Below, piece after piece: positions 1 through 64,000 of a DNA stretch of 64,000 nt. The stretch spans positions 1-64,000 of the forward strand of contig JAQUUX010000001.1 of the NCBI GenBank assembly GCA_028693705.1. The letters are read 5' to 3'. The position numbers and the translations under genes were made by a program. The stretch is from Lachnospiraceae bacterium (GTDB taxonomy: Bacteria; Bacillota; Clostridia; Lachnospirales; Lachnospiraceae). Every line of letters begins with the position of its first letter. Within the stretch, counting starts at the first letter, position 1. The notes beneath the pieces were generated by a model. That model was not told where the DNA came from. It made no database searches and saw only the letters and a program-made list of their open reading frames with translations.

Positions 1-134
1 AGCGGGGCTTATTTAAGTGTCTCTACTCTGTTCAACGTCACTCATCATCATTCAGAAAACTGACGGATTGACACTTTAGGAGAAGTTAATCATTTTGAAA
101 TAACATTTTGCGGAAACTCAAGGCAAATCAAGCT

Positions 135-381
135 TTAATTCCTATGCATGTTTACCAGATAGCTTTGATGGCATCGTAGGAAACAAGCAGGATTCATTTC
201 AAAAATATCCTTTGCATAATCCACATGGCCAGTAAGATAAATAACTTGAAGCTCTGAATTTCTCTCCTGTAACTCTTTTACCACCTGGATGCCATTGGCA
301 TCCTCCAGTTTGGTATCCATTACTAAAATATCTATCATCACCCGCATACAATTGAATCATATTTTGAACATCCCTTTTCAT
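135..381 (-). pseudogene. Remnant of a LytTR-type response regulator
   Basis: A broken reading frame with two recognisable pieces of a LytR/AgrA-type regulator. The first is the middle of a receiver domain: a DILVMD strand with the phosphoacceptor-type Asp, then ANGIQVVKEL and VIYLTGH. After PACFL the frame runs directly into RCHQSYLVNM, the conserved segment near the C-terminus of LytTR DNA-binding domains. The receiver end, linker and most of LytTR are therefore missing. The N-terminal part (MKRDVQNMIQLYAG) lies in another frame, so there is a frameshift too. A stop follows soon after the LytTR fragment. It lies directly downstream of lrgB. LytSR systems control lrgAB in other Firmicutes, so it may be the dead former regulator. 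That link is inference. Confidence 0.7.
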
Positions 382-426
382 TTGTATCTGGTATACATAT
401 TTTTTAACATACTACTCTCAATATGA

Positions 427-1122
427 TTATATCCAAAATCCCGCGAATATAGATGCACCTACTACCGTCAACAGTCCCGCCACTGCAATAGACAGACTGC
501 TCATGGCGCCTTCTATCTCCCCCATTTCCATGGCCTTGGTAGTGCCAATCGCATGGGATGAAGTTCCAATGGCGATTCCTTTTGCCACCGGATCTTCTAT
601 TTTAAATATTCTGCAAATTCCTTCCGCAAACATATTGCCCAATACACCGGTTATGATAATAATAGCTACAGAAATGGTTACATATCCGCCGAGTTCCTCG
701 GAAATACCCATGCCTATTGCTGTGGTAATGGATTTGGGTAAAAGGGTGACATATTCAGCATGCCCCAGCCCAAACAGAATTGCCATGACCAGTACACATA
801 CCAAGCTGGTCAGAACACCTGACAGGATTCCGAACACAATGGCCTTCCAATTATTTTTCAGCATTTCAAACTGCTCATATAACGGAATGGCAAGGCAAAC
901 TGTTGCCGGTGTCAGCAGATAGCTGATGTACTTTGCCCCTTCATAATAACTGTCATAAGGAACATTACTTAAAATGAGAAATATCATAGTCGCAGCTGTA
1001 GCAATCAGTAATGGATTGCATATTGCCAGCTTACACTTCTTTTTTAGGAACAGGCCCGCTTCATATGACAGGATACTAATGATCACACCAAAGTACACTG
1101 AGTTCTGTAATAATTCAGTCAT
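427..1122 (-). CDS. lrgB: LrgB/CidB-family membrane protein
   Basis: A 231-residue, highly hydrophobic protein of the LrgB family, the larger partner of LrgA. The family is linked to murein hydrolase export or holin-like control and, in some bacteria, to pyruvate uptake. It shows several membrane segments, the conserved LLPKSITTAIGMGISEELGG block near residues 127-147 and a C-terminal GIAIGTSSHAIGTTKAMEMG block typical of LrgB. Length fits the family (about 230). Its start overlaps the end of lrgA by 8 bases, so the two are translationally coupled. The exact physiological role in this organism is not shown by the sequence. Confidence 0.92.
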   Translation of the reverse strand: MTELLQNSVYFGVIISILSYEAGLFLKKKCKLAICNPLLIATAATMIFLILSNVPYDSYYEGAKYISYLLTPATVCLAIPLYEQFEMLKNNWKAIVFGILSGVLTSLVCVLVMAILFGLGHAEYVTLLPKSITTAIGMGISEELGGYVTISVAIIIITGVLGNMFAEGICRIFKIEDPVAKGIAIGTSSHAIGTTKAMEMGEIEGAMSSLSIAVAGLLTVVGASIFAGFWI

Positions 1123-1471
1123 CTTTTCTCTCCTTTTGAATGATAAACTGAGTTACCACGCCGGTAACCGCCATGACTACAATGGTAGAAACTACAGTAA
1201 TCACAGCAAAGGATAAGAAATTAGGCTGCAGAACATCCCAAGCATCCATCAGTCCAACTCCTGCCGGGATAAATAGCATTGGCATGATTTCAATAAGAAA
1301 TCTTCCGGTTTCTCTTACCTGTTCTACCTTCAATATGCCTGCCAGTAATGCCACCAGCATAAGTACCAGCCCGTATATGCTTGTAGGCACCGGTAGTGGC
1401 AGTAAGAAATGCATTACCTCTCCAATAAAGGTTATAATCATTATAATACTAAACTGTTTTACGTACTTCAC
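1115..1471 (-). CDS. lrgA: CidA/LrgA-family holin-like protein
   Basis: A 118-residue protein with four predicted membrane helices and the family block LPLPVPTSIYGLVLM (about residues 24-38), followed by a short charged C-terminus (QKERKDD). The start is GTG with a GGAG site 7 bases upstream. It begins 20 bases after the phosphopantetheinyl transferase gene and overlaps lrgB by 8 bases, so it is probably transcribed with hisS/aspS upstream or from a promoter inside that region. LrgA and LrgB are known to work as a pair in the membrane; the substrate here is not known. Confidence 0.9.
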   Translation of the reverse strand: MKYVKQFSIIMIITFIGEVMHFLLPLPVPTSIYGLVLMLVALLAGILKVEQVRETGRFLIEIMPMLFIPAGVGLMDAWDVLQPNFLSFAVITVVSTIVVMAVTGVVTQFIIQKERKDD

Positions 1472-1491
1472 AACTTTTCTCCAACTATATC

Positions 1492-2223
1492 TTATAGTAA
1501 TTCTTCCACTGACTGAAATACGATTTTCCCGGGAAGTTCACTTTTTTCATAAGTGCAAACACTCATTGTATATCCGGCTTCACATATCTGCCCGGACAAA
1601 TCCATTTCTCTAAAACAGGCTTTCTTTCTATTTTGAAGATCCGTAAGTATCCCGGTTGACCAGTCCACCCGGTATCGTTCAAAGCCGATGGAGAGTCCTT
1701 CTCCCGTCAGTTTTGCAAAGGCTTCTTTTACCGTCCATAGTCTGCAAAGAAAAGCATTTTTTTCTTTTTCAGATAGTTTATCTAAAAAGGTTAATTCGCT
1801 TACTGCACAAACTTTCCTGGCAAAACCTGCTACGATATTCCTTGGTTCCTGGATGTCTATGCCGATATTACCTTTTGTATATCCAGCGACTACATAGTTT
1901 CCTGAATGGGACAGATTATATTGCCAGGCAGACAACACCTTTTCGCCTGTTCCATTAAGCTTAAAGAGTACAGGCTTCCCTTTTTTAACTTTTTGGATTT
2001 CCATGGAATGCATTTCTTCCATGGAATAATCAATTTTACTGAGGATATATCGTTCCAGAAGTCCTGCGCCAATTGCAAGTAACCTGCCCTGTTCGCTCTT
2101 TATTTTCTCCAGACGCTCTCTGCGTTCTTCCGTAAGGCAAGAAAGTGCTGCAATCTGCAGCGCTTCTTCGCGTAATCCTTCTATGTTCAACACATAAATC
2201 GTAGGACATATACTTTGGTTCAT
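1492..2223 (-). CDS. 4'-phosphopantetheinyl transferase, Sfp type
   Basis: A 243-residue member of the Sfp/AcpT superfamily, which moves phosphopantetheine from CoA to a serine of carrier proteins. The signature is complete: GIDIQ (Mg-binding Asp), and WTVKEAFAKLTGEGL with the Trp-x-x-Lys-Glu-x-x-x-Lys pattern. I chose the ATG at 2223 because AGAGGA lies 6 bases upstream. A start 27 bases further out has no site and would overlap aspS. The gene starts one base after the aspS stop. No polyketide or nonribosomal peptide genes lie nearby, so its carrier protein is unknown; fatty-acid ACP or an unlinked synthase are both possible. Confidence 0.9.
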   Translation of the reverse strand: MNQSICPTIYVLNIEGLREEALQIAALSCLTEERRERLEKIKSEQGRLLAIGAGLLERYILSKIDYSMEEMHSMEIQKVKKGKPVLFKLNGTGEKVLSAWQYNLSHSGNYVVAGYTKGNIGIDIQEPRNIVAGFARKVCAVSELTFLDKLSEKEKNAFLCRLWTVKEAFAKLTGEGLSIGFERYRVDWSTGILTDLQNRKKACFREMDLSGQICEAGYTMSVCTYEKSELPGKIVFQSVEELL

Positions 2224-2224
2224 G

Positions 2225-4015
2225 TTATTCCTCTGTTTTTGCAATAGCAATAGACAGCTCGTCTAACTGTTTCTGATCTACGGTACCCGGAGCACTTGTC
2301 ATCAGACATGTGGCATCCTTATTCTTAGGGAATGCAATAACTTCACGGATACTGTCAGCCTTGGATAATAACATAACGAAACGATCCAGACCATAAGCCA
2401 GTCCGGCGTGAGGTGGTACACCATACTTAAATGCTGTTAACAGGAAGTTGAACTGTTCCCATGCACGTTCTTTGGTAAAGCCCAGTGCCTCGAACATCTT
2501 CTCCTGGATATCATCCTGATGGATACGAACAGATCCGCCACCAAGCTCAACACCGTTTAATACAATATCGTATGCCTTTGCACGAACAGCACCCGGATCG
2601 GTATCGATCATATGCCAGTCTTCTTCCATAGGCATGGTAAATGGATGATGCATTGCCATAAATCTGTTTTCTTCATCGCTCCACTCGAATAATGGGAACT
2701 CCACTACCCATAAGAAGTTGAATTTATTTTCATCGATCAGACCAAGCTGTGCGCCCAGTTCCAGACGTAACTGTCCAAGAACCTTCCATACAATTGCATT
2801 CTTATCAGCTGCAAATAATAACAAATCTCCCTTTTTACCACCCATGGCAGCGACTAGTGCCTGTAATTCTTCTTCGGTCATAAATTTAGCAAAGGAGGAT
2901 TTGAAGGTGCCGTCTTCCTGTACTGCCAGATAAGCCAGTCCCTTTGCACCGCTGCCCTTAGCCATATCCACCAGAGCATCAATTTTCTTACGAGGCATAC
3001 CAGCCTCACCCTTTACACATAAACCGCGAACAGATCCGCCGTTTTCCAGTGCAGAGGTAAATACTCCAAAACCACAGCCCTTTACCACTTCTGACACATC
3101 TGTCAGTTCCATGCCAAAACGGGTGTCAGGTTTGTCAGAACCATAACGGTTCATAGCATCGATCCATTTCATTCTTGGTAAAGGAAGTTTCACATCCATA
3201 CCAACGGTTTCCTTGCAAACGGTCTGGATCAGTTTTTCATTTACATCCAATACATCTTCCACATCTACAAAGGAAAATTCCATATCAGCCTGGGTAAATT
3301 CCGGCTGTCTGTCAGCACGCAGATCTTCGTCACGATAGCATCTTGCGATCTGGAAATAACGATCAAAACCGGAACACATTAGCAGCTGCTTATATAACTG
3401 CGGAGACTGTGGCAGGGCATAGAAGTTACCTGGATGTACTCGGCTTGGTACCAGGTAGTCTCTTGCACCTTCCGGTGTGGAAATACAAAGGGTAGGTGTT
3501 TCAATTTCAATAAAGCCTTCCTTTGCCATGTAATTTCTCATAGATGTTGCAATCTTACTTCTTAAAATAAGCTTCTGCTGTAATTCCGGATTACGCAGAT
3601 CCAGGTAACGATATTTCAGGCGAATATCTTCTTTAGTACCGGATTCTACACCAACCGGGAAAGGAGGTGTTTCAGATTCGCTTAAGATTCTGCAGCTCTC
3701 AGCACGAACTTCGATATCGCCGGTTGCCAAATTTTCATTGGCAGAGCCTGCACGTTTGGTAACCTTACCGGTTACTGCAACGACAAATTCGCTTCTCATT
3801 TTGGTTGCTTTTTCAAAGGCTTCTGTTCCGCACTCGTCTTCTTCAAAGATGATCTGTAAGATACCGCTTCTGTCTCTTAAATCGACGAAGATAACGCCAC
3901 CTTTATTTCTCTGTTTCTGTACCCAGCCCATGACGGTAACTGTTTCACCGACATTAGCACCTGTTAATTCAGTGCATCTATGGGTTCTATGTAAACCCTG
4001 CATTGACTCTGCCAT
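2225..4015 (-). CDS. aspS: Aspartyl-tRNA synthetase
   Basis: A 596-residue class II aminoacyl-tRNA synthetase, the usual length for bacterial AspRS. Order: N-terminal OB-fold anticodon-binding domain (about 1-110, GWVQKQRNKGGVIFVDLRDR), class II catalytic core with motif 2 (FDRYFQIARCYRDEDLRADR), the bacterial GAD insert (about 290-430), and motif 3 near the C-terminus (HAGLAYGLDRFVMLL). It charges tRNA-Asp in the cytoplasm. It follows hisS by 56 bases and has GAGGAG upstream; a small inverted repeat, AAGTAAGT/ACTTACTT, lies just ahead of that site. The hisS-aspS pairing is common in Firmicutes. Confidence 0.98.
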   Translation of the reverse strand: MAESMQGLHRTHRCTELTGANVGETVTVMGWVQKQRNKGGVIFVDLRDRSGILQIIFEEDECGTEAFEKATKMRSEFVVAVTGKVTKRAGSANENLATGDIEVRAESCRILSESETPPFPVGVESGTKEDIRLKYRYLDLRNPELQQKLILRSKIATSMRNYMAKEGFIEIETPTLCISTPEGARDYLVPSRVHPGNFYALPQSPQLYKQLLMCSGFDRYFQIARCYRDEDLRADRQPEFTQADMEFSFVDVEDVLDVNEKLIQTVCKETVGMDVKLPLPRMKWIDAMNRYGSDKPDTRFGMELTDVSEVVKGCGFGVFTSALENGGSVRGLCVKGEAGMPRKKIDALVDMAKGSGAKGLAYLAVQEDGTFKSSFAKFMTEEELQALVAAMGGKKGDLLLFAADKNAIVWKVLGQLRLELGAQLGLIDENKFNFLWVVEFPLFEWSDEENRFMAMHHPFTMPMEEDWHMIDTDPGAVRAKAYDIVLNGVELGGGSVRIHQDDIQEKMFEALGFTKERAWEQFNFLLTAFKYGVPPHAGLAYGLDRFVMLLSKADSIREVIAFPKNKDATCLMTSAPGTVDQKQLDELSIAIAKTEE

Positions 4016-4071
4016 TTTGTTCTCCTCTTCAAGTAAGTTTAACTTACTTTGATCATATTTTATTAAAACTA

Positions 4072-5331
4072 CTATTTCAGTGGTTCTTTATAGAATTCCT
4101 TAAACTCTGTATATCCCTGCTGTTGCAGCTGTTCCTTCTGGAACTTCTTATTCTTATTCATACGAGCCACCAGTACCTGGAACCCATCATGTCTGGTCTC
4201 CTGTGCTTCTTTGATAACCTCACACAGTACCTCACCGGTTACACCTTTTTCTACCAGGAAAGCTGTTTTCACAGGCTCACTCGGGATCTTAAAGCCGCTT
4301 TCCATGAGTAACAGGATGATACGTTCAAAACCAATGGAAAATCCGCAAGCCGGCACATCATTGCCTGTAAATTTGCCAACCATCTTATCATAACGGCCAC
4401 CGCCGCCACAGCTGCCACCAAATTCCGGCATGGCGATTTCAAAAATAGTACCTGTATAATAAGACATACCACGTACCAGGGTCGGATCAAAGATCAGTTC
4501 AAAATAATCTCCCTTGGTAGCTTTTACACTGTCCATGATCTCATCGAAGCTGGTCTGAACACCTTCCTCTAAGAAATCTGCCAGCTTGTCTGCCAGATAA
4601 GCAGTGGGATTGCTGTTATTCTCAAGTCCCTGGAACAGTGCAATGTATTTGGAAACAGTTTCCTGTGCATAACCACTTTCTATTAGTTCCTTTTCCACGC
4701 CGTCCAAGCCGATCTTGTCCATCTTATCCAATGTAATAAATACATCATCATAGGACTCTTCTGCAAAGCCGCTGTAAGCAGCCATTGCCTTTAAGATACG
4801 TCTGTCATTGATACGGATCTGAAAATTTTTAAATCCAAGCTTTCCTAATGTAGTAGTCGTTGCCAGGATCAGCTCAATTTCAGCCAGATTGGTAGGCTCA
4901 CCCAGAATATCAATATCACACTGCATAAACTGACGATAACGACCTCTCTGCGGGCGGTCAGCTCTCCATACATTACCCATCTGTAATGCCTTAAATGGAG
5001 AAGGCAATTCACTTACATGGTTGGAATAATAACGTACAAGAGGAACTGTCAGATCATAGCGAAGACCTCCGTCTACCAGATCTTCCTCTGTCTGAGCCGT
5101 TTCCAGATTCAGTTTCTCTCCACGTTTTAAGATCTTAAAGATCAGTTTTTCATTATCTCCACCTGCCTTGCAGTTTAGGTTTGCAAGATTTTCTACGCAA
5201 GGGGTTTCAATGGAAGTAAACCCAAATTTACCATAAGTATCTTTGATAACTCCCATCACATATTCTCTTATTTTCATTTCCTCAGGCAGAATATCTTTCA
5301 TGCCTGTAACAGGTTTTTTATTCAGCGCCAT
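4072..5331 (-). CDS. hisS: Histidyl-tRNA synthetase
   Basis: A 419-residue class II synthetase. It begins with PVTGMKDILPEEM, typical of HisRS. It has motif 2 around QRGRYRQFMQCDIDILGE, the HisRS-specific LVRGMSYYTGTIFEI block, the glycine-rich GGSCGGGGRYD and motif 3 (ACGFSIGFERIILLL). The C-terminal anticodon-binding domain is present but short. HisZ-type paralogs lack some catalytic residues; here they are present, so HisS is the better call. It is the first gene of the hisS-aspS unit and has a promoter overlapping the hemZ stop codon. Confidence 0.97.
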   Translation of the reverse strand: MALNKKPVTGMKDILPEEMKIREYVMGVIKDTYGKFGFTSIETPCVENLANLNCKAGGDNEKLIFKILKRGEKLNLETAQTEEDLVDGGLRYDLTVPLVRYYSNHVSELPSPFKALQMGNVWRADRPQRGRYRQFMQCDIDILGEPTNLAEIELILATTTTLGKLGFKNFQIRINDRRILKAMAAYSGFAEESYDDVFITLDKMDKIGLDGVEKELIESGYAQETVSKYIALFQGLENNSNPTAYLADKLADFLEEGVQTSFDEIMDSVKATKGDYFELIFDPTLVRGMSYYTGTIFEIAMPEFGGSCGGGGRYDKMVGKFTGNDVPACGFSIGFERIILLLMESGFKIPSEPVKTAFLVEKGVTGEVLCEVIKEAQETRHDGFQVLVARMNKNKKFQKEQLQQQGYTEFKEFYKEPLK

Positions 5332-5367
5332 AATGTCCTCTTTTCTGTTAAAAATGCATACCCTAAA

Positions 5368-5396
5368 ATTTTACACGGAAAAACACCTTTTTTCAA
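5368..5396 (-). promoter_or_regulatory. Promoter for hisS
   Basis: Read on the minus strand: TTGAAA (5391-5396), a 17-base spacer, then TAAAAT (5368-5373). The -35 box overlaps the TGA stop codon of hemZ, so hisS can be started independently of the hemZ operon. Confidence 0.6.
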
Positions 5397-6853
5397 TAGG
5401 CTTCGTAGAGTTTCCTCTTTCGTTCTATCATTTCATCAATCTTTTCTATATATAAGCCAACATCCTTTACTGTATCACAGCGTTCGATTCTGGACTGTCC
5501 GCCCCGGCTCTTATCACCGGGGAACACTGCTTTGGAAACAGTACCTGCTCCCAGTGCCACAATGGACTGCTTTTCTTCCATGATCAGGATATTGTAGATA
5601 CCAAATTTGCCGTCTCTGGCATATCCCACATTTTCCAGGTTACCGGACATATTTTTCTGTCTGTAGAGATAATATGGTACCAAGCCCATTTCCCTGGCTG
5701 CCTTTTCTGCCAGCTGCATGGTGCTCTCTGTATTTTTCAGTGTCTGAATACCGTTTTCTTCAATCCATTGGTGTATCCTGGATGCACGTTTAATTGCCAA
5801 TGAATGCACCGTCAGACTGTCCGGTTTTAAACCGCTGATTACTTCCATGGTATGACGCACATCATCCTCAGTTTCCTCAGGAAGCCCCAGGATGATATCC
5901 ATATTGATATTATCAAAGCCTTCTTCTCTTGCCATCTGATAGGTTTCCAGCACCTGTTCCACCGTGTGATGTCTGCCGATCAGATCCAGTGTCTTCTGTT
6001 TCATAGTCTGCGGATTGACCGAGATTCTGGTGACACCATATTTTTTCAAAACCTGAAGCTTTTCTCTGGTAATGCTGTCAGCTCTGCCTGCTTCTACGGT
6101 AAATTCCAGTGAATGACTCATATCAAAGGCTGACGTGATCTTGCCAAGCAGTCTGTCCAATTCCTCCGGCTTTAAAGTGGTAGGTGTTCCACCACCGATA
6201 TAAACCGTGTCCAGTATTTTATCCCGATTCATATTTGCCACAAAATCAATTTCTTTTTCCAGGGCTGTAAGATATTCGCCTACTCTCTTTTCCCAGGAGC
6301 AAATCGGGTATGAGGTAAAAGAACAGTACAGACAAGTGGTCGGGCAAAACGGGATTCCAATATAAAGACTATACCCATTTTCATAATGCAATGCTGATAA
6401 AAGCTTATGCTCTCTTTTGGCAATTTCCAGACTTAAATTTGACTTTTCCTCACCGATCAGATAAGTTTCCTTCATATGCGCTAAAATCTCTGCATCACTT
6501 TTACCTTCTTCCAACAGTGCCATAGGTATCTTCGTCGGACGAATCCCGGTCATGCTGCCCCATGGAAGCTGTCTGCCTGTTACTTCTGACAGCACATGAT
6601 ATAAGAGATTCTTTAATTCATTTTTTATTTCCGATCTGTCAGCATTTGCTGTCAATTTGCAGCTTTTCTCCACTGTCGGTATAACTGCTGATGTAGTCAT
6701 CGTGATCCGTCCCGGCTGCAGGACGATCCTGTAATCCATCTGTTCCCCTTCGGGATCTGTGTGTATTTTCACATCCTCTCCCGGATAAAAAGCTTTTACC
6801 AGAGAATGAATATCATAGAAAAAGCTTTCCTCCAGGCATAATACCCTTATCAT
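5393..6853 (-). CDS. hemZ: Oxygen-independent coproporphyrinogen dehydrogenase-like radical SAM enzyme, HemZ type
   Basis: A 486-residue radical SAM protein of the HemZ group common in Clostridia. An N-terminal region of about 160 residues precedes the core. The iron-sulfur motif is C170-x3-C174-x2-C177 in FCPTTCLYCSFTSYP, followed by VYIGGGTPT and FTVEAGRADS as in the HemN superfamily. The ATG at 6853 is chosen because GAGAGGAAAT lies directly in front. A start 72 bases upstream lacks a site. HemN-like enzymes decarboxylate coproporphyrinogen III, but several relatives are heme chaperones or methyltransferases. No other heme genes are in the window, so the substrate is uncertain. Confidence 0.88.
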   Translation of the reverse strand: MIRVLCLEESFFYDIHSLVKAFYPGEDVKIHTDPEGEQMDYRIVLQPGRITMTTSAVIPTVEKSCKLTANADRSEIKNELKNLLYHVLSEVTGRQLPWGSMTGIRPTKIPMALLEEGKSDAEILAHMKETYLIGEEKSNLSLEIAKREHKLLSALHYENGYSLYIGIPFCPTTCLYCSFTSYPICSWEKRVGEYLTALEKEIDFVANMNRDKILDTVYIGGGTPTTLKPEELDRLLGKITSAFDMSHSLEFTVEAGRADSITREKLQVLKKYGVTRISVNPQTMKQKTLDLIGRHHTVEQVLETYQMAREEGFDNINMDIILGLPEETEDDVRHTMEVISGLKPDSLTVHSLAIKRASRIHQWIEENGIQTLKNTESTMQLAEKAAREMGLVPYYLYRQKNMSGNLENVGYARDGKFGIYNILIMEEKQSIVALGAGTVSKAVFPGDKSRGGQSRIERCDTVKDVGLYIEKIDEMIERKRKLYEAY

Positions 6854-6930
6854 ATTTCCTCTCAATCTGCCGTTATGCGGCATATACAACAGTAATGCTG
6901 CCCGCACCCTGCAGACAGCATTCAAATTTT

Positions 6931-7575
6931 TTATCCAAGTGCCCTGAAAAATGGGCTGTTTTGTTTTTCGAAAGCAACGGTAGACGTATCACCGTGTCCC
7001 GGTAATAATATGGTATCTTCCGGTAGATTCACAATCTGTGCATCAATGGAACGCATCAATGCAGATTCACTTCCTGTTGGCAGGTCAGTTCTTCCAATAG
7101 AACATTGAAATACTGTATCTCCACAGAAAAGTACTTCTTCCTTTTCCAGATAATAACAGCACCCGCCAATTGTATGCCCCGGAGTTGGTAAAAGCTTGAA
7201 TTCCATACCGGCCATCGTAAAAACAGTATTTGCTTTCAAATACTCATCTACCTGTAGTTTATAAGGCGGCATGCCCCACAATGCTGTCAGATTTTTCATT
7301 GGGTCTTCACAGACTTCACGTTCTGCTTCATAAGCATAAATCTTTGCTCCGGAAAGCTTTTGTAATGCCTCTGCACCCATCATATGATCGAAATGACCAT
7401 GGGTTAATAATATTCCTGCTAACTGCAGGTTATCCTCCTGCAATCGCTCAAAAATCCATTCGCCGTGATCGCCCGGATCCACACAGACTGCTTCTGTCTC
7501 TCCCTGTTTGTGAAAATAGTAGCAATTGGTCTGACACATGCTTACCTGGAGACTCTTTATCACAATATCCTTCAT
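6931..7575 (-). CDS. MBL-fold hydrolase, glyoxalase II-like
   Basis: A 214-residue metallo-beta-lactamase-fold protein. The metal-binding motif THGHFDH carries H59, H61, D63 and H64. Further ligands lie in PTPGHTIGG and LFCGDTVFQ, and a last His in LLPGHGD. The length and short form match the small hydroxyacylglutathione hydrolase-like group found in Firmicutes, many of which lack glutathione, so the true thioester substrate is unknown. Its ATG overlaps the rel stop codon by one base (TGATG), showing tight coupling to the (p)ppGpp enzyme. Confidence 0.9.
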   Translation of the reverse strand: MKDIVIKSLQVSMCQTNCYYFHKQGETEAVCVDPGDHGEWIFERLQEDNLQLAGILLTHGHFDHMMGAEALQKLSGAKIYAYEAEREVCEDPMKNLTALWGMPPYKLQVDEYLKANTVFTMAGMEFKLLPTPGHTIGGCCYYLEKEEVLFCGDTVFQCSIGRTDLPTGSESALMRSIDAQIVNLPEDTILLPGHGDTSTVAFEKQNSPFFRALG

Positions 7576-9959
7576 CAGCCCGAAGTCCTCTCTATGTCTA
7601 TAACACTTTCCACGCTTCTCAGTCTTTCTATAATAGCTTTCAGTTCTTCTCTACTGCCAATTTCAAAGGTGGTATCCAGAGTTGCCAGCCCCTGTTTGCT
7701 GGTTCTGGTATTCATGGACTGAATACCGATATTCTTTTCTGTCATGACCTTGGTAATATCAGCTAAGAGACCATTTCTGTTATTGGCAAAGATCTTGATC
7801 TCAGCCACATATTTTTCAAGCTGACCGGCTTCATTTTGCTGCCATTCTGCATCAATTAATCGAGCGCGGTCTAACTCCGGCAAATTGATTACATTGACGC
7901 AATCAGTCCGATGCACAGATAAGCCACGACCTCTTGTGACAAAACCTACAATCTCATCTCCCGGTACAGGTGAACAGCATTTAGAGAATCTAACTGCCAC
8001 ATCATGAATACCTTTTACAACAATGCCGCTCTTGGCACGAAGCTTCATCGGTTTGTTGGCAGCATTTTCTTCCACTGCCTGAAGGATTTCTTCATTGGTA
8101 AGTTCCTTCTTATGATCAGCATCATACAATTCCAGCATACGATTAATGATCTGGCCTTCCTTTAAACCGCCGTGCCCCACGGCAGCCAATACAGAATCCC
8201 AATCATGGAAACCATATTTACGCAGAATTGCTTCTGTATATTCTTTTTTCATTAAAGAAGGAAGATCAATGTTCTTGGTCTTACAATAGGTATTAATCGC
8301 TTCACGTCCACGATCAATATTATCTTCCTTTAATTCATTCTTAAACCATTGATTAATCTTGCTCTTAGCCTGCGTACTCTTTACAATACTCAGCCAGTCA
8401 CGACTCGGTCCCTTGGAGTTCTGCGAAGTGATAACTTCAACTCTGTCTCCATTTTTAATCTCATAATCAATAGTAACCAGCTTTCCGTTTACACGGGCGC
8501 CGATCATCTTATTGCCTACCGCACTATGAATGCTGTAAGCAAAATCAATAGGTGTGGATCCTGCCGGCAGATTCTTCACATCACCGCTTGGTGTAAAGCA
8601 GTATACATTATCGGAGAACAGATCCAGATCGCTCTTTAATAAGCTGAGGAATTCTCTGTTGTCAGACATATCCCTCTGCCATTCCAGAATCTGACGAAGC
8701 CATGTAAGCTTCTCTTCTTCCTGGGTCTTTCCGTCCCCGTTCTTGCCATCGGAAGCCTCTTTATATTTCCAATGGGCAGCAATACCATATTCTGCAGCCT
8801 TATGCATTTCAAAAGTACGAATCTGCACTTCAAAAGGCTGACCGTTGGTCCCAATCAATGTGGTATGTAAGGACTGATACATATTTGCCTTAGGCATGGC
8901 AATATAATCCTTAAAACGACCGGGGATCGGCTTATACATTTCATGGATCACACCCAATACCGCATAGCAATCCTTTACAGTTTCCACAATGATACGAACT
9001 GCAAATAAATCATAGATCTGATCCAGCGTCTTATGCTGGTTCTTCATTTTTTTATAAATACTGAAAAAATGCTTGGCACGACCGTCAATTTGCGCCTCGA
9101 TACCTGCTTTTTTTACATGTTCACTGACTTCTCTGACAACTGAGTCAATATAGCTTTCCCGCTCATTTTTCTTAGCTGAGATCTTCTCCACCAGGTCATA
9201 ATAAATCTCAGGTTCCAGATATTTTAAAGAAAGATCATCCAGTTCCACTTTGATTCTGGAAATACCCAGACGTTCTGCGATAGGACAATAAATATCCAGA
9301 GTCTCTCTTGCAATACGCTGCTGTTTTTCCGGCGGCTGGTATTTCAAAGTTCGCATATTATGCAAACGATCTGCCAGTTTGATCAAAATAACTCGAATAT
9401 CCTTTGCCATGGCAAGGAACATTTTACGCAGATTTTCAGCCTGCAGTTCCAGCTTTTCAGCCGATTTGTCTACAGATTTTCCCTCAGCTGCTGCATTGAA
9501 AGCATCACTGTATTCATTAGACAGCGGGAGCTGTTGCAGTTTTGTTACACCATCTACCAACAGCGCAACATCAGAACCGAATTCTGCTACAATCTCATCT
9601 CCTGTCATGATGGTATCTTCCACCACATCATGGAGTAAACCTGCAGCAATTGTCTCCTTATCCATTTCCAGATCTGCCAGGATAATTGCTACACAAAGTG
9701 GATGAATAATATATGGCTCGCCTGATCGACGTTTCTGATTTTTGTGCGCTTCAAAGGCAGTCCGATAGGCTTTCTCAATCAGGGAAATATCATCGGAAGG
9801 ATGATATTGTCTGACCTTAGCTATCAGCTTCTCATAAAGGGCCTCCGGGCTGGTAAAATCTTCCGCTTTCTGTACCAGGCCATCACCCATGCTCTTCTTC
9901 AGTTTTTCTTCTGTCAGCAACGTATTTTCCATGCGCTTATCTGCCATATCCATCACCAC
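7575..9959 (-). CDS. relA: Bifunctional (p)ppGpp synthetase/hydrolase
   Basis: A 794-residue long RelA/SpoT homolog (Rel). Order: HD hydrolase domain (about 60-210) with HPLCVAIILADL and LLHDVVED, both needed for hydrolysis; synthetase domain (about 260-390) with FKDYIAMPKANMYQSLHT; TGS domain (about 460-530, TPSGDVKNLPAGSTPIDFAY); the zinc-finger/conserved-Cys region (VRFSKCCSPVPGD); and a C-terminal ACT domain (about 720-794). HD and synthetase motifs are both intact, so it should make and break the alarmone during amino-acid starvation. It precedes the MBL hydrolase and hemZ in one unit and follows apt. Confidence 0.97.
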   Translation of the reverse strand: MVMDMADKRMENTLLTEEKLKKSMGDGLVQKAEDFTSPEALYEKLIAKVRQYHPSDDISLIEKAYRTAFEAHKNQKRRSGEPYIIHPLCVAIILADLEMDKETIAAGLLHDVVEDTIMTGDEIVAEFGSDVALLVDGVTKLQQLPLSNEYSDAFNAAAEGKSVDKSAEKLELQAENLRKMFLAMAKDIRVILIKLADRLHNMRTLKYQPPEKQQRIARETLDIYCPIAERLGISRIKVELDDLSLKYLEPEIYYDLVEKISAKKNERESYIDSVVREVSEHVKKAGIEAQIDGRAKHFFSIYKKMKNQHKTLDQIYDLFAVRIIVETVKDCYAVLGVIHEMYKPIPGRFKDYIAMPKANMYQSLHTTLIGTNGQPFEVQIRTFEMHKAAEYGIAAHWKYKEASDGKNGDGKTQEEEKLTWLRQILEWQRDMSDNREFLSLLKSDLDLFSDNVYCFTPSGDVKNLPAGSTPIDFAYSIHSAVGNKMIGARVNGKLVTIDYEIKNGDRVEVITSQNSKGPSRDWLSIVKSTQAKSKINQWFKNELKEDNIDRGREAINTYCKTKNIDLPSLMKKEYTEAILRKYGFHDWDSVLAAVGHGGLKEGQIINRMLELYDADHKKELTNEEILQAVEENAANKPMKLRAKSGIVVKGIHDVAVRFSKCCSPVPGDEIVGFVTRGRGLSVHRTDCVNVINLPELDRARLIDAEWQQNEAGQLEKYVAEIKIFANNRNGLLADITKVMTEKNIGIQSMNTRTSKQGLATLDTTFEIGSREELKAIIERLRSVESVIDIERTSG

Positions 9960-10006
9960 TTACTATAAATTTTGGTATGTTTATTAAACTCTCATTTCAA
10001 TTATCG

Positions 10007-10036
10007 AATAATCAAATCGCACTCGATTTGATTATT
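10007..10036. terminator. AT-rich hairpin after apt
   Basis: AATAATCAAATCG (10007-10019) and CGATTTGATTATT (10024-10036) form a perfect 13-bp stem with a CACT loop. It touches the apt stop codon. No clear T-run follows on the minus strand, so it may be a weak terminator or an mRNA-end hairpin between apt and rel. Confidence 0.4.
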
Positions 10037-10560
10037 TATTTGCCTGAATAAGTAATCGCAGAATCCAAACGATATCCTGCAATTTTTTCACGGCCCTTTA
10101 ATCCTGCCAGTTCCATCATAACTACAACGCCTGCTACCACTCCGCCAAGAGACTCTACTAATTTGATCATAGCCTCTGTGGTACCGCCTGTAGCGATCAG
10201 GTCATCTACGATCAGCACTCTCTGTCCCGGTTTGATGGAATCTTTATGCATCTCAATGGTAGCTGTGCCATATTCCAGATCATAATCCATAGAAACAGTC
10301 TCTCTTGGGAGTTTTCCTTTTTTACGGATCAGAATAAATGGTTTGTGCTTATTATATGCAATCGGCATGCCAAAGATAAATCCTCTGGATTCTGCACCAA
10401 CTACAATATCATAGTCCAGATCTGCGATCATATCCTGCATGGAATCAATTGCCAGCTGTAAGCCGTCTGCATCCTGTAAAACACTGGTTACATCCCTGAA
10501 AATAATACCTTCTTCTGGAAAATCCGGAATACTTACTACATAATCTTCTAACTTCTTCAT
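10036..10560 (-). CDS. apt: Adenine phosphoribosyltransferase
   Basis: A 174-residue type I phosphoribosyltransferase. The PRPP-binding loop VLIVDDLIATGGT lies near residues 119-131. The N-terminal SIPDFPEEGIIFRDVTSVL block and VGAESRGFIFG are both typical of Apt. It converts adenine and PRPP to AMP, saving purine bases. Length fits the family (about 172). It sits upstream of the (p)ppGpp gene, an arrangement common in Firmicutes. Its 5' region is AT-rich without an obvious riboswitch. Confidence 0.97.
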   Translation of the reverse strand: MKKLEDYVVSIPDFPEEGIIFRDVTSVLQDADGLQLAIDSMQDMIADLDYDIVVGAESRGFIFGMPIAYNKHKPFILIRKKGKLPRETVSMDYDLEYGTATIEMHKDSIKPGQRVLIVDDLIATGGTTEAMIKLVESLGGVVAGVVVMMELAGLKGREKIAGYRLDSAITYSGK

Positions 10561-10691
10561 GGTTTGCCCTTTCTCAATACCTTCGTATTAAAAGGAAGAT
10601 TCCTTCCTTTTTTCGTTTCAAATAGAAATTAAGTACTATTATATTATTTTTTCTCTTATTCGTCAAAAAATATCGGCAATTTTGGGAGATA

Positions 10692-10700
10692 TGCTATACT
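10692..10700 (+). promoter_or_regulatory. Extended -10 promoter for the acyltransferase
   Basis: TGCTATACT at 10692-10700 is an extended -10 element (TGN plus TATACT). No good -35 box is seen 17 bases upstream, which is normal for extended -10 promoters. It lies between the divergent apt and acyltransferase genes. Confidence 0.5.
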
Positions 10701-10765
10701 AGGGGTATGAAAACAGCTCCTGTGTTGTGAAAATGCAGGTTTTTCAGAAAGGTAAAACAATTATT

Positions 10766-11824
10766 ATGAATAGCACAAAGCATGTTCCTTACTTTGATCT
10801 TGCCAGAGGCATGGCAATTTTATTAGTAGTTCTCGTTCACGTGGAGGCACTTGGTACAAACTTTCGAATTTATCTGGTCTCTTTTGTTCTGCCGGTGTTT
10901 TTCCTGGTTTCCGGTATGCTCCTATCAAAAACAGGCAGTATAAAAGGAGACATTTTTATCTTTATAAAAAAACGTTTTGGGGGCATAATGGTTCCCTACT
11001 ATCTCTACAGCCTGTTATATCTGGTGGTGGAATATATCTATAACCGTTGCAACGGTTCACTTGCCGATTGGCCCTGGAAGCAGAATCTGACGGATTCTCT
11101 GACACTTTATGGCATCTCTGTTTTATGGTTTCTGCCTGTTTTATTTTTTGGAGAGATACTGATGGCCCTGCTGTTTCAGTTTTGTCATGAACGTAGGATT
11201 CTGCATATTCCCATTTCTGCAATCTGTATTATTTTATTGGCAGGAATTTCCTATTTTTTCAGTTTAAAAATTCCTGCTAACGTACACATATGGGTTATGA
11301 TATTTCGAATTTTTCTTTGTCTGCCTTTTATCGGTATGGGGTATTATCTGTATCCGCGTTTTCAGGCATGGCATTTTACATTGAGAAAGGAACTCTTCCT
11401 CGGCGTTGTATTGTTGGTTATTACGCTTCCGCTTAGTCAGATCAACGGGTCTGTGGATGTTCACTCTTTGTTAGTGTCAAATGTTCTTCTGTTTTATCTG
11501 TCAGCTTTTACCGGAACGCTTGGTGTATTGTTCTGCTGTCGTTTGCTGGAGAAGATACAATACAAAGCTTTTATTGGCAAACTGATATTTTATTTTCTGG
11601 AATTCTTTGGGAAGAATTCTCTTACAGTAATGGTTACCCATGTAGACTTCTATCTTTTATATGCCTCTACCCTAATCGCCATCAGCTTTATTGATTATGT
11701 AAAACATGCTAAAAGCTATATTTTCTGTGCCTCTGTCTGGTGCATGATCCTGCTTATGGAGCTGCCAATTATCTGGATTGTAAATCACTGGTTACCCTTA
11801 CTGACCGGAAAAAGAAAGCACTAA
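10766..11824 (+). CDS. Acyltransferase family 3 membrane protein
   Basis: A 352-residue protein of the integral-membrane acyltransferase 3 family. It starts with the hallmark YFDLARGMAILLVVLVHV, where Arg and His are conserved, and has about ten hydrophobic segments. Members add acetyl or other acyl groups to sugars in cell-wall or surface polymers, or to small molecules. The ATG at 10766 is preferred; AGAAAGG lies about 13 bases upstream, a rather long gap, and an in-frame GTG at 10727 is the alternative. It is a single gene between the divergent apt and convergent groEL, so context gives no substrate. Confidence 0.8.
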   Translation: MNSTKHVPYFDLARGMAILLVVLVHVEALGTNFRIYLVSFVLPVFFLVSGMLLSKTGSIKGDIFIFIKKRFGGIMVPYYLYSLLYLVVEYIYNRCNGSLADWPWKQNLTDSLTLYGISVLWFLPVLFFGEILMALLFQFCHERRILHIPISAICIILLAGISYFFSLKIPANVHIWVMIFRIFLCLPFIGMGYYLYPRFQAWHFTLRKELFLGVVLLVITLPLSQINGSVDVHSLLVSNVLLFYLSAFTGTLGVLFCCRLLEKIQYKAFIGKLIFYFLEFFGKNSLTVMVTHVDFYLLYASTLIAISFIDYVKHAKSYIFCASVWCMILLMELPIIWIVNHWLPLLTGKRKH

Positions 11825-11835
11825 ACATACAACAA

Positions 11836-11875
11836 AAAGCGGCAAACCCAATACCGGGTCTGCCGCTTTCTTTTT
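11836..11875. terminator. Bidirectional terminator, acyltransferase/groEL
   Basis: Arms 11836-11849 and 11856-11869 form a 14-bp stem with one mismatch around the loop AATACC. The plus strand continues CTTTTT and the minus strand meets TTTTTG on the far side, so it can end transcription from both sides. Confidence 0.85.
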
Positions 11876-11888
11876 CATCTAATTTGTT

Positions 11889-13828
<1,940 letters not shown>

Positions 13829-13879
13829 AATGAATGCCTCCTTATTTCTATTGCTATTATTTGCTTTTGTTTTTATTTG

Positions 13880-13906
13880 TTAGCACTCATTTCTATCGAG
13901 TGCTAA
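13880..13906 (-). promoter_or_regulatory. CIRCE operator for HrcA
   Basis: TTAGCACTC (13880-13888), nine bases, GAGTGCTAA (13898-13906): a perfect match to the CIRCE consensus bound by the heat-shock repressor HrcA. It lies between the promoter and the groES start. hrcA itself is not in this window. Confidence 0.97.
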
Positions 13907-13918
13907 CTGTTAAAACAT

Positions 13919-13947
13919 ATATTAGTGTTAAGGGTACTTTTCTGCAA
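13919..13947 (-). promoter_or_regulatory. groESL promoter
   Basis: On the minus strand: TTGCAG (13942-13947), 17-base spacer, TAATAT (13919-13924). The CIRCE begins 12 bases downstream of the -10 box, so a bound repressor would cover the transcription start. Confidence 0.75.
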
Positions 13948-14088
13948 GAACCCAATTTCCTGTATTTTTAAATTTATCTAATATTATCTCTTGTTTTCTT
14001 TTGTTTTCTTTCTTTTTCTCATGTTTTTGTTTTTGAATTGATTTTATACTTTGTTTAGAATTTAAGAAATCATTTCTTATATTTTGTT

Positions 14089-15642
14089 TTAACTGTTTTC
14101 CAATTCCATAATTGCCTGTGGCAGCTTCTCTACAGTATCTCCTGCAACCATGCTGATGCTGCCTTTTTCTGCTTCTGCCAGTTCCCCCGCATATCCGTTT
14201 AAAAAGGCTGCTCCTGCTACCATAAGAGGAGTTACCTCCAGATACCCTGCCATACCTGCCAGGATACCCGTGAGTACATCACCACTCCCGGCAGTTGCCA
14301 TGCCTGCACAGCCTCTGTCAGTCAAATAGGTCTCGGTTCCATCAGTTACTATAGTTGTTGCTCCTTTTAATAATAAAATCACTCCATATTCCGTGGCAAA
14401 GTTTTCCGCAGCTTCTACCGGATTTTGTTTTACCTCCTGGATGGTTTTGCCACTCAGACGTTCAAATTCCTTGGGATGTGGCGTTAATACCACCTGACAC
14501 CGGGTATCCTTTAATATCTTCAGATCCATTTCCGAAAGAGTGTTTAATGCATCTGCGTCCAGAATCAAAGGCAGGCTTTTATTGTTTAATATATATTCCA
14601 GTATATCTGCATGAGAACTGCATCTCCCCCAGCCCATTCCAATAGCTGCTGCCTTTACCCTGTTTAAAACCTCATCCACTGCACTTTGCTCAAATGCCAT
14701 AAATCCATCCGGTGTATCCGGCATACTATATAATGTACTCTCTAATAAATAAGGAGCTACTGCTCCTGTAATACAGCGAGGGACTGCCAGCTTTACCACG
14801 CCACAGCCGGCTCTCATTGCCGCTGCCGCCATATTTGCCAGCTTGGCCGCACCGGAATAGGGCAGACTTCCCCCCATAATTGTCACATAGCCAAAGTCTC
14901 CTTTATTACATAATTGTTTTCTTTCCGGGAACAAAACTGCCATATCTGTTTTTTCCAGAAGCTGATACCGCTTACCCTGAATAGGAATCCCAATATCACA
15001 GTTTACAATCTGCTTTCTATAATCCTTTGCCTGGTTCAGGAAATGCCCCAGCTTATATGTGCCTATGGATACCGTCAGAGCTGAATGTACCGCCGGACCT
15101 GCTGCCAATCCGTTATCTCCATTCATACCGCTGTTAGCATCTACGCTGATTACAGTAGTTTTAAATGCTTCATTTATACCGATGATCCATTCTGCAGCCA
15201 TTCCCGTAGCTTCTCCGTGAAAACCGGTTCCAAACAGACAGTCCACGATCATATCATATGCAGAAAATGTCTTTATCCAGTCAGTTGCCTCTCCCTCCGA
15301 TTCTGTCATCATGTACTCTGCCACTTTATAAGGTATGCCCAGTTCTTTACATTGTGCAAAATAATAAGCTCCATCCTCTGAAAATTTCTCCTGTAATAAA
15401 TACAGTTCACACAGAACTCCCCTTTGCCGTAATAACAAGGCAAGCACATAACCGTCACCGGCATTGTTTCCGGTACCGCACACAATGGCAACTTTTCCAT
15501 GCCATCCCTCCGCTAAAGTCGCTTCCACCTGCTGCAAAACACCTTCTCCGGCTCTCCACATCAATGTCTTGGAATCAGTTCCGCCTGCAATTGCAGCTGC
15601 ATCAGAAGATCGCATTATTTTTGTTGATACTATCTGCTTCAT
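14089..15642 (-). CDS. nnr: Bifunctional NAD(P)HX epimerase/dehydratase
   Basis: A 517-residue fusion that repairs hydrated NADH and NADPH. The N-terminal half (about 1-215) is the YjeF-N epimerase with VCGTGNNAGDGYVLA and DCLFGTGFHG. The C-terminal half (about 235-510) is the ribokinase-like ADP/ATP-dependent dehydratase with VTIMGGSLPYSGAAKL, LDADALNTL, VVLTPHPKEFERL and AGSGDVLTGILAGM. Both active regions look intact and the length matches the bifunctional form. It appears to be a single-gene unit between groES and the unknown gene at 15.8 kb. The 180 bases between it and the groES promoter hold only T-rich sequence. Confidence 0.95.
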   Translation of the reverse strand: MKQIVSTKIMRSSDAAAIAGGTDSKTLMWRAGEGVLQQVEATLAEGWHGKVAIVCGTGNNAGDGYVLALLLRQRGVLCELYLLQEKFSEDGAYYFAQCKELGIPYKVAEYMMTESEGEATDWIKTFSAYDMIVDCLFGTGFHGEATGMAAEWIIGINEAFKTTVISVDANSGMNGDNGLAAGPAVHSALTVSIGTYKLGHFLNQAKDYRKQIVNCDIGIPIQGKRYQLLEKTDMAVLFPERKQLCNKGDFGYVTIMGGSLPYSGAAKLANMAAAAMRAGCGVVKLAVPRCITGAVAPYLLESTLYSMPDTPDGFMAFEQSAVDEVLNRVKAAAIGMGWGRCSSHADILEYILNNKSLPLILDADALNTLSEMDLKILKDTRCQVVLTPHPKEFERLSGKTIQEVKQNPVEAAENFATEYGVILLLKGATTIVTDGTETYLTDRGCAGMATAGSGDVLTGILAGMAGYLEVTPLMVAGAAFLNGYAGELAEAEKGSISMVAGDTVEKLPQAIMELENS

Positions 15643-15692
15643 AGTCCGCCCCTTTTTACTTTATGCCGTACAAATCATTTCTTATTATACAA

Positions 15693-15732
15693 TAAAAAAT
15701 GGCAGGATATGTTGCTAACTTCATATCCTGCC
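15693..15732 (-). terminator. Terminator after the gene at 15786-16451
   Basis: On the minus strand GGCAGGATATG (15722-15732 region) and CATATCCTGCC (15701-15711 region) form an 11-bp perfect stem with a 10-base loop, followed by ATTTTTTATT. A clear intrinsic terminator. Confidence 0.9.
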
Positions 15733-15785
15733 CAAAACCAATCTGTTATTCAATAATTTCTGCTAAAAATATCACATTTCACACA

Positions 15786-16451
15786 TTACTGCTCTGTTGC
15801 TGTTTCTAACGAAGCATAATAATCATCAAATTTCTGCTTTACAGCATCATAGGTCTGCTGACTGATCTCCGGTAATTCCCCACCCCAGGTTTTCTTTGCC
15901 TGGTTAAAGCCTTTTTCAAAAGCTGCCTGCATCTTTTCCATGCCTTCTTTTGAACCGCCTGATAAAGCCATGGCAAAATCAAAAATACGATCTGTTGTCT
16001 GGCTCACACCATAGTAACCGTCCTCGGCAATATCTGCCTGTGCCTGTGCTTTTGTCTGAGCATCTACCGTGAATTTACCGCTTGCCAGGAATTTCCACAT
16101 ATCATTGGCTGCACCATAGGCATTACCCTGTTTACCAATCATCTGCTGTACAATGTTGGTAAGCTGCTCCATATGACTTTCCTGATCAGCTTTCAGCTGT
16201 GCAATAATAGCTTTTCTGTCCGCCTTAGATGTATTTGCAGTTACTCGTCCACTTGTTTTGTTTGTGGCAGCTGAACTTTCATACACTGCTCCACTTGTTG
16301 TACCGGCAGCTGCCGTTTCACTTTTCGCTGCTTCTGTGCTGCTTGTTGTTTTTCCCTTGGTACTGTCTGTGCTTTTACTCTTCCCTGCTTCTGTGCTCTG
16401 GTAAGAGGCATAACTGCTTGTTACACTGCTAACTCCATCCATTCCACTCAT
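15786..16451 (-). CDS. Uncharacterised protein with Ser/Thr-rich N-terminus (DUF5610-like C-terminus)
   Basis: A 221-residue protein without signal peptide or membrane segment. Residues 1-75 are low-complexity Ser, Thr, Ala and Lys. The C-terminal 140 residues are helical, with QLKADQESHMEQLTNIVQQM and the block DGYYGVSQTTDRIFDFA, then GGELPEISQQTYDAV. That last pattern (GYxGVxxTxxRIxxFA ... LPEISxxTxxxV) resembles small proteins of the DUF5610 type often found in flagellated bacteria, but I assign it from memory of the pattern only. Function unknown. It is a single gene with its own terminator, divergent from the EamA transporter. Confidence 0.6.
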   Translation of the reverse strand: MSGMDGVSSVTSSYASYQSTEAGKSKSTDSTKGKTTSSTEAAKSETAAAGTTSGAVYESSAATNKTSGRVTANTSKADRKAIIAQLKADQESHMEQLTNIVQQMIGKQGNAYGAANDMWKFLASGKFTVDAQTKAQAQADIAEDGYYGVSQTTDRIFDFAMALSGGSKEGMEKMQAAFEKGFNQAKKTWGGELPEISQQTYDAVKQKFDDYYASLETATEQ

Positions 16452-16577
16452 CGTATCTCCTCCTTGAGTTCCTTCCTGATGTAAATTCCATTTACGTATC
16501 TTATATCGGCATAATTCCGATTTTTTTTACTATGTATTGAGGTTTTCCTTATTTTTTAGGACCTTTTTATGAAATTC

Positions 16578-16606
16578 TTGCTATTTTTTATCTTTACACC
16601 TAATAT
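16578..16606 (+). promoter_or_regulatory. Promoter for the EamA transporter
   Basis: TTGCTA (16578-16583), 17-base spacer, TAATAT (16601-16606), about 50 bases before the start codon. Confidence 0.5.
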
Positions 16607-16657
16607 TATACATGGATTTATTGAAAAAAAATACTTAATTTACAAAGGAGCCTACCT

Positions 16658-17515
16658 ATGTGGGGATATGCTGAGTTACTTATTGTTGCTTTTATTTTTA
16701 GTTTTGGTGGGACGCTGATCAAATTCAGCCGCCTGATGGTAAATCCTGAAACTATAACATTTGCCCGTTTCTTCCTGGGTATTTTCTTTTTATTTGCCAT
16801 TCTTCGCATCCAGAAGACAAAAGTCCGCTGGCACTTTTTATCTCTATTGGTATGGGTTGGTGCCATCTCCAAGAGTATACATTATCTCGGAGAAAACTAT
16901 GGTGTTTCCCAAGGGTTTTCCTATGGCAATATTATTGTCTGGCCCGCTCAGACAGTCTTCCTGGCATTTGCCTCAGTTATATTATTTCATGAAAAACCCA
17001 GCAAGAGAAATCTCTTGTCCATCCTGTTATGTGTCACCGGAATCGGACTGATCTCCTGGAACGGAGTTTCTCTTTCCGACTATATTCAGAACCATCTCTT
17101 TCTCACCTGTATCTTTCTGGTGGCTGCCGCAGGTTCTGCTGTTTTTACTATTGTACAAAAGAAACTTTTATCCCAGATGAGTTCTGCAGAAGGAAATCTG
17201 TCAATGTTTGCCATTGCATCAGGTATTACACTTCTTCCGATTATTTCAACCGGAACAGGCTACCAGGGAGTGCATGTATCTTCTCTGCTTTCCCTGCTGG
17301 CCCTTGGAGCCGTTACCGGCATTACGTTTTTGATGATTGCGGATTCCATGAAAACGGTTCCTCTGTATCTGGTCCCAGTAATTCAAAGTACTACCGTAAT
17401 CTTTTCCATTATATGGGGTGTATTATTCTTCCATGAACCGATTACTGTTTATATTGTAGCCGGTACATTGGTCTTTTTAATTGGCCTGGTTTTGCTGAAA
17501 ACCAAAAACGCTTAG
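16658..17515 (+). CDS. DMT-superfamily transporter, EamA family
   Basis: A 285-residue protein with about ten membrane helices made of two EamA repeats (about 5-135 and 150-282). AAAGGAG precedes the ATG. Each repeat ends in an EP-containing helix (ILFHEKPSKRNLLSI and LFFHEPITVYIVAG), as is usual for EamA proteins. Substrate unknown; relatives export amino acids or other metabolites. It converges on phoH with a 4-base overlap of the two stop codons and no terminator between them, so the transcripts probably overlap. Confidence 0.88.
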   Translation: MWGYAELLIVAFIFSFGGTLIKFSRLMVNPETITFARFFLGIFFLFAILRIQKTKVRWHFLSLLVWVGAISKSIHYLGENYGVSQGFSYGNIIVWPAQTVFLAFASVILFHEKPSKRNLLSILLCVTGIGLISWNGVSLSDYIQNHLFLTCIFLVAAAGSAVFTIVQKKLLSQMSSAEGNLSMFAIASGITLLPIISTGTGYQGVHVSSLLSLLALGAVTGITFLMIADSMKTVPLYLVPVIQSTTVIFSIIWGVLFFHEPITVYIVAGTLVFLIGLVLLKTKNA

Positions 17516-18942
17516 ATAAGTCCTGCTACTTTTGCTGCCAGCGGACTTCTGGTAGTCTCACTATCTGTGAAGCCAACTACACTGCATAAGGGATCTCCCG
17601 CCATCAGCTTAAGTGCATAGGCAAGTCCATTATTATGTTTATCCAGACGGGTATTATCAATCTGGTTCAGATCACCTGAAATGACCAGTTTGGTTCCCTC
17701 ACCTACACGGGTGAGGATACCCTTCATCTGAGAAGGTGAAGTATTCTGCGCTTCATCTACATATAAAATCTGTCTGGTCAGAGACCTTCCTCTCAAAAAT
17801 CCCAATGCCTCAGCGGAAATATAACCATGTGAAAACAGAAAGTCTACTTTACTTCGAATATCATCTTCTTTTCCACCTTTATTCTTTACACTTTTTGCAT
17901 CTACCAAAAATTCCAGATTATCCATACAGCCTCTAAGTAACGGTCCGACCTTGCTTTCTTCATCTCCCGGTAATGCACCGATATCCTTATCGAACTCTAC
18001 ATTTGCACGAGAAATCGTTATCTTTCTGTAGATATTTTCTTCTGCACATTGTTGTAATCCACAGGCCAGTGTCAGAAAAGTCTTTGCAGTTCCTGCTGAC
18101 CCTTTTAAGATCACCAGCGGAAGTTCACTTGCCGGCGCAAGGAGTGCCTCTATGGCAAATCGCTGTCCGGCATTTCTGGGATTTACCCCAAAGGGATGAA
18201 CATAGTCATATTGCAGTTTTACCAGTTTTCCATTCTTGACTTTCCCCAGCATAGTACCGTTCGTTACCTGATTGGTAATACAGACAAATTCATTTTCCTG
18301 TAATATGGTATCCTTCTGGCTTTTATCAAATTTTGCCTTTTTGCAGTCAACTGCCTCACCTGCAGCAAATTTGTCAAATTCTTTGCCCGACAGCTGTATA
18401 TCTGCCCTGCCGTTATAGAGTAAATGATCCTCATCTATTCTCTCATGCTTATAATCCTCGGCACGTACACCTACAATATCAGATTTGATACGAACATTCG
18501 TATCCTTGGAAACTAAAACAACCGGACAATCGGAATTTTCGCTATAATATTTAGCGATTCTCAAAATACGATTATCCGGTTTGTCATCTTTCCAGCCTTC
18601 CGGCATCACAGTATCCATACCATCTGATACCACACGGATCAAACCACCATTTTCTGTTTTCACGCCCTTTACCAGATTTCCCCTGTGACGAAGTTCATCA
18701 AATTTGCGAAGTGCCTGTCTGGTATTATAACCTTTGTCTCCCATATCCTTCTTATGATCGTCTAATTCCTCAATTACCATGTCAGGGATAATAATGGTAT
18801 TATTTTCGAACATATCCAGGCATTCCGGATCAGCCATGAGTACATTGGTGTCCAGGACATACAGTTTCTGTTTTTTCTTCTGTTTTACCGTTACTTCACG
18901 TTCTGATTTTTCCTTCTTTTTCTCAGTTGTTTTCATCAGCAC
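17512..18942 (-). CDS. PhoH-family ATPase with N-terminal PIN domain
   Basis: A 476-residue two-domain protein. The PIN nuclease domain (about 25-170) begins LYVLDTNVLMADPECLDMF with the acidic residues Asp-Glu-Asp spread as in PIN folds. The PhoH domain (about 235-470) has the P-loop GSAGTAKTFL and the Walker B-like ILYVDEAQNTSPSQ. PIN-PhoH proteins are thought to be RNA helicase/RNase enzymes and this form is widespread in Firmicutes (YlaK type). Phosphate regulation, suggested by the name, is not well supported. It is a single gene with long 5' spacing. Confidence 0.92.
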   Translation of the reverse strand: MLMKTTEKKKEKSEREVTVKQKKKQKLYVLDTNVLMADPECLDMFENNTIIIPDMVIEELDDHKKDMGDKGYNTRQALRKFDELRHRGNLVKGVKTENGGLIRVVSDGMDTVMPEGWKDDKPDNRILRIAKYYSENSDCPVVLVSKDTNVRIKSDIVGVRAEDYKHERIDEDHLLYNGRADIQLSGKEFDKFAAGEAVDCKKAKFDKSQKDTILQENEFVCITNQVTNGTMLGKVKNGKLVKLQYDYVHPFGVNPRNAGQRFAIEALLAPASELPLVILKGSAGTAKTFLTLACGLQQCAEENIYRKITISRANVEFDKDIGALPGDEESKVGPLLRGCMDNLEFLVDAKSVKNKGGKEDDIRSKVDFLFSHGYISAEALGFLRGRSLTRQILYVDEAQNTSPSQMKGILTRVGEGTKLVISGDLNQIDNTRLDKHNNGLAYALKLMAGDPLCSVVGFTDSETTRSPLAAKVAGLI

Positions 18943-19042
18943 TCTCCATTCTTAAGATAGCCGGACTGGCTCTTTTTTCTACCATAACAACATTTTCATT
19001 TTCAGGCTATCCTCAAGAAGTCAAGTATATGTAAAATTTCAG

Positions 19043-19081
19043 TAAAAAAATCCGGTTAGACCTTTACGATTTACCCGGATT
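19043..19081 (-). terminator. Terminator of the PadR/PspC operon
   Basis: Minus strand: AATCCGG, 19-base loop, CCGGATT, then TTTTT. It lies 30 bases beyond the PspC stop codon. Confidence 0.75.
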
Positions 19082-19110
19082 ATCCTTTCTTCAATTGCTT
19101 CTCCCCTCTG

Positions 19111-19329
19111 CTATCTTTCCGGAATAATAATGGCCGCAATAAAATATGCCAGTATTCCGGTTCCGGTACATCCAATCAGTACCATGATGATTCGTACCAG
19201 GGTTGGATCTATGTTCAGGTATTCTCCCACACCTCCGCAAACGCCACAGATCATTTTATTATTCATTGATTTTGTAAGTCTCTTATATCCATCCATTTTC
19301 TCATCCTCCATTTCGTTTTTAGTTATCAT
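19111..19329 (-). CDS. PspC-domain membrane protein
   Basis: A 72-residue protein with the PspC pattern: KRLTKSMNNKMICGVCGGVGEYLNIDPTLVRIIMVL followed by one hydrophobic helix (GTGILAYFIAAIIIP). Key residues are the Gly-rich CGGVGEYL and DPTLVR. Proteins of this kind sense envelope stress or bind partner membrane proteins. It is the last gene of the PadR-DUF1700-DUF4097 operon, 12 bases after the DUF4097 gene. The start shown is an ATG within a run of possible starts; an ATG at MDGYKRL (11 residues later) is also possible. Confidence 0.88.
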   Translation of the reverse strand: MITKNEMEDEKMDGYKRLTKSMNNKMICGVCGGVGEYLNIDPTLVRIIMVLIGCTGTGILAYFIAAIIIPER

Positions 19330-19341
19330 TCTTATTTTCAG

Positions 19342-20208
19342 CTATTTATCAAACCTAACCGTTATATTACCCATGCTGCATTCCAGATCAATTTGTCTGT
19401 CCATACCGCTTTGACTTTCCTGCGTCGTCGAGAATCCGCTATAGGAATTGCCACCTACTGTAACACTGCCCATGTCGCAGTCAATGGTATAATCATAATC
19501 CTGTTCACTGCCTGCAAGCTGACACTTCAGATCTCCCATATCTACAGATCCTGTCAGATTACCGGTCACTTCTCCCTCATAGATCATTTCTCCCATATCC
19601 AGATCCATGATGGCATTTCCCACCTGCATCTCCTTCATTTTAAGAGCACCGGCATCCATATCCGCTTCCAGATTTGCTGCCTGCACGCCATTCATATCCA
19701 GTTCCCCTGCGTCTACTCTGAGCAGGACCTGGTTAAGCTGTAGATTTTCAGGCAAATAAATCGTTACCGCCATGTTGCTGTCAAAATTGACGAAATCGCC
19801 CGGATCATTTTCAAAACCTGCAAAATACAAAGTGTTATCTTCTATATAGCATTGAAAATTAGCTGCATTTCTGCTGGAAACATAGACACTGTTTCCTTCT
19901 GTCGGTTCAATATTCAGTAAGCCCGCATCCAATTCAACGTTCAATTCTTCCAGTTCTGATCCATTTCCAATTTCCCTTTTCTCTACATTACCTTCCATAA
20001 TCGGATAGTCATTATCACGAATTTCCAAAGATAAATGATTCTCATTAAAGCTTCCCAAACAATGCCACGGCCAGACTGTCATGTTACTCCTTACTATCTC
20101 ACGAACCATGCTGCCTCCGCCAATAGCACCTGTGATCAACACCATAATGGCACCTAACAGAAACAGTCCTGCACATACTTTCCAAAATACTGACATAAAT
20201 TTCTTCAT
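19342..20208 (-). CDS. DUF4097 beta-repeat membrane-anchored protein
   Basis: A 288-residue protein with one N-terminal membrane helix (about 8-30) and a long extracytoplasmic region of repeating short beta strands. The repeats show the DUF4097 rhythm: LNVELDAGLLNIEP, LLRVDAGELDMNGV, LEADMDAGALKMKE, MDLDMGEMIYEG, GSVDMGDLKCQL, DCDMGSVTVGG, LECSMGNITVRF. This suggests a right-handed beta-solenoid or beta-sheet surface. Molecular role unknown. The start codon overlaps the end of the DUF1700 gene by 4 bases. In Firmicutes, the DUF1700/DUF4097 pair under a PadR regulator is linked to envelope stress responses. Confidence 0.88.
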   Translation of the reverse strand: MKKFMSVFWKVCAGLFLLGAIMVLITGAIGGGSMVREIVRSNMTVWPWHCLGSFNENHLSLEIRDNDYPIMEGNVEKREIGNGSELEELNVELDAGLLNIEPTEGNSVYVSSRNAANFQCYIEDNTLYFAGFENDPGDFVNFDSNMAVTIYLPENLQLNQVLLRVDAGELDMNGVQAANLEADMDAGALKMKEMQVGNAIMDLDMGEMIYEGEVTGNLTGSVDMGDLKCQLAGSEQDYDYTIDCDMGSVTVGGNSYSGFSTTQESQSGMDRQIDLECSMGNITVRFDK

Positions 20209-20855
20209 GCTGTCTGACCCTCCCTTCTTTCAAATGGCATTCTGCATATCTTAACAATAAGTCGAAAGATTGCCGGTACCACTGTTTTCCACAACCAAAT
20301 CGACAAAATGAAAATCGCTGCACCCGCTGTGGCAAGCATCAGTGAAATACCCATAATGAAGATGGCTGCAATCGGTGCTGCAATCAGCTGTGCGAAGGAA
20401 ACGATCAGCAAACCAACACCAGCAACGAATAGTGCCAGGCCAACGCAGGTAACCGCTAAGAGAATACCAAGACCTGCAAACATAAATCCAAGTACAGTAC
20501 CTAGTACAGAGAATAATACCGGTACCCATACAGGGCATAAGATGATACCTACTAAGATCAAAAGTGCTATTTTCAGGTTTCTCTGCGGGTCATCTTTGGC
20601 AATGATATGTTTTCCCACTTCCTGGTTTCCAGTCACATTATCATTATTTTCTCCTGCAGGCTTTTGCCCCAAACCTTCCAGAATGGTATCATATACCTCT
20701 CTTGGAGATCCCAGAGATGATATAACGTCTGCCTCGTTTTCCTCACCGGCATCATCAAAGTAATCATTATAATAAGCCATTGCCTCTGCTTTTTCACTTT
20801 CAGAAACACCTGAGAGCAGTTGTTCTAATTCTTTCATAAATTCGATTCTATTCAT
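20205..20855 (-). CDS. DUF1700/HAAS-domain membrane protein
   Basis: A 216-residue protein. The N-terminal cytoplasmic domain (about 1-65) carries the HAAS pattern: MNRIEFMKELEQLLSGVSESEKAEAMAYYNDYFDDAGEENEADVI followed by SLGSPREV. The rest holds several glycine-rich hydrophobic segments. The ATG at 20855 has GGAGGAACGAGTC in front and overlaps the PadR stop by 8 bases. A start 63 bases upstream would lie inside PadR. DUF1700 proteins are usually encoded with PadR regulators and DUF4097 proteins, as here; they probably act in envelope sensing. Confidence 0.88.
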   Translation of the reverse strand: MNRIEFMKELEQLLSGVSESEKAEAMAYYNDYFDDAGEENEADVISSLGSPREVYDTILEGLGQKPAGENNDNVTGNQEVGKHIIAKDDPQRNLKIALLILVGIILCPVWVPVLFSVLGTVLGFMFAGLGILLAVTCVGLALFVAGVGLLIVSFAQLIAAPIAAIFIMGISLMLATAGAAIFILSIWLWKTVVPAIFRLIVKICRMPFERREGQTA

Positions 20856-21174
20856 GACTCGTTCCTCCCCTAAACAAAGTAGTAATCTTGTTAGAATATT
20901 GATACCACTCTGATTCATACATATTTAACTGCGCTCTTCCTGCTGCGGATATCCGGTAGTATCTTCGATTTCTGCCTGCGCATTCTTTATCATAGACTTC
21001 TAAGCAGCCATCCTTCTGTAACCTTCTGAGAACCGGATACAGGGTGGACTCGGATATTTCTATCGCCTGCTTCATTTCCTGGGTGATCTTGTAGCCGTAA
21101 GTTCCTTCTGTATCTCTCGATACAATGGCTAATACAATCGCATCCAGTAGTGCTGCACCTGTGTTATAAATCAT
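20848..21174 (-). CDS. PadR-family transcriptional regulator
   Basis: A 108-residue winged-helix regulator. It shows DAIVLAIVSRDTEGTYGYKITQEM, STLYPVLRRLQKDGCLE and the wing AGRNRRYYRISAAGRAQL, the standard PadR order. It is short, with a minimal C-terminal helix, like PadR subfamily 2. It is first in an operon with DUF1700, DUF4097 and PspC genes and probably represses it. A 21-bp direct repeat sits directly upstream as a likely operator. The ligand or signal is unknown. Confidence 0.93.
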   Translation of the reverse strand: MIYNTGAALLDAIVLAIVSRDTEGTYGYKITQEMKQAIEISESTLYPVLRRLQKDGCLEVYDKECAGRNRRYYRISAAGRAQLNMYESEWYQYSNKITTLFRGGTSHE

Positions 21175-21204
21175 TCGCTCACTCCCTTTTGTTTTTGTAA
21201 TATT

Positions 21205-21257
21205 ATATGACGTATAATATTGTTTATGCTCATACTATATGACGTATAATATTGTTT
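21205..21257 (-). promoter_or_regulatory. Twin 21-bp direct repeat at the PadR promoter
   Basis: ATATGACGTATAATATTGTT plus a final T occurs identically at 21205-21225 and 21237-21257, spaced 32 bp start to start (about three helical turns). It lies 30-85 bases upstream of the padR start codon. The copies contain AT-rich -10-like TATAAT on the plus strand and ATTATA on the minus strand. Repeats on one helix face suggest cooperative binding by PadR or another regulator. Confidence 0.65.
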
Positions 21258-21374
21258 GTCAATATAATATTTAAATTTTATCAAAAATATTTTTTTCATT
21301 GTATTAGATAAAACTTTCAGATATGATGACCATAAAGCTAAAACAACAAAATGATCTTCTGAAAGGAATCCACC

Positions 21375-22052
21375 ATGCTATCTTCCGATGACGTAACCCG
21401 CCTAATTGAAAGACTTCCCTTCTGGGCTCATTTATCCGAGCCACAGAAAGATTATTTGCAAAAAAATACTAATACTGCCCATTTCTCTGCCGGCTCTTTT
21501 CTGCACAACAGTGAAACTGATTGTATTGGTATACTATTCTTAAAAACCGGTATGTTGCGAATCTACATTACTTCCGATGTTGGAAAAGAAGTGACTTTAT
21601 ATCGTTTAGAAGCCGGGGATGTCTGTGTTCTATCCGCTTCCTGCCTTTTGCAGGGCATTGACTTTGATATATCCATAACAGCTGAAACAGACTGTGATAT
21701 TTTACAATTACAATCTGCAGCACTTGCAAGGCTCTCTGCTGAAAATGTTTATGTAGAACTATTTACTTATAAAACAACTGCGGAACGTTTTTCTGATGTG
21801 ATGTGGACGATGAAGCAAATACTCTTTTCCAGTTTTGATCAAAGACTTGCCGACTTTTTATTGGAAGAATGTACCAGAAACCATACCTGTGAGATCCGCA
21901 TGACCCAGGAACAAATCGCCAGGAATCTGGGTTCTGCGAGAGAGGTAGTTTCCAGAATGCTTCGCTACTTTGCAAAAGAGGGACTGGTTACTGTATCCCG
22001 TGGTGAAATCACGATTTTGGATGCAAAAAAACTGCGGGATTTTTGCAAATAA
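21375..22052 (+). CDS. Crp/Fnr-family transcriptional regulator
   Basis: A 225-residue regulator. The N-terminal cyclic-nucleotide-binding-like fold spans about 15-125 (FLHNSETDCIGILFLKTGMLRIY; VTLYRLEAGDVCVLSASCLL). The C-terminal helix-turn-helix (about 150-220) holds CEIRMTQEQIARNLGSAREVVSRMLRYFAKEGLV. It lacks an N-terminal Cys cluster like that of Fnr, so it is not an obvious oxygen sensor. A pair of Cys at about 87 and 92 could be redox-active, but that is speculation. It is a single gene with its own terminator; the target is unknown. Confidence 0.9.
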   Translation: MLSSDDVTRLIERLPFWAHLSEPQKDYLQKNTNTAHFSAGSFLHNSETDCIGILFLKTGMLRIYITSDVGKEVTLYRLEAGDVCVLSASCLLQGIDFDISITAETDCDILQLQSAALARLSAENVYVELFTYKTTAERFSDVMWTMKQILFSSFDQRLADFLLEECTRNHTCEIRMTQEQIARNLGSAREVVSRMLRYFAKEGLVTVSRGEITILDAKKLRDFCK

Positions 22053-22067
22053 TCCCACAGCTTTTTT
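22025..22067 (+). terminator. Terminator overlapping the 3' end of the Crp/Fnr gene
   Basis: CTGCGGGATT (22032-22041) pairs with AATCCCACAG (22051-22060) with one mismatch, flanked by A6 and CTTTTTT. The left arm lies in the last codons of the gene; the A-run makes it partly bidirectional for the convergent lipoprotein gene. Confidence 0.8.
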
Positions 22068-22090
22068 CATCATCATTATATTACGCACAA

Positions 22091-23641
22091 TCAATCATAG
22101 AATGGCAGATTAGAAAATACAGTTCCTGCATCTTCTACAGCCACATCCAAACCATCCAATACACCATTCTCTACATGAAGAAATCCCTTACTGCCATCCT
22201 TACCCTTTACCTGAAGCCAGCTCTCCCCGTCTGTTAATGTAAAATATACTTCCTTTTGTGCCGGAATCGTAGTCTTCACAGAATCTGTATTCATTTCCGT
22301 ATAAACCGGTAAGTCCACATACAATTCATGAGCATCTGTTGGCAGCATCCTGTAATAACCGGTATCCTGAAATTCCAGTTTTTTATTTTCATAATCATAC
22401 CACCAGCTGGCATAACCATAACAGGTGCAAAGCAAATCAGTTCGAATAACTCCCATTACTGATCCCTCACTTGCAAAACCATCCAAAAAGCCATAATCCT
22501 TAAAAGGAAAACCGCTCACTGCTCCTAAATAATGCAAATCCCCATCATATGTGAAAAAATGTGTCACCGGATCATCACTTGGTCCATAATCCATTACTGC
22601 GATTTCCAGGCCATCAAAATAAGGAGATATGTCTGTCAGATAATAATCTTCCAGTTCCGGATTTTCAAAATATACCTCGTAAGATCCCAGATCAAAAACT
22701 TTTCCATCAATATTAAAAGAAGCTTCGTATTCTGAATAATCTCCCTTATTTACCTCTGCAATCTGAAATTCCAGCGTATTCTCTGTACCGTTACCTGCCA
22801 GATCGGCCTTTACCGGTTCTCCCGGTTTCTTGGCAATCGGATAAGGATGCTCTGTCTTGAAGCGACTCTCTGCTTCTTTTATGGCATCTAAATTAGCTTT
22901 TTCAGTTTCGGTCAGTACTGCTTCATCAAACTGATCTTTAGTAACTGTTTTTTCATACCAGCTGCAGGCATTAAAATGCTCTGCCAGATATGCATTTTCA
23001 AATTCCATTCCGTGTCGGGCATAAATCTCATTACGCCCGATCCACAGTTCATTGCAATCAAAATTCACCAGATCCTCTACGCTAAACCTCCAGGTATCAC
23101 TCATGGGAATCTCATATTCATCCGGGTTGTATTTAACATCCGCCTTATCTATCACTACAGAATCTGCCATGGCTGTGGTAAACGATACCATTTCCATGTA
23201 TTCTGCTGAAATATCTTCATCTTCGTAATAAAAAGAAACATCTGTCGGCAGGATGAGGGCATACATCTGATCCGGTGTAAACGCAATGCCCCGCTCTCCT
23301 GCCAGTTCAAACACCGGCCCGTCATAGCGGTGAAATCCGCATATATATCCCATGCCTTCAACCTTTTCATTAGAAGACTTTTGTATAAAAGAAAAGCCAT
23401 TTTCATTTTCTTCAACCACATATTTATCCTGCCATGCATCCGGTATGGTTACCGTGATCTCATTCCATGTATATTCGGTTCCGGCATAGGATGTTTGTTC
23501 TTCTGTCCCGTTCTCCTCTGCTGTTTCCTCCGATGTTACTTCGGTTTCTGACATATTGCTTTCGTTCGCCTGTTTTCCACATCCTGACAATAAGATCATA
23601 CTCATTAGTAAAAATACATATACAAGATTACCTTTTTTCAT
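22091..23641 (-). CDS. YARHG-domain lipoprotein
   Basis: A 516-residue secreted lipoprotein. The signal peptide ends in LLSGC with the lipidated Cys at position 21, then a Glu/Thr-rich linker to about residue 55. A YARHG domain lies near residues 190-260: CNELWIGRNEIYARHGMEF, then a Trp-Tyr and a long helix. The C-terminal half (about 275-516) looks like a beta-rich domain with LTDGESWLQVKGKDGSKGFLHV, similar to an SH3-like fold. YARHG domains are common in extracellular Firmicutes proteins; a cell-wall-related role is assumed but not proven. It is a single gene near the c-di-GMP regulator. Confidence 0.82.
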   Translation of the reverse strand: MKKGNLVYVFLLMSMILLSGCGKQANESNMSETEVTSEETAEENGTEEQTSYAGTEYTWNEITVTIPDAWQDKYVVEENENGFSFIQKSSNEKVEGMGYICGFHRYDGPVFELAGERGIAFTPDQMYALILPTDVSFYYEDEDISAEYMEMVSFTTAMADSVVIDKADVKYNPDEYEIPMSDTWRFSVEDLVNFDCNELWIGRNEIYARHGMEFENAYLAEHFNACSWYEKTVTKDQFDEAVLTETEKANLDAIKEAESRFKTEHPYPIAKKPGEPVKADLAGNGTENTLEFQIAEVNKGDYSEYEASFNIDGKVFDLGSYEVYFENPELEDYYLTDISPYFDGLEIAVMDYGPSDDPVTHFFTYDGDLHYLGAVSGFPFKDYGFLDGFASEGSVMGVIRTDLLCTCYGYASWWYDYENKKLEFQDTGYYRMLPTDAHELYVDLPVYTEMNTDSVKTTIPAQKEVYFTLTDGESWLQVKGKDGSKGFLHVENGVLDGLDVAVEDAGTVFSNLPFYD

Positions 23642-23665
23642 TCCAATAGCCTTTTCCCCTTCTTA

Positions 23666-25882
23666 CTACCTTTTATTCACTTTTTTATGTTGATACATTT
23701 CTTTATCAGCCTGACGAATCATGCTTTTCAGTAATTCCGTATCCTTCTTAAAATCTGACGTATAGGAATAGCCAAAATCAGCTCCCATACTCATATGTTC
23801 AGCCGGCAAACTGATCTGGCTAATAGCTTTATCCAGTTCACCTATTTTTCGCTGCACTACCTGTTCTGAACAATTCGTAAAAATAATGATAAATTCATCT
23901 CCACCATATCGGATAACCGCATCATTTTTTCTGGTATGTGAAAGTAAGATCTTTCCCACTTCTATCAGAATCTCGTCTCCAACCAAATGTCCTTCCAAAT
24001 CATTTACATGCTTGAATGAAGTCAAATCAAGCAGCACAACAGCAAGCGGAAAGTCTTTTTCTTTACTTTCTGCAAGATCCAGAAACAGCCACTCTTTCAG
24101 ATAACGTCTATTATAGGCACCGGTCAGATCATCTTTGTATATCTTCTCTTTCAACAGACTTGGAATCATATATTCCTCATCTGCCCTGCTGCTGTATTTT
24201 GCCTCAACAGGCTTACAATCACGGATCAATTCTTCGTATTCATCCAGGCACATCGGTTTTGCAAAATAATACCCCTGAATATATTCACAGCCTATGCTCT
24301 GTAGGAAATGATACTGTTCCTCTGTTTCTACTCCTTCTGTAATAACCGGAATACCCAGCCACTGCGCCATGGTAACTACACTGGCAAGGATTTTCTTGCT
24401 TCTGGTATTATTTTCATCCAATGACAGGAATTTCATATCCACCTTTAGAATATCCACATTGATATCCTTTAGTGTATTTAAGGAAGAATACCCGCTTCCA
24501 AAATCATCCATCAAAATCGTGAATCCTGCTCCATGTAATCTGCTGATCACATCATTCATCAATTCAGGATTATCCATATAGGCACTTTCCGTCAATTCAA
24601 GATGCAATAACCGTGACGGAATACCAATTTTTTTTACCATAGAAATAATCATATCCACCAGATTTGGATTGGTCAGCTCTGCCCTGGACATATTTACTGA
24701 AACAGGAGCAGGTTCTAATCCTTCATCCAGCCACTTCTTCAAATATGAACATGTCTTTTCCCACACATAATAATCCAGTTTACCAATAAAACCATTTCGC
24801 TCAAATACAGGTATAAATGCCCCCGGAGAAATCATTCCCTTTTTGGGGTGTTTCCACCTTACCAGCGCCTCCGCTCCATATGGAGTCTTGGTCTGCGCAT
24901 TATATTTTGGCTGAAAATATACCAGAAACTGCTCATCATCCAATGCCTGTTGCATTTCATGGGTGATCTCACGTTCTAACTGCAGCTGTTCGCTCATCTT
25001 TGCATCATAATAGCAAAGGAACATCATATATTTATTCTTGCATTCTTTGGCCGCCACAGACGCACATAAATACATCTGCTCCGACGAAATCATAGCATCG
25101 GTTATACAATAGATACCAAAGGATGGCTCTATCAGGTATTCTTTATTGTATTCTGCCAGTTTTTTCGTTAATTCCAGCAGATCCTTTTCACATCGCTCTT
25201 TATCAAAGGGAATGCAGAAAACAAATACATCTGACTCTAACCGGCCATAGCAGCTCCATGGATATCCTTCCGATAATTTCTGAATCTCTCTTGCGCAAAA
25301 CTGCAATAAAAGGTTTCCTCCCTTTTCTCCCAAAAAGGAATTTACCAGTCTGAACTGATTGATATCCATCCTGATAAATGCCATAGGCTCTCCTTTATGG
25401 AGATACTGCATCGTCTCACAGGTTTCAAAGAAATGGCGACGGTTATAAAGACCTGTTAGCTGATCGTGCTCAGCTATATGCTTTACCTGCGCCAGGTAAT
25501 TGATCTGGCTTCTTGCGATCGCATTTTTTAAACGGGTTAACAACACTCTGGGTTTATATGGTTTGGATATAAAATCCCATGCACCCAGATCCAGAGCCTT
25601 TTCCTCTGATCTTTCATCGGATTCTCCGGTCATTACCACGATTGGTATATCTGTAATATCGTGCTGTGCCATATATTGCAGCACATCATATCCTGTTTTA
25701 ATGGGCATCACTATATCCAGTAATAAGGCTGAAATATGATCTTTATTAGCCTCAAGCAGAGTAATGGTTTCCTCTCCGTCTCCAGCCTCTAACATCTCAT
25801 AATCCTCACGTAACATATTAACCAATATCCTACGGTTAATATCATTATCCTCCGCTATTAAAACGGTTTGTTTCCTTTCCAT
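23666..25882 (-). CDS. Response regulator with GGDEF-EAL-GGDEF output
   Basis: A 738-residue c-di-GMP signalling protein. Order: receiver (about 5-125, phosphoacceptor D56 in LLLDIVMP, Lys in SKPYKP); a first GGDEF-like domain (about 140-295) whose signature is GRLESD, so it should be inactive as a cyclase; an EAL phosphodiesterase domain (about 308-550) with EALVRWKHP, DDFGSGYSSL and ITEGVETEEQ intact; and a second GGDEF domain (about 575-735) with intact RYGGDEFIIIF. It can in principle make and degrade c-di-GMP. No sensor kinase is adjacent. A REC-GGDEF-EAL-GGDEF order is less common than REC-GGDEF-EAL. Confidence 0.93.
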   Translation of the reverse strand: MERKQTVLIAEDNDINRRILVNMLREDYEMLEAGDGEETITLLEANKDHISALLLDIVMPIKTGYDVLQYMAQHDITDIPIVVMTGESDERSEEKALDLGAWDFISKPYKPRVLLTRLKNAIARSQINYLAQVKHIAEHDQLTGLYNRRHFFETCETMQYLHKGEPMAFIRMDINQFRLVNSFLGEKGGNLLLQFCAREIQKLSEGYPWSCYGRLESDVFVFCIPFDKERCEKDLLELTKKLAEYNKEYLIEPSFGIYCITDAMISSEQMYLCASVAAKECKNKYMMFLCYYDAKMSEQLQLEREITHEMQQALDDEQFLVYFQPKYNAQTKTPYGAEALVRWKHPKKGMISPGAFIPVFERNGFIGKLDYYVWEKTCSYLKKWLDEGLEPAPVSVNMSRAELTNPNLVDMIISMVKKIGIPSRLLHLELTESAYMDNPELMNDVISRLHGAGFTILMDDFGSGYSSLNTLKDINVDILKVDMKFLSLDENNTRSKKILASVVTMAQWLGIPVITEGVETEEQYHFLQSIGCEYIQGYYFAKPMCLDEYEELIRDCKPVEAKYSSRADEEYMIPSLLKEKIYKDDLTGAYNRRYLKEWLFLDLAESKEKDFPLAVVLLDLTSFKHVNDLEGHLVGDEILIEVGKILLSHTRKNDAVIRYGGDEFIIIFTNCSEQVVQRKIGELDKAISQISLPAEHMSMGADFGYSYTSDFKKDTELLKSMIRQADKEMYQHKKVNKR

Positions 25883-26016
25883 CCTGTATCCCCTTGTATA
25901 AACAAATATATTATTTTCCCCTTATTATATACACTATCATTCTATGCTTTCTTCTATATAAAAGCAATTACTCTCATCCTTTTTTACCAAAGGTTTTTCA
26001 TTCCCTTCACCTTTAC

Positions 26017-26045
26017 TTGCTTTTCAACGATATTTTGTGTACAAT
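26017..26045 (+). promoter_or_regulatory. Promoter for the ABC-F gene
   Basis: TTGCTT (26017-26022), 17-base spacer, TACAAT (26040-26045). The leader to the ATG at 26156 is about 100 bases and holds an imperfect hairpin, GGGATTTG/CAATTCCC near 26089-26113. No known riboswitch is recognised. Confidence 0.6.
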
Positions 26046-26155
26046 ACGGAGTGGCGTATCCCCCGTGAGCGCCTTAAAATAGTAGCTTTGGGATTTGTAT
26101 CATAAGCAATTCCCGTATTTGAAGAAGCCCTATCGCGGCAGATTGAGAGGAAAAC

Positions 26156-27793
26156 ATGATTCAGGCAAACAATGTAACCTTACGTATTGGCAAAAAAGCC
26201 TTATTCGAAGACGTAAACATTAAATTCACAGAGGGTAACTGTTATGGTCTTATCGGTGCCAACGGTGCCGGCAAATCCACCTTCTTAAAAATATTATCCG
26301 GTGTTCTGGAAACAACTAATGGTGACATCAGCATTACCCCCGGACAGCGTTTATCCGTACTGGAACAGGATCATTTCAAATATGATGAATATTCCGTTAT
26401 GGATACCGTTATCATGGGCAATGAACGATTATATAAAATCATGAAAGAAAAAGACGCGATCTATGCCAAAGAAGATTTTACCGATGAAGACGGCATCCGC
26501 GCCAGTGAACTGGAAGGTGAATTTGCAGAAATGGACGGCTGGAACGCAGAGTCCGATGCCGCTACCCTGTTAAACGGTTTGGGTGTGGATACAGAATTTC
26601 ACTATAATTCCATGAAAGACCTGGATGGTAGTTTAAAAGTCAAAGTCCTGCTTGCAAAAGCACTGTTTGGTAATCCTGATATCCTGCTCTTAGATGAGCC
26701 TACCAACCATTTGGATCTGGATGCTATTGCATGGCTGGAAGAATTCTTGATTAACTTTGAAAATACTGTCATCGTCGTATCCCATGACCGTTATTTCTTA
26801 AACAAGGTATGTACCCACACCGCTGATATTGATTATGGCAAGATCCAGTTATATGCCGGAAACTATGATTTCTGGTATGAATCCAGCCAGCTGATCCAGA
26901 AACAGCGTAAAGAAGCAAATAAAAAGAAGGAAGAGCAGATCAAGGAATTACAGGAATTCATCTCCCGCTTTGCAGCTAATGCAAGTAAGTCCAAGCAGGC
27001 AACTTCCCGTAAAAAAGCACTTGAAAAAATCGAACTGGATGACATCCGTCCTTCCAGCCGTAAATATCCTTATATTGATTTCCGTCCGGAACGTGAAATT
27101 GGTAACGAAGTGTTATCCGTGGAAGGTATCTCTAAAACCGTCAATGGTGAAAAGGTTCTGGACAACATCTCCTTCATCGTAAATCATGACGACAAGATTG
27201 CATTTGTCGGTGGCAACGAATTAGCAAAAACCACCTTATTCCAGATTCTCGCCGGAGAATTAGAACCGGACGAAGGAAGTTTTAAGTGGGGTGTTACTAC
27301 TTCACAGGCATACTTCCCTCGTGATAATACAAAAGAATTTGACAACGATTATACAATTGTAGATTGGCTTACAGGCTATTCCCCGGTAAAAGATGTGACC
27401 TATGTACGTGGTTTCCTGGGACGTATGCTCTTCGCCGGTGAAGACGGTGTAAAGAAGGTTAAGATTTTATCCGGTGGTGAAAAAGTACGTTGTCTTTTAT
27501 CCAAGATGATGATCAGTGGCGCCAACTGCCTGATCTTTGATGAACCTACCAACCATTTAGATATGGAATCCATCACTGCCCTGAATCAGGGTATGATCAA
27601 ATTCTCCGGTGTAGAACTCTTCTCCTGCCATGATCATCAGGTTGTACAGACTACAGCAAACCGTATCATGGAAATCCTGCCAAATGGCAAGATGATTGAT
27701 AAGATCACTACCTACGATGAATATCTCGAAAGTGATGAAATGGCCAGAAAACGTACTGTATATACCAATGCAGATACTGACGATAATGACTAA
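26156..27793 (+). CDS. ABC-F family ATPase, YbiT/YkpA type
   Basis: A 545-residue protein with two ATP-binding domains and no membrane segment, as in the ABC-F group that acts on ribosomes. Domain 1: Walker A GANGAGKSTF (about 37), Walker B LLLDEPTNHLDL. The interdomain linker (about 240-310) is charged and helical. Domain 2 has the altered P-loop GGNELAKTTLF, which is normal for the YbiT branch, and LIFDEPTNHLDM. AGAGGA lies ahead of the ATG. Close relatives are housekeeping factors (YbiT, YkpA) and not antibiotic-resistance ABC-F proteins; the latter cannot be fully excluded. The downstream PHP gene starts at its stop codon. Confidence 0.9.
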   Translation: MIQANNVTLRIGKKALFEDVNIKFTEGNCYGLIGANGAGKSTFLKILSGVLETTNGDISITPGQRLSVLEQDHFKYDEYSVMDTVIMGNERLYKIMKEKDAIYAKEDFTDEDGIRASELEGEFAEMDGWNAESDAATLLNGLGVDTEFHYNSMKDLDGSLKVKVLLAKALFGNPDILLLDEPTNHLDLDAIAWLEEFLINFENTVIVVSHDRYFLNKVCTHTADIDYGKIQLYAGNYDFWYESSQLIQKQRKEANKKKEEQIKELQEFISRFAANASKSKQATSRKKALEKIELDDIRPSSRKYPYIDFRPEREIGNEVLSVEGISKTVNGEKVLDNISFIVNHDDKIAFVGGNELAKTTLFQILAGELEPDEGSFKWGVTTSQAYFPRDNTKEFDNDYTIVDWLTGYSPVKDVTYVRGFLGRMLFAGEDGVKKVKILSGGEKVRCLLSKMMISGANCLIFDEPTNHLDMESITALNQGMIKFSGVELFSCHDHQVVQTTANRIMEILPNGKMIDKITTYDEYLESDEMARKRTVYTNADTDDND

Positions 27794-27797
27794 AAAT

Positions 27798-28658
27798 ATG
27801 AAAATAGTAGATTTACATGTTCATTCCAACCGTTCTGACGGGAGTATGACTCCCACAGAACTGGTATATTATGCAAAAGAAAAAGGCTTAAGTTCTTTCG
27901 CTCTCACAGACCATGACTGTGTAGAAGGTATTGATGAAGCCTTTGATGCTGCAAAAAGGCTGAAAGAAGAAACCGGCTATGATCTTGAAGTTATCCCGGG
28001 TATGGAATTCTCTACCGATTATCTGGGAAGTGATGTTCACATCGTGGCTCTGGATATTGATTACCATTCTGACACCTTTGTAAACAATATTTCCCGTTTC
28101 CTGGATTCCAGATCACTCAGGAACGAAAAAATGTGTGAAAAACTAAGAGAACGCGGTATAGACATTTCCATGGAACAACTAACCGATGATTTTCCCGATG
28201 CAGTAATTACCAGAGCTCATTTCGGAAAATACCTGTATCAAAAAGGCTACTGCTTAAGCGTTTCCGATGCGTTCTCCCAATATATCGGAGACCACGCGCC
28301 CTGTTTTGTCAGTCGTGAAAAGGTAACACCCAAGCAGGCAGTAAAACTAACCCGCCTGTGTGGCGGTATCCCTATACTGGCTCATCCTCTCCTCTATGGC
28401 TTCAGTAAGGAAAAGCTGGACACACTGACCGCAGACTTGACAGAGTCCGGCCTGCTTGGATTAGAATGCCTGTACAGTTCCTATACTTTAGCTGATGAAC
28501 ATAATATGCGTAAATTAGCCGCCAAATACGATCTAGCCCCCAGCGGTGGATCCGACTTCCATGGAACCACAAAACCCGGACTGGATATGGCCACCGGGTA
28601 TGGAAAGCTGTTTATTCCTTACGAGATTCTGGAGCATTTGCGGCAAAAACTGCTTTAA
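27798..28658 (+). CDS. PHP-domain phosphoesterase
   Basis: A 286-residue PHP-family metal-dependent phosphoesterase. The metal-site motifs are in order: DLHVHSNRSDG, ALTDHD, PGMEFS, ILAHPLLY and GSDFHG. Relatives include 3',5'-nucleoside bisphosphate phosphatase and RNase AM (YciV). The ATG at 27798 (MKIVDLHVH) is chosen; an ATG 12 bases earlier overlaps the ABC-F stop by 8 bases and neither has a strong ribosome site, so translation is probably coupled to the ABC-F gene. Its TAA is the first base triplet of the palindrome that opens the noncoding element. Confidence 0.88.
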   Translation: MKIVDLHVHSNRSDGSMTPTELVYYAKEKGLSSFALTDHDCVEGIDEAFDAAKRLKEETGYDLEVIPGMEFSTDYLGSDVHIVALDIDYHSDTFVNNISRFLDSRSLRNEKMCEKLRERGIDISMEQLTDDFPDAVITRAHFGKYLYQKGYCLSVSDAFSQYIGDHAPCFVSREKVTPKQAVKLTRLCGGIPILAHPLLYGFSKEKLDTLTADLTESGLLGLECLYSSYTLADEHNMRKLAAKYDLAPSGGSDFHGTTKPGLDMATGYGKLFIPYEILEHLRQKLL

Positions 28659-28659
28659 A

Positions 28660-28969
28660 CTGCAGTTTAGCAACTTGCAAATACTAATTATAACGAGACG
28701 GCAATGGTGTGGGTGTGTATCCTTCCATTGCCGCTCACACGTATAAAAGCCACTAAATCATTCCATTTAGATTGCAGTTGCTTACGCTAACGGAACCAAT
28801 CGCCATCCTGGCTCTGAGGTTCCTTTCCGGGCATCCTTGCCCGGAATAGCTGTGGTAACAGCTGGAATGATTAAGTGGCTTTAATACATGTTCACAGGCA
28901 CTGAAAGGATACATACCCGCACCACTGCCTGTTCGTTACTATTCATATCTCCAAGTTGCTAATCTGCAG
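28660..28969 (+). repeat. Element copy 1, foldback 1 (conserved core)
   Basis: Nested helices, outside to inside: 28660-28677 with 28952-28969 (18 bp, one mismatch); 28700-28722 with 28907-28929 (23 bp, two G-U pairs and one A-C on the plus strand); 28746-28765 with 28863-28882 (20 bp, one mismatch). At the tip are three hairpins: GGAACC/GGTTCC (28792-28823), TTCCGGGCA/TGCCCGGAA with a TCCT loop (28825-28846), and AGCTGT/ACAGCT with a GGTA loop (28848-28863). A local hairpin GGCAATGG/CCATTGCC (28700-28732) competes with the second helix. The tip is nearly identical in copy 2. Confidence 0.85.
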
Positions 28970-29117
28970 TTGACCTGGTCTGTAGCAAGGCTCAGATTAC
29001 GGCAATTAGATGTTTCTACAACCGCCCTAGGTTGATGCCAGGTGTCGCAAAGACACTAGTTACCGCAAGGAAATAATTGCAATAGTCTGGTCTTGGCTAC
29101 AGACCGGGCAACTGCAG
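28964..29117 (+). repeat. Element copy 1, foldback 2
   Basis: Begins AATCTGCAGTT and ends AACTGCAGATT, which are reverse complements. Next to them GGTCTGTAGC (28977-28986) pairs with GCTACAGACC (29096-29105). The right half, read on the minus strand, matches foldback 2 of copy 2 read on the plus strand, so this module is inverted between the copies. Confidence 0.8.
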
Positions 29118-29306
29118 ATTAAATTGGAATAAAGTACAAAGAATGGGACGGCTATATCACTCTGAGAAGCACTTGAACCCCGTCGGCATTTGGCTTGCGT
29201 AATTTGCAAGCCTATGTGCCGCTACGGGGTTCATGTAGCGAAAGCGCGCTTCGATGAGTGATATAGTCGTCCCATTCGGTATACTTAAATCCAATTTAAC
29301 CTGCAG
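29112..29306 (+). repeat. Element copy 1, foldback 3
   Basis: Outer arms of about 51 bases (29112-29162 and 29256-29306) pair with few mismatches. The tip holds three stacked helices: TGAACCCCGT/ACGGGGTTCA (29174-29183, 29224-29233), GGCA/TGCC (29185, 29217) and GGCTTGC/GCAAGCC (29192-29198, 29206-29212) with a 7-base loop. The helix junction has C on one side and GCT on the other. A GCGAAAGC hairpin follows near 29238. Confidence 0.85.
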
Positions 29307-29307
29307 C

Positions 29308-29571
29308 TTATCCTTCTACTATGAGATATCTTCCATCCCCAACTTCAAAAACTTCTGACGCTTCTAAAATACTCTCTTCGTCAGCATCCTCTACATCAAT
29401 GCCTTCTTCCTCAAAGTATTCCAGCACTTCTTTTACGGAATTCACTACAACTGCCATGCAGTCCTCTAAGAATTCTTCTGCTTCTGCTTCATTTTCTGCT
29501 ACCTTCTCTGAAAACAGCTGTCCCTGGTGTTTCAGAAAGCATGCAATTACTGCGTCATCATATTCGCCCAT
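29308..29571 (-). CDS. Small acidic protein of unknown function
   Basis: An 87-residue protein with about one third Glu and Asp, no signal peptide and no membrane segment. Predicted mostly helical: QLFSEKVAENEAEAEEFLEDCM, then VVVNSVKEVLEYFEEEGIDVED, and a short C-terminal beta end, VFEVGDGRYLIVEG. I do not recognise a domain. It lies 4 bases after maf and is probably cotranscribed with maf and ppk. The stop codon touches the noncoding element, so the 3' end of this mRNA probably carries foldback 3 in antisense. Confidence 0.75.
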   Translation of the reverse strand: MGEYDDAVIACFLKHQGQLFSEKVAENEAEAEEFLEDCMAVVVNSVKEVLEYFEEEGIDVEDADEESILEASEVFEVGDGRYLIVEG

Positions 29572-29575
29572 TTTT

Positions 29576-30172
29576 CTAGCTCCTTTCTTTGTCTACAAAC
29601 TTTCTTTTGTATAATTCCTGATAGAGTCTGCCAACCGGCAGCCCAACTACATTCGTGTAATCTCCGCATATAGCCTGAATGTATGCGGCAAAGCGTCCCT
29701 GGATACCATAGGCTCCTGCCTTATCCATGGGTTCACCGGACTCTATATAGTCCTGTATCTGTTTCTCTTCCATAGGATATACAGTTACATCTGTACATTC
29801 GTTAAAAGAAACATGGTGTCTTATTCCATTCTCCAGCCAGAATAGTGTAACACCGGTGTATACCTGATGTGTCTGGTTTTGCAGCAATAACAGCATCCGC
29901 TTTGCATCTGCCTCATCCACCGGCTTTCCCATCACATTTCCCCAATAGGAAACTACGGTGTCCGCGCCGATAATCACTGTATGGTCATCTTTCAGTTTTC
30001 CTTCTGCAATCTCCAATGCTTTCTGGTAGGAAAGCTCCTGTACCAGTTCTGCCGGATTTTCTTTGGTACCTTTTTCTTCTCCCTGTGCGGGTATCACCTG
30101 AAATGCAAGTCCGATCTGTTCTAACAGTTCCTTCCTCCTTGGTGATCCCGAAGCCAATATAATGTCATACAT
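29576..30172 (-). CDS. maf: Maf-family nucleoside triphosphate pyrophosphatase
   Basis: A 198-residue Maf protein. The substrate loop ILASGSPRRKELLEQIGL is at the N-terminus; VIIGADTVVSYWG and GKPVDEADAKRML follow, and the C-terminal half has AGAYGIQGRFAAYI and NVVGLPVGRLY. Maf proteins hydrolyse dTTP/UTP or modified nucleotides to monophosphates and influence division. The ATG at 30172 overlaps the ppk end by 8 bases and has CGGAGA upstream; a TTG further out is less likely. Confidence 0.93.
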   Translation of the reverse strand: MYDIILASGSPRRKELLEQIGLAFQVIPAQGEEKGTKENPAELVQELSYQKALEIAEGKLKDDHTVIIGADTVVSYWGNVMGKPVDEADAKRMLLLLQNQTHQVYTGVTLFWLENGIRHHVSFNECTDVTVYPMEEKQIQDYIESGEPMDKAGAYGIQGRFAAYIQAICGDYTNVVGLPVGRLYQELYKRKFVDKERS

Positions 30173-32306
30173 GATGTGTCTCCGGTACAAATACCCGATC
30201 CGGCATGCTTTTCTCTGTCACTCTCGATGCAGATATCGCTTCCTCACAGAAAGCCTTCTGGGAATTGTATTTTTCTTTTCCTCTTAAATCGATTTTCTCA
30301 TAATTGCCATCTTTTTGCAGGAGGCTTGCTTTTAAGGTATCCCTTAACTGTCCTTGTAAAATATGCATTAATCTCTCCTGTAATGCCTTTTCCTCCACTG
30401 GAAACAGAATTTCTACTCTCCGCTCCAGATTTCTAGGCATCCAGTCTGCACTGGAACAATAGTATTCAGGTTTTCCGTCATTATCAAAGTAAAAGATTCT
30501 GGCATGTTCCAGAAATGTCCCAACGATGGAACGAACCGTTATATTCTCACTTATCCCCGGAATACCCACTTTCAGGCAACAGATACCTCTGACGATCAGG
30601 TCTATTTTGACACCTGCCGCACTGGCTTTGTATAATGCTTCCATTACGTCCAGATCACATAAAGAATTCATCTTGGCTATAATCTGTGCCGGCTTGCCTT
30701 CTTCTGCATGCTTTCTCTCTCTGTCAATCAGATACAGAAATCTCTTTTTTAACCATAATGGTGCAATAGATAGTTTATTCCAGGAACGTGGCTCCGAGTA
30801 ACCTGACAACATATTAAATACAGCTGTAGCATCTTCTCCAAAGGTTTCCTTACAGGTCAATAAACCAATATCCGTATACAGTTTGGCTGTGGAATCATTA
30901 TAATTACCGGTTCCCAAATGCACATAACGGCGAATACCGTCCTCTTCTCTGCGCACTACCAAAGTGATCTTACTATGTGTTTTTAGGCCCACCAAACCAT
31001 AGATAACGTGACAGCCTGCCTGCTCTAACATCTTAGCCCAGACAATATTGTTTTCCTCGTCAAAACGAGCCTTGAGCTCTACCAGAACCGTAACCTGTTT
31101 TCCATTATCCGCTGCCTGTGCCAACGCCGCAATAATAGGAGAATTTCCACTGACACGGTATAAAGTCTGTTTAATTGCCAATACCTGAGGATCCTTTGCC
31201 GCTTTATGGATAAAGTCCACAACTACTGAAAAAGTTTCATAAGGATGATGCAACAAAATATCCTGCTTGCGAATCTCTTCAAACACATCTGAGTCAACCG
31301 GAAGTGCCGGTACCGGCTGTGATGTGAACTTCTCCTCTTTCAAGTGTTCAAAACCATCCAATCCATACATTTTCATAAGGAAAGTAAGGTCTAACGGTCC
31401 ATCTATCTGATAAATAGCCTGCTTCTGCACAGATAATTCTTCCATGATCATGGATAGTAATCGTTTATCCATGCCTGACTCCACTTCCAGGCGGATTATT
31501 TCGCCCCACGGTCTGCGCTTTAACTGTTTTTCAATTTCCTTTAAAAGATCCTCTGCCTCATCTTCTTCTATAGTAAGATCTGCATTTCGCATGATTCTAA
31601 AAGGATGTACACAGACAATATCATAGTTTAAGAAAAGCTTATGGATGTTTCTTTCAATAATCTCTTCCAAAAGAATTACTGTTGTCACATTTTCTTTTTC
31701 TGAAGGGATCTTTACAATACGATCCAGCACACTTGGTACCTGGACCATGGCAAATTCCACTTCTGCTTTTTTCTTACCCGCTTCTTCCTTTTTGGTTACC
31801 AGCGCACCCAGATTCAGACTTTTATTTCTGATCAGCGGGAACGGTCTGGAGGAATCCACTGCCATCGGCGTCAAAACCGGATAGACATTTTCTTCAAAAT
31901 ACTGATCCACAAATTCCGCCTGTTTTTTAGTCAGATTCTCATGCTGCTCCACAATTTTTAGTCCATTTTGAGATAGCAGCGGTAAAAGTGATCTTTTATA
32001 GGTAGTATACTGAAGACCTGCAAAATCATGGGCAGCTTCTCCAAGCTTTTCTAACTGTTCCTCCGGTGTCATACCTGCAAAATCCGCTTTATGATATTTT
32101 GCATTTACCATATCTTTTAAGGATGCCACTCGAACCATAAAAAATTCATCCAGATTAGAAGCGGTTATACTCAAAAATTTAAGTCGCTCAAACAATGGAT
32201 TATTCTTATCTCTGGCTTCGCCTAACACACGATAATCAAATAACAGCCAGCTTAATTCCCTGTTCACAAAATAATCAGGATTTCGAAAATCAATATTCTG
32301 TTCCAT
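30165..32306 (-). CDS. ppk1: Polyphosphate kinase 1
   Basis: A 713-residue enzyme that reversibly moves the terminal phosphate of ATP onto polyphosphate. It begins NRELSWLLFDYRVLGEARD, then SNLDEFFMVRVASLKD, both PPK1 signatures. The catalytic half contains KQTLYRVSGNSPI, ARFDEENN, HSKITLVVRRE with the phosphoacceptor-region His, and VHLGTGNYND. Length and order match the family (about 690-720). It shares a minus-strand cluster with a Ppx/GppA enzyme, which acts in the opposite direction. Confidence 0.97.
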   Translation of the reverse strand: MEQNIDFRNPDYFVNRELSWLLFDYRVLGEARDKNNPLFERLKFLSITASNLDEFFMVRVASLKDMVNAKYHKADFAGMTPEEQLEKLGEAAHDFAGLQYTTYKRSLLPLLSQNGLKIVEQHENLTKKQAEFVDQYFEENVYPVLTPMAVDSSRPFPLIRNKSLNLGALVTKKEEAGKKKAEVEFAMVQVPSVLDRIVKIPSEKENVTTVILLEEIIERNIHKLFLNYDIVCVHPFRIMRNADLTIEEDEAEDLLKEIEKQLKRRPWGEIIRLEVESGMDKRLLSMIMEELSVQKQAIYQIDGPLDLTFLMKMYGLDGFEHLKEEKFTSQPVPALPVDSDVFEEIRKQDILLHHPYETFSVVVDFIHKAAKDPQVLAIKQTLYRVSGNSPIIAALAQAADNGKQVTVLVELKARFDEENNIVWAKMLEQAGCHVIYGLVGLKTHSKITLVVRREEDGIRRYVHLGTGNYNDSTAKLYTDIGLLTCKETFGEDATAVFNMLSGYSEPRSWNKLSIAPLWLKKRFLYLIDRERKHAEEGKPAQIIAKMNSLCDLDVMEALYKASAAGVKIDLIVRGICCLKVGIPGISENITVRSIVGTFLEHARIFYFDNDGKPEYYCSSADWMPRNLERRVEILFPVEEKALQERLMHILQGQLRDTLKASLLQKDGNYEKIDLRGKEKYNSQKAFCEEAISASRVTEKSMPDRVFVPETHHV

Positions 32307-32358
32307 TCTTCAAACCTTTCCAATGTTTGTATGTATGAATAAGTTCTTTTGGATAAAA

Positions 32359-33900
32359 TTACTGCCTGCGCTGTCTGATCACAGGTTTTACACTGAATAC
32401 CTCTTCAAAAAACGCTGCCCTCTCAGAGAACAAACCTTTTTCCAATGTAATATCTGTATTGGTTCCCACTGTAATAATCAGATCTTTATCTTTTAAAGCC
32501 ATTTTTACATCTTTAAATTTCTGTTTATGACTGCGGTCCAATCCATTGGCTATTTTCAGAATAGCAGTCAGCTTTGCTATCTTCAGATACACAGTTTTAT
32601 CCGTCATAATACCGCTGTAAACCGTATCATAATACTCAAAATCATTATAATTATATTTTACAACATTAGCCACGATTTCCCGTTCCTGGTGGGATAGTCC
32701 TATGATCTCCGTGGACATGATAATGTTATAAGAGCACTCTCCCAGATTAGTAAAACTGATATATTTTCCACAGTCGTGAAGGATCGAAGCAATCTGCAGT
32801 AATAAGCGTTCCCTTTTCCCCATACCGTGGATTTTTTTCATACTGTCAAAAATAGTGAGAGAAATCTGCTCCAAAGTCTCTGCTCTCTTGCGGTTTCCCT
32901 GATAACGCTTGCTGATATTATGTGCACTGGCAATGATATCCTGTTCAAAATTATGTGGTGTGGTAACCAGCTTATTATTCTCGGCATATTCGTAAGCAAT
33001 ACCATCGCACAGCGTAACACCCGGAATCCAGATTTTGCTGGCAGACATGGAATGAAGCATTTGCTTTAATAAAATTGCTGAGTACAGCATCAGATTAGCC
33101 TGTTCTGTGGAAACATCAAATTTCTGTGCCCGCTCAAAAGCAGATCTATGCCGCAGCGCATTTAGTAATTCATCAAACTGTTTTTCTGTTACATATTCAG
33201 AAGGTGCCATCACCCCTTCCACACCCTTATACATAATAGGTGCCAAATAATCATCCACCAGGATAATATTCTCAATTTCTCTATCCTTCAGATATAATTT
33301 CTTAAATACTGCAATCTGTGATTCTGCAATTTCATCCAGCAGATTTTCCACCTGTTCCGGTCTGGCATCCAAACGCTTAATGGATTCCTGCAGACGAAGT
33401 ACACCCAATCGAAGGTTCTGGGTTGTAACCAATGAGTCCTTATCAAAAAGAGAAATCTGTATACTACCGCCACCAATATCCAGAATGGCTGTACCACTGT
33501 CAATGATTTTATTAAAAGCCGTTCCTTTTGATGCAACAGACTTATAATCCAGGAAACGCTGTTCAGAATTACTCAGTACCGATAACTGTAACCCTGTTCT
33601 TTGATGGATCTGATCCAATAATATCATAGTGTTTTCTGTTTCACGAATGGCACTGGTACCATATGCCTTATAATCATCCGCATGATAAGAATCCATGATC
33701 TTATGAAATTCATTTAACACACGGCATAGATCATCCACCTTTTCCTGACTGATTTTACCGGTACCATAGCTGTCCGTTCCCAGATCAATACTGTGACGAA
33801 CCAGATCTATTTCCTTCATCTCATTTTTTCCGGAAAATTCAAACAATTTCATGGAAAGCTCATAAGAGCCAACATCAATTGCTGCGAAGATTTTCATCAT
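32359..33900 (-). CDS. ppx: Ppx/GppA phosphatase with C-terminal HD domain
   Basis: A 513-residue exopolyphosphatase/pppGpp phosphatase homolog. The ASKHA-type N-terminal half has FAAIDVGSYELSMKLFE, YGTSAIRETEN and AILDIGGGSIQISLF. The C-terminal part (about 320-480) is an HD-like domain with LLLQIASILHDCGKYI and LSHQEREIVANVVKY. It should release phosphate from polyphosphate or convert pppGpp to ppGpp. It overlaps the DUF815 gene by 26 bases and is followed by ppk1, so polyphosphate making and breaking are linked. An ATG directly after the first Met is an equal start choice. Confidence 0.93.
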   Translation of the reverse strand: MMKIFAAIDVGSYELSMKLFEFSGKNEMKEIDLVRHSIDLGTDSYGTGKISQEKVDDLCRVLNEFHKIMDSYHADDYKAYGTSAIRETENTMILLDQIHQRTGLQLSVLSNSEQRFLDYKSVASKGTAFNKIIDSGTAILDIGGGSIQISLFDKDSLVTTQNLRLGVLRLQESIKRLDARPEQVENLLDEIAESQIAVFKKLYLKDREIENIILVDDYLAPIMYKGVEGVMAPSEYVTEKQFDELLNALRHRSAFERAQKFDVSTEQANLMLYSAILLKQMLHSMSASKIWIPGVTLCDGIAYEYAENNKLVTTPHNFEQDIIASAHNISKRYQGNRKRAETLEQISLTIFDSMKKIHGMGKRERLLLQIASILHDCGKYISFTNLGECSYNIIMSTEIIGLSHQEREIVANVVKYNYNDFEYYDTVYSGIMTDKTVYLKIAKLTAILKIANGLDRSHKQKFKDVKMALKDKDLIITVGTNTDITLEKGLFSERAAFFEEVFSVKPVIRQRRQ

Positions 33901-35200
33901 TTTCCCCCTGTTGTCCCAACAGATAATCTACAAACTGCTGTGCTGTCCTGCCTGATAGACCTCCATGTGACAATTCCCATTTGTTAGCTGCTAAGAACAA
34001 TTCTTTCTCCGGCATAGTAATCTGATAACGTTCTGCCAGTTCTTTTACAATATGCTGAAACTCCTTTTTGTCCGGAGATCCAAAATAAACTGTTACACCA
34101 AATCTGGCAACCAAAGATAATTTTTCCTGCACCGTATCATTGGTATGCATATCCTCATCACGATCCTGTTTATCCTTGAAGGTTTCACGGATCAGATGTC
34201 TTCTGTTGGAGGTGGCATAGATCAGAACATTTTCCGGTTTCTTCTCAAGTCCGCCTTCAATAACAGCCTTTAAGTATTTATATTCAATTTCAAATTCTTC
34301 AAAACTCAAATCATCCATATAGATCAAAAATCTGTAATTACGATTCTTAATCTGTGCGATCACATCATTCAAATCCTTAAACTGGTGCTTGTACACTTCA
34401 ATAATACGCAGCCCTCTGTCATAATATTCGTTGGCAACCGCTTTGATACTGGAGGACTTTCCGGTTCCGGCATCACCGAACAGCAGGCAGTTGTTAGCCT
34501 TTCGGCCTTCTACAAAAGCATCCGTATTGTCTCTGATTTTTTTCTTCTGTAATTCATAACCGACAATATCATCAAAATGTACATGGGCAATATTAAGAAT
34601 CGGTACGATTTTCACGCCCTCTTCATCATGTTCAATTCTAAATGATTTATGTAAACCAAATTTTCCAACACCGTATTCTTTATAGAACTGGGTTAAAGTA
34701 TCCTTCATGTCCTCAGGGGTATCATTCTGATTGAATTTCACTGCCAGCTCACAGATACGGTCGCGAATTCTGGTATTGTACACTTTACTGTTGCCGGACG
34801 CATTTTCATAAGCCGTTACAAGCGAAAATGCATCTGCATGAAGGGTTTCTATCATATCGGTAAAATCATAATCATAAAATTCCTTAAAAATCTGAATGTC
34901 ATGGAGTGCCGCCTTATTGATAGTACCCTCAATTGTGCCTACAATTTCACAGGCTGTACTATAGCTGTTTTCATTATTTACTAACAGATTCGTCAGATAA
35001 CAGTGCCACAGATTTCCATAGAAGCCATGATTACCTGCAAGTTCTACCAGTCTGTGGATACATTCAAATAATAAGGCTGACTTATCCTCATCATTGTAAA
35101 ATTCATCCTTATAGAAATCCATCAGCCATGCCATATCAAACAGCAGACTGCCTTCCTCTTCCTCAAAATCCTTATATAAGATCAGTTCTCTTTCCCGCAT
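33875..35200 (-). CDS. DUF815-family AAA ATPase
   Basis: A 441-residue ATPase. The core (about 205-420) has a P-loop LLFGDAGTGKSSSIKAV, Walker B-like FLIYMDDLSFEEFE and the sensor NVLIYATSNRRHLIRETF, as in DUF815 proteins related to the DnaA/IstB branch of AAA enzymes. The N-terminal 200 residues are helical and of unknown role. The ATG at 35200 has GAGGAGA 8 bases upstream, and this site overlaps the pheA stop codon; an upstream TTG is less likely. Biological function unknown. The neighbours, pheA and ppx, do not clarify it. Confidence 0.85.
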   Translation of the reverse strand: MRERELILYKDFEEEEGSLLFDMAWLMDFYKDEFYNDEDKSALLFECIHRLVELAGNHGFYGNLWHCYLTNLLVNNENSYSTACEIVGTIEGTINKAALHDIQIFKEFYDYDFTDMIETLHADAFSLVTAYENASGNSKVYNTRIRDRICELAVKFNQNDTPEDMKDTLTQFYKEYGVGKFGLHKSFRIEHDEEGVKIVPILNIAHVHFDDIVGYELQKKKIRDNTDAFVEGRKANNCLLFGDAGTGKSSSIKAVANEYYDRGLRIIEVYKHQFKDLNDVIAQIKNRNYRFLIYMDDLSFEEFEIEYKYLKAVIEGGLEKKPENVLIYATSNRRHLIRETFKDKQDRDEDMHTNDTVQEKLSLVARFGVTVYFGSPDKKEFQHIVKELAERYQITMPEKELFLAANKWELSHGGLSGRTAQQFVDYLLGQQGENDENLRSN

Positions 35201-35211
35201 TGGTTTTCTCC

Positions 35212-36339
35212 TCAATAATTTCCCAGAATTCTAAGATTCTTGGCTTCTTCCCTAAGTCCTCTCAGTGCATTTTTCACAGAGCTGTCTGACAGATTGCCAT
35301 CAAAATCAATGAAAAATCTATATTCCCAACTTCTATCCTCTATCGGTCTGCTTTCGATTTTATTCATATTCAGATTATTATAAATAAAATGAGACAGCAT
35401 ATGATACAATGATCCGCTTTCATTAGGAATCTCAAAGCAAATGCTGATCTTCCCTGCATCTGCCTTAAATAGCTTCTGGTTGGTTACAATAATAAATCTG
35501 GTGGAATTATTGCTTGCCTGATTAACGCCCTGTTCCAACACCTCCAGACCATAAATCTTGCCTGCATGAGCTCCTGCAATGGCTGCCTGGGTCTTATCCT
35601 GTTCCTCTGCAACCTTCTGTGCAGCAAAAGCATTATTTTTCATACTGATCTGCTGCCAGTCCGGATGCTCTTTTAGATACCTTGCACTCTGCATCAAAGA
35701 CTGGGGATGTGAATATACGGTTTTAATATCTTCCTTTGAGGCTCCCGGCACGCCCAGCAGGCAGTGCTCGATCTTAATAATCTGTTCCCCAACAATATAA
35801 TTTTCAAATTCTGCCAACAGATCATAAATCTCACTGACAATACCTGCTGTGGAATTCTCAATTGGAAGCACTGCAAAATCTGCAGAGCCTTCATCAATAG
35901 CACTCATGGCATCTCTGAAAGTATCTACGTGGAAGCTGTTGATCTGCTCCCCGAAATACTGCTCCATAGCGGCCTGGGAATAAGCTCCATCCGCACCCTG
36001 GAACACGACTCTTGCTTTTTTGGTATCCAGTTCATTTACTGCGATAAAAGGAAGTTTTCCCAGTGCTCCTTTTTCCTCTAATATCTGATACTGCAGCTTT
36101 CTGCTGATCGCCATGATCTGTTCAAACAGTTCCTCAATTCCATGGCTGTTAAAATCGTTATGGGTTAGAGATTTTACCTTTGCAATTTTCTCAAGTTCCC
36201 GTCCTTTATCCAGAACACGTTTCCCGTTTTCTATCTTAAACTCTGCTACCTGGCGAGAAATATCCATTCGCTTCTCATATAAGGCCACCAGTTCAGAATC
36301 TATCTGATCAATTTTTTCCCTTAATTCCAGTAAATCCAT
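35212..36339 (-). CDS. pheA: Bifunctional chorismate mutase/prephenate dehydratase (P-protein)
   Basis: A 375-residue fusion for phenylalanine synthesis. Residues about 1-90 are an AroQ chorismate mutase (LLELREKIDQIDSELVALYEKR, then EQIMAISRKLQ). About 110-290 is prephenate dehydratase with RVVFQGADGAYSQAAMEQYF, PIENSTAGIVSEIYDLL and SNNSTRFIIV. About 300-375 is the ACT regulatory domain with ESRPIEDRSWEYRFFIDFDG, which binds phenylalanine in relatives. The ATG at 36339 has GAGAGGA directly upstream; an ATG 12 bases further out also has a site. Chorismate is turned to phenylpyruvate in the cytoplasm. Confidence 0.95.
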   Translation of the reverse strand: MDLLELREKIDQIDSELVALYEKRMDISRQVAEFKIENGKRVLDKGRELEKIAKVKSLTHNDFNSHGIEELFEQIMAISRKLQYQILEEKGALGKLPFIAVNELDTKKARVVFQGADGAYSQAAMEQYFGEQINSFHVDTFRDAMSAIDEGSADFAVLPIENSTAGIVSEIYDLLAEFENYIVGEQIIKIEHCLLGVPGASKEDIKTVYSHPQSLMQSARYLKEHPDWQQISMKNNAFAAQKVAEEQDKTQAAIAGAHAGKIYGLEVLEQGVNQASNNSTRFIIVTNQKLFKADAGKISICFEIPNESGSLYHMLSHFIYNNLNMNKIESRPIEDRSWEYRFFIDFDGNLSDSSVKNALRGLREEAKNLRILGNY

Positions 36340-36517
36340 TTTTCCTCTCATTCTGCGTCCTCTTTTTTTCAGAGAACTGCCCCTGATTTTATGCCTCTTA
36401 CGAGTTTTCATTTTATCAGTATTTAAAATATTTTATCGCATAACACCCTTGATAGCAAGAGATGTACAGGCTATAATTTATTGTAACAAATAAAACCAGA
36501 AAAATGGAGTGTGCCCG

Positions 36518-37537
36518 ATGCAAAAAATAAGAAATATACTGATTCCGGCAGGTGTTTTAGCTGCCCTCGCCGTGATCATTGCCGGATATTATCTGTTCAA
36601 CCGGATGCCCTCCAACCCGGAAGGCACTGTAGGAAATACGGCAGGTAATCTAAACAATAATGGTCTGTTCTGCGAATATAATGAAAAAATTTATTTTTCC
36701 AACGCTTATGATAATAATGCCCTGTATGTCATGAACAATGATTTCTCAAAGGTCAAGAAACTAAGTGATGCACAGGTGTCTTTTTTAAATGCCGGCGGGA
36801 AAAATCTCTACTATTATCAGTATGGCAGCGGCGGTAATGCAGGTCTTGGTTATGTACGTTCTGTAAAGGGTCTGTTTCGTTCAAATTTAAGTGGAAAGCG
36901 AACAGAATGTCTCTGTGACGATGCCATGACAAAAGCACAGCTTGTCGGTGACTATGTATACTTTGAAAATTATCAGGAAAATTCAAAAATGTCCTTACAT
37001 AAGGTAAAAATTGACGAGTCGGAGGAAATCGTTGTTTCACCTGATTGGATCAACCCGGCTAGTGTATTAAACGGTGTAATCTACTATAATGGAACCGGCA
37101 CCAATCATTTTCTGTATGCCTTGGACACCAGAACTGATCTGAGTACAACCGTTTATGAAGGAGATGTCTGGTATCCCATTGCAGACAATGGTTATGTCTA
37201 TTACCTGAATGTTGCTGATAATTATAAGCTTTGCCGGTATTCTTTGTCTGACAGTTCTGTCGAGACACTGACCGAGGATCGGGTGGATCTGTTTAATCTT
37301 TCAGGCGATATGATTTATTATTCCAGAAACTCTATTACAGAACCGGCTCTGATGCGAATGCGGATCGATGGTTCGAATCCCGAAAAAGTGGCAGATGGTG
37401 TCTATGAAAACTTGAATATTGCAGGCGGCACCCTCTTCTATAATGAATATGATAAACCGATCCCTGTCTATACCCAGAATGTAACGGGTCCTGTTCAGCA
37501 GTTTACATTTGATACAGCAGCACAGGCTGTCAAGTAA
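36518..37537 (+). CDS. DUF5050-like secreted or membrane-anchored protein
   Basis: A 339-residue protein with an N-terminal membrane helix (about 8-27, ILIPAGVLAALAVIIAGYYLF) and a long extracellular region of repeated short beta units rich in Tyr, Asn and Asp: KIYFSNAYDNNALYVMN, KNLYYYQYG, GDYVYFENYQ, GVIYYNGTG, NGYVYYLNV, GDMIYYSRN. This resembles the DUF5050 beta-propeller-like repeats found in Firmicutes surface proteins. Role unknown. GGAG lies 8 bases before the ATG at 36518. It is a single gene with a shared terminator. Confidence 0.8.
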   Translation: MQKIRNILIPAGVLAALAVIIAGYYLFNRMPSNPEGTVGNTAGNLNNNGLFCEYNEKIYFSNAYDNNALYVMNNDFSKVKKLSDAQVSFLNAGGKNLYYYQYGSGGNAGLGYVRSVKGLFRSNLSGKRTECLCDDAMTKAQLVGDYVYFENYQENSKMSLHKVKIDESEEIVVSPDWINPASVLNGVIYYNGTGTNHFLYALDTRTDLSTTVYEGDVWYPIADNGYVYYLNVADNYKLCRYSLSDSSVETLTEDRVDLFNLSGDMIYYSRNSITEPALMRMRIDGSNPEKVADGVYENLNIAGGTLFYNEYDKPIPVYTQNVTGPVQQFTFDTAAQAVK

Positions 37538-37588
37538 TCGCCTACCGACAACATGATATATCAACTACAATGACATATTTGTAAGCAC

Positions 37589-37632
37589 AAAAAATGCAAA
37601 GACATATATAAAAACACGCCTTTGCATTTTTT
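37589..37632. terminator. Bidirectional terminator, DUF5050 gene/brnQ
   Basis: AAAAAATGCAAAG (37589-37601) and CTTTGCATTTTTT (37620-37632) are perfectly complementary around an 18-base loop. Both strands have T-runs on the outgoing side. Confidence 0.85.
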
Positions 37633-37667
37633 CATCAGGTAAAAATATAGCCTTCAAAAAATGGTTG

Positions 37668-39014
37668 TCAAGTTGAGGAAACCATCTTTCTCCACAAAAG
37701 TCCAATTACAGCACCAATTACTGCCGGCACAATCCAACCCAGTCCAATATTAAAAAGAGGCAGCCTGTCAACAGCAAAATCAACCAATCCGTTTACATGC
37801 AGAATGTTTCTCGCCCCTTCCGGCAATGCCTTCATGAAATCGAATACCGCTGCCATAAAGGTCAGTATCGTTACCGATTGAAACACCTCCCTGGAATAAC
37901 CAAAACATTTTCCAAAGATACTTAATAAAATAAGCGTAATTGCCAACGGATACAGTAACATCAAAACAGGAATAGAGTATGCCACGATCTTATTCAATCC
38001 CAAATTCGCAATAAGGAAAGAAACTAGACTGAATCCAATTGCCCACCAGGAATAAATAATCTTTCCACTGGTAAGAGATACAAATGTTTCACTAATAGAA
38101 GTGACAAGTCCAATTGCAGTTTTCAAACAGGCAAGTGTAATCATAATTGCCAGCAGAATCTGCCCTACAGGGCCGAAGTATTCCCTTGCAACCAGTGCAA
38201 GCACCTCTCCACCATTATTACATACAGGCAGTACGCCTCTGCTCTGCGCCCCTACCACGATAATGGAAATATAGATAACCGCCATTAAAAGCATACTGAA
38301 AAATCCGGATTTTACCATATCTGCCGCAACCTGTCCCGGCTCTTCAATCCCTTTTCTTCGCAATACATTAATGACAACAATTCCAAAGGCCAGAGCTGCC
38401 AGTACATCCATGGTATTATAGCCTTCCATGAGCCCTGTAAAAAAGCTGCCGGTATGATAAGCGCTTTCCGGTACAACGGTTGTCACACTTCCCAAAGGAT
38501 GAGTCAGTGCAGTAATAATCAAAATCGCCAGTACCGCCAAAAACATAGGATTCAAAATCTTCCCCACCCAGGTCAGAATGCCGGTTGGATTCAAAGAAAA
38601 GAATAAAACAATAGCAAAAAAACAAACAGAGAATACTGCCAGCCAGATTGCAGTCCCACCCTCTCCCAGCAAAGGCTCCAATCCAACAGAAAATGAAACG
38701 GTTGCTGTTCTCGGAATCGCAAAGAAAGGTCCTATGGTAAGATACAGGCATATGGTAAACAGCAGACTATAGCCCTTTGATACCCTGTTCCCCATTTCCA
38801 GAAGTCCGTTACTCCTGGACATTCCCATGCCAATAATCGCCAGTAAAGGAAGTCCGACACCGGTTACTATGAAACCCGCAGCAGCACTCCACATATTAGC
38901 ACCTGCCAGCTGCCCCATCTGTGCCGGAAAGATCAGATTTCCGGCTCCAAAGAACAGCCCAAACAACATGGATGAAATTGCAATGTATTCCGTATATTTA
39001 AGCTTCTGTTTCAT
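37668..39014 (-). CDS. brnQ: Branched-chain amino acid carrier BrnQ
   Basis: A 448-residue membrane protein with about 12 helices. Family signatures: MLFGLFFGAGNLIFPAQMGQLAG near the N-terminus, PFFAIPRTATVSFSVG, and MEGYNTMDVLAALAFGIVV. BrnQ imports leucine, isoleucine or valine with sodium. A single gene, 44 bases downstream of the nucleoside importer operon; no terminator is evident in that gap, so its own promoter is not certain. Confidence 0.94.
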   Translation of the reverse strand: MKQKLKYTEYIAISSMLFGLFFGAGNLIFPAQMGQLAGANMWSAAAGFIVTGVGLPLLAIIGMGMSRSNGLLEMGNRVSKGYSLLFTICLYLTIGPFFAIPRTATVSFSVGLEPLLGEGGTAIWLAVFSVCFFAIVLFFSLNPTGILTWVGKILNPMFLAVLAILIITALTHPLGSVTTVVPESAYHTGSFFTGLMEGYNTMDVLAALAFGIVVINVLRRKGIEEPGQVAADMVKSGFFSMLLMAVIYISIIVVGAQSRGVLPVCNNGGEVLALVAREYFGPVGQILLAIMITLACLKTAIGLVTSISETFVSLTSGKIIYSWWAIGFSLVSFLIANLGLNKIVAYSIPVLMLLYPLAITLILLSIFGKCFGYSREVFQSVTILTFMAAVFDFMKALPEGARNILHVNGLVDFAVDRLPLFNIGLGWIVPAVIGAVIGLLWRKMVSST

Positions 39015-39058
39015 TCAGTTTCCCCCCTGAAGATATAACAGTTTATATGCCGATACTA

Positions 39059-40039
39059 TTATCTTTCTTCCCTGAAATACGCCACACCCAGACTGGCCGG
39101 TGGCTGCGTTTCTCTCTTATTTCTAAAGCTTGTAAAGATCAGCACCAAGATGGTTACCAGATAAGGTAACATTTTAAACAATTCCTGTGAACCCCTGTTT
39201 AATCCCGGTACATATAGATACAGAATAGAAAGTGCACCAAACAGGAAGGATCCCCAGATTACATTAATCGGATTCCATACCGCAAAGATAACAATTGCAA
39301 TGGCCAGCCAGCCTCTGTCACCGATACAGTCATTGGTCCAGGTTCCACCCAGGTATTCCATGACGAAATTAAGTCCTCCAAGTCCTGCAATGGCAGCACC
39401 CAGAACAGTTGCCACATATTTATACCGGTTTACATTAATACCTGCTGCATCTGCGGTAGCAGGACTCTCGCCAACGGCTCTCAGATTTAAACCAGTCCTT
39501 GTTTTCTTTAAAAAATAGGCCAGGGAAATGGCAAGTGCTACTGCCACATAGGTCAGCACACCGTTTGAAAATAATACCGGTCCGATAAAAGGAATCTCGG
39601 AAATCAACGGTACTTTTGCCTGGTATGCACTTGCGGTGGTTGCAACAGATATCTGTCCAACACCACCAGCCAGCTTGGAAACGGAACCACCAAAGAAGTT
39701 ACCAAAGCCCACACCAAATGTTGTCAACGCAAGACCTACCACATTCTGATTTGCTCTAAGCGTAACTGTTAAGACACTGTAGATCAAACCGCCCAATCCT
39801 GCGCAGAGAATTGCGCAAATTGCCGAAACAATCAAACCAATTACCGGACTGGGATTTTCTACTGCACCTTCATAAAAGAAAGCTCCCATCAGACCGGCGA
39901 TACCGCCCATATACATGATGCCCGGGATACCCAGATTTAAGTTACCGGACTTCTCAGTCATAATCTCTCCTGATGCACCGAATAGCATACACACACCCTG
40001 TGCAATTGCTTTTTGTAAAAATACCAGAATCACGCTCAT
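39059..40039 (-). CDS. Nucleoside ABC importer permease (second subunit)
   Basis: A 326-residue membrane protein with about 8-9 helices of the branched-chain/BMP permease fold. It opens QGVCMLFGASGEIMTEKSGNLNLGIPGIMYMGG and has the EAA-like loop LRAVGESPATADAAGINVNRYKY. This is the YufQ/NupQ branch. It overlaps the upstream permease by 4 bases. Together with the BMP lipoprotein, ATPase and first permease it forms a complete importer, most likely for nucleosides such as guanosine. The substrate is inferred from family and context. Confidence 0.92.
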   Translation of the reverse strand: MSVILVFLQKAIAQGVCMLFGASGEIMTEKSGNLNLGIPGIMYMGGIAGLMGAFFYEGAVENPSPVIGLIVSAICAILCAGLGGLIYSVLTVTLRANQNVVGLALTTFGVGFGNFFGGSVSKLAGGVGQISVATTASAYQAKVPLISEIPFIGPVLFSNGVLTYVAVALAISLAYFLKKTRTGLNLRAVGESPATADAAGINVNRYKYVATVLGAAIAGLGGLNFVMEYLGGTWTNDCIGDRGWLAIAIVIFAVWNPINVIWGSFLFGALSILYLYVPGLNRGSQELFKMLPYLVTILVLIFTSFRNKRETQPPASLGVAYFREER

Positions 40040-41154
40040 GCCTGTACCTCCTCTTCATGCTTCTTGCGGAATTTCAATTCATAATTGATAAAGAATTCAC
40101 AGCCAATCAGGAAAAACAGGATGATACCGGTTATGATATCAGAAGCATTTTTATTCAAACCAAACTGTGTTGCAATTTCAATGGAACCCTCCTGCATAAA
40201 TACCAGAAATGCCGATACCAGGATCATGGCAAGAGGATTAAATTTGGACATCCATGCAACGATAATCGCTGTAAAGCCTCTGCCGCCTGCAGTAGATGTT
40301 GAAATAGTATGACTGGCACCACTGACAATGATACTTCCTGCCACACCACAGATCGCTCCGGAAAGTGCCATGGTACGGATAATAACCTTTTTCACATTAA
40401 TACCCGCATATCTGGCTGTACTTTCACTTTCGCCTACAACTGCAATTTCATAACCCTGTTTGGAATATTTCATATAAATAGACATCACAACAGTGATCAA
40501 CAACACCACAATCAGATTCAGTACATAAGCATTTCCAAAGATAGAAGGAAACCAGCCTGCCTGAGTCTTGCTGTTAATAATACCAACAGTATTAGATCCC
40601 TTAGGATTCTCCCAAAACACGATACAGAATGTAATAATCTGCATGGCAACATAGTTCATCATCAACGTAAATAGTGTTTCATTTGTCTTAAAATATGCCT
40701 TAAAAATAGCAGGGATAATACCCCAGATCAAACCTGCTGCTGCACTGGCAATGAAGATCACAATCAGTAACAGCCAGTTAGGCATTGCATTTCCTGCATA
40801 GATCATTAAAGCAGCTGATGCCAGACCACCCATCAGGATCTGTCCTTCCGCACCAACATTCCAGAACTTCATCTTAAAAGCCGGTGTCAGACCTACAGCA
40901 ATGGTTAACAGCATGAGAAGTTCCCTGATGGATACCCAGATTCTTCTGGAATTTCCTACCGCACCGCTTACAATACCAGCATAAATCTCCACGGGATTCT
41001 GGTGTGTAATCGGAACAATTGCGATTGCACATACGATTAGGGAAAGTAAAACTGCAATCAGTCGGATTGCCCATGCCTTCTGCATGGAAATGGTATCCCG
41101 CTTGACCATACGGACAAATGGTTCCTGTACTTTTGTCATATTAGCCTGTGCCAT
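40036..41154 (-). CDS. Nucleoside ABC importer permease (first subunit)
   Basis: A 372-residue permease with about 10 helices, YufP/NupP type. It contains WNVGAEGQILMGGLASAALMI and the cytoplasmic loop EIAVVGESESTARYAGINVKK, which contacts the ATPase in relatives. The start immediately follows the ATPase stop (no spacing) and its end overlaps the next permease by 4 bases. The longer length compared with its partner is due to an extended N-terminus, as usual for this subunit. Confidence 0.92.
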   Translation of the reverse strand: MAQANMTKVQEPFVRMVKRDTISMQKAWAIRLIAVLLSLIVCAIAIVPITHQNPVEIYAGIVSGAVGNSRRIWVSIRELLMLLTIAVGLTPAFKMKFWNVGAEGQILMGGLASAALMIYAGNAMPNWLLLIVIFIASAAAGLIWGIIPAIFKAYFKTNETLFTLMMNYVAMQIITFCIVFWENPKGSNTVGIINSKTQAGWFPSIFGNAYVLNLIVVLLITVVMSIYMKYSKQGYEIAVVGESESTARYAGINVKKVIIRTMALSGAICGVAGSIIVSGASHTISTSTAGGRGFTAIIVAWMSKFNPLAMILVSAFLVFMQEGSIEIATQFGLNKNASDIITGIILFFLIGCEFFINYELKFRKKHEEEVQA

Positions 41155-42687
41155 TTACTTCTCCTCCTCTGTATTTTTTGTCATCAGCATGCCGATTTCT
41201 TCTTTTGTTGTCTTTCTGGCGTCACGAATACCTGTAATATGTCCGTTGTTCATAACCAGGATACGATCACATAATTCCAGAATAACATCCAGATCTTCTA
41301 TCACACAGATCAGGGCAACACCCTTTTCTTTTTGTTCATTTAACAGATTATAAATCGTATAAGAAGAATTGATATCCAAACCTCTTACCGGATAAGCTAC
41401 CATCAGTACTTCCGGATCAGATGCTATCTCTCGTCCCACTAATACCTTCTGTACATTTCCACCGGACAGACGACCTACCGGTGTGGAAATACTCGGGGTC
41501 ACAACATCCAGCTTTTCTACGATTTCCTTTGCCAGATTCTTTGGTGTTTCACGATCCAGGAACGGATTTGAGCCCTCCTGATAGCTTCGAAGCATCATAT
41601 TATCAGTCAGATCCATCTTACCTACCAGACCCATGCCCAGACGATCTTCCGGTACAAAAGACATATGCACGCCCAGATTTCTGATCTGTGAAGCTTTCAT
41701 ATCTGAAAGTGTATGGGTACTTCCATCCTGCGGATAATAGGAAATCTTTCCGCTTCTGATATGCTGTAAGCCTGCAATCGCTTCCAGTAATTCCTTCTGT
41801 CCGCTTCCTGCAATACCTGCAATTCCCAGTATCTCTCCACTATTCGCTTCAAAAGAGACATGATTCAGTATTTTTAAGCCTTCATGATTGACACAGGTAG
41901 CATCTTCAATTTTCAAACGGCACTCCGGATCTACCGGATCAGCTCTGTGAATATCCAGACTGACCTTACCGCCTACCATCATCTCTGTAAGAGATTCTAC
42001 TGTTGCTTCACTGGTTTCTACGGTGCCAATATATTTACCCTTTCGCAGAACCGTTACACGGTCTGACAGCGCCAGTACCTCCTGGAGCTTATGTGTAATG
42101 ATAATAATGGACTTTCCTGCATTTTTCATATTCCTGAGAACGGCAAAGAGCTTGTCTGCCTCCTGAGGTGTCAGAACTGCGGTAGGCTCATCCAAAATCA
42201 GAAGATTCGCACCACGGTATAGTACTTTTACAATCTCAACAGTCTGCTTCTGTGAAACAGACATATCATAAATCTTCTGTGCCGGATTTAAGTCAAAGCC
42301 ATACTTCTCTGTCAGTTCCTTAATATCCTTTTCCACCTGTGCCATATTGAGCGCGCCTTTTCCCGGAAGCCCCAGAATAATATTCTCTGCTGCTGTCAAT
42401 ACATCAACCAGTTTAAAATGCTGATGAATCATACCAATTCCCAGATCAAAAGCATCTTTTGGTGACTGGATGGTTACTTCTTTTCCCTCCACCAGAATAT
42501 GTCCCTCATCTGGAAAATAGATGCCGGAAAGCATGTTCATCAGGGTTGTTTTGCCACTGCCGTTTTCTCCCAGTATAGACAGGATCTCTCCTTTTTTTAC
42601 TGTCAGGTAAACACTGTCATTGGCAATTACTTTTCCGAAACGCTTTGTTACATTTTTCAATTCAATCGCATTTTCAAGCTGTTCCAC
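41155..42687 (-). CDS. Nucleoside ABC importer ATPase with two nucleotide-binding domains
   Basis: A 510-residue fused dual ATPase of the sugar/BMP type. Domain 1: Walker A LGENGSGKTTLMNML, Walker B LLILDEPTAVLTPQEADKL. Domain 2: IAGIAGSGQKELLEAIAG and a degenerate Walker B (VLMVAYPVRGLDINSSYT), with SGGNVQKVLVGREI as signature. That asymmetry is normal in this family. The start is GTG at 42687 with GGAGGA upstream; an ATG 60 bases earlier has no site and adds an unlikely hydrophobic stretch. It lies 136 bases after the BMP lipoprotein gene. Confidence 0.93.
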   Translation of the reverse strand: MEQLENAIELKNVTKRFGKVIANDSVYLTVKKGEILSILGENGSGKTTLMNMLSGIYFPDEGHILVEGKEVTIQSPKDAFDLGIGMIHQHFKLVDVLTAAENIILGLPGKGALNMAQVEKDIKELTEKYGFDLNPAQKIYDMSVSQKQTVEIVKVLYRGANLLILDEPTAVLTPQEADKLFAVLRNMKNAGKSIIIITHKLQEVLALSDRVTVLRKGKYIGTVETSEATVESLTEMMVGGKVSLDIHRADPVDPECRLKIEDATCVNHEGLKILNHVSFEANSGEILGIAGIAGSGQKELLEAIAGLQHIRSGKISYYPQDGSTHTLSDMKASQIRNLGVHMSFVPEDRLGMGLVGKMDLTDNMMLRSYQEGSNPFLDRETPKNLAKEIVEKLDVVTPSISTPVGRLSGGNVQKVLVGREIASDPEVLMVAYPVRGLDINSSYTIYNLLNEQKEKGVALICVIEDLDVILELCDRILVMNNGHITGIRDARKTTKEEIGMLMTKNTEEEK

Positions 42688-42823
42688 AGATAGTCCTCCG
42701 TTCGTTCTTTTGTTTCCCGGGTAAAAAAACACCCACTTTTCTATCATACATCGAAAAACAAAATTGCGGAACCACTTTTCGGCAGTCCCGCAATTATTTT
42801 TTGTTTTTTTATTGCATAAAAAA

Positions 42824-44098
42824 CTAGTTGGTTGTTAATTCTGTAATACCATCGATTCTAAGATCAAAAGAAGGTGCAGATGTTAATTCTGACTCATGGA
42901 AATATCCGTCAGATACACGATCAGCATAAGCTGCAAAGTCTCCGCCTGCTGCGATCTGGTCTTCTAAAGATTTACCATCGATAGTAAAGGTAGTGGTATC
43001 AAATACATGAAGGGAACCGTCTGTTAATGCTGCAATTGCCGCATCAACTGCTTCCTGTGTTCCTTCTGCAACTGCATTTGTATTGATAGGAGTGATTGCA
43101 ACTGCGCCGTCATCATAACCATGGCACCAGTCAACATCAAAGCTTTCACCATTTAATACAGCCTGTACTGCATAAGTATAGTAGATACCCCAGTTATTGG
43201 TAGAAGAAGTTAAAGCTGTGTTAGGAGCAACAGATGTCATATCAACATTGTAGCCTACACATGGAACACCTTCTGCTTCACAAGCAGTAGGAGCACCTGT
43301 GGTATCAGCATGCTGGCTGATCAGTACACAGCCGTCTGCGATCAATGCAGATGCGGTTTCTTTTTCCAGAGCCATATCAGCCCAGCTGTTTGTATACTGT
43401 ACTTCCATAGTTGCGCTTTCGCAAACGCTCTTTACGCCAAGATAGAAAGCGGTATAACCACTTACAACTTCTGCGTATGGGTAAGCACCAACGTAACCAA
43501 TCTTAGCCTGATCTGCTGTGATGTCACCAGCTTCAATCATTTCGTTTAATTTCATACCTGCTACGATACCTGTTACGTAACGTGCCTGATAGATAGCATC
43601 AAAATAGTTGTGCATGTTAGCCAGTCCACTGGAAGCTGCCTGATAACCGGTTGCATGTGCAAACTGGATTTCAGGATATTCCTGTGCTGCCTGAAGCAAA
43701 TAATCTTCATGTCCAAAGCTTGTTCCAAAAATAATGTTACAGCCCTGTTCTGCTAAATCTGTTGCAGCATCCAGACATGTTTCATCTTCCGGAATGTTAG
43801 TTTTTTCAATAATCTGATCTGCGGATAAACCAAGTGCAGTTGCCATCTCCTGAACACCTGCCATATGAGCTGCTGTATAGCCTTCGTTCTCATCACCAAT
43901 GTAGATCACACCAACCTTGATTGCAGATGCATCCAATGCTGTGCCTGCTGCTTCTGTAGCTGCTTCAGTTGTTGCTGCTGCATCAGCGGCTGTGGTCTCT
44001 GCTGTTGTTTCTGCTGTAGAAGCGGAAGAACCGCATCCAGCCAGTACACTTACGGATAATGCAAGAACTGCGAGTAAACTTACTGCTTTCTTTTTCAT
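42824..44098 (-). CDS. BMP-family substrate-binding lipoprotein
   Basis: A 424-residue lipoprotein. The signal peptide ends LAGC with the lipidated Cys at 22, then a Thr/Ala-rich linker to about residue 55. The BMP domain starts IKVGVIYIGDENEGYTAAHMAGV and includes CNIIFGTSFGHEDYLL, ARYVTGIVAGMKL, KIGYVGAYPYAEVVSGYTAF and LISQHADTTG. BMP proteins bind purine nucleosides and other small molecules. It is the first gene of the importer operon with a strong promoter and a short hairpin leader. It lies next to xpt, which fits a purine salvage role. Confidence 0.93.
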   Translation of the reverse strand: MKKKAVSLLAVLALSVSVLAGCGSSASTAETTAETTAADAAATTEAATEAAGTALDASAIKVGVIYIGDENEGYTAAHMAGVQEMATALGLSADQIIEKTNIPEDETCLDAATDLAEQGCNIIFGTSFGHEDYLLQAAQEYPEIQFAHATGYQAASSGLANMHNYFDAIYQARYVTGIVAGMKLNEMIEAGDITADQAKIGYVGAYPYAEVVSGYTAFYLGVKSVCESATMEVQYTNSWADMALEKETASALIADGCVLISQHADTTGAPTACEAEGVPCVGYNVDMTSVAPNTALTSSTNNWGIYYTYAVQAVLNGESFDVDWCHGYDDGAVAITPINTNAVAEGTQEAVDAAIAALTDGSLHVFDTTTFTIDGKSLEDQIAAGGDFAAYADRVSDGYFHESELTSAPSFDLRIDGITELTTN

Positions 44099-44154
44099 GT
44101 TTAAAACTCCTCCTGTTAATGACTCACTTTTGTGTAGTAACGCGGGCTTTATCT

Positions 44155-44191
44155 AAAAAAGGGTAGTATGCAACCACATACAACCCCTTTG
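44155..44191 (-). terminator. Terminator-like hairpin in the nucleoside importer leader
   Basis: Minus strand: AGGGGTTGTATG, a 6-base loop, CATACTACCCT, then TTTTTT. It lies between the promoter and the BMP gene, about a dozen bases from the expected transcription start. The room upstream is too short for an aptamer. GGGC before and GCCC after could form an alternative pairing. It may be an attenuator or a 5' stabilising hairpin. Confidence 0.6.
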
Positions 44192-44209
44192 TTCGCCCTC
44201 AACACTCCA

Positions 44210-44239
44210 AGTATAGTCATCGAAAATATTGTTTGTCAA
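44210..44239 (-). promoter_or_regulatory. Promoter of the nucleoside importer operon
   Basis: Minus strand: consensus TTGACA (44234-44239), 18-base spacer, TATACT (44210-44215). Confidence 0.8.
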
Positions 44240-44272
44240 GATAATTTTACATTTCTAAATATTTTATAAACT

Positions 44273-44851
44273 TTAATGCCGGAAAGTGATCTCTCCGGTC
44301 TTTGCATCCATGCTTTCCACAATAGCCAGCGACTCCAGACGGATGCCTCTTTGTCTGATCAGATCGCCACCCTGCTGAAAACCTTTTTCCACGGCAATAC
44401 CTATGCCTTCCACTGTTGCTCCGGCTTTTTTTGTAATATCCAGAAGTCCTTCCAGTGCACATCCGTTTGCCAGGAAATCATCAATAATCAGAATATGATC
44501 ATCCGGGCTTAAAAATTTCTTTGATACAATAACATCATAGATTTTCTTATGGGTAAAGGATTCGATTTTGGTAGAATACACCTCGCCATCGATGTTCAAA
44601 GACTGTGTCTTCTTTGCAAAAACCACCGGTGCATAAAAATGCTGAGCCACTACGCAGGCAATACCTATACCGGAAGCTTCCACTGTCAGAATCTTATTGA
44701 TGGGACAATCAGCGAACAGCCGTTTCCATTCTTTTCCCATCTCATTAAATAAATCAATATCCATTTGATGGTTCAAAAAGATATCTACTTTCAACACATT
44801 TCCTTCTTTTACAGTTCCATCTTTTCTGATGCGCTCTTCCAATAGCTCCAT
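44273..44851 (-). CDS. xpt: Xanthine phosphoribosyltransferase
   Basis: A 192-residue type I phosphoribosyltransferase. The start [23 protein letters not shown] and [16 protein letters not shown] are typical of Xpt. The PRPP loop is [19 protein letters not shown]. It makes XMP from xanthine and PRPP. Length (about 190) fits. No purine riboswitch core is visible in its 112-base 5' region. It is followed by the nucleoside importer, suggesting a purine salvage neighbourhood. Confidence 0.95.
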
Positions 44852-44963
44852 GGTTATGGTTTCCTTCCTATGTATAAGTTCTTATTATATTCAAATAAAA
44901 GTTATTTTCTATTTTCCTTACTTATATGTCATTTGTCAATGTAAACTTGTTTGTAACTTTTTG

Positions 44964-45791
44964 TTATTTTTTTTGTAATTGTTCCCAAAGTTCCTGCATG
45001 GATTTATGCAGTACCGGATGCTCCAGAAACGGTGCTATCTGGCACATGGGTTTTAACACAAAGTCACGGTTTTGCAGATCAGGATGTGGCACGGTAAGTT
45101 CTTCCGTTCGAATAATTCCTTTTTCATAATCATCGTAAAATAAAAGATCAAGGTCAAGAGTTCTCGGTCCCCAATGAACTTCCCGTTTTCTCTTAGCCAG
45201 GTTTTCTTCCGTCTGCAAACGATGCAATAGTTCTTCCGGATCATACAACGTGACCAATTCCATGACTCCATTCAAAAAATCCGGCTGTTCCACACCACCG
45301 TATGGCTTCGTTTCTATAAAATCAGAAATCTTACGAACTTTAATTTTAGGATCTTCTTTCAGATACTTCACAGCTTCCTCTAAAAAGTTTTCCCTGTCTC
45401 CCATATTAGATCCCAATGCTACATATGCACTGTGCCAGCCTCTGAAAACCTCTACCGAAACTGTCTCAAAAGGAAGACCAATCGGAGCCTCAGGCTTACA
45501 GATTTCCAGTCGAATCTTTTCAACCAATGGAAACGCCAGCAATATCTGCTCAGCAAGATTTTCTGCTACAGCTTCTAATAATTTACAGGTATGCTCTGTC
45601 ATATATCTGGTAATAAAATGACATACCACGCCATAATTAGTGGACTGCTCCAGTTCATCGGTAAGACCGGCTGTTCTCGTGCCGGTGTACAGATCTGCAT
45701 CCACGAAAAAGTTCTGTCCTTTTTTTGTTTCCTCTGCATATACACCATGATGGGCAAATACCTTTAAACCTTTGATTTTGATTTTATCCAT
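44964..45791 (-). CDS. folBK: Fused dihydroneopterin aldolase/HPPK (FolB-FolK)
   Basis: A 275-residue fusion. Residues about 1-117 are dihydroneopterin aldolase (KIKGLKVFAHHGVYAEETKKGQNFFVDADLY, then LLEAVAENLAEQIL). About 120-275 are 6-hydroxymethyl-dihydropterin pyrophosphokinase with VALGSNMGDRENFLEEAV, LAKRKREVHWGPRTLDLDLLFYD and VPHPDLQNRDFVLKPM. Together they convert dihydroneopterin to the pyrophosphorylated pterin used by FolP. FolB-FolK fusions are known. It lies 27 bases after folP, the last gene of the fol unit. Confidence 0.96.
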   Translation of the reverse strand: MDKIKIKGLKVFAHHGVYAEETKKGQNFFVDADLYTGTRTAGLTDELEQSTNYGVVCHFITRYMTEHTCKLLEAVAENLAEQILLAFPLVEKIRLEICKPEAPIGLPFETVSVEVFRGWHSAYVALGSNMGDRENFLEEAVKYLKEDPKIKVRKISDFIETKPYGGVEQPDFLNGVMELVTLYDPEELLHRLQTEENLAKRKREVHWGPRTLDLDLLFYDDYEKGIIRTEELTVPHPDLQNRDFVLKPMCQIAPFLEHPVLHKSMQELWEQLQKK

Positions 45792-45818
45792 TGTAGCGAT
45801 TCCTTTCTCTTATGCTTT

Positions 45819-46682
45819 CTATCTTACTTCCAGCATTTTCTCCAGCATTTTAACAAACCGGACATTTTCTTTCACATCATGGACTCTGACAAAAGCAGCA
45901 CCTCTGAGAACTCCCATTGCGGTAGTCGCTAAAGTTCCTTCCAATCTTTCAGTAACCGGCAAGTCCAAAGTAAGTCCAATCACTGATTTGCGACTGCACC
46001 CCAATAATACCGGATATCCTAAGTCACAGATCTGATCCAGCTTCTGAATGACCTCCAGATTCTGTTCATAGCTTTTGGCAAAACCCACACCCGGATCCAG
46101 AATAATGCTGTCCTTTTCAATACCCGCCCGCTTCGCAATTTCCAAAGTCCGCTTCAGATCACAACAAACATCTTCCATGTAATTCTGATACACTGCTTCT
46201 TTTCTGTTGTGCATCAGACAACTTGGAACTTTATGCCTGGCAATCAATGCGGCCATTTCGCCCTGGTCATATTGTAATCCCCAGATATCGTTTACCAGAT
46301 CAATGCCTGCTGCCAGACCGGCTTCTGCCACCTTCCATTTATAAGTATCAAGAGAGACCGGAATATCAAATCTGGATTTGATTTTTTCTATATAAGGTAA
46401 TACTCTGTTGATTTCTTCTTCCTCTGATAACAAAGTATATCCCGGTCTGGTGGACTCTCCACCCAGGTCCACGATATCAGCCCCCTCTTTTACCATTTCT
46501 TCCACATGAAATAATGCCTTATCCAGTTCATTAAAGGAACCGCCATCAGAAAAAGAATCCGGTGTCACATTCAGAATACCCATTATACAGGTATGACCTT
46601 TATAAAAACTTCTGTTTCCTATTTGAATCGTCTGCCAATCTGTTTTTTTCATAGATACGTCTTCCCCAACCGCCTTTTCCAT
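45819..46682 (-). CDS. folP: Dihydropteroate synthase
   Basis: A 287-residue TIM-barrel enzyme. It shows CIMGILNVTPDSFSDGG, DLGGESTRPGYT, PVSLDTYKWKVAE and IILDPGVGFAKSYEQN, then LLGCSRKS, all dihydropteroate synthase signatures. It joins p-aminobenzoate and the pterin pyrophosphate and is the target of sulfonamides in relatives. An ATG ten residues downstream of the chosen start is also possible. It lies between the HD hydrolase and folBK in the folate operon. Confidence 0.96.
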   Translation of the reverse strand: MEKAVGEDVSMKKTDWQTIQIGNRSFYKGHTCIMGILNVTPDSFSDGGSFNELDKALFHVEEMVKEGADIVDLGGESTRPGYTLLSEEEEINRVLPYIEKIKSRFDIPVSLDTYKWKVAEAGLAAGIDLVNDIWGLQYDQGEMAALIARHKVPSCLMHNRKEAVYQNYMEDVCCDLKRTLEIAKRAGIEKDSIILDPGVGFAKSYEQNLEVIQKLDQICDLGYPVLLGCSRKSVIGLTLDLPVTERLEGTLATTAMGVLRGAAFVRVHDVKENVRFVKMLEKMLEVR

Positions 46683-46698
46683 GCACTTTTCCTAACTG

Positions 46699-47199
46699 TT
46701 ATGCCTGTAGCCTTTTCACCTTTCGATCTTCTTTCCAGTTACATTCTGACTCAACAGGACAATAAAAACATTCCCTGCTCATTTTATCTGCCCGATACAA
46801 AAGTCCGTTTAAATTTCGATTTTCTTTGATACTGCTATCCCTGTGAGATAGAATTGCACTGATAATCAGATCTGTTTCTTCTGTTGTAAAGTGACACTGT
46901 TTTAAAATCTCCGGCGCCAGACTGGCACTTGCCTCTTCGTGCGGTGTCCCATTCTCATATTGTCTGAATCTGCCTATATCATGCAGTAATCCTGCTGCAT
47001 AGATCAATTCCTTTGCAATCCCATACTGCTCCTCCAAATCCAAAATATACGCAATTCGGGATACATGCAAGAAATGGGTTATATTATGACAGCAGAAGCG
47101 TCTGTCTGCCTCTGCTGCCCTGTTTAAGTCCATATATTGTAAAAACAGATCATTTACCAGTATTTCATTTACCCGGTTCATTTCAGTCTTTTTTATCAT
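46699..47199 (-). CDS. HD-domain hydrolase in the folate operon
   Basis: A 166-residue HD-superfamily protein. The metal-binding residues are visible: His in CHNITHFLHVSRIAYIL, His-Asp in AAGLLHDIGRFRQY, and a later ILSHRDSS. The C-terminus has a Cys-rich segment, CFYCPVESECNW. The ATG at 47199 overlaps the folE stop by one base (TAATG). A longer frame running back into folE in another frame is rejected. Substrate unknown. Its position between folE and folP makes it a candidate for dihydroneopterin triphosphate pyrophosphate removal, for which no Nudix gene is present here. That is inference. Confidence 0.85.
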   Translation of the reverse strand: MIKKTEMNRVNEILVNDLFLQYMDLNRAAEADRRFCCHNITHFLHVSRIAYILDLEEQYGIAKELIYAAGLLHDIGRFRQYENGTPHEEASASLAPEILKQCHFTTEETDLIISAILSHRDSSIKENRNLNGLLYRADKMSRECFYCPVESECNWKEDRKVKRLQA

Positions 47200-47753
47200 T
47201 ATTTTGCAAGCCTCAAAAATGTATCCTGTAGTTCTCTGTTCTCTGCAAAAGCACCTCTTGTTACCATGGTAACGGTCTGGCTTCCGGGTTTTCTCACCCC
47301 ACGCATGGTCATGCACATATGCTCTGCCTCTATCATTACCATTACACCCTGCGGTTTTAAATATTCCATAATTGCATCAGCAATCTGAGCTGTGAGCTGC
47401 TCCTGGATCTGTGGACGTCTGGCATATACCTCCACGGTTCTGGCAAGCTTGCTAATACCCACGACTTTGCCATTTGGAATATAGGCTACATGTGCTTTTC
47501 CATAAAAAGGCAATAAATGATGTTCACAGGTGGAATAAAAAGTAATGTCCTTTTCCAGTACCATTTCATTATTGGCAGCTGTAAAGGTTTTGCTTAAAAT
47601 TTCCTCCGGTGTCATCTCCAGTCCACCATATATCTCATGATACATTCTGGCAATCCGTTCCGGAGTTTCCCTTAACCCTTCTCTATTTACATCCTCGCCC
47701 ATGCCTTCTAACAGCAAACGAATTCCTGCTTCTATTTTTTCATCATCAAACAT
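47199..47753 (-). CDS. folE: GTP cyclohydrolase I
   Basis: A 184-residue FolE type IA enzyme that turns GTP into dihydroneopterin triphosphate. It shows the zinc/catalytic segments [20 protein letters not shown] and [21 protein letters not shown], then [19 protein letters not shown]. The Cys and two His ligands are present. It begins 18 bases after folC and overlaps the HD gene by one base. Confidence 0.97.
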
Positions 47754-47771
47754 GACATATCTCCTGTCACT

Positions 47772-49085
47772 TTATTTATTTCTCTTGCTATGCTTTTCCA
47801 CCAGAGTAATCATCTGACCCAGATATGACAATGATCCAAACGCCAGGATCACGCTGTCCGGATCCGCCATAAGATAGCTCATCTCCACAGCTTCCTCCAG
47901 ACTATCCACTGCTGTTACATTAGGCTGATATGCTCTGACCTCTTTTGCCAGTTCATAGGCATCCATAGCGCGTGGATTATCCGGTGTCTTTACCGTGATA
48001 ACTGCACTGGATAAGGGCACTGTTTCCTGTATGATTTTCTCATACTCCTTGTCCCTTAATATTCCCATTATATAGATTATCTTTTTATTTGTAAAATAAA
48101 AACGAATGGTCTCTGCCAGCTTACCTGCCGCATCTTCATTATGAGCCCCATCCACAATAAAATAAGGCTTTTTGGACAGCACCTGAAAGCGTCCCGGCCA
48201 GCTCGTCTCAAGAAAACCTTTTCGAAGTGCTTTTTCAGTTATGCTAAACCCTTTTTTATTTAATACCCTGATCACTTCATATGCAAGTACTGCATTGGTA
48301 ATCTGATAATGACCGGCAAGTGTTATTGTAATTGCTTTTAAACTATCATAATCAAAGCGTTGTTTTTCCAATCCGTATTTAATCTTTTTGGCTGTTTCCG
48401 GATCTGCAATGGAAATCTCGCAGTCCATTGATTTTGCCACACGCCTGATAACCGCTTCAGCTTCCGAAGCTTGTTTCATACTCACAACCTGACAGCCTCT
48501 TTTAATAATACCTGCTTTTTGTTCTGCAATCTCAGTAAGTGTCTTTCCCAGAAACTTCATATGGTCCATACTAATAGAAGTCAGTACTGCCACTAATGTA
48601 TTTTTGATTAAATTGGTGGCATCCATTTTTCCGCCCATACCGGTTTCCAATACTACAACGTCACATTCTTTTTTCTGAAAATATAAAAAGGCCATAGCGG
48701 TATCCAATTCAAAAGGCGTAGGATGCGGCAGTCCACGTTCCACCATACGATCCACGGCTTCCTTGACCTGCCCGGACAGTTCGGTAAAATCCTTCTGTGA
48801 AATCATTCTCCCGTTTACCTGTATTCGCTCTCTGTATTCAAAAATCGTGGGAGAAATATATCGTCCCACCTTGTACCCTGCTGCTTTTAATATAGTAGAT
48901 ACATAGGCCAACACCGATCCTTTTCCATTTGTACCCGCAATATGCACAAATTGCAAAGCATCCTGTGGATTATCCAGTTCTGCGCATAACGCCCTGATAC
49001 TGTCAAGTCCCGGCACGATTCCATATTTTCCTGCATCTTCCAAATACTCCAGAACTGTTTTATAATTCCATTTTTCCTGTTCCAT
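47772..49085 (-). CDS. folC: Folylpolyglutamate synthase/dihydrofolate synthase
   Basis: A 437-residue Mur-ligase-type enzyme that adds glutamate to folates and makes dihydrofolate from dihydropteroate. It has the P-loop HIAGTNGKGSVLAYV (about 48-62), KVGRYISPTIFEYRERI, VVLETGMGGKMDATN and, in the C-terminal domain, VDGAHNEDAAGKL. First gene of the fol operon; divergent from the CmpB-family gene with a 36-base gap, so both promoters must overlap. Confidence 0.95.
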   Translation of the reverse strand: MEQEKWNYKTVLEYLEDAGKYGIVPGLDSIRALCAELDNPQDALQFVHIAGTNGKGSVLAYVSTILKAAGYKVGRYISPTIFEYRERIQVNGRMISQKDFTELSGQVKEAVDRMVERGLPHPTPFELDTAMAFLYFQKKECDVVVLETGMGGKMDATNLIKNTLVAVLTSISMDHMKFLGKTLTEIAEQKAGIIKRGCQVVSMKQASEAEAVIRRVAKSMDCEISIADPETAKKIKYGLEKQRFDYDSLKAITITLAGHYQITNAVLAYEVIRVLNKKGFSITEKALRKGFLETSWPGRFQVLSKKPYFIVDGAHNEDAAGKLAETIRFYFTNKKIIYIMGILRDKEYEKIIQETVPLSSAVITVKTPDNPRAMDAYELAKEVRAYQPNVTAVDSLEEAVEMSYLMADPDSVILAFGSLSYLGQMITLVEKHSKRNK

Positions 49086-49121
49086 CTGTATATTTTCCTT
49101 ATTTCGGTTGATACTATTTTC

Positions 49122-49520
49122 ATGAAAAAATTTATTGTAAACTTCATTCGATGCGGCACCATTGGCTGGTGTCTGGAAATCATATTTACAGCACTCTACT
49201 CATTCAGGCGACGGGATATGACACTAAAAGGCTTTACCTCTCTCTGGATGTTTCCCATCTATGGCATGGGTGCTTTCATCACCCCACTATATCACAAACT
49301 CCATAAAAAAAGCACCCCGGAAAGAGGTGTTTTTTTTATGTGTGGTATTTTTGCTGTTGAATACGTTACCGGACGAATACTTCAGGCTAAATCCATGTGT
49401 CCCTGGAATTACCACCGTTGCCGCTGGCAGGTACATGATTTGATTCGTCTGGATTATGCACCCTGTTGGTTTTTCACGGGGTTATTGTTTGAGAAAATAT
49501 TGTGTAAAAATAAAATGTAA
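49122..49520 (+). CDS. Small membrane protein of the CmpB (PF06541) type
   Basis: A 132-residue protein with about four membrane segments. It matches the family by FIRCGTIGWCLEIIFTALYS, GFTSLWMFPIYGMGAFITPLY, VEYVTGRILQ and WNYHRCRWQVHDLIRLDYAPCWFFTGLLFE. The family is often annotated as a putative ABC permease but lacks evidence for transport. The gene at 63083-64000 belongs to the same broad family. Between 49311 and 49333 an A-run and T-run can form a small hairpin inside the gene. Single gene, divergent from folC. Confidence 0.78.
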   Translation: MKKFIVNFIRCGTIGWCLEIIFTALYSFRRRDMTLKGFTSLWMFPIYGMGAFITPLYHKLHKKSTPERGVFFMCGIFAVEYVTGRILQAKSMCPWNYHRCRWQVHDLIRLDYAPCWFFTGLLFEKILCKNKM

Positions 49521-49538
49521 AGCATATTATCGCCCCGT

Positions 49539-49754
49539 TCAGCGTTCATTTTGCTCATATTCTTCCATGAAAAGGCCAAAAATATATAATGGTGATTGTC
49601 CGTAAAGCCCCGTCTCATCATCGGCCAAAGACGCTCCCACTGAAGATTCATAAAAAGCTTTCATGGCTTCTTCACTGGTCATGCTATATTTTTCCATTAT
49701 TTTCTTAATAATTTCAGGAATAATAGTAGCTCGCGTTACATAATGTTCCATCAT
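49539..49754 (-). CDS. DUF3791-family protein (second copy)
   Basis: A 71-residue helical protein, IIPEIIKKIMEKYSMTSEEAMKAFYESSVGASLADDETGLYGQSPLYIFGLFMEEYE by content. It matches the DUF3791 pattern of a helix-turn-helix followed by a segment ending in an aromatic-rich helix. The ATG directly follows the DUF3990 stop (TAAATG) with GGAGG inside that gene's end. It is the third gene of a DUF3791-DUF3990-DUF3791 set. An antitoxin or partner role is inferred from linkage. Confidence 0.75.
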   Translation of the reverse strand: MMEHYVTRATIIPEIIKKIMEKYSMTSEEAMKAFYESSVGASLADDETGLYGQSPLYIFGLFMEEYEQNER

Positions 49755-50252
49755 TTATACCTCCACCGTTTCCACATATTTCAGATACTGTAAAGACTTC
49801 TGAGAACAAAATGCAATCTGATTGTTAATTTTCTCAAATTTCAGTCTTTCAATTGCATCCTCTCTTCTCATAATTCCCTGCATAACATAAGAAACTGTCT
49901 CTCCAACATTATCATTGGCAATATTACCAATAACAATATCATACTGGTGCTTATATAAAATATCACTTCTGCATTGTAGAACCATATCCAGCCATTGCGC
50001 TGATGGACCGGAAAATCTCATCACACGCAATTCCTTACTGGCAGCTTTTTCGTCCCAATCATATCTATTTATGACAGCTCTGCAAACAGCCTTTTCACGC
50101 CTTTCAGCAATTTTGGCTCTGCGAACAGCCCATCGCCTCGCCTGGTCTTCAATATCTGTCGTGTAAAAGGCAAAACCAAAATCCCGACCAATTTCACTGA
50201 TTCTTATTTCTGGATTTTCTACTCTTTCAGTAGAACCATGATATACAATCAT
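49755..50252 (-). CDS. DUF3990 protein, ADP-ribosyltransferase-like
   Basis: A 165-residue protein matching DUF3990. The start MIVYHGSTERVENPEI and RDFGFAFYTTDIEDQARRWAVRRA give the pattern His-Gly-Ser/Thr ... Phe-Gly-x-x-Phe-Tyr-x-Thr seen in ADP-ribosyltransferase folds, where the first part binds NAD. A likely third catalytic residue is not certain from inspection. It overlaps the upstream DUF3791 gene by 4 bases and abuts the downstream one. A toxin that modifies a cellular target, neutralised by its neighbours, is the simplest guess; no activity is proven. Confidence 0.8.
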   Translation of the reverse strand: MIVYHGSTERVENPEIRISEIGRDFGFAFYTTDIEDQARRWAVRRAKIAERREKAVCRAVINRYDWDEKAASKELRVMRFSGPSAQWLDMVLQCRSDILYKHQYDIVIGNIANDNVGETVSYVMQGIMRREDAIERLKFEKINNQIAFCSQKSLQYLKYVETVEV

Positions 50253-50449
50253 CCTTTATTCCTTCCTAAATATTCATCACAAAACTGCATCATATATTCC
50301 ATGCTCATACCATGAAGATCCTCATAATCCTCTCGCAACATGTTCAGGAGCCCTTCCTTTTCAAAAAGAGCATAAACTTCATTACTTGGCATATTTATAT
50401 GTTTGCTGTAATATTCAACGCAAAATGTTTCAAATGACAATTGACTCAT
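50249..50449 (-). CDS. DUF3791-family protein (first copy)
   Basis: A 66-residue protein: LSFETFCVEYYSKHINMPSNEVYALFEKEGLL, then a helix ending MEYMMQFCDEYLG, typical of DUF3791. AGGTGG lies ahead of the ATG. It overlaps the DUF3990 start by 4 bases (ATGA). Together they form a compact module resembling a toxin-antitoxin pair. Confidence 0.78.
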   Translation of the reverse strand: MSQLSFETFCVEYYSKHINMPSNEVYALFEKEGLLNMLREDYEDLHGMSMEYMMQFCDEYLGRNKG

Positions 50450-50496
50450 GATCCACCTTTCCCCTAAGTATTATCCCACGCATTTGTCATATTACG

Positions 50497-50877
50497 TCAG
50501 TCTAAATCTGCCGAATCCAGATCATTCATTTCCCCTGCATTGATGTTCAGAGTATTTAATGTTCTGCGCTTGATTCTGGCCTTCTCAGAAGCATCCAAAA
50601 TAAAATCCTTTACTTCCTTTGCATTTCTAATATGTTCTAATAAAAGCTTTGGATTGGTAGTATCACCGGTATAGCAGACTACAGTCCCCAGACCAAAGAT
50701 ACGCTCCATTAAAGAACGTTCTAACTCCACATCCTGGATTTTATACATGTAGCAATCGTTTTCTCGCTTATTCAAAAATCCGCTATCCACTGTCAGTATG
50801 TCTTCCTTTATATAATAATCCGTGAATGTAAGTGGCAGACCTAAGAACAACCAGCGTTTCTTTTCCTGATATTCCAT
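50497..50877 (-). CDS. Bacterial PH-domain (DUF304-like) protein
   Basis: A 126-residue soluble protein. The pattern RWLFLGLPLTFTDYYIKEDILTVDSGFLNKRENDCYMYKIQDVELERSLMERIFGLGTVVCY (in pieces) is that of bacterial PH domains: beta strands, then an Ile-x-Asp-Val-Glu-x-x-x-Ser segment, then a helix (KLLLEHIRNAKEVKDFIL). No membrane helix is present, unlike many relatives. The ATG at 50877 has GGAGGG 8 bases upstream; the alternative 15 bases out lacks one. Function unknown. Confidence 0.82.
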   Translation of the reverse strand: MEYQEKKRWLFLGLPLTFTDYYIKEDILTVDSGFLNKRENDCYMYKIQDVELERSLMERIFGLGTVVCYTGDTTNPKLLLEHIRNAKEVKDFILDASEKARIKRRTLNTLNINAGEMNDLDSADLD

Positions 50878-50977
50878 TATGTTTCCCTCCATATTTTACA
50901 TAAAAAATTTTTCATATAAATTCATTTTCAACCATGACCGGAATAATGTCAAATGATTATTTTTTAATGAAATAATC

Positions 50978-51006
50978 TTGAATCCCTACCCCCGTTATGC
51001 TATCAT
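50978..51006 (+). promoter_or_regulatory. Promoter of pyrBI
   Basis: TTGAAT (50978-50983), 17-base spacer ending TGC, TATCAT (51001-51006). The leader is about 40 bases with AAGGAG before the ATG. No PyrR-type attenuator is seen. Confidence 0.6.
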
Positions 51007-51049
51007 TTCTTGAACCATAAAATCATAAAAAAATAAAGGAGACGAATGT

Positions 51050-51961
51050 ATGCGACATTTAATGAGTCCTCTTGATTTCTCTGCCGAAGAACTGGAAAAG
51101 CTGTTCGATCTGGCAAATGATATCGAGAATAATCCGGCAAAATATGCACATATCTGTGCCGGCAAGAAATTAGCTACCTGTTTCTATGAACCAAGCACAC
51201 GAACCCGTTTAAGTTTTGAGTCCGCAATGTTAAATCTGGGAGGGAACGTGATTGGTTTTTCAGATGCCAATTCTTCTTCCGCATCCAAAGGTGAAAGTGT
51301 TTCCGACACCATCCGCGTCATCTCCTGTTTTGCAGATATATGCGCTATGCGTCATCCAAAAGAAGGTGCTCCTATGGTAGCTGCCAGTAAATCCAAGATT
51401 CCGGTCATTAACGCCGGTGATGGTGGACATCAGCATCCTACCCAGACACTTACCGATCTGTTAACCATCCGTTCCTTAAAAGGACGTCTTAATCATTTTA
51501 CCATTGGTCTTTGTGGTGATTTGAAATTCGGCAGAACTGTTCATTCTCTTATCAATGCCCTTTCCCGTTACGAGGATATTTCCTTTATTTTCATTTCCCC
51601 GGAGGAATTGCGCGTACCGGACTACATCATTGATATGTTAAAGGAGAAAAATCTCTCCTATAAAGAAGTCATCAGCTTAGATGATGTTATGCCTGAACTG
51701 GATCTGCTTTATATGACACGTGTACAGAAAGAACGTTTCTTTAATGAAGAAGACTACATCCGCTTAAAGGATTTTTATATTTTGACCAAAGCAAAAATGG
51801 AACTCGCTAAACCGGACATGCTGGTCTTACATCCACTCCCACGTGTAAACGAGATTTCTGTAGAGGTTGACGATGACCCAAGAGCAGCATACTTTAAGCA
51901 GGTACAATACGGTGTCTATGTCCGCATGGCACTGATCCTCACTTTATTGGAACTGGCATAA
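51050..51961 (+). CDS. pyrB: Aspartate carbamoyltransferase catalytic subunit
   Basis: A 303-residue enzyme for pyrimidine synthesis that joins carbamoyl phosphate and aspartate. It has the carbamoyl-phosphate motif [13 protein letters not shown] (S49-T-R-T), [14 protein letters not shown] and LHPLPR. Length fits the class B catalytic chain. It is followed 39 bases later by the regulatory chain gene pyrI, so the enzyme should be an allosteric PyrB-PyrI holoenzyme. Confidence 0.97.
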
Positions 51962-52000
51962 TGTATCTACTGACATATTATTAAAGAATGGAGATCTGCT

Positions 52001-52429
52001 ATGTTAAATGTAGGAAAAATTGAAGAAGGATTCGTCCTGGATCATATTAAAGCAGGCGCAAGCCTTACCATATACCATCAGTTAGGTTTAGACAAACTCG
52101 ACTGTACCGTTGCCATCATCAAAAATGCCCGCAGTAACAAGATGGGCCGAAAAGATATTTTAAAAGTAGAATGTGACATCGACACCCTGGACCTGGATAT
52201 CTTAGCATTCATCGACCACAACATTACCGTTAATGTAATCAAAAACGGAGAAATTGTTCGCAAAAAAGATCTGGTAATGCCAAAAGAAATTGTAAATATC
52301 CTGAAATGCAAAAATCCCCGCTGTATTACTTCTATTGAACAGGAATTATCGCATATTTTCGTGTTGTCCAGCGATGGAGAGTCTTATCATTGCAAGTATT
52401 GTGAGGAGAAGTACGGAAAGCTTATGTAG
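52001..52429 (+). CDS. pyrI: Aspartate carbamoyltransferase regulatory subunit
   Basis: A 142-residue regulatory chain. The N-terminal nucleotide-binding domain (about 1-95) carries GFVLDHIKAGASLTIYHQLGL. The C-terminal zinc domain has four Cys ligands at 103, 108, 131 and 134 (CKNPRC ... CKYC). It binds CTP or ATP effectors and links catalytic trimers. The stop codon at 52427-52429 is followed 2 bases later by the palindrome opening the second noncoding element. Confidence 0.96.
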   Translation: MLNVGKIEEGFVLDHIKAGASLTIYHQLGLDKLDCTVAIIKNARSNKMGRKDILKVECDIDTLDLDILAFIDHNITVNVIKNGEIVRKKDLVMPKEIVNILKCKNPRCITSIEQELSHIFVLSSDGESYHCKYCEEKYGKLM

Positions 52430-52435
52430 GTTAAA

Positions 52436-52749
52436 CTGCAGTTTAGCAACTTAAAAAATAATGTTTATAATGAGACGGCAATGGTGTGGGTGTGTATCCT
52501 TCCATTGCCGCTCACACGTATAAAAGCCACTAAATCATTCCATTTAGATTGCAGCTACTTACGCTAACGGAACCAATCGCCATCCTGGCTCTGAGGTTCC
52601 TTTCCGGGCATCCTTGCCCGGAATAGCTGTGGTAACAGTTGGAATGATTAAGTGGCTTTAATACATGTTCACAGGCAATAGAAGAATACACACCCGCATC
52701 ACTGCCTGTTCGTTACATTCATTATTCTTTTCAAGTTGCCAATCTGCAG
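52436..52749 (+). repeat. Element copy 2, foldback 1
   Basis: Same nested plan as copy 1. The apical region is almost identical. Differences fall mostly in arms and keep pairing on the plus strand; for example AGCTGT/ACAGCT has become AGCTGT/ACAGTT, a G-U pair. The arm inside the outer helix changed on both sides, AACTTAAAAAATAATG with CATTATTCTTTTCAAGTT, and still pairs. Confidence 0.8.
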
Positions 52750-52839
52750 TTAACCCAGTCTGTAGCCAAGGCCAGACTATTGCAACTATTCATTTGCCGT
52801 AACTGGGGTCTATGCATCACCGGGCATCATAAACTGCAG
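52744..52839 (+). repeat. Element copy 2, foldback 2 (inverted relative to copy 1)
   Basis: Bounded by AATCTGCAGTT and AACTGCAGATT. Its sequence from 52756, GTCTGTAGCCAAGGCCAGAC and onward through GTAACTGGGGTC to CCGGGCATC, aligns with the reverse complement of 29034-29106 in copy 1. About 70 bases of copy 1 foldback 2 are missing. Confidence 0.8.
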
Positions 52840-53044
52840 ATTGAAGGAAATACAGATTGCCGTAAAACGAGGTTCAGCCGTGTATCGTATGCGAACAAGC
52901 ACTGTAAACACGTCTGTACTTAGTTCGCGTCTTATGCGAACTTATGTACAGCTACGTGTTTACCGTAGTGAAAACGGGCTTGTGAGCATATGATACACGG
53001 CTGAACCGTCCCTTTACATCAATCCTTATTTCTTTAACCTTCAG
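52834..53044 (+). repeat. Element copy 2, foldback 3
   Basis: Outer arms pair through GGTTCAGCCGTGTATC with GATACACGGCTGAACC. Tip helices: GTAAACACGT/ACGTGTTTAC (52904-52913, 52954-52963), TGTAC/GTACA (52915-52919, 52946-52950), GTTCGC/GCGAAC (52923-52928, 52936-52941) with a 7-base loop. The junction is again C opposite GCT, and GTGAAAAC follows where copy 1 has GCGAAAGC. Confidence 0.85.
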
Positions 53045-53045
53045 T

Positions 53046-53855
53046 TTACTTCTCTTTGGAGAACAGTATCCTATCATTATCCAACTGCGCTCCCACATTT
53101 TCCTTAAACTTCGTCAGCAGATCATCTACTGTCATCTTTGTTCTTTCTTCTCCATAGATATCCGATACGATCCTTCCGGAATCCATCATCAGTGTTCTGT
53201 TTCCCAGTTCCAGTGCCTGGTGCATGTTATGGGTTACCATAAGGCAGGTAATGCCTCGTTCTGCAATGATATCCTTAGTCAGTTTCAGAACTTTTTCAGC
53301 CGTTGCAGGATCCAATGCTGCGGTATGTTCATCCAGTAACAGGATCTTTGGCGTTACCATAGTTGCCATGAGAAGTGTCAGTGCCTGTCTCTGACCTCCG
53401 GATAATAATCCAACCGGCTGTTTTAACCGGTCTTCCAGCCCCATATCCAATAGTGCCAGCTGTTCTCTGAACTTTTCCTTATCCTTCTTGGACAAACGGC
53501 TGAAGAACTGATGACTCTTTGTTGATGCTCTAAGGTATGCCAGGGTAAGATTTTCTTCTATCGTCATATGCGGAGCAGTTCCCAGTAATGGATCCTGGAA
53601 TAAGTGTCCGATCATTTTGCTTCGTTTATATTCCGGTACATAGGTGATATTCTCGTCATCCAGGATAATATCTCCTTCATCTACATAAAAGGAGCCGGTA
53701 ATAGCATTAAACATAGTGGATTTTCCTGCACCATTACTACCGATAATGGTTGCAAAATCCCCATTATCCAAATGAAGATTTACGTGACTCAAAGCAGATT
53801 TTTCATTTACTGTACCCGGATTAAAGGTCTTGGATATATTTTTTAATTCTAACAT
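53046..53855 (-). CDS. ABC transporter ATP-binding protein, probably tryptophan uptake
   Basis: A 269-residue ATPase with Walker A IIGSNGAGKSTMFNAI, a Q-loop, signature LLSGGQRQALTLLMATM and Walker B ILLLDEHTAALDPATAEK. It belongs to the type that pairs with a LivH-like permease and a PF04392 binding protein. It ends the three-gene unit under a Trp T-box, so tryptophan is the likely substrate. The stop codon abuts the noncoding element. Confidence 0.9.
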   Translation of the reverse strand: MLELKNISKTFNPGTVNEKSALSHVNLHLDNGDFATIIGSNGAGKSTMFNAITGSFYVDEGDIILDDENITYVPEYKRSKMIGHLFQDPLLGTAPHMTIEENLTLAYLRASTKSHQFFSRLSKKDKEKFREQLALLDMGLEDRLKQPVGLLSGGQRQALTLLMATMVTPKILLLDEHTAALDPATAEKVLKLTKDIIAERGITCLMVTHNMHQALELGNRTLMMDSGRIVSDIYGEERTKMTVDDLLTKFKENVGAQLDNDRILFSKEK

Positions 53856-53856
53856 G

Positions 53857-54792
53857 TTATCTACCCATCCTTTCTCTTCTGGCTGCGTGAATCTGTTTAA
53901 ATAACGCCAACTTATTTTTCATATAAGGAAATGAAATTGCAATGGCTACAATCAGAGCAGAAACCAGTTTCAGACTTTCTGCAGGAATATTCAGTCTAAG
54001 AGCAATTGCCACAAAGAAACGATACAGACAGCTGCCCAGGATAACACCCAGCACTCGTCTTAACATGCTTCCTTTTCCAATCAAAGTCTCTCCAATAATT
54101 AAACTGGCAAGAGCAATGGTTACCATACCGGTACCAAAGTTAATATCACAGGATTTTTGATACTGTGCCAGTACTGCTCCGGATAATGCAGTAAGTGAAT
54201 TGGCTACACATAATCCAACAGTAATGGTAAATGCCGGATTGATGCTGGATGCTCTTACCATATGAGGATTATCACCGGTAGCCCGGATAGACAGACCAAT
54301 TCTGGTATTTAAGAAAATGGATATCAGAATGCCGATGATGATTACAATCACCAGCACGATAATCATTTTATACCAAGAGGCAAGGAATGGAATTCCTTCT
54401 ACTTTTGCTTTTACCATGGAAAAAATCGTATCGCATTTAAAAAGATTGATATTAGAAGAAAAGCCCATGACCATAATGTTGATGGTATATAAACCGGTAT
54501 TTACAATAATACCTGCCAGAATCGATTCCACACCCATCTTCGTCTGAAGAAATGCTGTAATAAATCCGGAAAGCACACCTGTGCCCATGGCAGCCAGCAG
54601 TCCCAGAATCGGATGTCCCGTAAGCGTTACCACTGCACCTACTGCGCACCCCAGGGTAAAGCAACCGTCAGTGGATAAATCTGCTATATTCAGGATTGTA
54701 AAAGAAATAAAGAGTGCCATAGCAACCAAAGCGTAAATACACCCCAGTTCCATTGCACTTTGAATAATCGAAGCGGTAAATATTGTTTCCAT
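53857..54792 (-). CDS. ABC transporter permease, probably tryptophan uptake
   Basis: A 311-residue LivH/RbsC-like permease with about nine helices: MELGCIYALVAMALFISFTILNIADLSTDGCFTLG at the N-terminus, and the cytoplasmic loop GLSIRATGDNPHMVRASSINP. The ATG at 54792 is preferred, with GGAGAGAGG upstream; a longer frame to 54870 would run into a strong hairpin. It is one base from the ATPase gene. Confidence 0.9.
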   Translation of the reverse strand: METIFTASIIQSAMELGCIYALVAMALFISFTILNIADLSTDGCFTLGCAVGAVVTLTGHPILGLLAAMGTGVLSGFITAFLQTKMGVESILAGIIVNTGLYTINIMVMGFSSNINLFKCDTIFSMVKAKVEGIPFLASWYKMIIVLVIVIIIGILISIFLNTRIGLSIRATGDNPHMVRASSINPAFTITVGLCVANSLTALSGAVLAQYQKSCDINFGTGMVTIALASLIIGETLIGKGSMLRRVLGVILGSCLYRFFVAIALRLNIPAESLKLVSALIVAIAISFPYMKNKLALFKQIHAARRERMGR

Positions 54793-54823
54793 ATCGTTTC
54801 CAAACCTCTCTCCTGTAACCGTT

Positions 54824-54866
54824 ATCGGAAACATCCGGCCAAAAAATTCAGCCGGATGTTTCCGAT
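54824..54866 (-). promoter_or_regulatory. Intercistronic hairpin
   Basis: ATCGGAAACATCCGGC (54824-54839) and GCCGGATGTTTCCGAT (54851-54866) form a perfect 16-bp stem with an 11-base loop. No T-run follows, so it is probably an mRNA stability or processing element separating the highly expressed binding protein from the permease. Confidence 0.7.
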
Positions 54867-54954
54867 ACATATGATACGTTACATATTTTTTATCTTATCT
54901 GTATATTTTACTTTTCAAAACTGCTTTCATCAATCTTTGATTTAATCATTTGCT

Positions 54955-56064
54955 TTACTCAAATTCTTCTGCAGTTGTGATCTCAACAACATCTGAGCAG
55001 GAATCCTTAAACATACTGTAATCCAGCCCCAATGCAGTTGCTGTCTCTGTGTTAACAGTTGCAATACCATTATCCTGTGTCTGAATAGCTGTAGCCGCTG
55101 GATCTGCACCATTTACAAGAATATCAACTACCATATCTGCTGTCAAAGTACCAAGTTCTGCATAATTTACACCATATCCCATAAATGCACCATTAAGTGC
55201 AAAGGAATCAGCACCACAATACTGTGGAATACCGGCTTCAACGAATTTCTCATAAATGGAAAGCTGAGCTTTCATAACTGTATTATCCTGTGGTGTAAAG
55301 GTTGCATCCACGCCTTCAGCGATAAGTGCATCTGCTGCCATGGAAATTTCATCATTAGTGGTACCGGTTTTCTCTACTACTTCAATACCGTTTGCTTCAC
55401 AGAATGCTTTTGCTTCTGCAATTGCTGCTGTGGAAGAATCCTGACCTTTGTCATATAACAATCCTAATTTCTTGGTATCAGGGTTAACGCCCATCATCAG
55501 ATTCATGATTGCTGTAGTATCCAGTGCATCACTGGTTCCTGTAATGTTTGAGCCGGGAGCTTCCATAGATTCTGCCAGACCTGCTCCAACCGGATCAGAT
55601 ACTGCTGAGAATACTACAGGAATCTGATTATCTTCTGTTGCTGCCTGCATAATACATGCGGTAGGTGTTGCAATTGGTACAATAATATCTACTTCATCTG
55701 CAATTAAGTCAGCTGCAATCTGATTTAATACAGTGGAGTCAGCCTGACCATTCTTGGAATAATCTGCATAATCAAAAGTTACGTTTAATTCAGCACCTTT
55801 AGCATCTAACTCTGTCTGAATAGCTTCCTGAATCTGATTTAAAGAAGCATCATCCACATACTGTACAATGCCAACCTTATAAGTTGTGCCTGCTGCACCG
55901 GCTGCTTCTGTTCCTGTCTCTGTACCGGCCGCTTCTGTTGTAGCTGCCTCTGTCTGCGCTGTAGTTTCTGCGCTGCCTGCTGTCTCTGCGCTGCTGCCGC
56001 ATCCTGTCATCACCATTGCTGTCATTGCTGCTGTTAAAACCATTGCCATCATTTTCTTTTTCAT
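54955..56064 (-). CDS. trpX: ABC substrate-binding lipoprotein (PF04392), probably tryptophan
   Basis: A 369-residue lipoprotein. Lipobox MVMTGC, Cys at 22, then a Thr/Glu/Ala-rich linker to about 60. The PF04392 domain begins TYKVGIVQYVDDASLNQIQEAIQ and includes DIIVPIATPTACIMQAA, PVVFSAVSDPVGAGL and FTPQDNTVMKAQLSIYEKF. The ATG at 56064 has AAGGAGG upstream; a longer frame runs through the T-box and is rejected. The T-box reads tryptophan, so the TrpX assignment follows from regulation and family. Confidence 0.88.
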   Translation of the reverse strand: MKKKMMAMVLTAAMTAMVMTGCGSSAETAGSAETTAQTEAATTEAAGTETGTEAAGAAGTTYKVGIVQYVDDASLNQIQEAIQTELDAKGAELNVTFDYADYSKNGQADSTVLNQIAADLIADEVDIIVPIATPTACIMQAATEDNQIPVVFSAVSDPVGAGLAESMEAPGSNITGTSDALDTTAIMNLMMGVNPDTKKLGLLYDKGQDSSTAAIAEAKAFCEANGIEVVEKTGTTNDEISMAADALIAEGVDATFTPQDNTVMKAQLSIYEKFVEAGIPQYCGADSFALNGAFMGYGVNYAELGTLTADMVVDILVNGADPAATAIQTQDNGIATVNTETATALGLDYSMFKDSCSDVVEITTAEEFE

Positions 56065-56173
56065 GTTTATAATCCTCCTTGTTTTGCGAAGCAAAATCCG
56101 AGTCTCCAGACGAGGAGAGGATTTGCCGCCTTTTTTTGTTTGAATTGAAAACAATAAAAAGATTCGAAACAAT

Positions 56174-56465
56174 AAAAAAACCGTCTCAGAACATCTTTCG
56201 ATGCTTGAGACGGTAATAAACATTATTATGTCATTATCGCGGTACCACTCAAATTGATTCCAAAGGAATCCACTCTGTCATGTACTACATACACGCCGGA
56301 TTGATAACGGGTCCGTACCCGCCAGCTCCTACTATCATCTTCAGGCCAGCCTCAAAAGTCCATTCAACATTATTCCACTGTACTGCATTCCACCAGCCGC
56401 AGCTCTCTGAACAGCTTCACCAATGTCTACTACTCTTTCTCATCGGTTTATCTTTTCAATTCATA
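56174..56465 (-). promoter_or_regulatory. T-box riboswitch, specifier UGG (tryptophan)
   Basis: Read on the minus strand. An AGAGA box lies near 56404-56408. The specifier loop reads GAATGGAC, with codon TGG (Trp) at 56360-56362. The T-box sequence GAGTGGTACCGCG is at 56238-56250. The terminator hairpin ACCGTCTCA/TGAGACGGT (56180-56214) is followed by TTTTTTT. All parts are in order. Uncharged tRNA-Trp should open the hairpin and allow the importer to be made. Confidence 0.95.
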
Positions 56466-56470
56466 TTGAA

Positions 56471-56499
56471 ACAATACTGCTAATTTTTCCTTTTGTCAA
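56471..56499 (-). promoter_or_regulatory. Promoter of the T-box-controlled importer
   Basis: Minus strand: TTGACA (56494-56499), 17-base spacer, TATTGT (56471-56476), about 40 bases ahead of the Stem I region. Confidence 0.75.
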
Positions 56500-56572
56500 C
56501 ACAAATCAATCAGATTTTTTATTTTATTTTTGTTATCTGGTTTGCTGTATATTTTTAGTATTGATTCAGAAT

Positions 56573-57133
56573 CTACACATACCACATCTTTTGGTTTGTG
56601 GTAGAAATGGCATCTGCACCGGCCTCAAAAGCTGCCATGACATCCTTTTTATCAGAAAGCAGACCACCTGCAATAATCGGAATATTGGCATACTCCCGAA
56701 ATTCTTTAATAACTTTTGGAATGATACCCGGCATAACTTCTATCGCATCCGGTCTGAAAGAATCAATCTGTTTTTTCGTATTATCAACTGCCATGGAGTC
56801 GATCACAAATGTTCGCTGCACACCGATTAGCCCCAGTTTAATCGCATAATGTACAAGTGGCGGCTTTGTGCTGATGATACCATCTGCCTTGGTATGTTTT
56901 TTGATAAAGTCAATGACTATTTCCTTAGAGCTAAGTCCCTGGATCAGATCCACATGTACAATGGCCGTTTTACCGGACGCCTTTACCTTGTCTACAATAT
57001 CCGCAATATTTATAATATTTCCAAACAAAATAAAAATCACATCACAATCTGTCTGCAGACATTTCTCCAGTCCGTTTTCATCTTTAATTGCAGCAATAAC
57101 AGGTGATGATTCTAATAGGTCTACTACTCTCAT
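56573..57133 (-). CDS. glpP: Glycerol-3-phosphate-responsive antiterminator
   Basis: A 186-residue GlpP. It starts MRVVDLLESSPVIAAIKDENGLEKCL, then HVDLIQGLSSKEIVIDFI, and ends PIIAGGLLSDKKDVMAAFEAGADAISTT, a TIM-barrel pattern shared with the family. It binds glycerol 3-phosphate and the leader RNA, preventing termination. The ATG at 57133 has GGAGA upstream. It is the last gene of the glycerol operon, whose leader holds the target-like hairpin at 61974-62030, giving self-activation. Confidence 0.94.
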   Translation of the reverse strand: MRVVDLLESSPVIAAIKDENGLEKCLQTDCDVIFILFGNIINIADIVDKVKASGKTAIVHVDLIQGLSSKEIVIDFIKKHTKADGIISTKPPLVHYAIKLGLIGVQRTFVIDSMAVDNTKKQIDSFRPDAIEVMPGIIPKVIKEFREYANIPIIAGGLLSDKKDVMAAFEAGADAISTTNQKMWYV

Positions 57134-57174
57134 ATTTGTCTCCATGGCTTTACGTTTTTACCCCTTCTATCCTA

Positions 57175-57972
57175 TCACAATTCTTTCAACAATTCTCCCA
57201 TTTCCTGCAAAGAATCATATATGGCATCCGGTTTGACCTCTGAAGTTTCTACATCTTCAAGCTTCGTTTCACCGGATAATACCAGAATCCCTCTGGCGCC
57301 ATTCCTTACTCCGGTTGCCACATCGGTATAAATACGATCCCCTACAAAAGCCACCTGTTCTCTTTCGGCTCCCGTTGCCTGTAATACCATATCCACAGTC
57401 TCCCGAAACGGTTTCCCCAAAAACTTAGGTTGTTTTCCTGTAGATAGAGAAATCGCTGCACAAATAGCTCCTGAATCCGGGATGAAACCTGTTTCTGTAG
57501 GACAGTTAATATCTAAATGGGTAGAAAGAAAAACAGCTCCTTCCCTGATAAAAGTACAGGCTCTTTCTAATTTTTCATAAGTCAGAGTGGTATCAAAACC
57601 AACCACTACCAGATCGGGATTTTCTTTTACCAGCACAATTCCCTGTTCCGTAAAACTTTCCTCCAATGCCGGCGTTCCCACCAAATATACGCGTTTTCCC
57701 GGATATTCAGTTTTCAAGTATTGAATTGTCACATCTCCAGATGTCATAATCTGATCTCTTGTAATATGACAGTTCATCCGCTCCAGCTTTTCCATATATA
57801 CCTTAGGAGACTTTGATGAATTATTCGTAAAGAACAGATACCGTTTTCCCTGTTTTTTTACTTCTTCCAAAAATTCCAATGCACCCTCCAGAATCTGTTC
57901 TCCCAGATAAAACGTGCCGTCCATATCCAGAACAAACAATTCTGTGGTCTTTAGTAATTCTTTTCTATCCAT
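57175..57972 (-). CDS. HAD-superfamily hydrolase, IIA subfamily
   Basis: A 265-residue HAD phosphatase. The nucleophile motif LDMDGTFYLG gives D16 and D18; FFTNNSSKSPK is motif 2, a Lys is in LGKPFRETVD and the last acidic motif is AFVGDRIYTDVATG. The C2 cap type places it with NagD, p-nitrophenyl phosphatase and glycerol-phosphate phosphatase-like enzymes. In the glycerol operon it may act on glycerol 3-phosphate or another phosphorylated triose; this is inference. The ATG at 57972 has GAGGAG upstream and a TTG further out is less likely. Confidence 0.88.
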   Translation of the reverse strand: MDRKELLKTTELFVLDMDGTFYLGEQILEGALEFLEEVKKQGKRYLFFTNNSSKSPKVYMEKLERMNCHITRDQIMTSGDVTIQYLKTEYPGKRVYLVGTPALEESFTEQGIVLVKENPDLVVVGFDTTLTYEKLERACTFIREGAVFLSTHLDINCPTETGFIPDSGAICAAISLSTGKQPKFLGKPFRETVDMVLQATGAEREQVAFVGDRIYTDVATGVRNGARGILVLSGETKLEDVETSEVKPDAIYDSLQEMGELLKEL

Positions 57973-58055
57973 CTGATACTCTCTCCTCAATAAACATATA
58001 AGGTTATGGCTGTATAACCGTTTACATCGATTATACAGCCATAATCACAATACGT

Positions 58056-58421
58056 CTATGATACACGTTCAGCATTTTTGGTAATGATAACAGGTACTCC
58101 TGTTCCCGCCACATCTGCTATAACCACATCCCCAATTGCTACCGGTGCTTCTATTACAGTTTCTCGGATTTCTTTCATTACATCAAATATTTTTCCTTTT
58201 GGAATATCATTTGCAGTTTTTACAGAAACTCTCGCTAACGGGCCGTGTTTGATCACTACACTGGAAGTTACAATTCTTGTTGGATTAGTCACTTCTTTTT
58301 TGGCATATGCCTCGCCTCTTGGGCAGGTATTTCCTGTTACGGTAATATCATCTGCATTCATAGTAACGGTGAGCTGGCATCCCAAAGGACAGCCGATACA
58401 TGTAAATTCTCTAGTTTCCAT
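58056..58421 (-). CDS. DUF1667 protein (small Fe-S-type partner of the glycerol oxidoreductases)
   Basis: A 121-residue protein. The Cys pattern at the N-terminus is C8-x2-C11-x3-C15 in FTCIGCPLGCQLTV and a fourth Cys in GNTCPRGEAYA, resembling a molybdopterin- or Fe-S-type cluster site. It overlaps the upstream oxidoreductase by one base. DUF1667 genes commonly follow GlpA/FAD oxidoreductases in Clostridia and Thermotoga relatives, so it is probably an electron-transfer subunit. Confidence 0.88.
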   Translation of the reverse strand: METREFTCIGCPLGCQLTVTMNADDITVTGNTCPRGEAYAKKEVTNPTRIVTSSVVIKHGPLARVSVKTANDIPKGKIFDVMKEIRETVIEAPVAIGDVVIADVAGTGVPVIITKNAERVS

Positions 58422-59686
58422 TATTTTTCTTCCTCCGTACGGATTACGATTTCTTTTAATTCCGGATATTCTTCAAAGCTTTCCTTCTTTAAAATAACCT
58501 GTTCCATTTCACCTGGAGCCAACACTTTTTTCTTCATTTTGGAGATGAGTTTTCCATCATAGTATACACAGATGGATCGATCCTTATATACGTCACCCAC
58601 ACGGAACCGAACTGTTACCAATGGATTCATATTATCAATATCCATACTCTGTGGAACGGTATAACGAACACCGTTTTCACCCGTTAATGTAACTACTCTG
58701 CCGGCAACTTTCTCTGTCTGATTTACAAAAGCTGCTGCATCCTTTCCTGCCAGAGTTGCTTCTTCAGAAACATAATCTACCAGATCATGTACATGGAGTA
58801 CATTACCGCAGGCAAAAACACCTTCCGTACCTGTTTCCAGTTTATCATTTACCATAGGTCCGGAAGTAACAGGGTTCATAGCTACTCCCATACCTCTTGT
58901 CAGTTCATTTTCAGGAATCAAACCACAGGATAATAATAAGGTATCACAGGAATAATATTCTTCCGTTCCCGGAACCGGTTTTCTGTCCGGTCCAACCTCC
59001 GCAATCGTGATACCGGTAACTCTTTCTTTTCCGTGAATATTTACTACAGTATGGCTTAATTTCAATGGAATATTAAAATCATCCAGACACTGTACAATAT
59101 TTCTCTTTAAACCACCGGAATAAGGCATTAACTCGGCTACAACTTTAACAGTTGCCCCCTCTAAGGTCATACGTCTGGCCATGATCAGTCCGATATCACC
59201 GGAACCTAAGATGACTACTTCCTTACCAACCATGTAACCTTCCATGTTCATCAGACGCTGTGCGGTACCTGCTGAATAAATACCTGCCGGACGATAACCG
59301 GGGATATTCAGGGCACCTCTTGGACGTTCTCTGCAACCCATAGCCAGGATAACAGCACCGGCCTTGATAACCTGTAATCCTTCTTCTTTGTTGATAAAGG
59401 CAACTTCTCTATCCTTGGAAATATCTATAACCATGGTGTTTAACTTATAAGGAATATTTTCTTCCTTTGCCATTTCTATAAAACGAGCAGCATATTCCGG
59501 ACCTGTCAGTTCTTCCTTAAAAGTATGAAGGCCAAAACCATTGTGGATACACTGATTTAAAATACCACCTAATACGCCGTCTCTTTCCAGGATCAAAATG
59601 TCCTGAACGCCTGCTTTTCTGGCTGCCACTGCAGCTGCCAGTCCGGCCGGGCCACCACCTATAATCACAATATCATGCTGTATCAT
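58421..59686 (-). CDS. FAD-dependent pyridine nucleotide-type oxidoreductase
   Basis: A 421-residue flavoprotein. FAD motif IVIIGGGPAGLAAAVAARKAG (in part), a second dinucleotide motif VVILGSGDIGLIMARRM (about 160), and GVFACGNVLHVHDLVDYVSEEA near the C-terminus. A conserved CRERPRGALNIPG follows the first domain. It fits the subunit that passes electrons with the GlpA-like dehydrogenase and DUF1667 in a glycerol-3-phosphate-oxidising complex. It begins 11 bases after that gene. Confidence 0.92.
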   Translation of the reverse strand: MIQHDIVIIGGGPAGLAAAVAARKAGVQDILILERDGVLGGILNQCIHNGFGLHTFKEELTGPEYAARFIEMAKEENIPYKLNTMVIDISKDREVAFINKEEGLQVIKAGAVILAMGCRERPRGALNIPGYRPAGIYSAGTAQRLMNMEGYMVGKEVVILGSGDIGLIMARRMTLEGATVKVVAELMPYSGGLKRNIVQCLDDFNIPLKLSHTVVNIHGKERVTGITIAEVGPDRKPVPGTEEYYSCDTLLLSCGLIPENELTRGMGVAMNPVTSGPMVNDKLETGTEGVFACGNVLHVHDLVDYVSEEATLAGKDAAAFVNQTEKVAGRVVTLTGENGVRYTVPQSMDIDNMNPLVTVRFRVGDVYKDRSICVYYDGKLISKMKKKVLAPGEMEQVILKKESFEEYPELKEIVIRTEEEK

Positions 59687-59697
59687 ATTCAGTCCCC

Positions 59698-61134
59698 CTA
59701 CTCCTCACCTTTAATAAGTTCAGAACCTTTGCGGTTCTTGCAGATTTCTTCCATTTTGATACCGGTTTCTCTGGACAGTATTTCCATCGCTTTTGGTGTA
59801 CAGAAGCCTCCCTGGCATCTGCCCATGCCCTGTCTCACACGTCTCTTAATGGCGTCCATGGATCGTGCTCCGAGAGGTCTGTTAATGGCATCCACGATTT
59901 CACCCTCACTGATATTCTCGCAACGGCAGATAATAGTACCATAATCCGGACGTTCCTTGATCAGTTCTGCTCTTTCTTCCACCGGAAGGCTTGCAGCTTT
60001 TACAAAACCTTTTCTGGTTGCCTTAAATTCTGCTTTCTTAGATACTACGGCTTTATTGGCAATCATTTCTGCCAGATACACGCCAATAGCAGGTGCACTG
60101 GAAAGTCCGGGAGATTCAATACCTGCTGCATCGAAAAATCCCGGTGCATCTTCTGCCTCTCCAATAATAAATTCATCTCCATCTTCATGTGCACGTAAAC
60201 CACTGAAGGAAGTAATAACCTGTCTGAATGGAACGCCGTCTACACTTAAGGTTGCCTTTTCGCAAGCTTCTGCAAGTCCCTCGGCTGTAGTTGCCGTATT
60301 CTCTTTATCGTCCTGGTCTACTGCAGTAGGTCCTACTAACAGATTTCCATGAACGGTAGGTGTTACCAGAATTCCTTTTCCGTATTTACCCGGCAGCTGG
60401 AAGATTGTAGCACTTACATGCTTTCCGGCTTCTTTGTCTAACAGGCAATATTCACCACGTCTTGGTACGATATGTAACTTCTTGCTGCTTACCATGTTAT
60501 GCATAACATCTGCATAGACACCGGCTGCATTTACAATATATTTACTCCGGATAGTACCCTGATTGGTTTCTACGCTAAAGCCTTCATCCGTTTTTGCAAT
60601 GTTCTTTACTTCTGTATTGAATTTGAATTCCACACCATTCTCACAGGCATTCTCTGCCAGTGCAATGGTCAGGCCAAACGGACATACAATACCTCCTGTC
60701 GGTGCCAGTAATGCAGCTACAACTGTTTTGCTGACATTAGGCTCAAGCTCTCTTACTTCATCCCCGTTTAAAATCTTCACACCGGGAACGCCGTTTGCTA
60801 CGCCTCTTTCATATAATTTTACAAGATTAGGACGATCTTCTTCTGAAAAACAAAGTACAATAGAAGTATTTCTCTTAAAATCAAATTCCAGATCTTTTGA
60901 CAGCTGATCCATCATGGCATTGCCTTCTACATTCAGCTTTGCTTTAAGCGTACCGGGCATGGCATCATAACCCGCATGCACAATAGCGCTGTTTGCTTTA
61001 CTAGTGCCGGAGCAGACATCTTCTTCCTTTTCCAGTACACAGATATTCATCTGATACTTTGAGAGTTCTCTGGCAATTGCACTGCCAATTACGCCTCCGC
61101 CGATTACGGTTACATCATACATATTTCCTATCAT
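59698..61134 (-). CDS. Glycerol-3-phosphate dehydrogenase-like FAD oxidoreductase with BFD-like domain
   Basis: A 478-residue GlpA-like flavoprotein. The N-terminal DAO fold has VTVIGGGVIGSAIARELSKY and KANSAIVHAGYDA. Residues about 395-455 form a BFD-like [2Fe-2S] domain with CRCE and GRCQGGFC, giving four Cys. This is the anaerobic glycerol-3-phosphate dehydrogenase type found with DUF1667 proteins in Clostridia. It should oxidise glycerol 3-phosphate to dihydroxyacetone phosphate. The ATG at 61134 has GAGGAG upstream. Confidence 0.92.
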   Translation of the reverse strand: MIGNMYDVTVIGGGVIGSAIARELSKYQMNICVLEKEEDVCSGTSKANSAIVHAGYDAMPGTLKAKLNVEGNAMMDQLSKDLEFDFKRNTSIVLCFSEEDRPNLVKLYERGVANGVPGVKILNGDEVRELEPNVSKTVVAALLAPTGGIVCPFGLTIALAENACENGVEFKFNTEVKNIAKTDEGFSVETNQGTIRSKYIVNAAGVYADVMHNMVSSKKLHIVPRRGEYCLLDKEAGKHVSATIFQLPGKYGKGILVTPTVHGNLLVGPTAVDQDDKENTATTAEGLAEACEKATLSVDGVPFRQVITSFSGLRAHEDGDEFIIGEAEDAPGFFDAAGIESPGLSSAPAIGVYLAEMIANKAVVSKKAEFKATRKGFVKAASLPVEERAELIKERPDYGTIICRCENISEGEIVDAINRPLGARSMDAIKRRVRQGMGRCQGGFCTPKAMEILSRETGIKMEEICKNRKGSELIKGEE

Positions 61135-61168
61135 GTTCTCCTCACATTCTGCCGGGTTAACGGCATTT

Positions 61169-61870
61169 TTATATTTCTTCTACAAAATGGACATATTTAT
61201 TACTTTGTAAATCTTCAAGAATGGTAAGACGTTTATTCTTATCCATGATTTCCAGAGACATGACCGCATTTGGGCCTTCTCCCTTGATCTTACTCTTATT
61301 GATCTCAACATTGCTGACCTTAACGCCCTCGCCTCGTAACTCTTTTACCAGACTGGCAACATCCCGGTAGTTATCAAATTCCAGATATAATTGAAATACC
61401 CTGGCATGTTTATTGATCCACATATCTACTCTGGTAAGTATTTTCAGTGTAAACATAATTAAAGCAAGTGTGTAAACAGTTCCTTCAATAAATCCAATTC
61501 CCACTGCCAAACCAAGGCACGCACATGCCCATAAACCTGCAGCGGTTGTCAAACCCCTTACCTGATTTTTACCGGTTACCATAATGGTTCCTACTCCTAG
61601 GAAACCAACACCACTGATAACCTGGGCTCCCATACGAGCCATATCCGCTTTTGCATCAGGAAACTGCAACATCATATACTGGCTGGTTACCATAACAATG
61701 GCCGCCCCCAGACAAACCAAAGCATGGGTTTTGATACCGGCTCCCCGCCTTTTCATACCACGGTCGATACCAACCATGATTCCTATGATCAGAGCAAATA
61801 CCAGTCGGATCATAATAGCTAATGAACTCCATCCTGCTGCTGTGTCTAACAGCCATCTCCAAACATTCAT
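61169..61870 (-). CDS. MgtC/SapB-family membrane protein
   Basis: A 233-residue protein. Four to five membrane helices (about 15-150) with ALIIGIMVGIDRGMKRR and GVGFLGVGTIMVTG, typical of MgtC/SapB. A C-terminal cytoplasmic domain (about 155-233) has an ACT-like fold pattern, EINKSKIKGEGPNAVMSLEI. Some family members inhibit ATP synthase or respond to magnesium. It is the first gene behind the glycerol-operon promoter and leader, so it should be expressed with glycerol use. GGGAGA precedes the ATG. Confidence 0.88.
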   Translation of the reverse strand: MNVWRWLLDTAAGWSSLAIMIRLVFALIIGIMVGIDRGMKRRGAGIKTHALVCLGAAIVMVTSQYMMLQFPDAKADMARMGAQVISGVGFLGVGTIMVTGKNQVRGLTTAAGLWACACLGLAVGIGFIEGTVYTLALIMFTLKILTRVDMWINKHARVFQLYLEFDNYRDVASLVKELRGEGVKVSNVEINKSKIKGEGPNAVMSLEIMDKNKRLTILEDLQSNKYVHFVEEI

Positions 61871-61973
61871 ATCTTCTCTCCCATGTTATGTATTTCCCTT
61901 TTGAAAAATGCAAGACAACCAAGACAACTTTGTAATTCCCCAACCACATTGTTTTTGTCACATCTGTAAAGGA

Positions 61974-62030
61974 ATAAAAAAAGAGCAAGGGAAAAATAGG
62001 CTTCGTGCCTTTTTATCCTTTACTCTTGTC
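61974..62030 (-). promoter_or_regulatory. Leader terminator, probable GlpP antitermination site
   Basis: Minus strand: GAGTAAAGGATAAAAAGGC, loop ACGAA, GCCTATTTTTCCCTTGCTC, then TTTTTTT. It lies between the promoter (62060-62088) and the first gene. Similar terminators with a GGC...GCC tip occur in glp leaders controlled by GlpP, and glpP is the last gene of this operon. Confidence 0.75.
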
Positions 62031-62059
62031 TTCTCAAAGGGATTATTAAATTTAAGTTA

Positions 62060-62088
62060 ATATTACCATGAGATATATCCTATGTCAA
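62060..62088 (-). promoter_or_regulatory. Promoter of the glycerol operon
   Basis: Minus strand: TTGACA (62083-62088), 17-base spacer, TAATAT (62060-62065). In the 371-base gap between the MgtC and PHP genes this is the minus-strand promoter. On the plus strand TTATCA, 17 bases, TATACT ends near 62216 and serves the PHP gene. Confidence 0.8.
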
Positions 62089-62241
62089 TTGTTTTTCAGC
62101 ATTATAGACAGTGTCTTAGGACGCTATTTCTGTTATAGTAAAAAAAATGATCCTGACTAATTATTTCCATTTTTTAATAATTTATTTATCAAACGAAGCC
62201 TCTGGTGTTATACTATTCGGTAGAAAGGACATCAAACCCAC

Positions 62242-63054
62242 ATGAAAATTGATTTACATTGTCATACCAAAGAAGGCTCCCTGGATGGGAAACTGCCTTT
62301 GGCCGAAAACGTCCGTCTCTTAAAAGAAAGAGGCTATCAGGGCATGGTGCTGACAGACCATAACTCCTATCAGGCCTACCGTTATTACAAGAAGCATAAA
62401 GAAGAAGCTATTTACCGGGACTTTGTTGTATTAAAAGGTATCGAATATGACAGCTTTGATTGTGGTCATTTTCTGATCATTTTACCTACCGGTGTGAAAA
62501 TTCCCATTATTGAATTAAGGGGATTACCGATTTCCCTCTTAATCGAAATCGTACATCACTATGGGGGTATCATCGGTCCCGCTCATCCATGCGGCGAGAG
62601 ATATCTTAGTATTACCAATACCAGGCTGGGTAAAAAGAAAACCGAGTTGCTGTCCAAATTTGACTTTTTTGAAACTTTCAATGCCTGTGAATCAGATGAA
62701 TCCAATGATAAAGCGATGGCGCTGGCCAAAATGTTTGATAAACCCGGCACAGGTGGCAGTGATTCCCATAGGGAAGACTGTGCGGGACTAGGGTATACCG
62801 AGTTTAATGCCGAGATCAATAATGAATCTGATTTAATCAATGCCATTCGTCTCGGACAAGGTATTACCGCCTCCGGTGAGTCTTATCATAAAACCTTGAA
62901 GCAAAAGCTTGGACCAGTCAATAAGGTTTTAGTTTATTCTTTCTTTATTTACAATAAATGGGGCGCTCTTGTGCGTTCAGGAAAACGTCATACTGAACTG
63001 ACACAATATGCGATCCACAAAAATTATACCAATACAACATCAAATGCCAGCTGA
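62242..63054 (+). CDS. PHP-domain protein
   Basis: A 270-residue PHP-family phosphoesterase. Metal motifs are DLHCHTKEGS, VLTDHNSY, LKGIEYDS, IGPAHPCGE and GGSDSHRE. It differs from the PHP protein at 27.8 kb in sequence and ends with a C-terminal helical region (SFFIYNKWGALVRSG). AGAAAGG lies upstream of the ATG. Substrate unknown; a nucleotide or sugar phosphate is likely. The last codons overlap the terminator stem. Confidence 0.85.
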   Translation: MKIDLHCHTKEGSLDGKLPLAENVRLLKERGYQGMVLTDHNSYQAYRYYKKHKEEAIYRDFVVLKGIEYDSFDCGHFLIILPTGVKIPIIELRGLPISLLIEIVHHYGGIIGPAHPCGERYLSITNTRLGKKKTELLSKFDFFETFNACESDESNDKAMALAKMFDKPGTGGSDSHREDCAGLGYTEFNAEINNESDLINAIRLGQGITASGESYHKTLKQKLGPVNKVLVYSFFIYNKWGALVRSGKRHTELTQYAIHKNYTNTTSNAS

Positions 63055-63073
63055 AATCCAGCTGGCATTTTTT
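63042..63073 (+). terminator. Terminator of the PHP gene
   Basis: AAATGCCAGCTG (63042-63053) and CAGCTGGCATTT (63059-63070) form a perfect 12-bp stem with loop AAATC, followed by TTT. The left arm lies in the last codons and stop region of the gene. Confidence 0.85.
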
Positions 63074-63082
63074 CGTTCTTCA

Positions 63083-64000
63083 TTATTTATTCCGTTTCTT
63101 TCTGGCTGCTTCCTTCATATCCTCCAATGTATCCCTGAATTTTTCAGAAACCATATAGGGATTTCCCTGCAGCATGGCACGCTGAAAACTGTCTTTAATA
63201 TTAAGCAGTCTGCTTCTAATCTCCAAATTGATATGATATTTTTCCTTCAGATCATTGAATTCTTCTATTGCACTTTCCAGTAATTCAGAATTGGATGCCT
63301 TTGCACGCAACTGTTCCAAGCGTTCTTCAATCAACAGACGTAACTCATCTGTTTTAATTTCTAAATCCAGTTTGAACATCTGTCTGTCTTCTCCATTTAC
63401 AGCAACGAGAACATCCAGACGTTTCTTGATACGAAGCATATCCGCCTTTGCCTGACTTACTTTCAACAGTATATTGCGCAGATCCAGAGCCGTTTTAAAG
63501 GAAAGCGTAAAGTCGATTACCAGTATCAGTGTCACAACAGAAACCATTGGATCCATAACTTTTGCCGGAACCGCCAAGGCAAAACGCTCGATCGGTTTAT
63601 GCCAGTACTGAGTCATGAATATAGTGAGGAATCCCCACAGAAGTGTTGCCTGCAGGAAAATATATCCGTTACAGTTAAAATACTGTTTGGAATAATCCCA
63701 ATACCGCATACGAAATAATCGTTCCATCACAAAGCCGGTCAAAAATTCCAACGTAGTAGCGCCAACGCAGCCGGCAATATAGATCATCATCAGGTTCCCC
63801 TTAAAAGGCAGGGAAACAATTAACATGATAATCGCTCCACTTCCATACAATGGTAGAAATGGTCCCCTCATAAAGCCTCTATTTACAAAATGTTGCTGTC
63901 TGATAGAAACATAAGTGGATTCATAGCACCATCCAATAAAACAATAAAAGTAGAAAAAGAACAGCCATTGGCTGATGGTATATTCCGACATGGGAACCAT
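63083..64000 (-). CDS. CmpB-type (PF06541) membrane protein, at window edge
   Basis: At least 305 residues. The first 180 hold about five membrane helices with the family pattern FYFYCFIGWCYESTYVSI, FMRGPFLPLYGSGA, TTLEFLTGFVMERLFRMRYWDYS and FNCNGYIFLQATLLWG. The rest (about 190-300) is a long charged helix or coiled coil. An in-frame ATG lies exactly at the window edge and another 9 bases inside; upstream sequence is absent, so the start is uncertain. Same family as the short gene at 49122. Function unknown. Confidence 0.82.
   Translation of the reverse strand: MVPMSEYTISQWLFFFYFYCFIGWCYESTYVSIRQQHFVNRGFMRGPFLPLYGSGAIIMLIVSLPFKGNLMMIYIAGCVGATTLEFLTGFVMERLFRMRYWDYSKQYFNCNGYIFLQATLLWGFLTIFMTQYWHKPIERFALAVPAKVMDPMVSVVTLILVIDFTLSFKTALDLRNILLKVSQAKADMLRIKKRLDVLVAVNGEDRQMFKLDLEIKTDELRLLIEERLEQLRAKASNSELLESAIEEFNDLKEKYHINLEIRSRLLNIKDSFQRAMLQGNPYMVSEKFRDTLEDMKEAARKKRNK

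Follow-up and report, generated by a model that had tools for sequence, protein, structure and literature searches.

What are the two intergenic intervals in the 64,000-nt window, the whole stretch of Lachnospiraceae DNA analysed here, that are built from foldbacks sharing CTGCAG joints? A sequence-only reading had proposed a two-copy element, either a modular foldback mobile element or a large structured RNA. The composite and its modules are located as follows.

28656..29310, unstranded: composite copy 1, of the order A-B-C; it runs from TAAA followed by CTGCAG to CTGCAG followed by C-TTA, with the stop codon of a convergent gene on either side
28660..28969, unstranded: module A of copy 1, a foldback of about 310 bp, CTGCAGTTTAGCAACTTG...CAAGTTGCTAATCTGCAG
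28731..28897, minus strand: TwoAYGGAY RNA motif (RF01731) at the apex of module A, copy 1; cmscan 99.6 bits, gathering score 43
28964..29117, unstranded: module B of copy 1, 148 bp joint to joint
29112..29306, unstranded: module C foldback of copy 1, arms of 59 nt, 83% complementary
29153..29265, minus strand: R1 hairpin motif in module C, copy 1; 119.9 bits, its core being among the 12 sequences that seeded the model
52432..53048, unstranded: composite copy 2, of the order A-b-D, which is the most frequent in the genome
52436..52749, unstranded: module A of copy 2, 92% identical to that of copy 1
52508..52674, minus strand: TwoAYGGAY RNA motif (RF01731) of copy 2; cmscan 99.6 bits
52744..52839, unstranded: module b of copy 2, a 90-bp middle module of weak structure
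52834..53044, unstranded: module D foldback of copy 2
52883..52995, minus strand: R1 hairpin motif in module D, copy 2; 122.2 bits, likewise among the 12 seeds of the model

Modules of about 90–330 bp (A, b/B, C, D) are joined at common CTGYAG joints, and the joints listed by the sequence-only reading are all in place, at 28660, 28964, 29112 and 29301 in copy 1 and at 52436, 52744 and 52834 in copy 2, whose last joint, at 53039, reads CTTCAG. The outer ends of the composite are TAAACTGCAG...CTGCAGTTTA. Long imperfect arms lie on both sides of modules A, C and D and remain paired despite sequence differences between copies; previously put at up to 51 bases, they reach 59 nt at 83% in module C of copy 1 (29112-29170/29248-29306) and 75 nt at 80% in its module A (28658-28732/28897-28971). 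The description of every module as a foldback holds for A, B, C and D and fails for module b of copy 2, in whose 90 bp no arm of at least 14 nt, and hence no long foldback, was found. Unlike b, the 148-bp module B of copy 1 is a foldback, and its sequence looks like a fusion between the left half of b and b in inverted orientation. No coding frame was found in the composite, in line with the earlier account, and no intrinsic terminator signal.

The element is not restricted to two copies. BLAST with copy 1 as query, a check that the earlier account had called for, returned dozens of dispersed matches in the 3.12-Mb source genome (G000), and module C alone as query gave further matches beyond these. 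The terminal motif TAAACTGYAGTTTA, with at most one mismatch, occurs 84 and 76 times on the two genome strands against 2 and 3 times for the reversed pattern, a count that is not due to chance. There are 80-odd end or joint motifs, at least 36 copies could be read at both ends, at least 29 copies in the genome are of A type, and the composite repeat is present about 40 times or more in this gut bacterium. The 36 copies with both ends read comprise the combinations A..C, A..D, A..E, rC..D, rD..C and rD..E, with the module orders A-b-D, A-B-C, rC-b-D, rD-rb-C and rD..E, and some composite copies (L052, L071) lack the inner part of one module. Ends are fixed while the copies are dispersed in unrelated flanks; with their TAAACTGYAG ends they are short, non-coding and bounded by terminal inverted repeats in several copies, as MITEs are, and their palindromic extragenic modules stand in inverted pairs or mosaics, as in REP/BIME elements. 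One further composite (L073, G000:C159) is interrupted by an unrelated TTTTGGTATATA-rich insertion. A search for an autonomous element found no pair of ends 1–4 kb apart among the matches listed for the genome. Apart from a core match of about 50 bp in two genomes, no relatives of the composite were found in the other 396 Lachnospiraceae genomes, and none in the plasmids and phages searched.

Modules C, D and E have in common an inner hairpin with conserved strips, from which we built the model R1 on an alignment of 12 sequences. Its consensus is approximately CACGCTYTCGCTC - stem - CGTAGCGGTACATAAG - stem-loop - CTAAGTACCGACG - stem; the inner stem bears a GTAG-like tetranucleotide at its foot. 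Among 43 distinct sequences, both partners vary in 36 of the 38 pairs, and the covariation score reaches 0.77, compared with at most 0.10 when the partners are slid; 94% of cells are paired, a percentage that is biased in this direction because the alignment was fitted to the model, although the excess over the slid versions is still large. R1 corresponds to no family in Rfam 15. It was found in 62 of 150 Lachnospiraceae genomes, with at least 25 occurrences per genome in several, and at 19 distinct sites in 459 kb of the source genome. G-U pairs make up 1.5% of the folded pairs on the modelled strand and 5.8% on the other, versus 12.6% in shuffles, and this low content hints, without being more than suggestive, that the palindrome is maintained by DNA or by both strands. 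Inverted R1 pairs of the same inward orientation occur in several lineages, and G308 (L239), from a second genus, has a composite that is bounded by CTGTAG...GGCAG and carries two R1 hairpins. In several genomes the common core is surrounded by arms that differ from copy to copy, a pattern that a model of simple transposition does not explain. Neither the exact R1 pattern nor, in a protein scan, a Maf match was found in viral contigs. Elsewhere, R1 hairpins form tandem arrays with a period of about 164–187 bp (L233, L234 and L235 of G109), and a family of R1 foldbacks with ends near TTGCGAAACT (L261-L265 and L241 of G056) has some flanks that extend the palindrome, as if the element had been inserted into hairpins already present.

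Movement could be observed among the R1 relatives of other genera. G073 contains scores of 216-bp palindromes with an R1 core and the ends GTAACAGTTCAGCCG...CGGCTGAACTGTTAC in unrelated flanks, the end motif giving 164 matches against 0 in the control. An 8-bp target-site duplication, matching at six or more of eight positions, borders 14 of 21 copies, with a mean flank identity of 0.71 at k=8 compared with 0.24–0.37 at other k, and likewise all 9 of 9 further copies, including core-deleted derivatives of 56–128 bp, so that the total amounts to 23 of 30 copies, with a perfect duplication in 12. In these derivatives of the 216-bp palindrome (L306-L312, 56–128 bp), the 8-bp duplications still flank an element without its core. 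The comparison of empty and filled sites suggested by the sequence-only reading, run here on R1 relatives, yielded a clean pair: between L103 and L111, which are 94–95% identical, an R1(+)-linker-R1(-) composite constitutes a clean insertion of about 488 bp in L103 that is missing from L111 and from the additional relatives inspected. Taken together, the G073 duplications and the L103/L111 pair show that R1 foldbacks move. For the CTGCAG composite, no target-site duplication beyond noise was found under many end definitions; we infer movement of this family from its dispersal, and the evidence for mobility comes from the R1 relatives in other genera. The earlier suggestion of a modular foldback mobile element is borne out by the many dispersed copies, the variable module combinations and the relatives of C and D with duplications. 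That the arms are inverted copies of flanking DNA could be rejected, since the arms in L103 do not occur in the empty site of L111, and the PHP/DUF1292 junction of G003 was unusable as an empty site because another gene intervenes.

Such elements could also be ordinary MITEs, that is, deletion derivatives of IS elements, IS66-like for example in G073, whose terminal repeats are recognised and whose R1 core travels as a passenger. The G073 family resembles bacterial MITEs in its short palindrome, its fixed GTAACAGTTCAGCCG ends, its 8-bp duplication and its core-less 56–128-bp derivatives, which keep the duplication; GTAA ends with 8-bp target-site duplications are moreover reminiscent of IS66. 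However, the IS66 transposase (PF03050) is absent from the source genome and none was reported for G073, and over 150 genomes R1 is not associated with IS66 (p=0.86). What the families have in common is the core, not the ends, the centre being conserved across families, while the CTGCAG composite has three modules and no target-site duplication. We regard an origin as ordinary MITEs as possible but rather unlikely, and favour a mobile mosaic of foldbacks with conserved apices.

Where the copies have settled can be read from the neighbouring genes, which in the window are the following.

27696..28658, plus strand: left neighbour of copy 1, presumably a PHP-domain-like protein, its stop codon TAA ending one base before CTGCAG
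29308..29572, minus strand: right neighbour of copy 1, a small acidic protein which we take to be DUF1292-like, its stop codon one base from the last CTGCAG
52001..52429, plus strand: left neighbour of copy 2, presumably PyrI-like (aspartate carbamoyltransferase regulatory chain)
53046..53855, minus strand: right neighbour of copy 2, which we take to be an ABC transporter ATP-binding protein

The window also holds a T-box leader (56203-56452, minus strand, 117.9 bits) upstream of an ABC-type substrate-binding gene (54955-56223). In 459 kb of the source genome (L286-L305 plus the window, genes called with a simple gene caller of our own), 9 of 19 element-bearing intergenic regions are convergent, compared with 27 of 397 others (Fisher p=5e-6). 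Open frames terminate within 220 bp on each side of 31 of 36 copies, in most cases no more than 10 bp from the element and most often with a TAA one base ahead of CTGCAG on both sides; for some copies, only one of the sides adjoins a gene end. The composite occupies stop-codon junctions, which belong mainly to convergent genes. The TAAACTGYAGTTTA ends provide stop codons in at least two frames, TAAACTGYAG being able to supply TAA or TAG, and the neighbouring proteins, judged by eye, are without gross truncation. Within the same 459 kb, overlaps or distances below 10 bp are frequent among convergent gene pairs: of the 27 unoccupied convergent gaps, 11 measure at most 9 bp. In the relative L181, a gap of 5 bp separates pyrI from the ABC gene at their junction. 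Insertion into such narrow junctions consequently requires no loss of DNA, which weakens the idea that insertion removed original intergenic sequence.

The same location raises the question whether these are bidirectional 3'-end or insulation elements that are kept between convergent genes, transposition being historical only. Convergent genes flank roughly half of the element sites, often with both stop codons adjoining the ends, and the arms are still paired though the copies differ. Against a function of this kind, however, stand the lack of an intrinsic terminator signal in the composite, the many tight convergent junctions that manage without an element, and the copies that adjoin a gene end at just one of their sides. 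We consider retention for this purpose conceivable, if somewhat improbable, and give preference to a mobile element whose retention is favoured at such junctions.

At its apex, module A carries a named RNA, which had been missed before: RF01731, TwoAYGGAY, matches both copies on the minus strand. The proposed Rfam comparison thus gave a family for module A and for no other part, since modules b, B, C and D have no Rfam match above the gathering score; the composite and the modules other than A remain undescribed within the sources searched. With TwoAYGGAY in A and a strongly covarying hairpin in C and D, the proposal of a large structured RNA was partly right. The apex fits the full RF01731 model well over the gathering score, yet Rfam holds a motif of about 168 nt classed as cis-regulatory, whereas here it forms the apex of a module of about 310 bp within a dispersed composite. 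Weinberg et al. (2010) described TwoAYGGAY as a probable RNA that is probably not cis-regulatory (PMC2864571), and a paper of 2014 proposed it as a CsrA-binding RNA (PMC4333381); none of the literature searched presents it as a component of a dispersed repeat. Inverted pairs of TwoAYGGAY hairpins about 300–650 bp apart, with copy-specific arms, were seen in three further genomes (L188-L194; G085, G008, G115). Among the 150 Lachnospiraceae genomes, CsrA is encoded in 20 of 20 TwoAYGGAY-positive genomes compared with 80 of 150 overall (p=1e-6) and in 45 of 62 R1-positive genomes (p=1e-4), tests that ignore phylogeny, so that shared ancestry may contribute. The co-occurrence with TwoAYGGAY would be fitting for the published CsrA-binding idea, and some copies contain GAACATGGATGTTC and GGGCATGGATGCCC hairpins with a GGA loop.

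These observations, together with the strong covariation, could be taken to mean that the elements are host regulatory RNAs, in which AYGGAY-loop hairpins in 3'-UTRs titrate CsrA, R1 binds another protein or ligand, and copies were spread by selection rather than selfishness. The R1 consensus, however, has no GGA loop, and 17 of the 62 R1-positive genomes are without CsrA; R1 foldbacks transpose with 8-bp duplications, their rare G-U pairs suggest that DNA or both strands matter, and the CsrA-bearing lineages may simply share ancestry. As an explanation of the whole element, host regulation therefore appears unlikely to us. A regulatory contribution via CsrA binding on one strand is possible and would be compatible with the mobile-element reading.

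Among known repeats, there is a close likeness to BIME/REP/REPIN elements, which are also extragenic, palindromic, of high copy number and found in inverted pairs, mosaic module orders and tandem arrays; here, in contrast, the units are far longer (about 90–330 bp versus a 20–40-bp palindrome), no Y1/RAYT transposase was found, one related family (G073) has duplications, and two of the apices hold large structured motifs. Like the composite, BOX elements of Streptococcus pneumoniae are intergenic and modular and form stem-loops; the composite differs in that the majority of its modules fold back on themselves and in that modules are probably swapped at CTGYAG joints. That a REP-associated tyrosine (Y1) transposase moves a REP/BIME-type element here is very improbable, in spite of the extragenic palindromes, inverted pairs, tandem arrays, mosaic organisation and GTAG-like tetranucleotide of R1, as the source genome has no Y1 (IS200-type) transposase (PF01797), R1 and Y1 are not associated over 150 genomes (p=0.62), the modules measure 90–330 bp instead of 20–40 bp, and the G073 copies have target-site duplications, which Y1 elements are not known to make.

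We propose, with reasonable confidence, that the two intervals are copies of a non-autonomous, mosaic, BIME-like mobile element of foldbacks, in which the apices and not the ends are conserved. Each foldback apex would carry a conserved hairpin, TwoAYGGAY in A and R1 in C and D, with arms and ends varying between families; a putative transposase or recombinase would move the composite in trans, and modules may be swapped at the shared palindromic CTGYAG joints. Retention would be favoured at tail-to-tail gene junctions, where copies probably survive since neither gene is harmed by an insertion between two stop codons. Each neighbouring transcript would gain a large 3' hairpin, whose GGA loops on one strand may bind CsrA. 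More speculatively, and in our estimation quite doubtful, there could be a class of mobile DNA hairpins in which the foldback apex, R1 or the reverse complement of TwoAYGGAY, is recognised as a structure by shared machinery, leaving arms and ends free and the families different in insertion mode (with 8-bp duplication, at stop-codon junctions, or into palindromes).

For TwoAYGGAY, a motif that has had no assigned function since 2010, these results provide a physical context, as the apex of probably mobile foldbacks at gene 3' ends in CsrA-encoding bacteria. R1, a hairpin motif with strong support and no Rfam entry, is present in two fifths of the sampled Lachnospiraceae genomes, often in tens of copies. 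Such dispersed copies may break assemblies; many contigs of G073 and G105 stop at R1 elements or close to them. A repeat that settles at convergent stop codons furthermore poses a testable question, namely how target choice and 3'-end function combine.

Follow-up and report, generated by a model that had tools for sequence, protein, structure and literature searches.

TwoAYGGAY RNA at the tip of a MITE-like foldback element in a Lachnospiraceae genome: a putative mobile decoy for CsrA

The region between positions 28700 and 28929 of a 64,000-nucleotide stretch of DNA from a Lachnospiraceae bacterium (contig JAQUUX010000001.1; hereafter the window, meaning the whole stretch analyzed) is the apical part of foldback 1, with which an intergenic element of three foldbacks begins. 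With modest confidence, we read it as the tip of a non-coding, MITE-like foldback belonging to a mobile, multicopy set, whose minus strand carries TwoAYGGAY RNAs that are putative decoys for CsrA. The core matches the TwoAYGGAY family, is present in many copies, is flanked by inverted-repeat arms and carries GGA loops; elements with such cores have left footprints in other genera, and the RNA co-occurs with CsrA. New here are the placement of the core between long inverted repeats on MITE-like elements, and the finding that the presence of the RNA tracks CsrA across 200 genera.

The element extends from approximately 28656 to 29306, with a PHP-domain gene on one side and a convergent 87-amino-acid ORF on the other (Table 1); a scan of the genome contigs for the PHP gene gave nine loci, the nearest 61% identical. 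A second element in the window likewise sits between convergent genes, and the neighboring genes of the two copies are unrelated to each other. The foldback 1 copies (28679-28939 and 52456-52716) are 95% identical over 261 nt, and the whole window element folds with a z-score of about -25 on each strand when compared with 20 shuffled sequences. Foldbacks of the F3 type (window 29112-29306 and loci L087, L088 and L091) have a common internal motif, approximately GCTACG...GTAGCGAAAGCG.GC, within very different arms. The Rfam scan reported no family in the window F3, and the motif may represent a further module, either of structured RNA or of DNA. The window also holds a T-box leader (56203-56452, minus strand, 117.9 bits).

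Table 1. Coordinates of the features discussed, given as positions in the window
Feature	Position	Strand	Remarks
TwoAYGGAY RNA (RF01731), full model	28731..28897	-	99.6 bits; apical core of foldback 1
TwoAYGGAY RNA (RF01731), second window copy, full length	52508..52674	-	99.6 bits
First CsrA-type hairpin	28826..28845	-	Loop AAGGAU (28838-28833), C-G closing; from sequence, fold and loop count
Second CsrA-type hairpin	28792..28823	-	Loop AGGAU (28809-28805), GCC/GGC closing; from sequence, fold and loop count
Foldback 1 (F1)	28656..28969		Inverted-repeat arms around TwoAYGGAY core; bounded by CTGCAG palindromes
Foldback 2 (F2)	28964..29117		CTGCAG at either end
Foldback 3 (F3)	29112..29306		CTGCAG at either end
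Left arm	28700..28732	plus orientation	Contains the local alternative helix GGCAATGG/CCATTGCC
Right arm	28907..28929	plus orientation	Pairs with 28700-28722 over 23 positions
Terminal palindrome TAAACTGCAGTTTA	28656..28669		Provides the TAA stop codon (28656-28658) of the PHP-domain gene
Convergent 87-aa ORF	29308..29571	-	Stop codon (29308-29310) lies directly beside the far end of the element
Second three-foldback element	52432..53048		Flanked by pyrI (+, ends 52429) and an ABC transporter gene (-, ends 53046)

The window core matches the RF01731 covariance model from model position 1 to 168, at 99.6 bits against a gathering cut-off of 43 bits, and both window cores (L012 and L013) have at least two GGA hairpin loops. 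Judged by their sequence, these loops fit CsrA sites. The idea that TwoAYGGAY binds CsrA is not new, because excerpts from Gardner et al. (2014; PMC4333381) report that the family matches the CsrA motif twice and propose CsrA-binding sRNAs in Clostridia, and because Rfam clan CL00106 holds both TwoAYGGAY and the CsrB RNA of E. coli (RF00018). The window element contains two promoter-like sites, a number at chance level, both on the plus strand and none on the minus strand, and no terminator-like site; no common promoter was recognized by eye in flanks from five genomes.

Conservation of the loops was followed by aligning 33 cores, of which 23 represent as many other genera, and searching 144 loci with the resulting model; the 165 matches, less five truncated ones and two duplicates (L024 repeats L006), left 158 cores. 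At least two GGA hairpin loops, defined as five to seven bases on a stem of three or more pairs, are present on the minus strand in 146 of the 158, against 11 for the complement and approximately 12 for shuffled sequence; the other 12 cores have fewer, four of these having none. The C-G pair that closes hairpin 1 is kept in 94 of 94 cases, so that the cores display the several GGA motifs in C-G-closed loops by which RNAs of the Csr/Rsm type are recognized. The stems are paired in 95.1% of cells, compared with 36-46% in slid controls, and double changes occupy 1110 cells against 302 after shuffling; the model to which this alignment was fitted drew in part on the same sequences. G-U pairs are scarce: two alignments, both fitted to a model that accepts G-U as a pair, have 53 among 3211 standard pairs and 77 among 2140 respectively, and the lean between strands is weak (53 G-U against 28 A-C, the latter being G-U on the plus strand, and 77 against 51). 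This share is lower than expected for an RNA selected for its fold, in our own judgement rather than by reference to a control RNA. The paucity of G-U pairs suggests that the arms are kept complementary partly at the level of DNA, so that covariation alone is no proof of RNA function; homogenization of the palindrome through template switching or conversion may drive much of the apparent covariation. A stronger case for function as RNA comes from the GGA loops, which are strand-specific.

Across the family, RF01731 was found in 34 of 200 Lachnospiraceae genera, in a survey of one genome per genus with strict filters and 13 candidates scored per genome. CsrA is encoded in 110 of the 200 genomes (108 above cut-off), and is present in 33 of the 34 that carry the RNA, our own genome among the CsrA-encoding hosts as befits a Csr/Rsm-type RNA, against 77 of the 166 that do not (Fisher p 5e-9, genera treated as independent). 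FliW was found in 31 of the 34 genomes with the RNA and in 105 of 200 overall (Fisher p 3e-7, again with genera treated as independent); as it co-occurs almost as well, CsrA is not separable from the flagellar csrA-fliW locus, and csrA adjoins fliW in our own genome. The single genome with the RNA and without CsrA (G167) is small, at 1.6 Mb and 93% complete. Copy counts across 33 genomes run from 1 to 50, to be read as at least that many where 60 candidates were scored, with 50 and 47 matches in two other genera. FliW gave no match in genome G142, which holds 50 copies of the RNA and whose sole CsrA match is divergent (56 bits, in a 99-amino-acid frame). Many G142 contigs start or stop no more than a few hundred bases from a copy of TwoAYGGAY, which would be expected if near-identical repeats had broken the assembly. 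A survey of 391 genomes of the wider class gave matches in 36, which belong to several families; 27 of them are above cut-off. A second, divergent CsrA-like protein of 89 amino acids is encoded at locus L070 (G000:C137:2101-4908, 1378-1647 minus), next to an ORF that resembles a tyrosine recombinase by eye; divergent CsrA paralogues occur in other genomes too, one lying approximately 1.2 kb from a TwoAYGGAY copy (G041:C54, L133).

Our own genome (3.12 Mb in 160 contigs) has 40 RF01731 matches at E<=0.001, 39 of them above cut-off, and approximately 30 of the 40 form one element family that reaches from about -381 to +248 around the start of the core. The ends of these elements are TAAACTGCAGTTTA-like palindromes, and their modules, as read by eye, are bounded by CTGCAG-like hexamers and occur in varying sets: part of another module replaces F3, F2 and the left F1 arm in L018, L029, L033 and L035 are shortened versions, and L013 and L020 carry other F3/F2 modules. 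Eleven copies have a 15-nt insertion in the first hairpin in common, on differing sequence backgrounds, a pattern which suggests that copies of the element exchange sequence. Sixteen of the 26 family copies with both neighbors called lie between convergent genes. Where an ORF was called, 24 of 28 copies have a convergent stop codon at 46-82 nt beyond the core; where a 5' ORF was called, 13 of 28 have, 347-373 nt upstream, the end of a gene that runs on the RNA strand. Some of the neighbor calls are spurious ORFs inside the element. At many sites the stop codon of a convergent neighbor is provided by the TAAACTGCAGTTTA palindrome or directly adjoins it, and no target duplication is visible there. 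The DNA of the element itself gave just two matches beyond our own genome in 397 genomes of the family, with few candidates scored per genome; each is approximately 50 nt long and both are in G300. The genus of the source organism offers a single genome for empty-site comparison.

Evidence for mobility comes mainly from other genera. Inverted-repeat arms flank the core in 132 of 153 cores tested, where a positive had to score more than 1.5 times as high in the alignment as the best of 20 shuffled sequences and five of the 158 cores were excluded because their flanks were too short; at least two of the 132 positives (both in L059) owe their match to an arm of the neighboring core. The arms printed run from approximately 20 to more than 300 bp. 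In three genera (G121, G175 and G041) part of the elements are approximately 310 bp long with GATTCGGGTGTCAAAAGG-like inverted-repeat ends, and a strict pattern located both end anchors in 24 of their 49 cores. Exact 7-bp target duplications border seven of the 24 (four of eight in G121, two of five in G175 and one of 11 in G041), and the flanking heptamers agree at 0.637 of positions, compared with 0.390 for permuted flanks (z 6.9, the best among 60 settings of offset and length). Terminal inverted repeats, the absence of an ORF, multiple copies and, in these other genera, target-site duplication are the marks of a MITE. Because of the long inverted repeats and the 7-bp duplications in two genera, with one case in a third, the core appears to travel on MITE-like elements. 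The own-genome elements gave no target duplication, the best z being 2.8 among 792 combinations over 16 elements. Siblings with element ends but no core exist, and some seem to carry the core inverted, partly as judged by eye; the TwoAYGGAY RNA therefore looks like cargo of the element rather than part of the transposition machinery. No autonomous parent with GGTGTCAAAA ends was seen by eye at 15 TIR loci, up to 420 bp inward, and no transposase was linked to the elements. Mobilization by a Y1 (RAYT) transposase was considered and rejected for our own genome, which is 96% complete and has no PF01797 match; five of 14 control genomes do match.

Gene context also varies. Among 103 single-core places with both neighbors called, which include our own genome and depend on mechanical ORF calls, 29 lie between convergent genes, 25 between genes running along the RNA, 38 between genes running against it and 11 between divergent genes, and all orientations occur around elements in other genera. 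Cores within 700 bp of one another are arranged head-to-head in 15 of 17 clusters, nine of the 15 coming from G085, and this arrangement could reflect a shared central promoter or an inverted duplication. Close cores with facing 5' ends are seen at L048, L161-L166, L168, L169, L178, L057, L063, L129, L005 and L006.

The region was originally singled out as a nearly invariant core between strongly diverged neighbors. Foldback 1 does occur in two window copies and its pairings are real. For this pair the contrast holds, with the RF01731 core 98% identical and F2 plus F3 52% identical, gap columns included, but the pair looks extreme because copy 1 holds a different F2/F3 set. Among 23 complete own-genome copies, left after 17 of 40 rows that were diverged, truncated or without modules had been excluded, mean pairwise identity excluding gap columns is 0.867 for the core, 0.904 for the arms and 0.873 for F2 plus F3 (medians 0.854, 0.907-0.909 and 0.900); when gap columns are included the values are 0.799 for the core, 0.858 and 0.856 for the arms and 0.795 for F2 plus F3. 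Over many copies the core is no more conserved than the other modules, the outcome that the original prediction had itself named as evidence against it.

The two proposed pairings are borne out. Positions 28700-28722 pair with 28907-28929 through 20 Watson-Crick pairs, two G-U pairs and one mismatch on the plus strand (20, one and two on the minus strand), and locally GGCAATGG (28700-28707) is the exact complement of CCATTGCC (28725-28732). Such local helices recur among 29 copies, fully paired in 22 for the right arm and 19 for the left, which fits one part of the suggested bistability; forcing the local helix costs approximately 22 kcal/mol on either strand, so that by these calculations it would be at most a kinetic intermediate, and bistability at equilibrium is disfavored. 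The claim that changes in copy 2 mostly keep plus-strand pairs as G-U failed: of the 14 changed pairs present in the folds of both strands, four are G-U on the plus strand, six are G-U on the minus strand, two are mismatches and two are gaps. In the 29 copies, G-U occupies 73 cells in 26 pairs on the minus (RF01731) strand, 11 of these cells falling at the 15-nt insertion, and 51 cells in 27 pairs on the plus strand; the count covers 98 pairs with a Watson-Crick majority, and of the eight excluded for lacking one, five lean towards minus-strand and three towards plus-strand G-U. An earlier count of 231 against 123, from the fold of one copy's RF01731 strand, was biased by the strand folded and has been superseded. 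Wobble thus gives no preference for the plus strand, and any lean is towards the minus. A functional RNA domain is supported all the same, on the opposite strand and on different grounds, namely the known TwoAYGGAY family on the minus strand and its conserved GGA loops rather than plus-strand wobble.

What is left of a slowly evolving, bistable plus-strand RNA switch is the presence and recurrence of both its local and its long-range pairings; set against the pace of core evolution, the wobble pattern, the cost of switching and a family model that lies on the minus strand, these leave it very improbable. Regulation in cis, by a standalone 3'-UTR or an antisense element acting on neighboring genes, is improbable to a lesser degree. 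Rfam assigns RF01731 the type 'Cis-reg', and the upstream gene ends on the RNA strand described above would suit a 3'-UTR, but neighbor orientations vary, the window copies have unrelated neighbors, and the table of Weinberg et al. (2010; PMC2864571), as excerpted, lists TwoAYGGAY as probably an RNA and probably not cis-regulatory.

The weightiest rival, which we nevertheless think rather unlikely, is a DNA-level, BIME-like foldback: the hairpins would function as DNA, or would separate convergent genes as barriers working in both directions, and a transposition or nucleoid protein rather than CsrA would recognize the loops in DNA that is single-stranded or cruciform. It would account for the few G-U pairs, the near-symmetrical folding of both strands, the regular distance to a convergent stop codon in the own-genome family and the prevalence of head-to-head clusters. 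It fares less well with conserved loops that are strand-specific for GGA and fit a CsrA site, with an RNA whose presence tracks CsrA, with elements that outside the own-genome family take every gene orientation, and with the failure to find a Y1/REP transposase in our own genome. The mobile CsrA decoy remains the preferred reading.

Several known systems resemble parts of this element. REP and BIME sequences are mosaic repeats of palindromic modules between genes. The present elements are likewise intergenic mosaics of palindromic modules, in this genome often between convergent genes, but their foldbacks measure approximately 150-310 bp and are not accompanied by a RAYT-type transposase in the genome. 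CsrB carries many CsrA sites. TwoAYGGAY resembles the CsrB/RsmB-type sRNAs (RF00018) in its clan and in displaying GGA in hairpin loops, whereas the window RNA has approximately two sites, tens of copies per genome and a foldback as its carrier, in hosts that are Clostridia and mostly also encode FliW. With prokaryotic MITEs the elements have in common a short length, no ORF, terminal inverted repeats, high copy number and target duplications (in two genera, with one case in a third); QMITE1/2 of Coxiella are prokaryotic MITEs that give rise to sRNAs, according to part of a review (PMC10969869). The present elements differ in carrying a cross-genus RNA with putative CsrA sites, and their parent transposon was not found. 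Bacillaceae-1 RNA (RF01690) also has two CsrA-motif matches, which the same excerpts from Gardner et al. (PMC4333381) place on its reverse complement, but it is a separate family in Bacillaceae. TwoAYGGAY itself (RF01731; Weinberg et al. 2010) is matched here over the full covariance model, with GGA-loop hairpins on a closed stem; the portions of its literature available to us do not describe it as the tip of dispersed inverted-repeat elements. Nor did the partial texts retrieved on TwoAYGGAY, and on CsrA with miniature inverted-repeat elements, contain a report of a MITE-like tip or of CsrA tracking. In Eubacterium and Roseburia, csrA sits at the flgM-flgN/fliC locus according to a 2013 study of their motility genes (PMC3720852), and the passages of that study returned by a term search name no sRNA or repeat.

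How such a decoy might work can be outlined. The element would be transcribed from its own or a neighboring promoter, and the RNA would fold into hairpins that present A(N)GGA(N) loops, and a single CsrA dimer would bridge two of the sites. Tens of copies per genome may then titrate CsrA in trans, alongside FliW, its protein antagonist. The transposon would have its terminal repeats in the long arms, which might also protect the ends of the RNA, the mosaic F2 and F3 modules would be separate passengers, and the element would persist because the decoy is tolerated or useful. More tentatively, mobile foldbacks with CsrA-decoy cargo may be a clade-wide feature of Clostridia, a possible though less likely extension in which copy number sets the cell's capacity to buffer CsrA, and transposition thereby rewires this global post-transcriptional regulator beside FliW. 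Whether there is any species in which CsrA is under the joint control of FliW and sRNAs 'remains to be determined', in the words of a passage in a 2020 review (PMC7652899), and since FliW is encoded in nearly all Lachnospiraceae genomes with the RNA, the question is directly testable in this family. If the decoy reading is true, an RNA family without a demonstrated function would gain both a partner and a mechanism of dispersal, and a regulatory decoy for a global regulator would have been spread by transposable elements.
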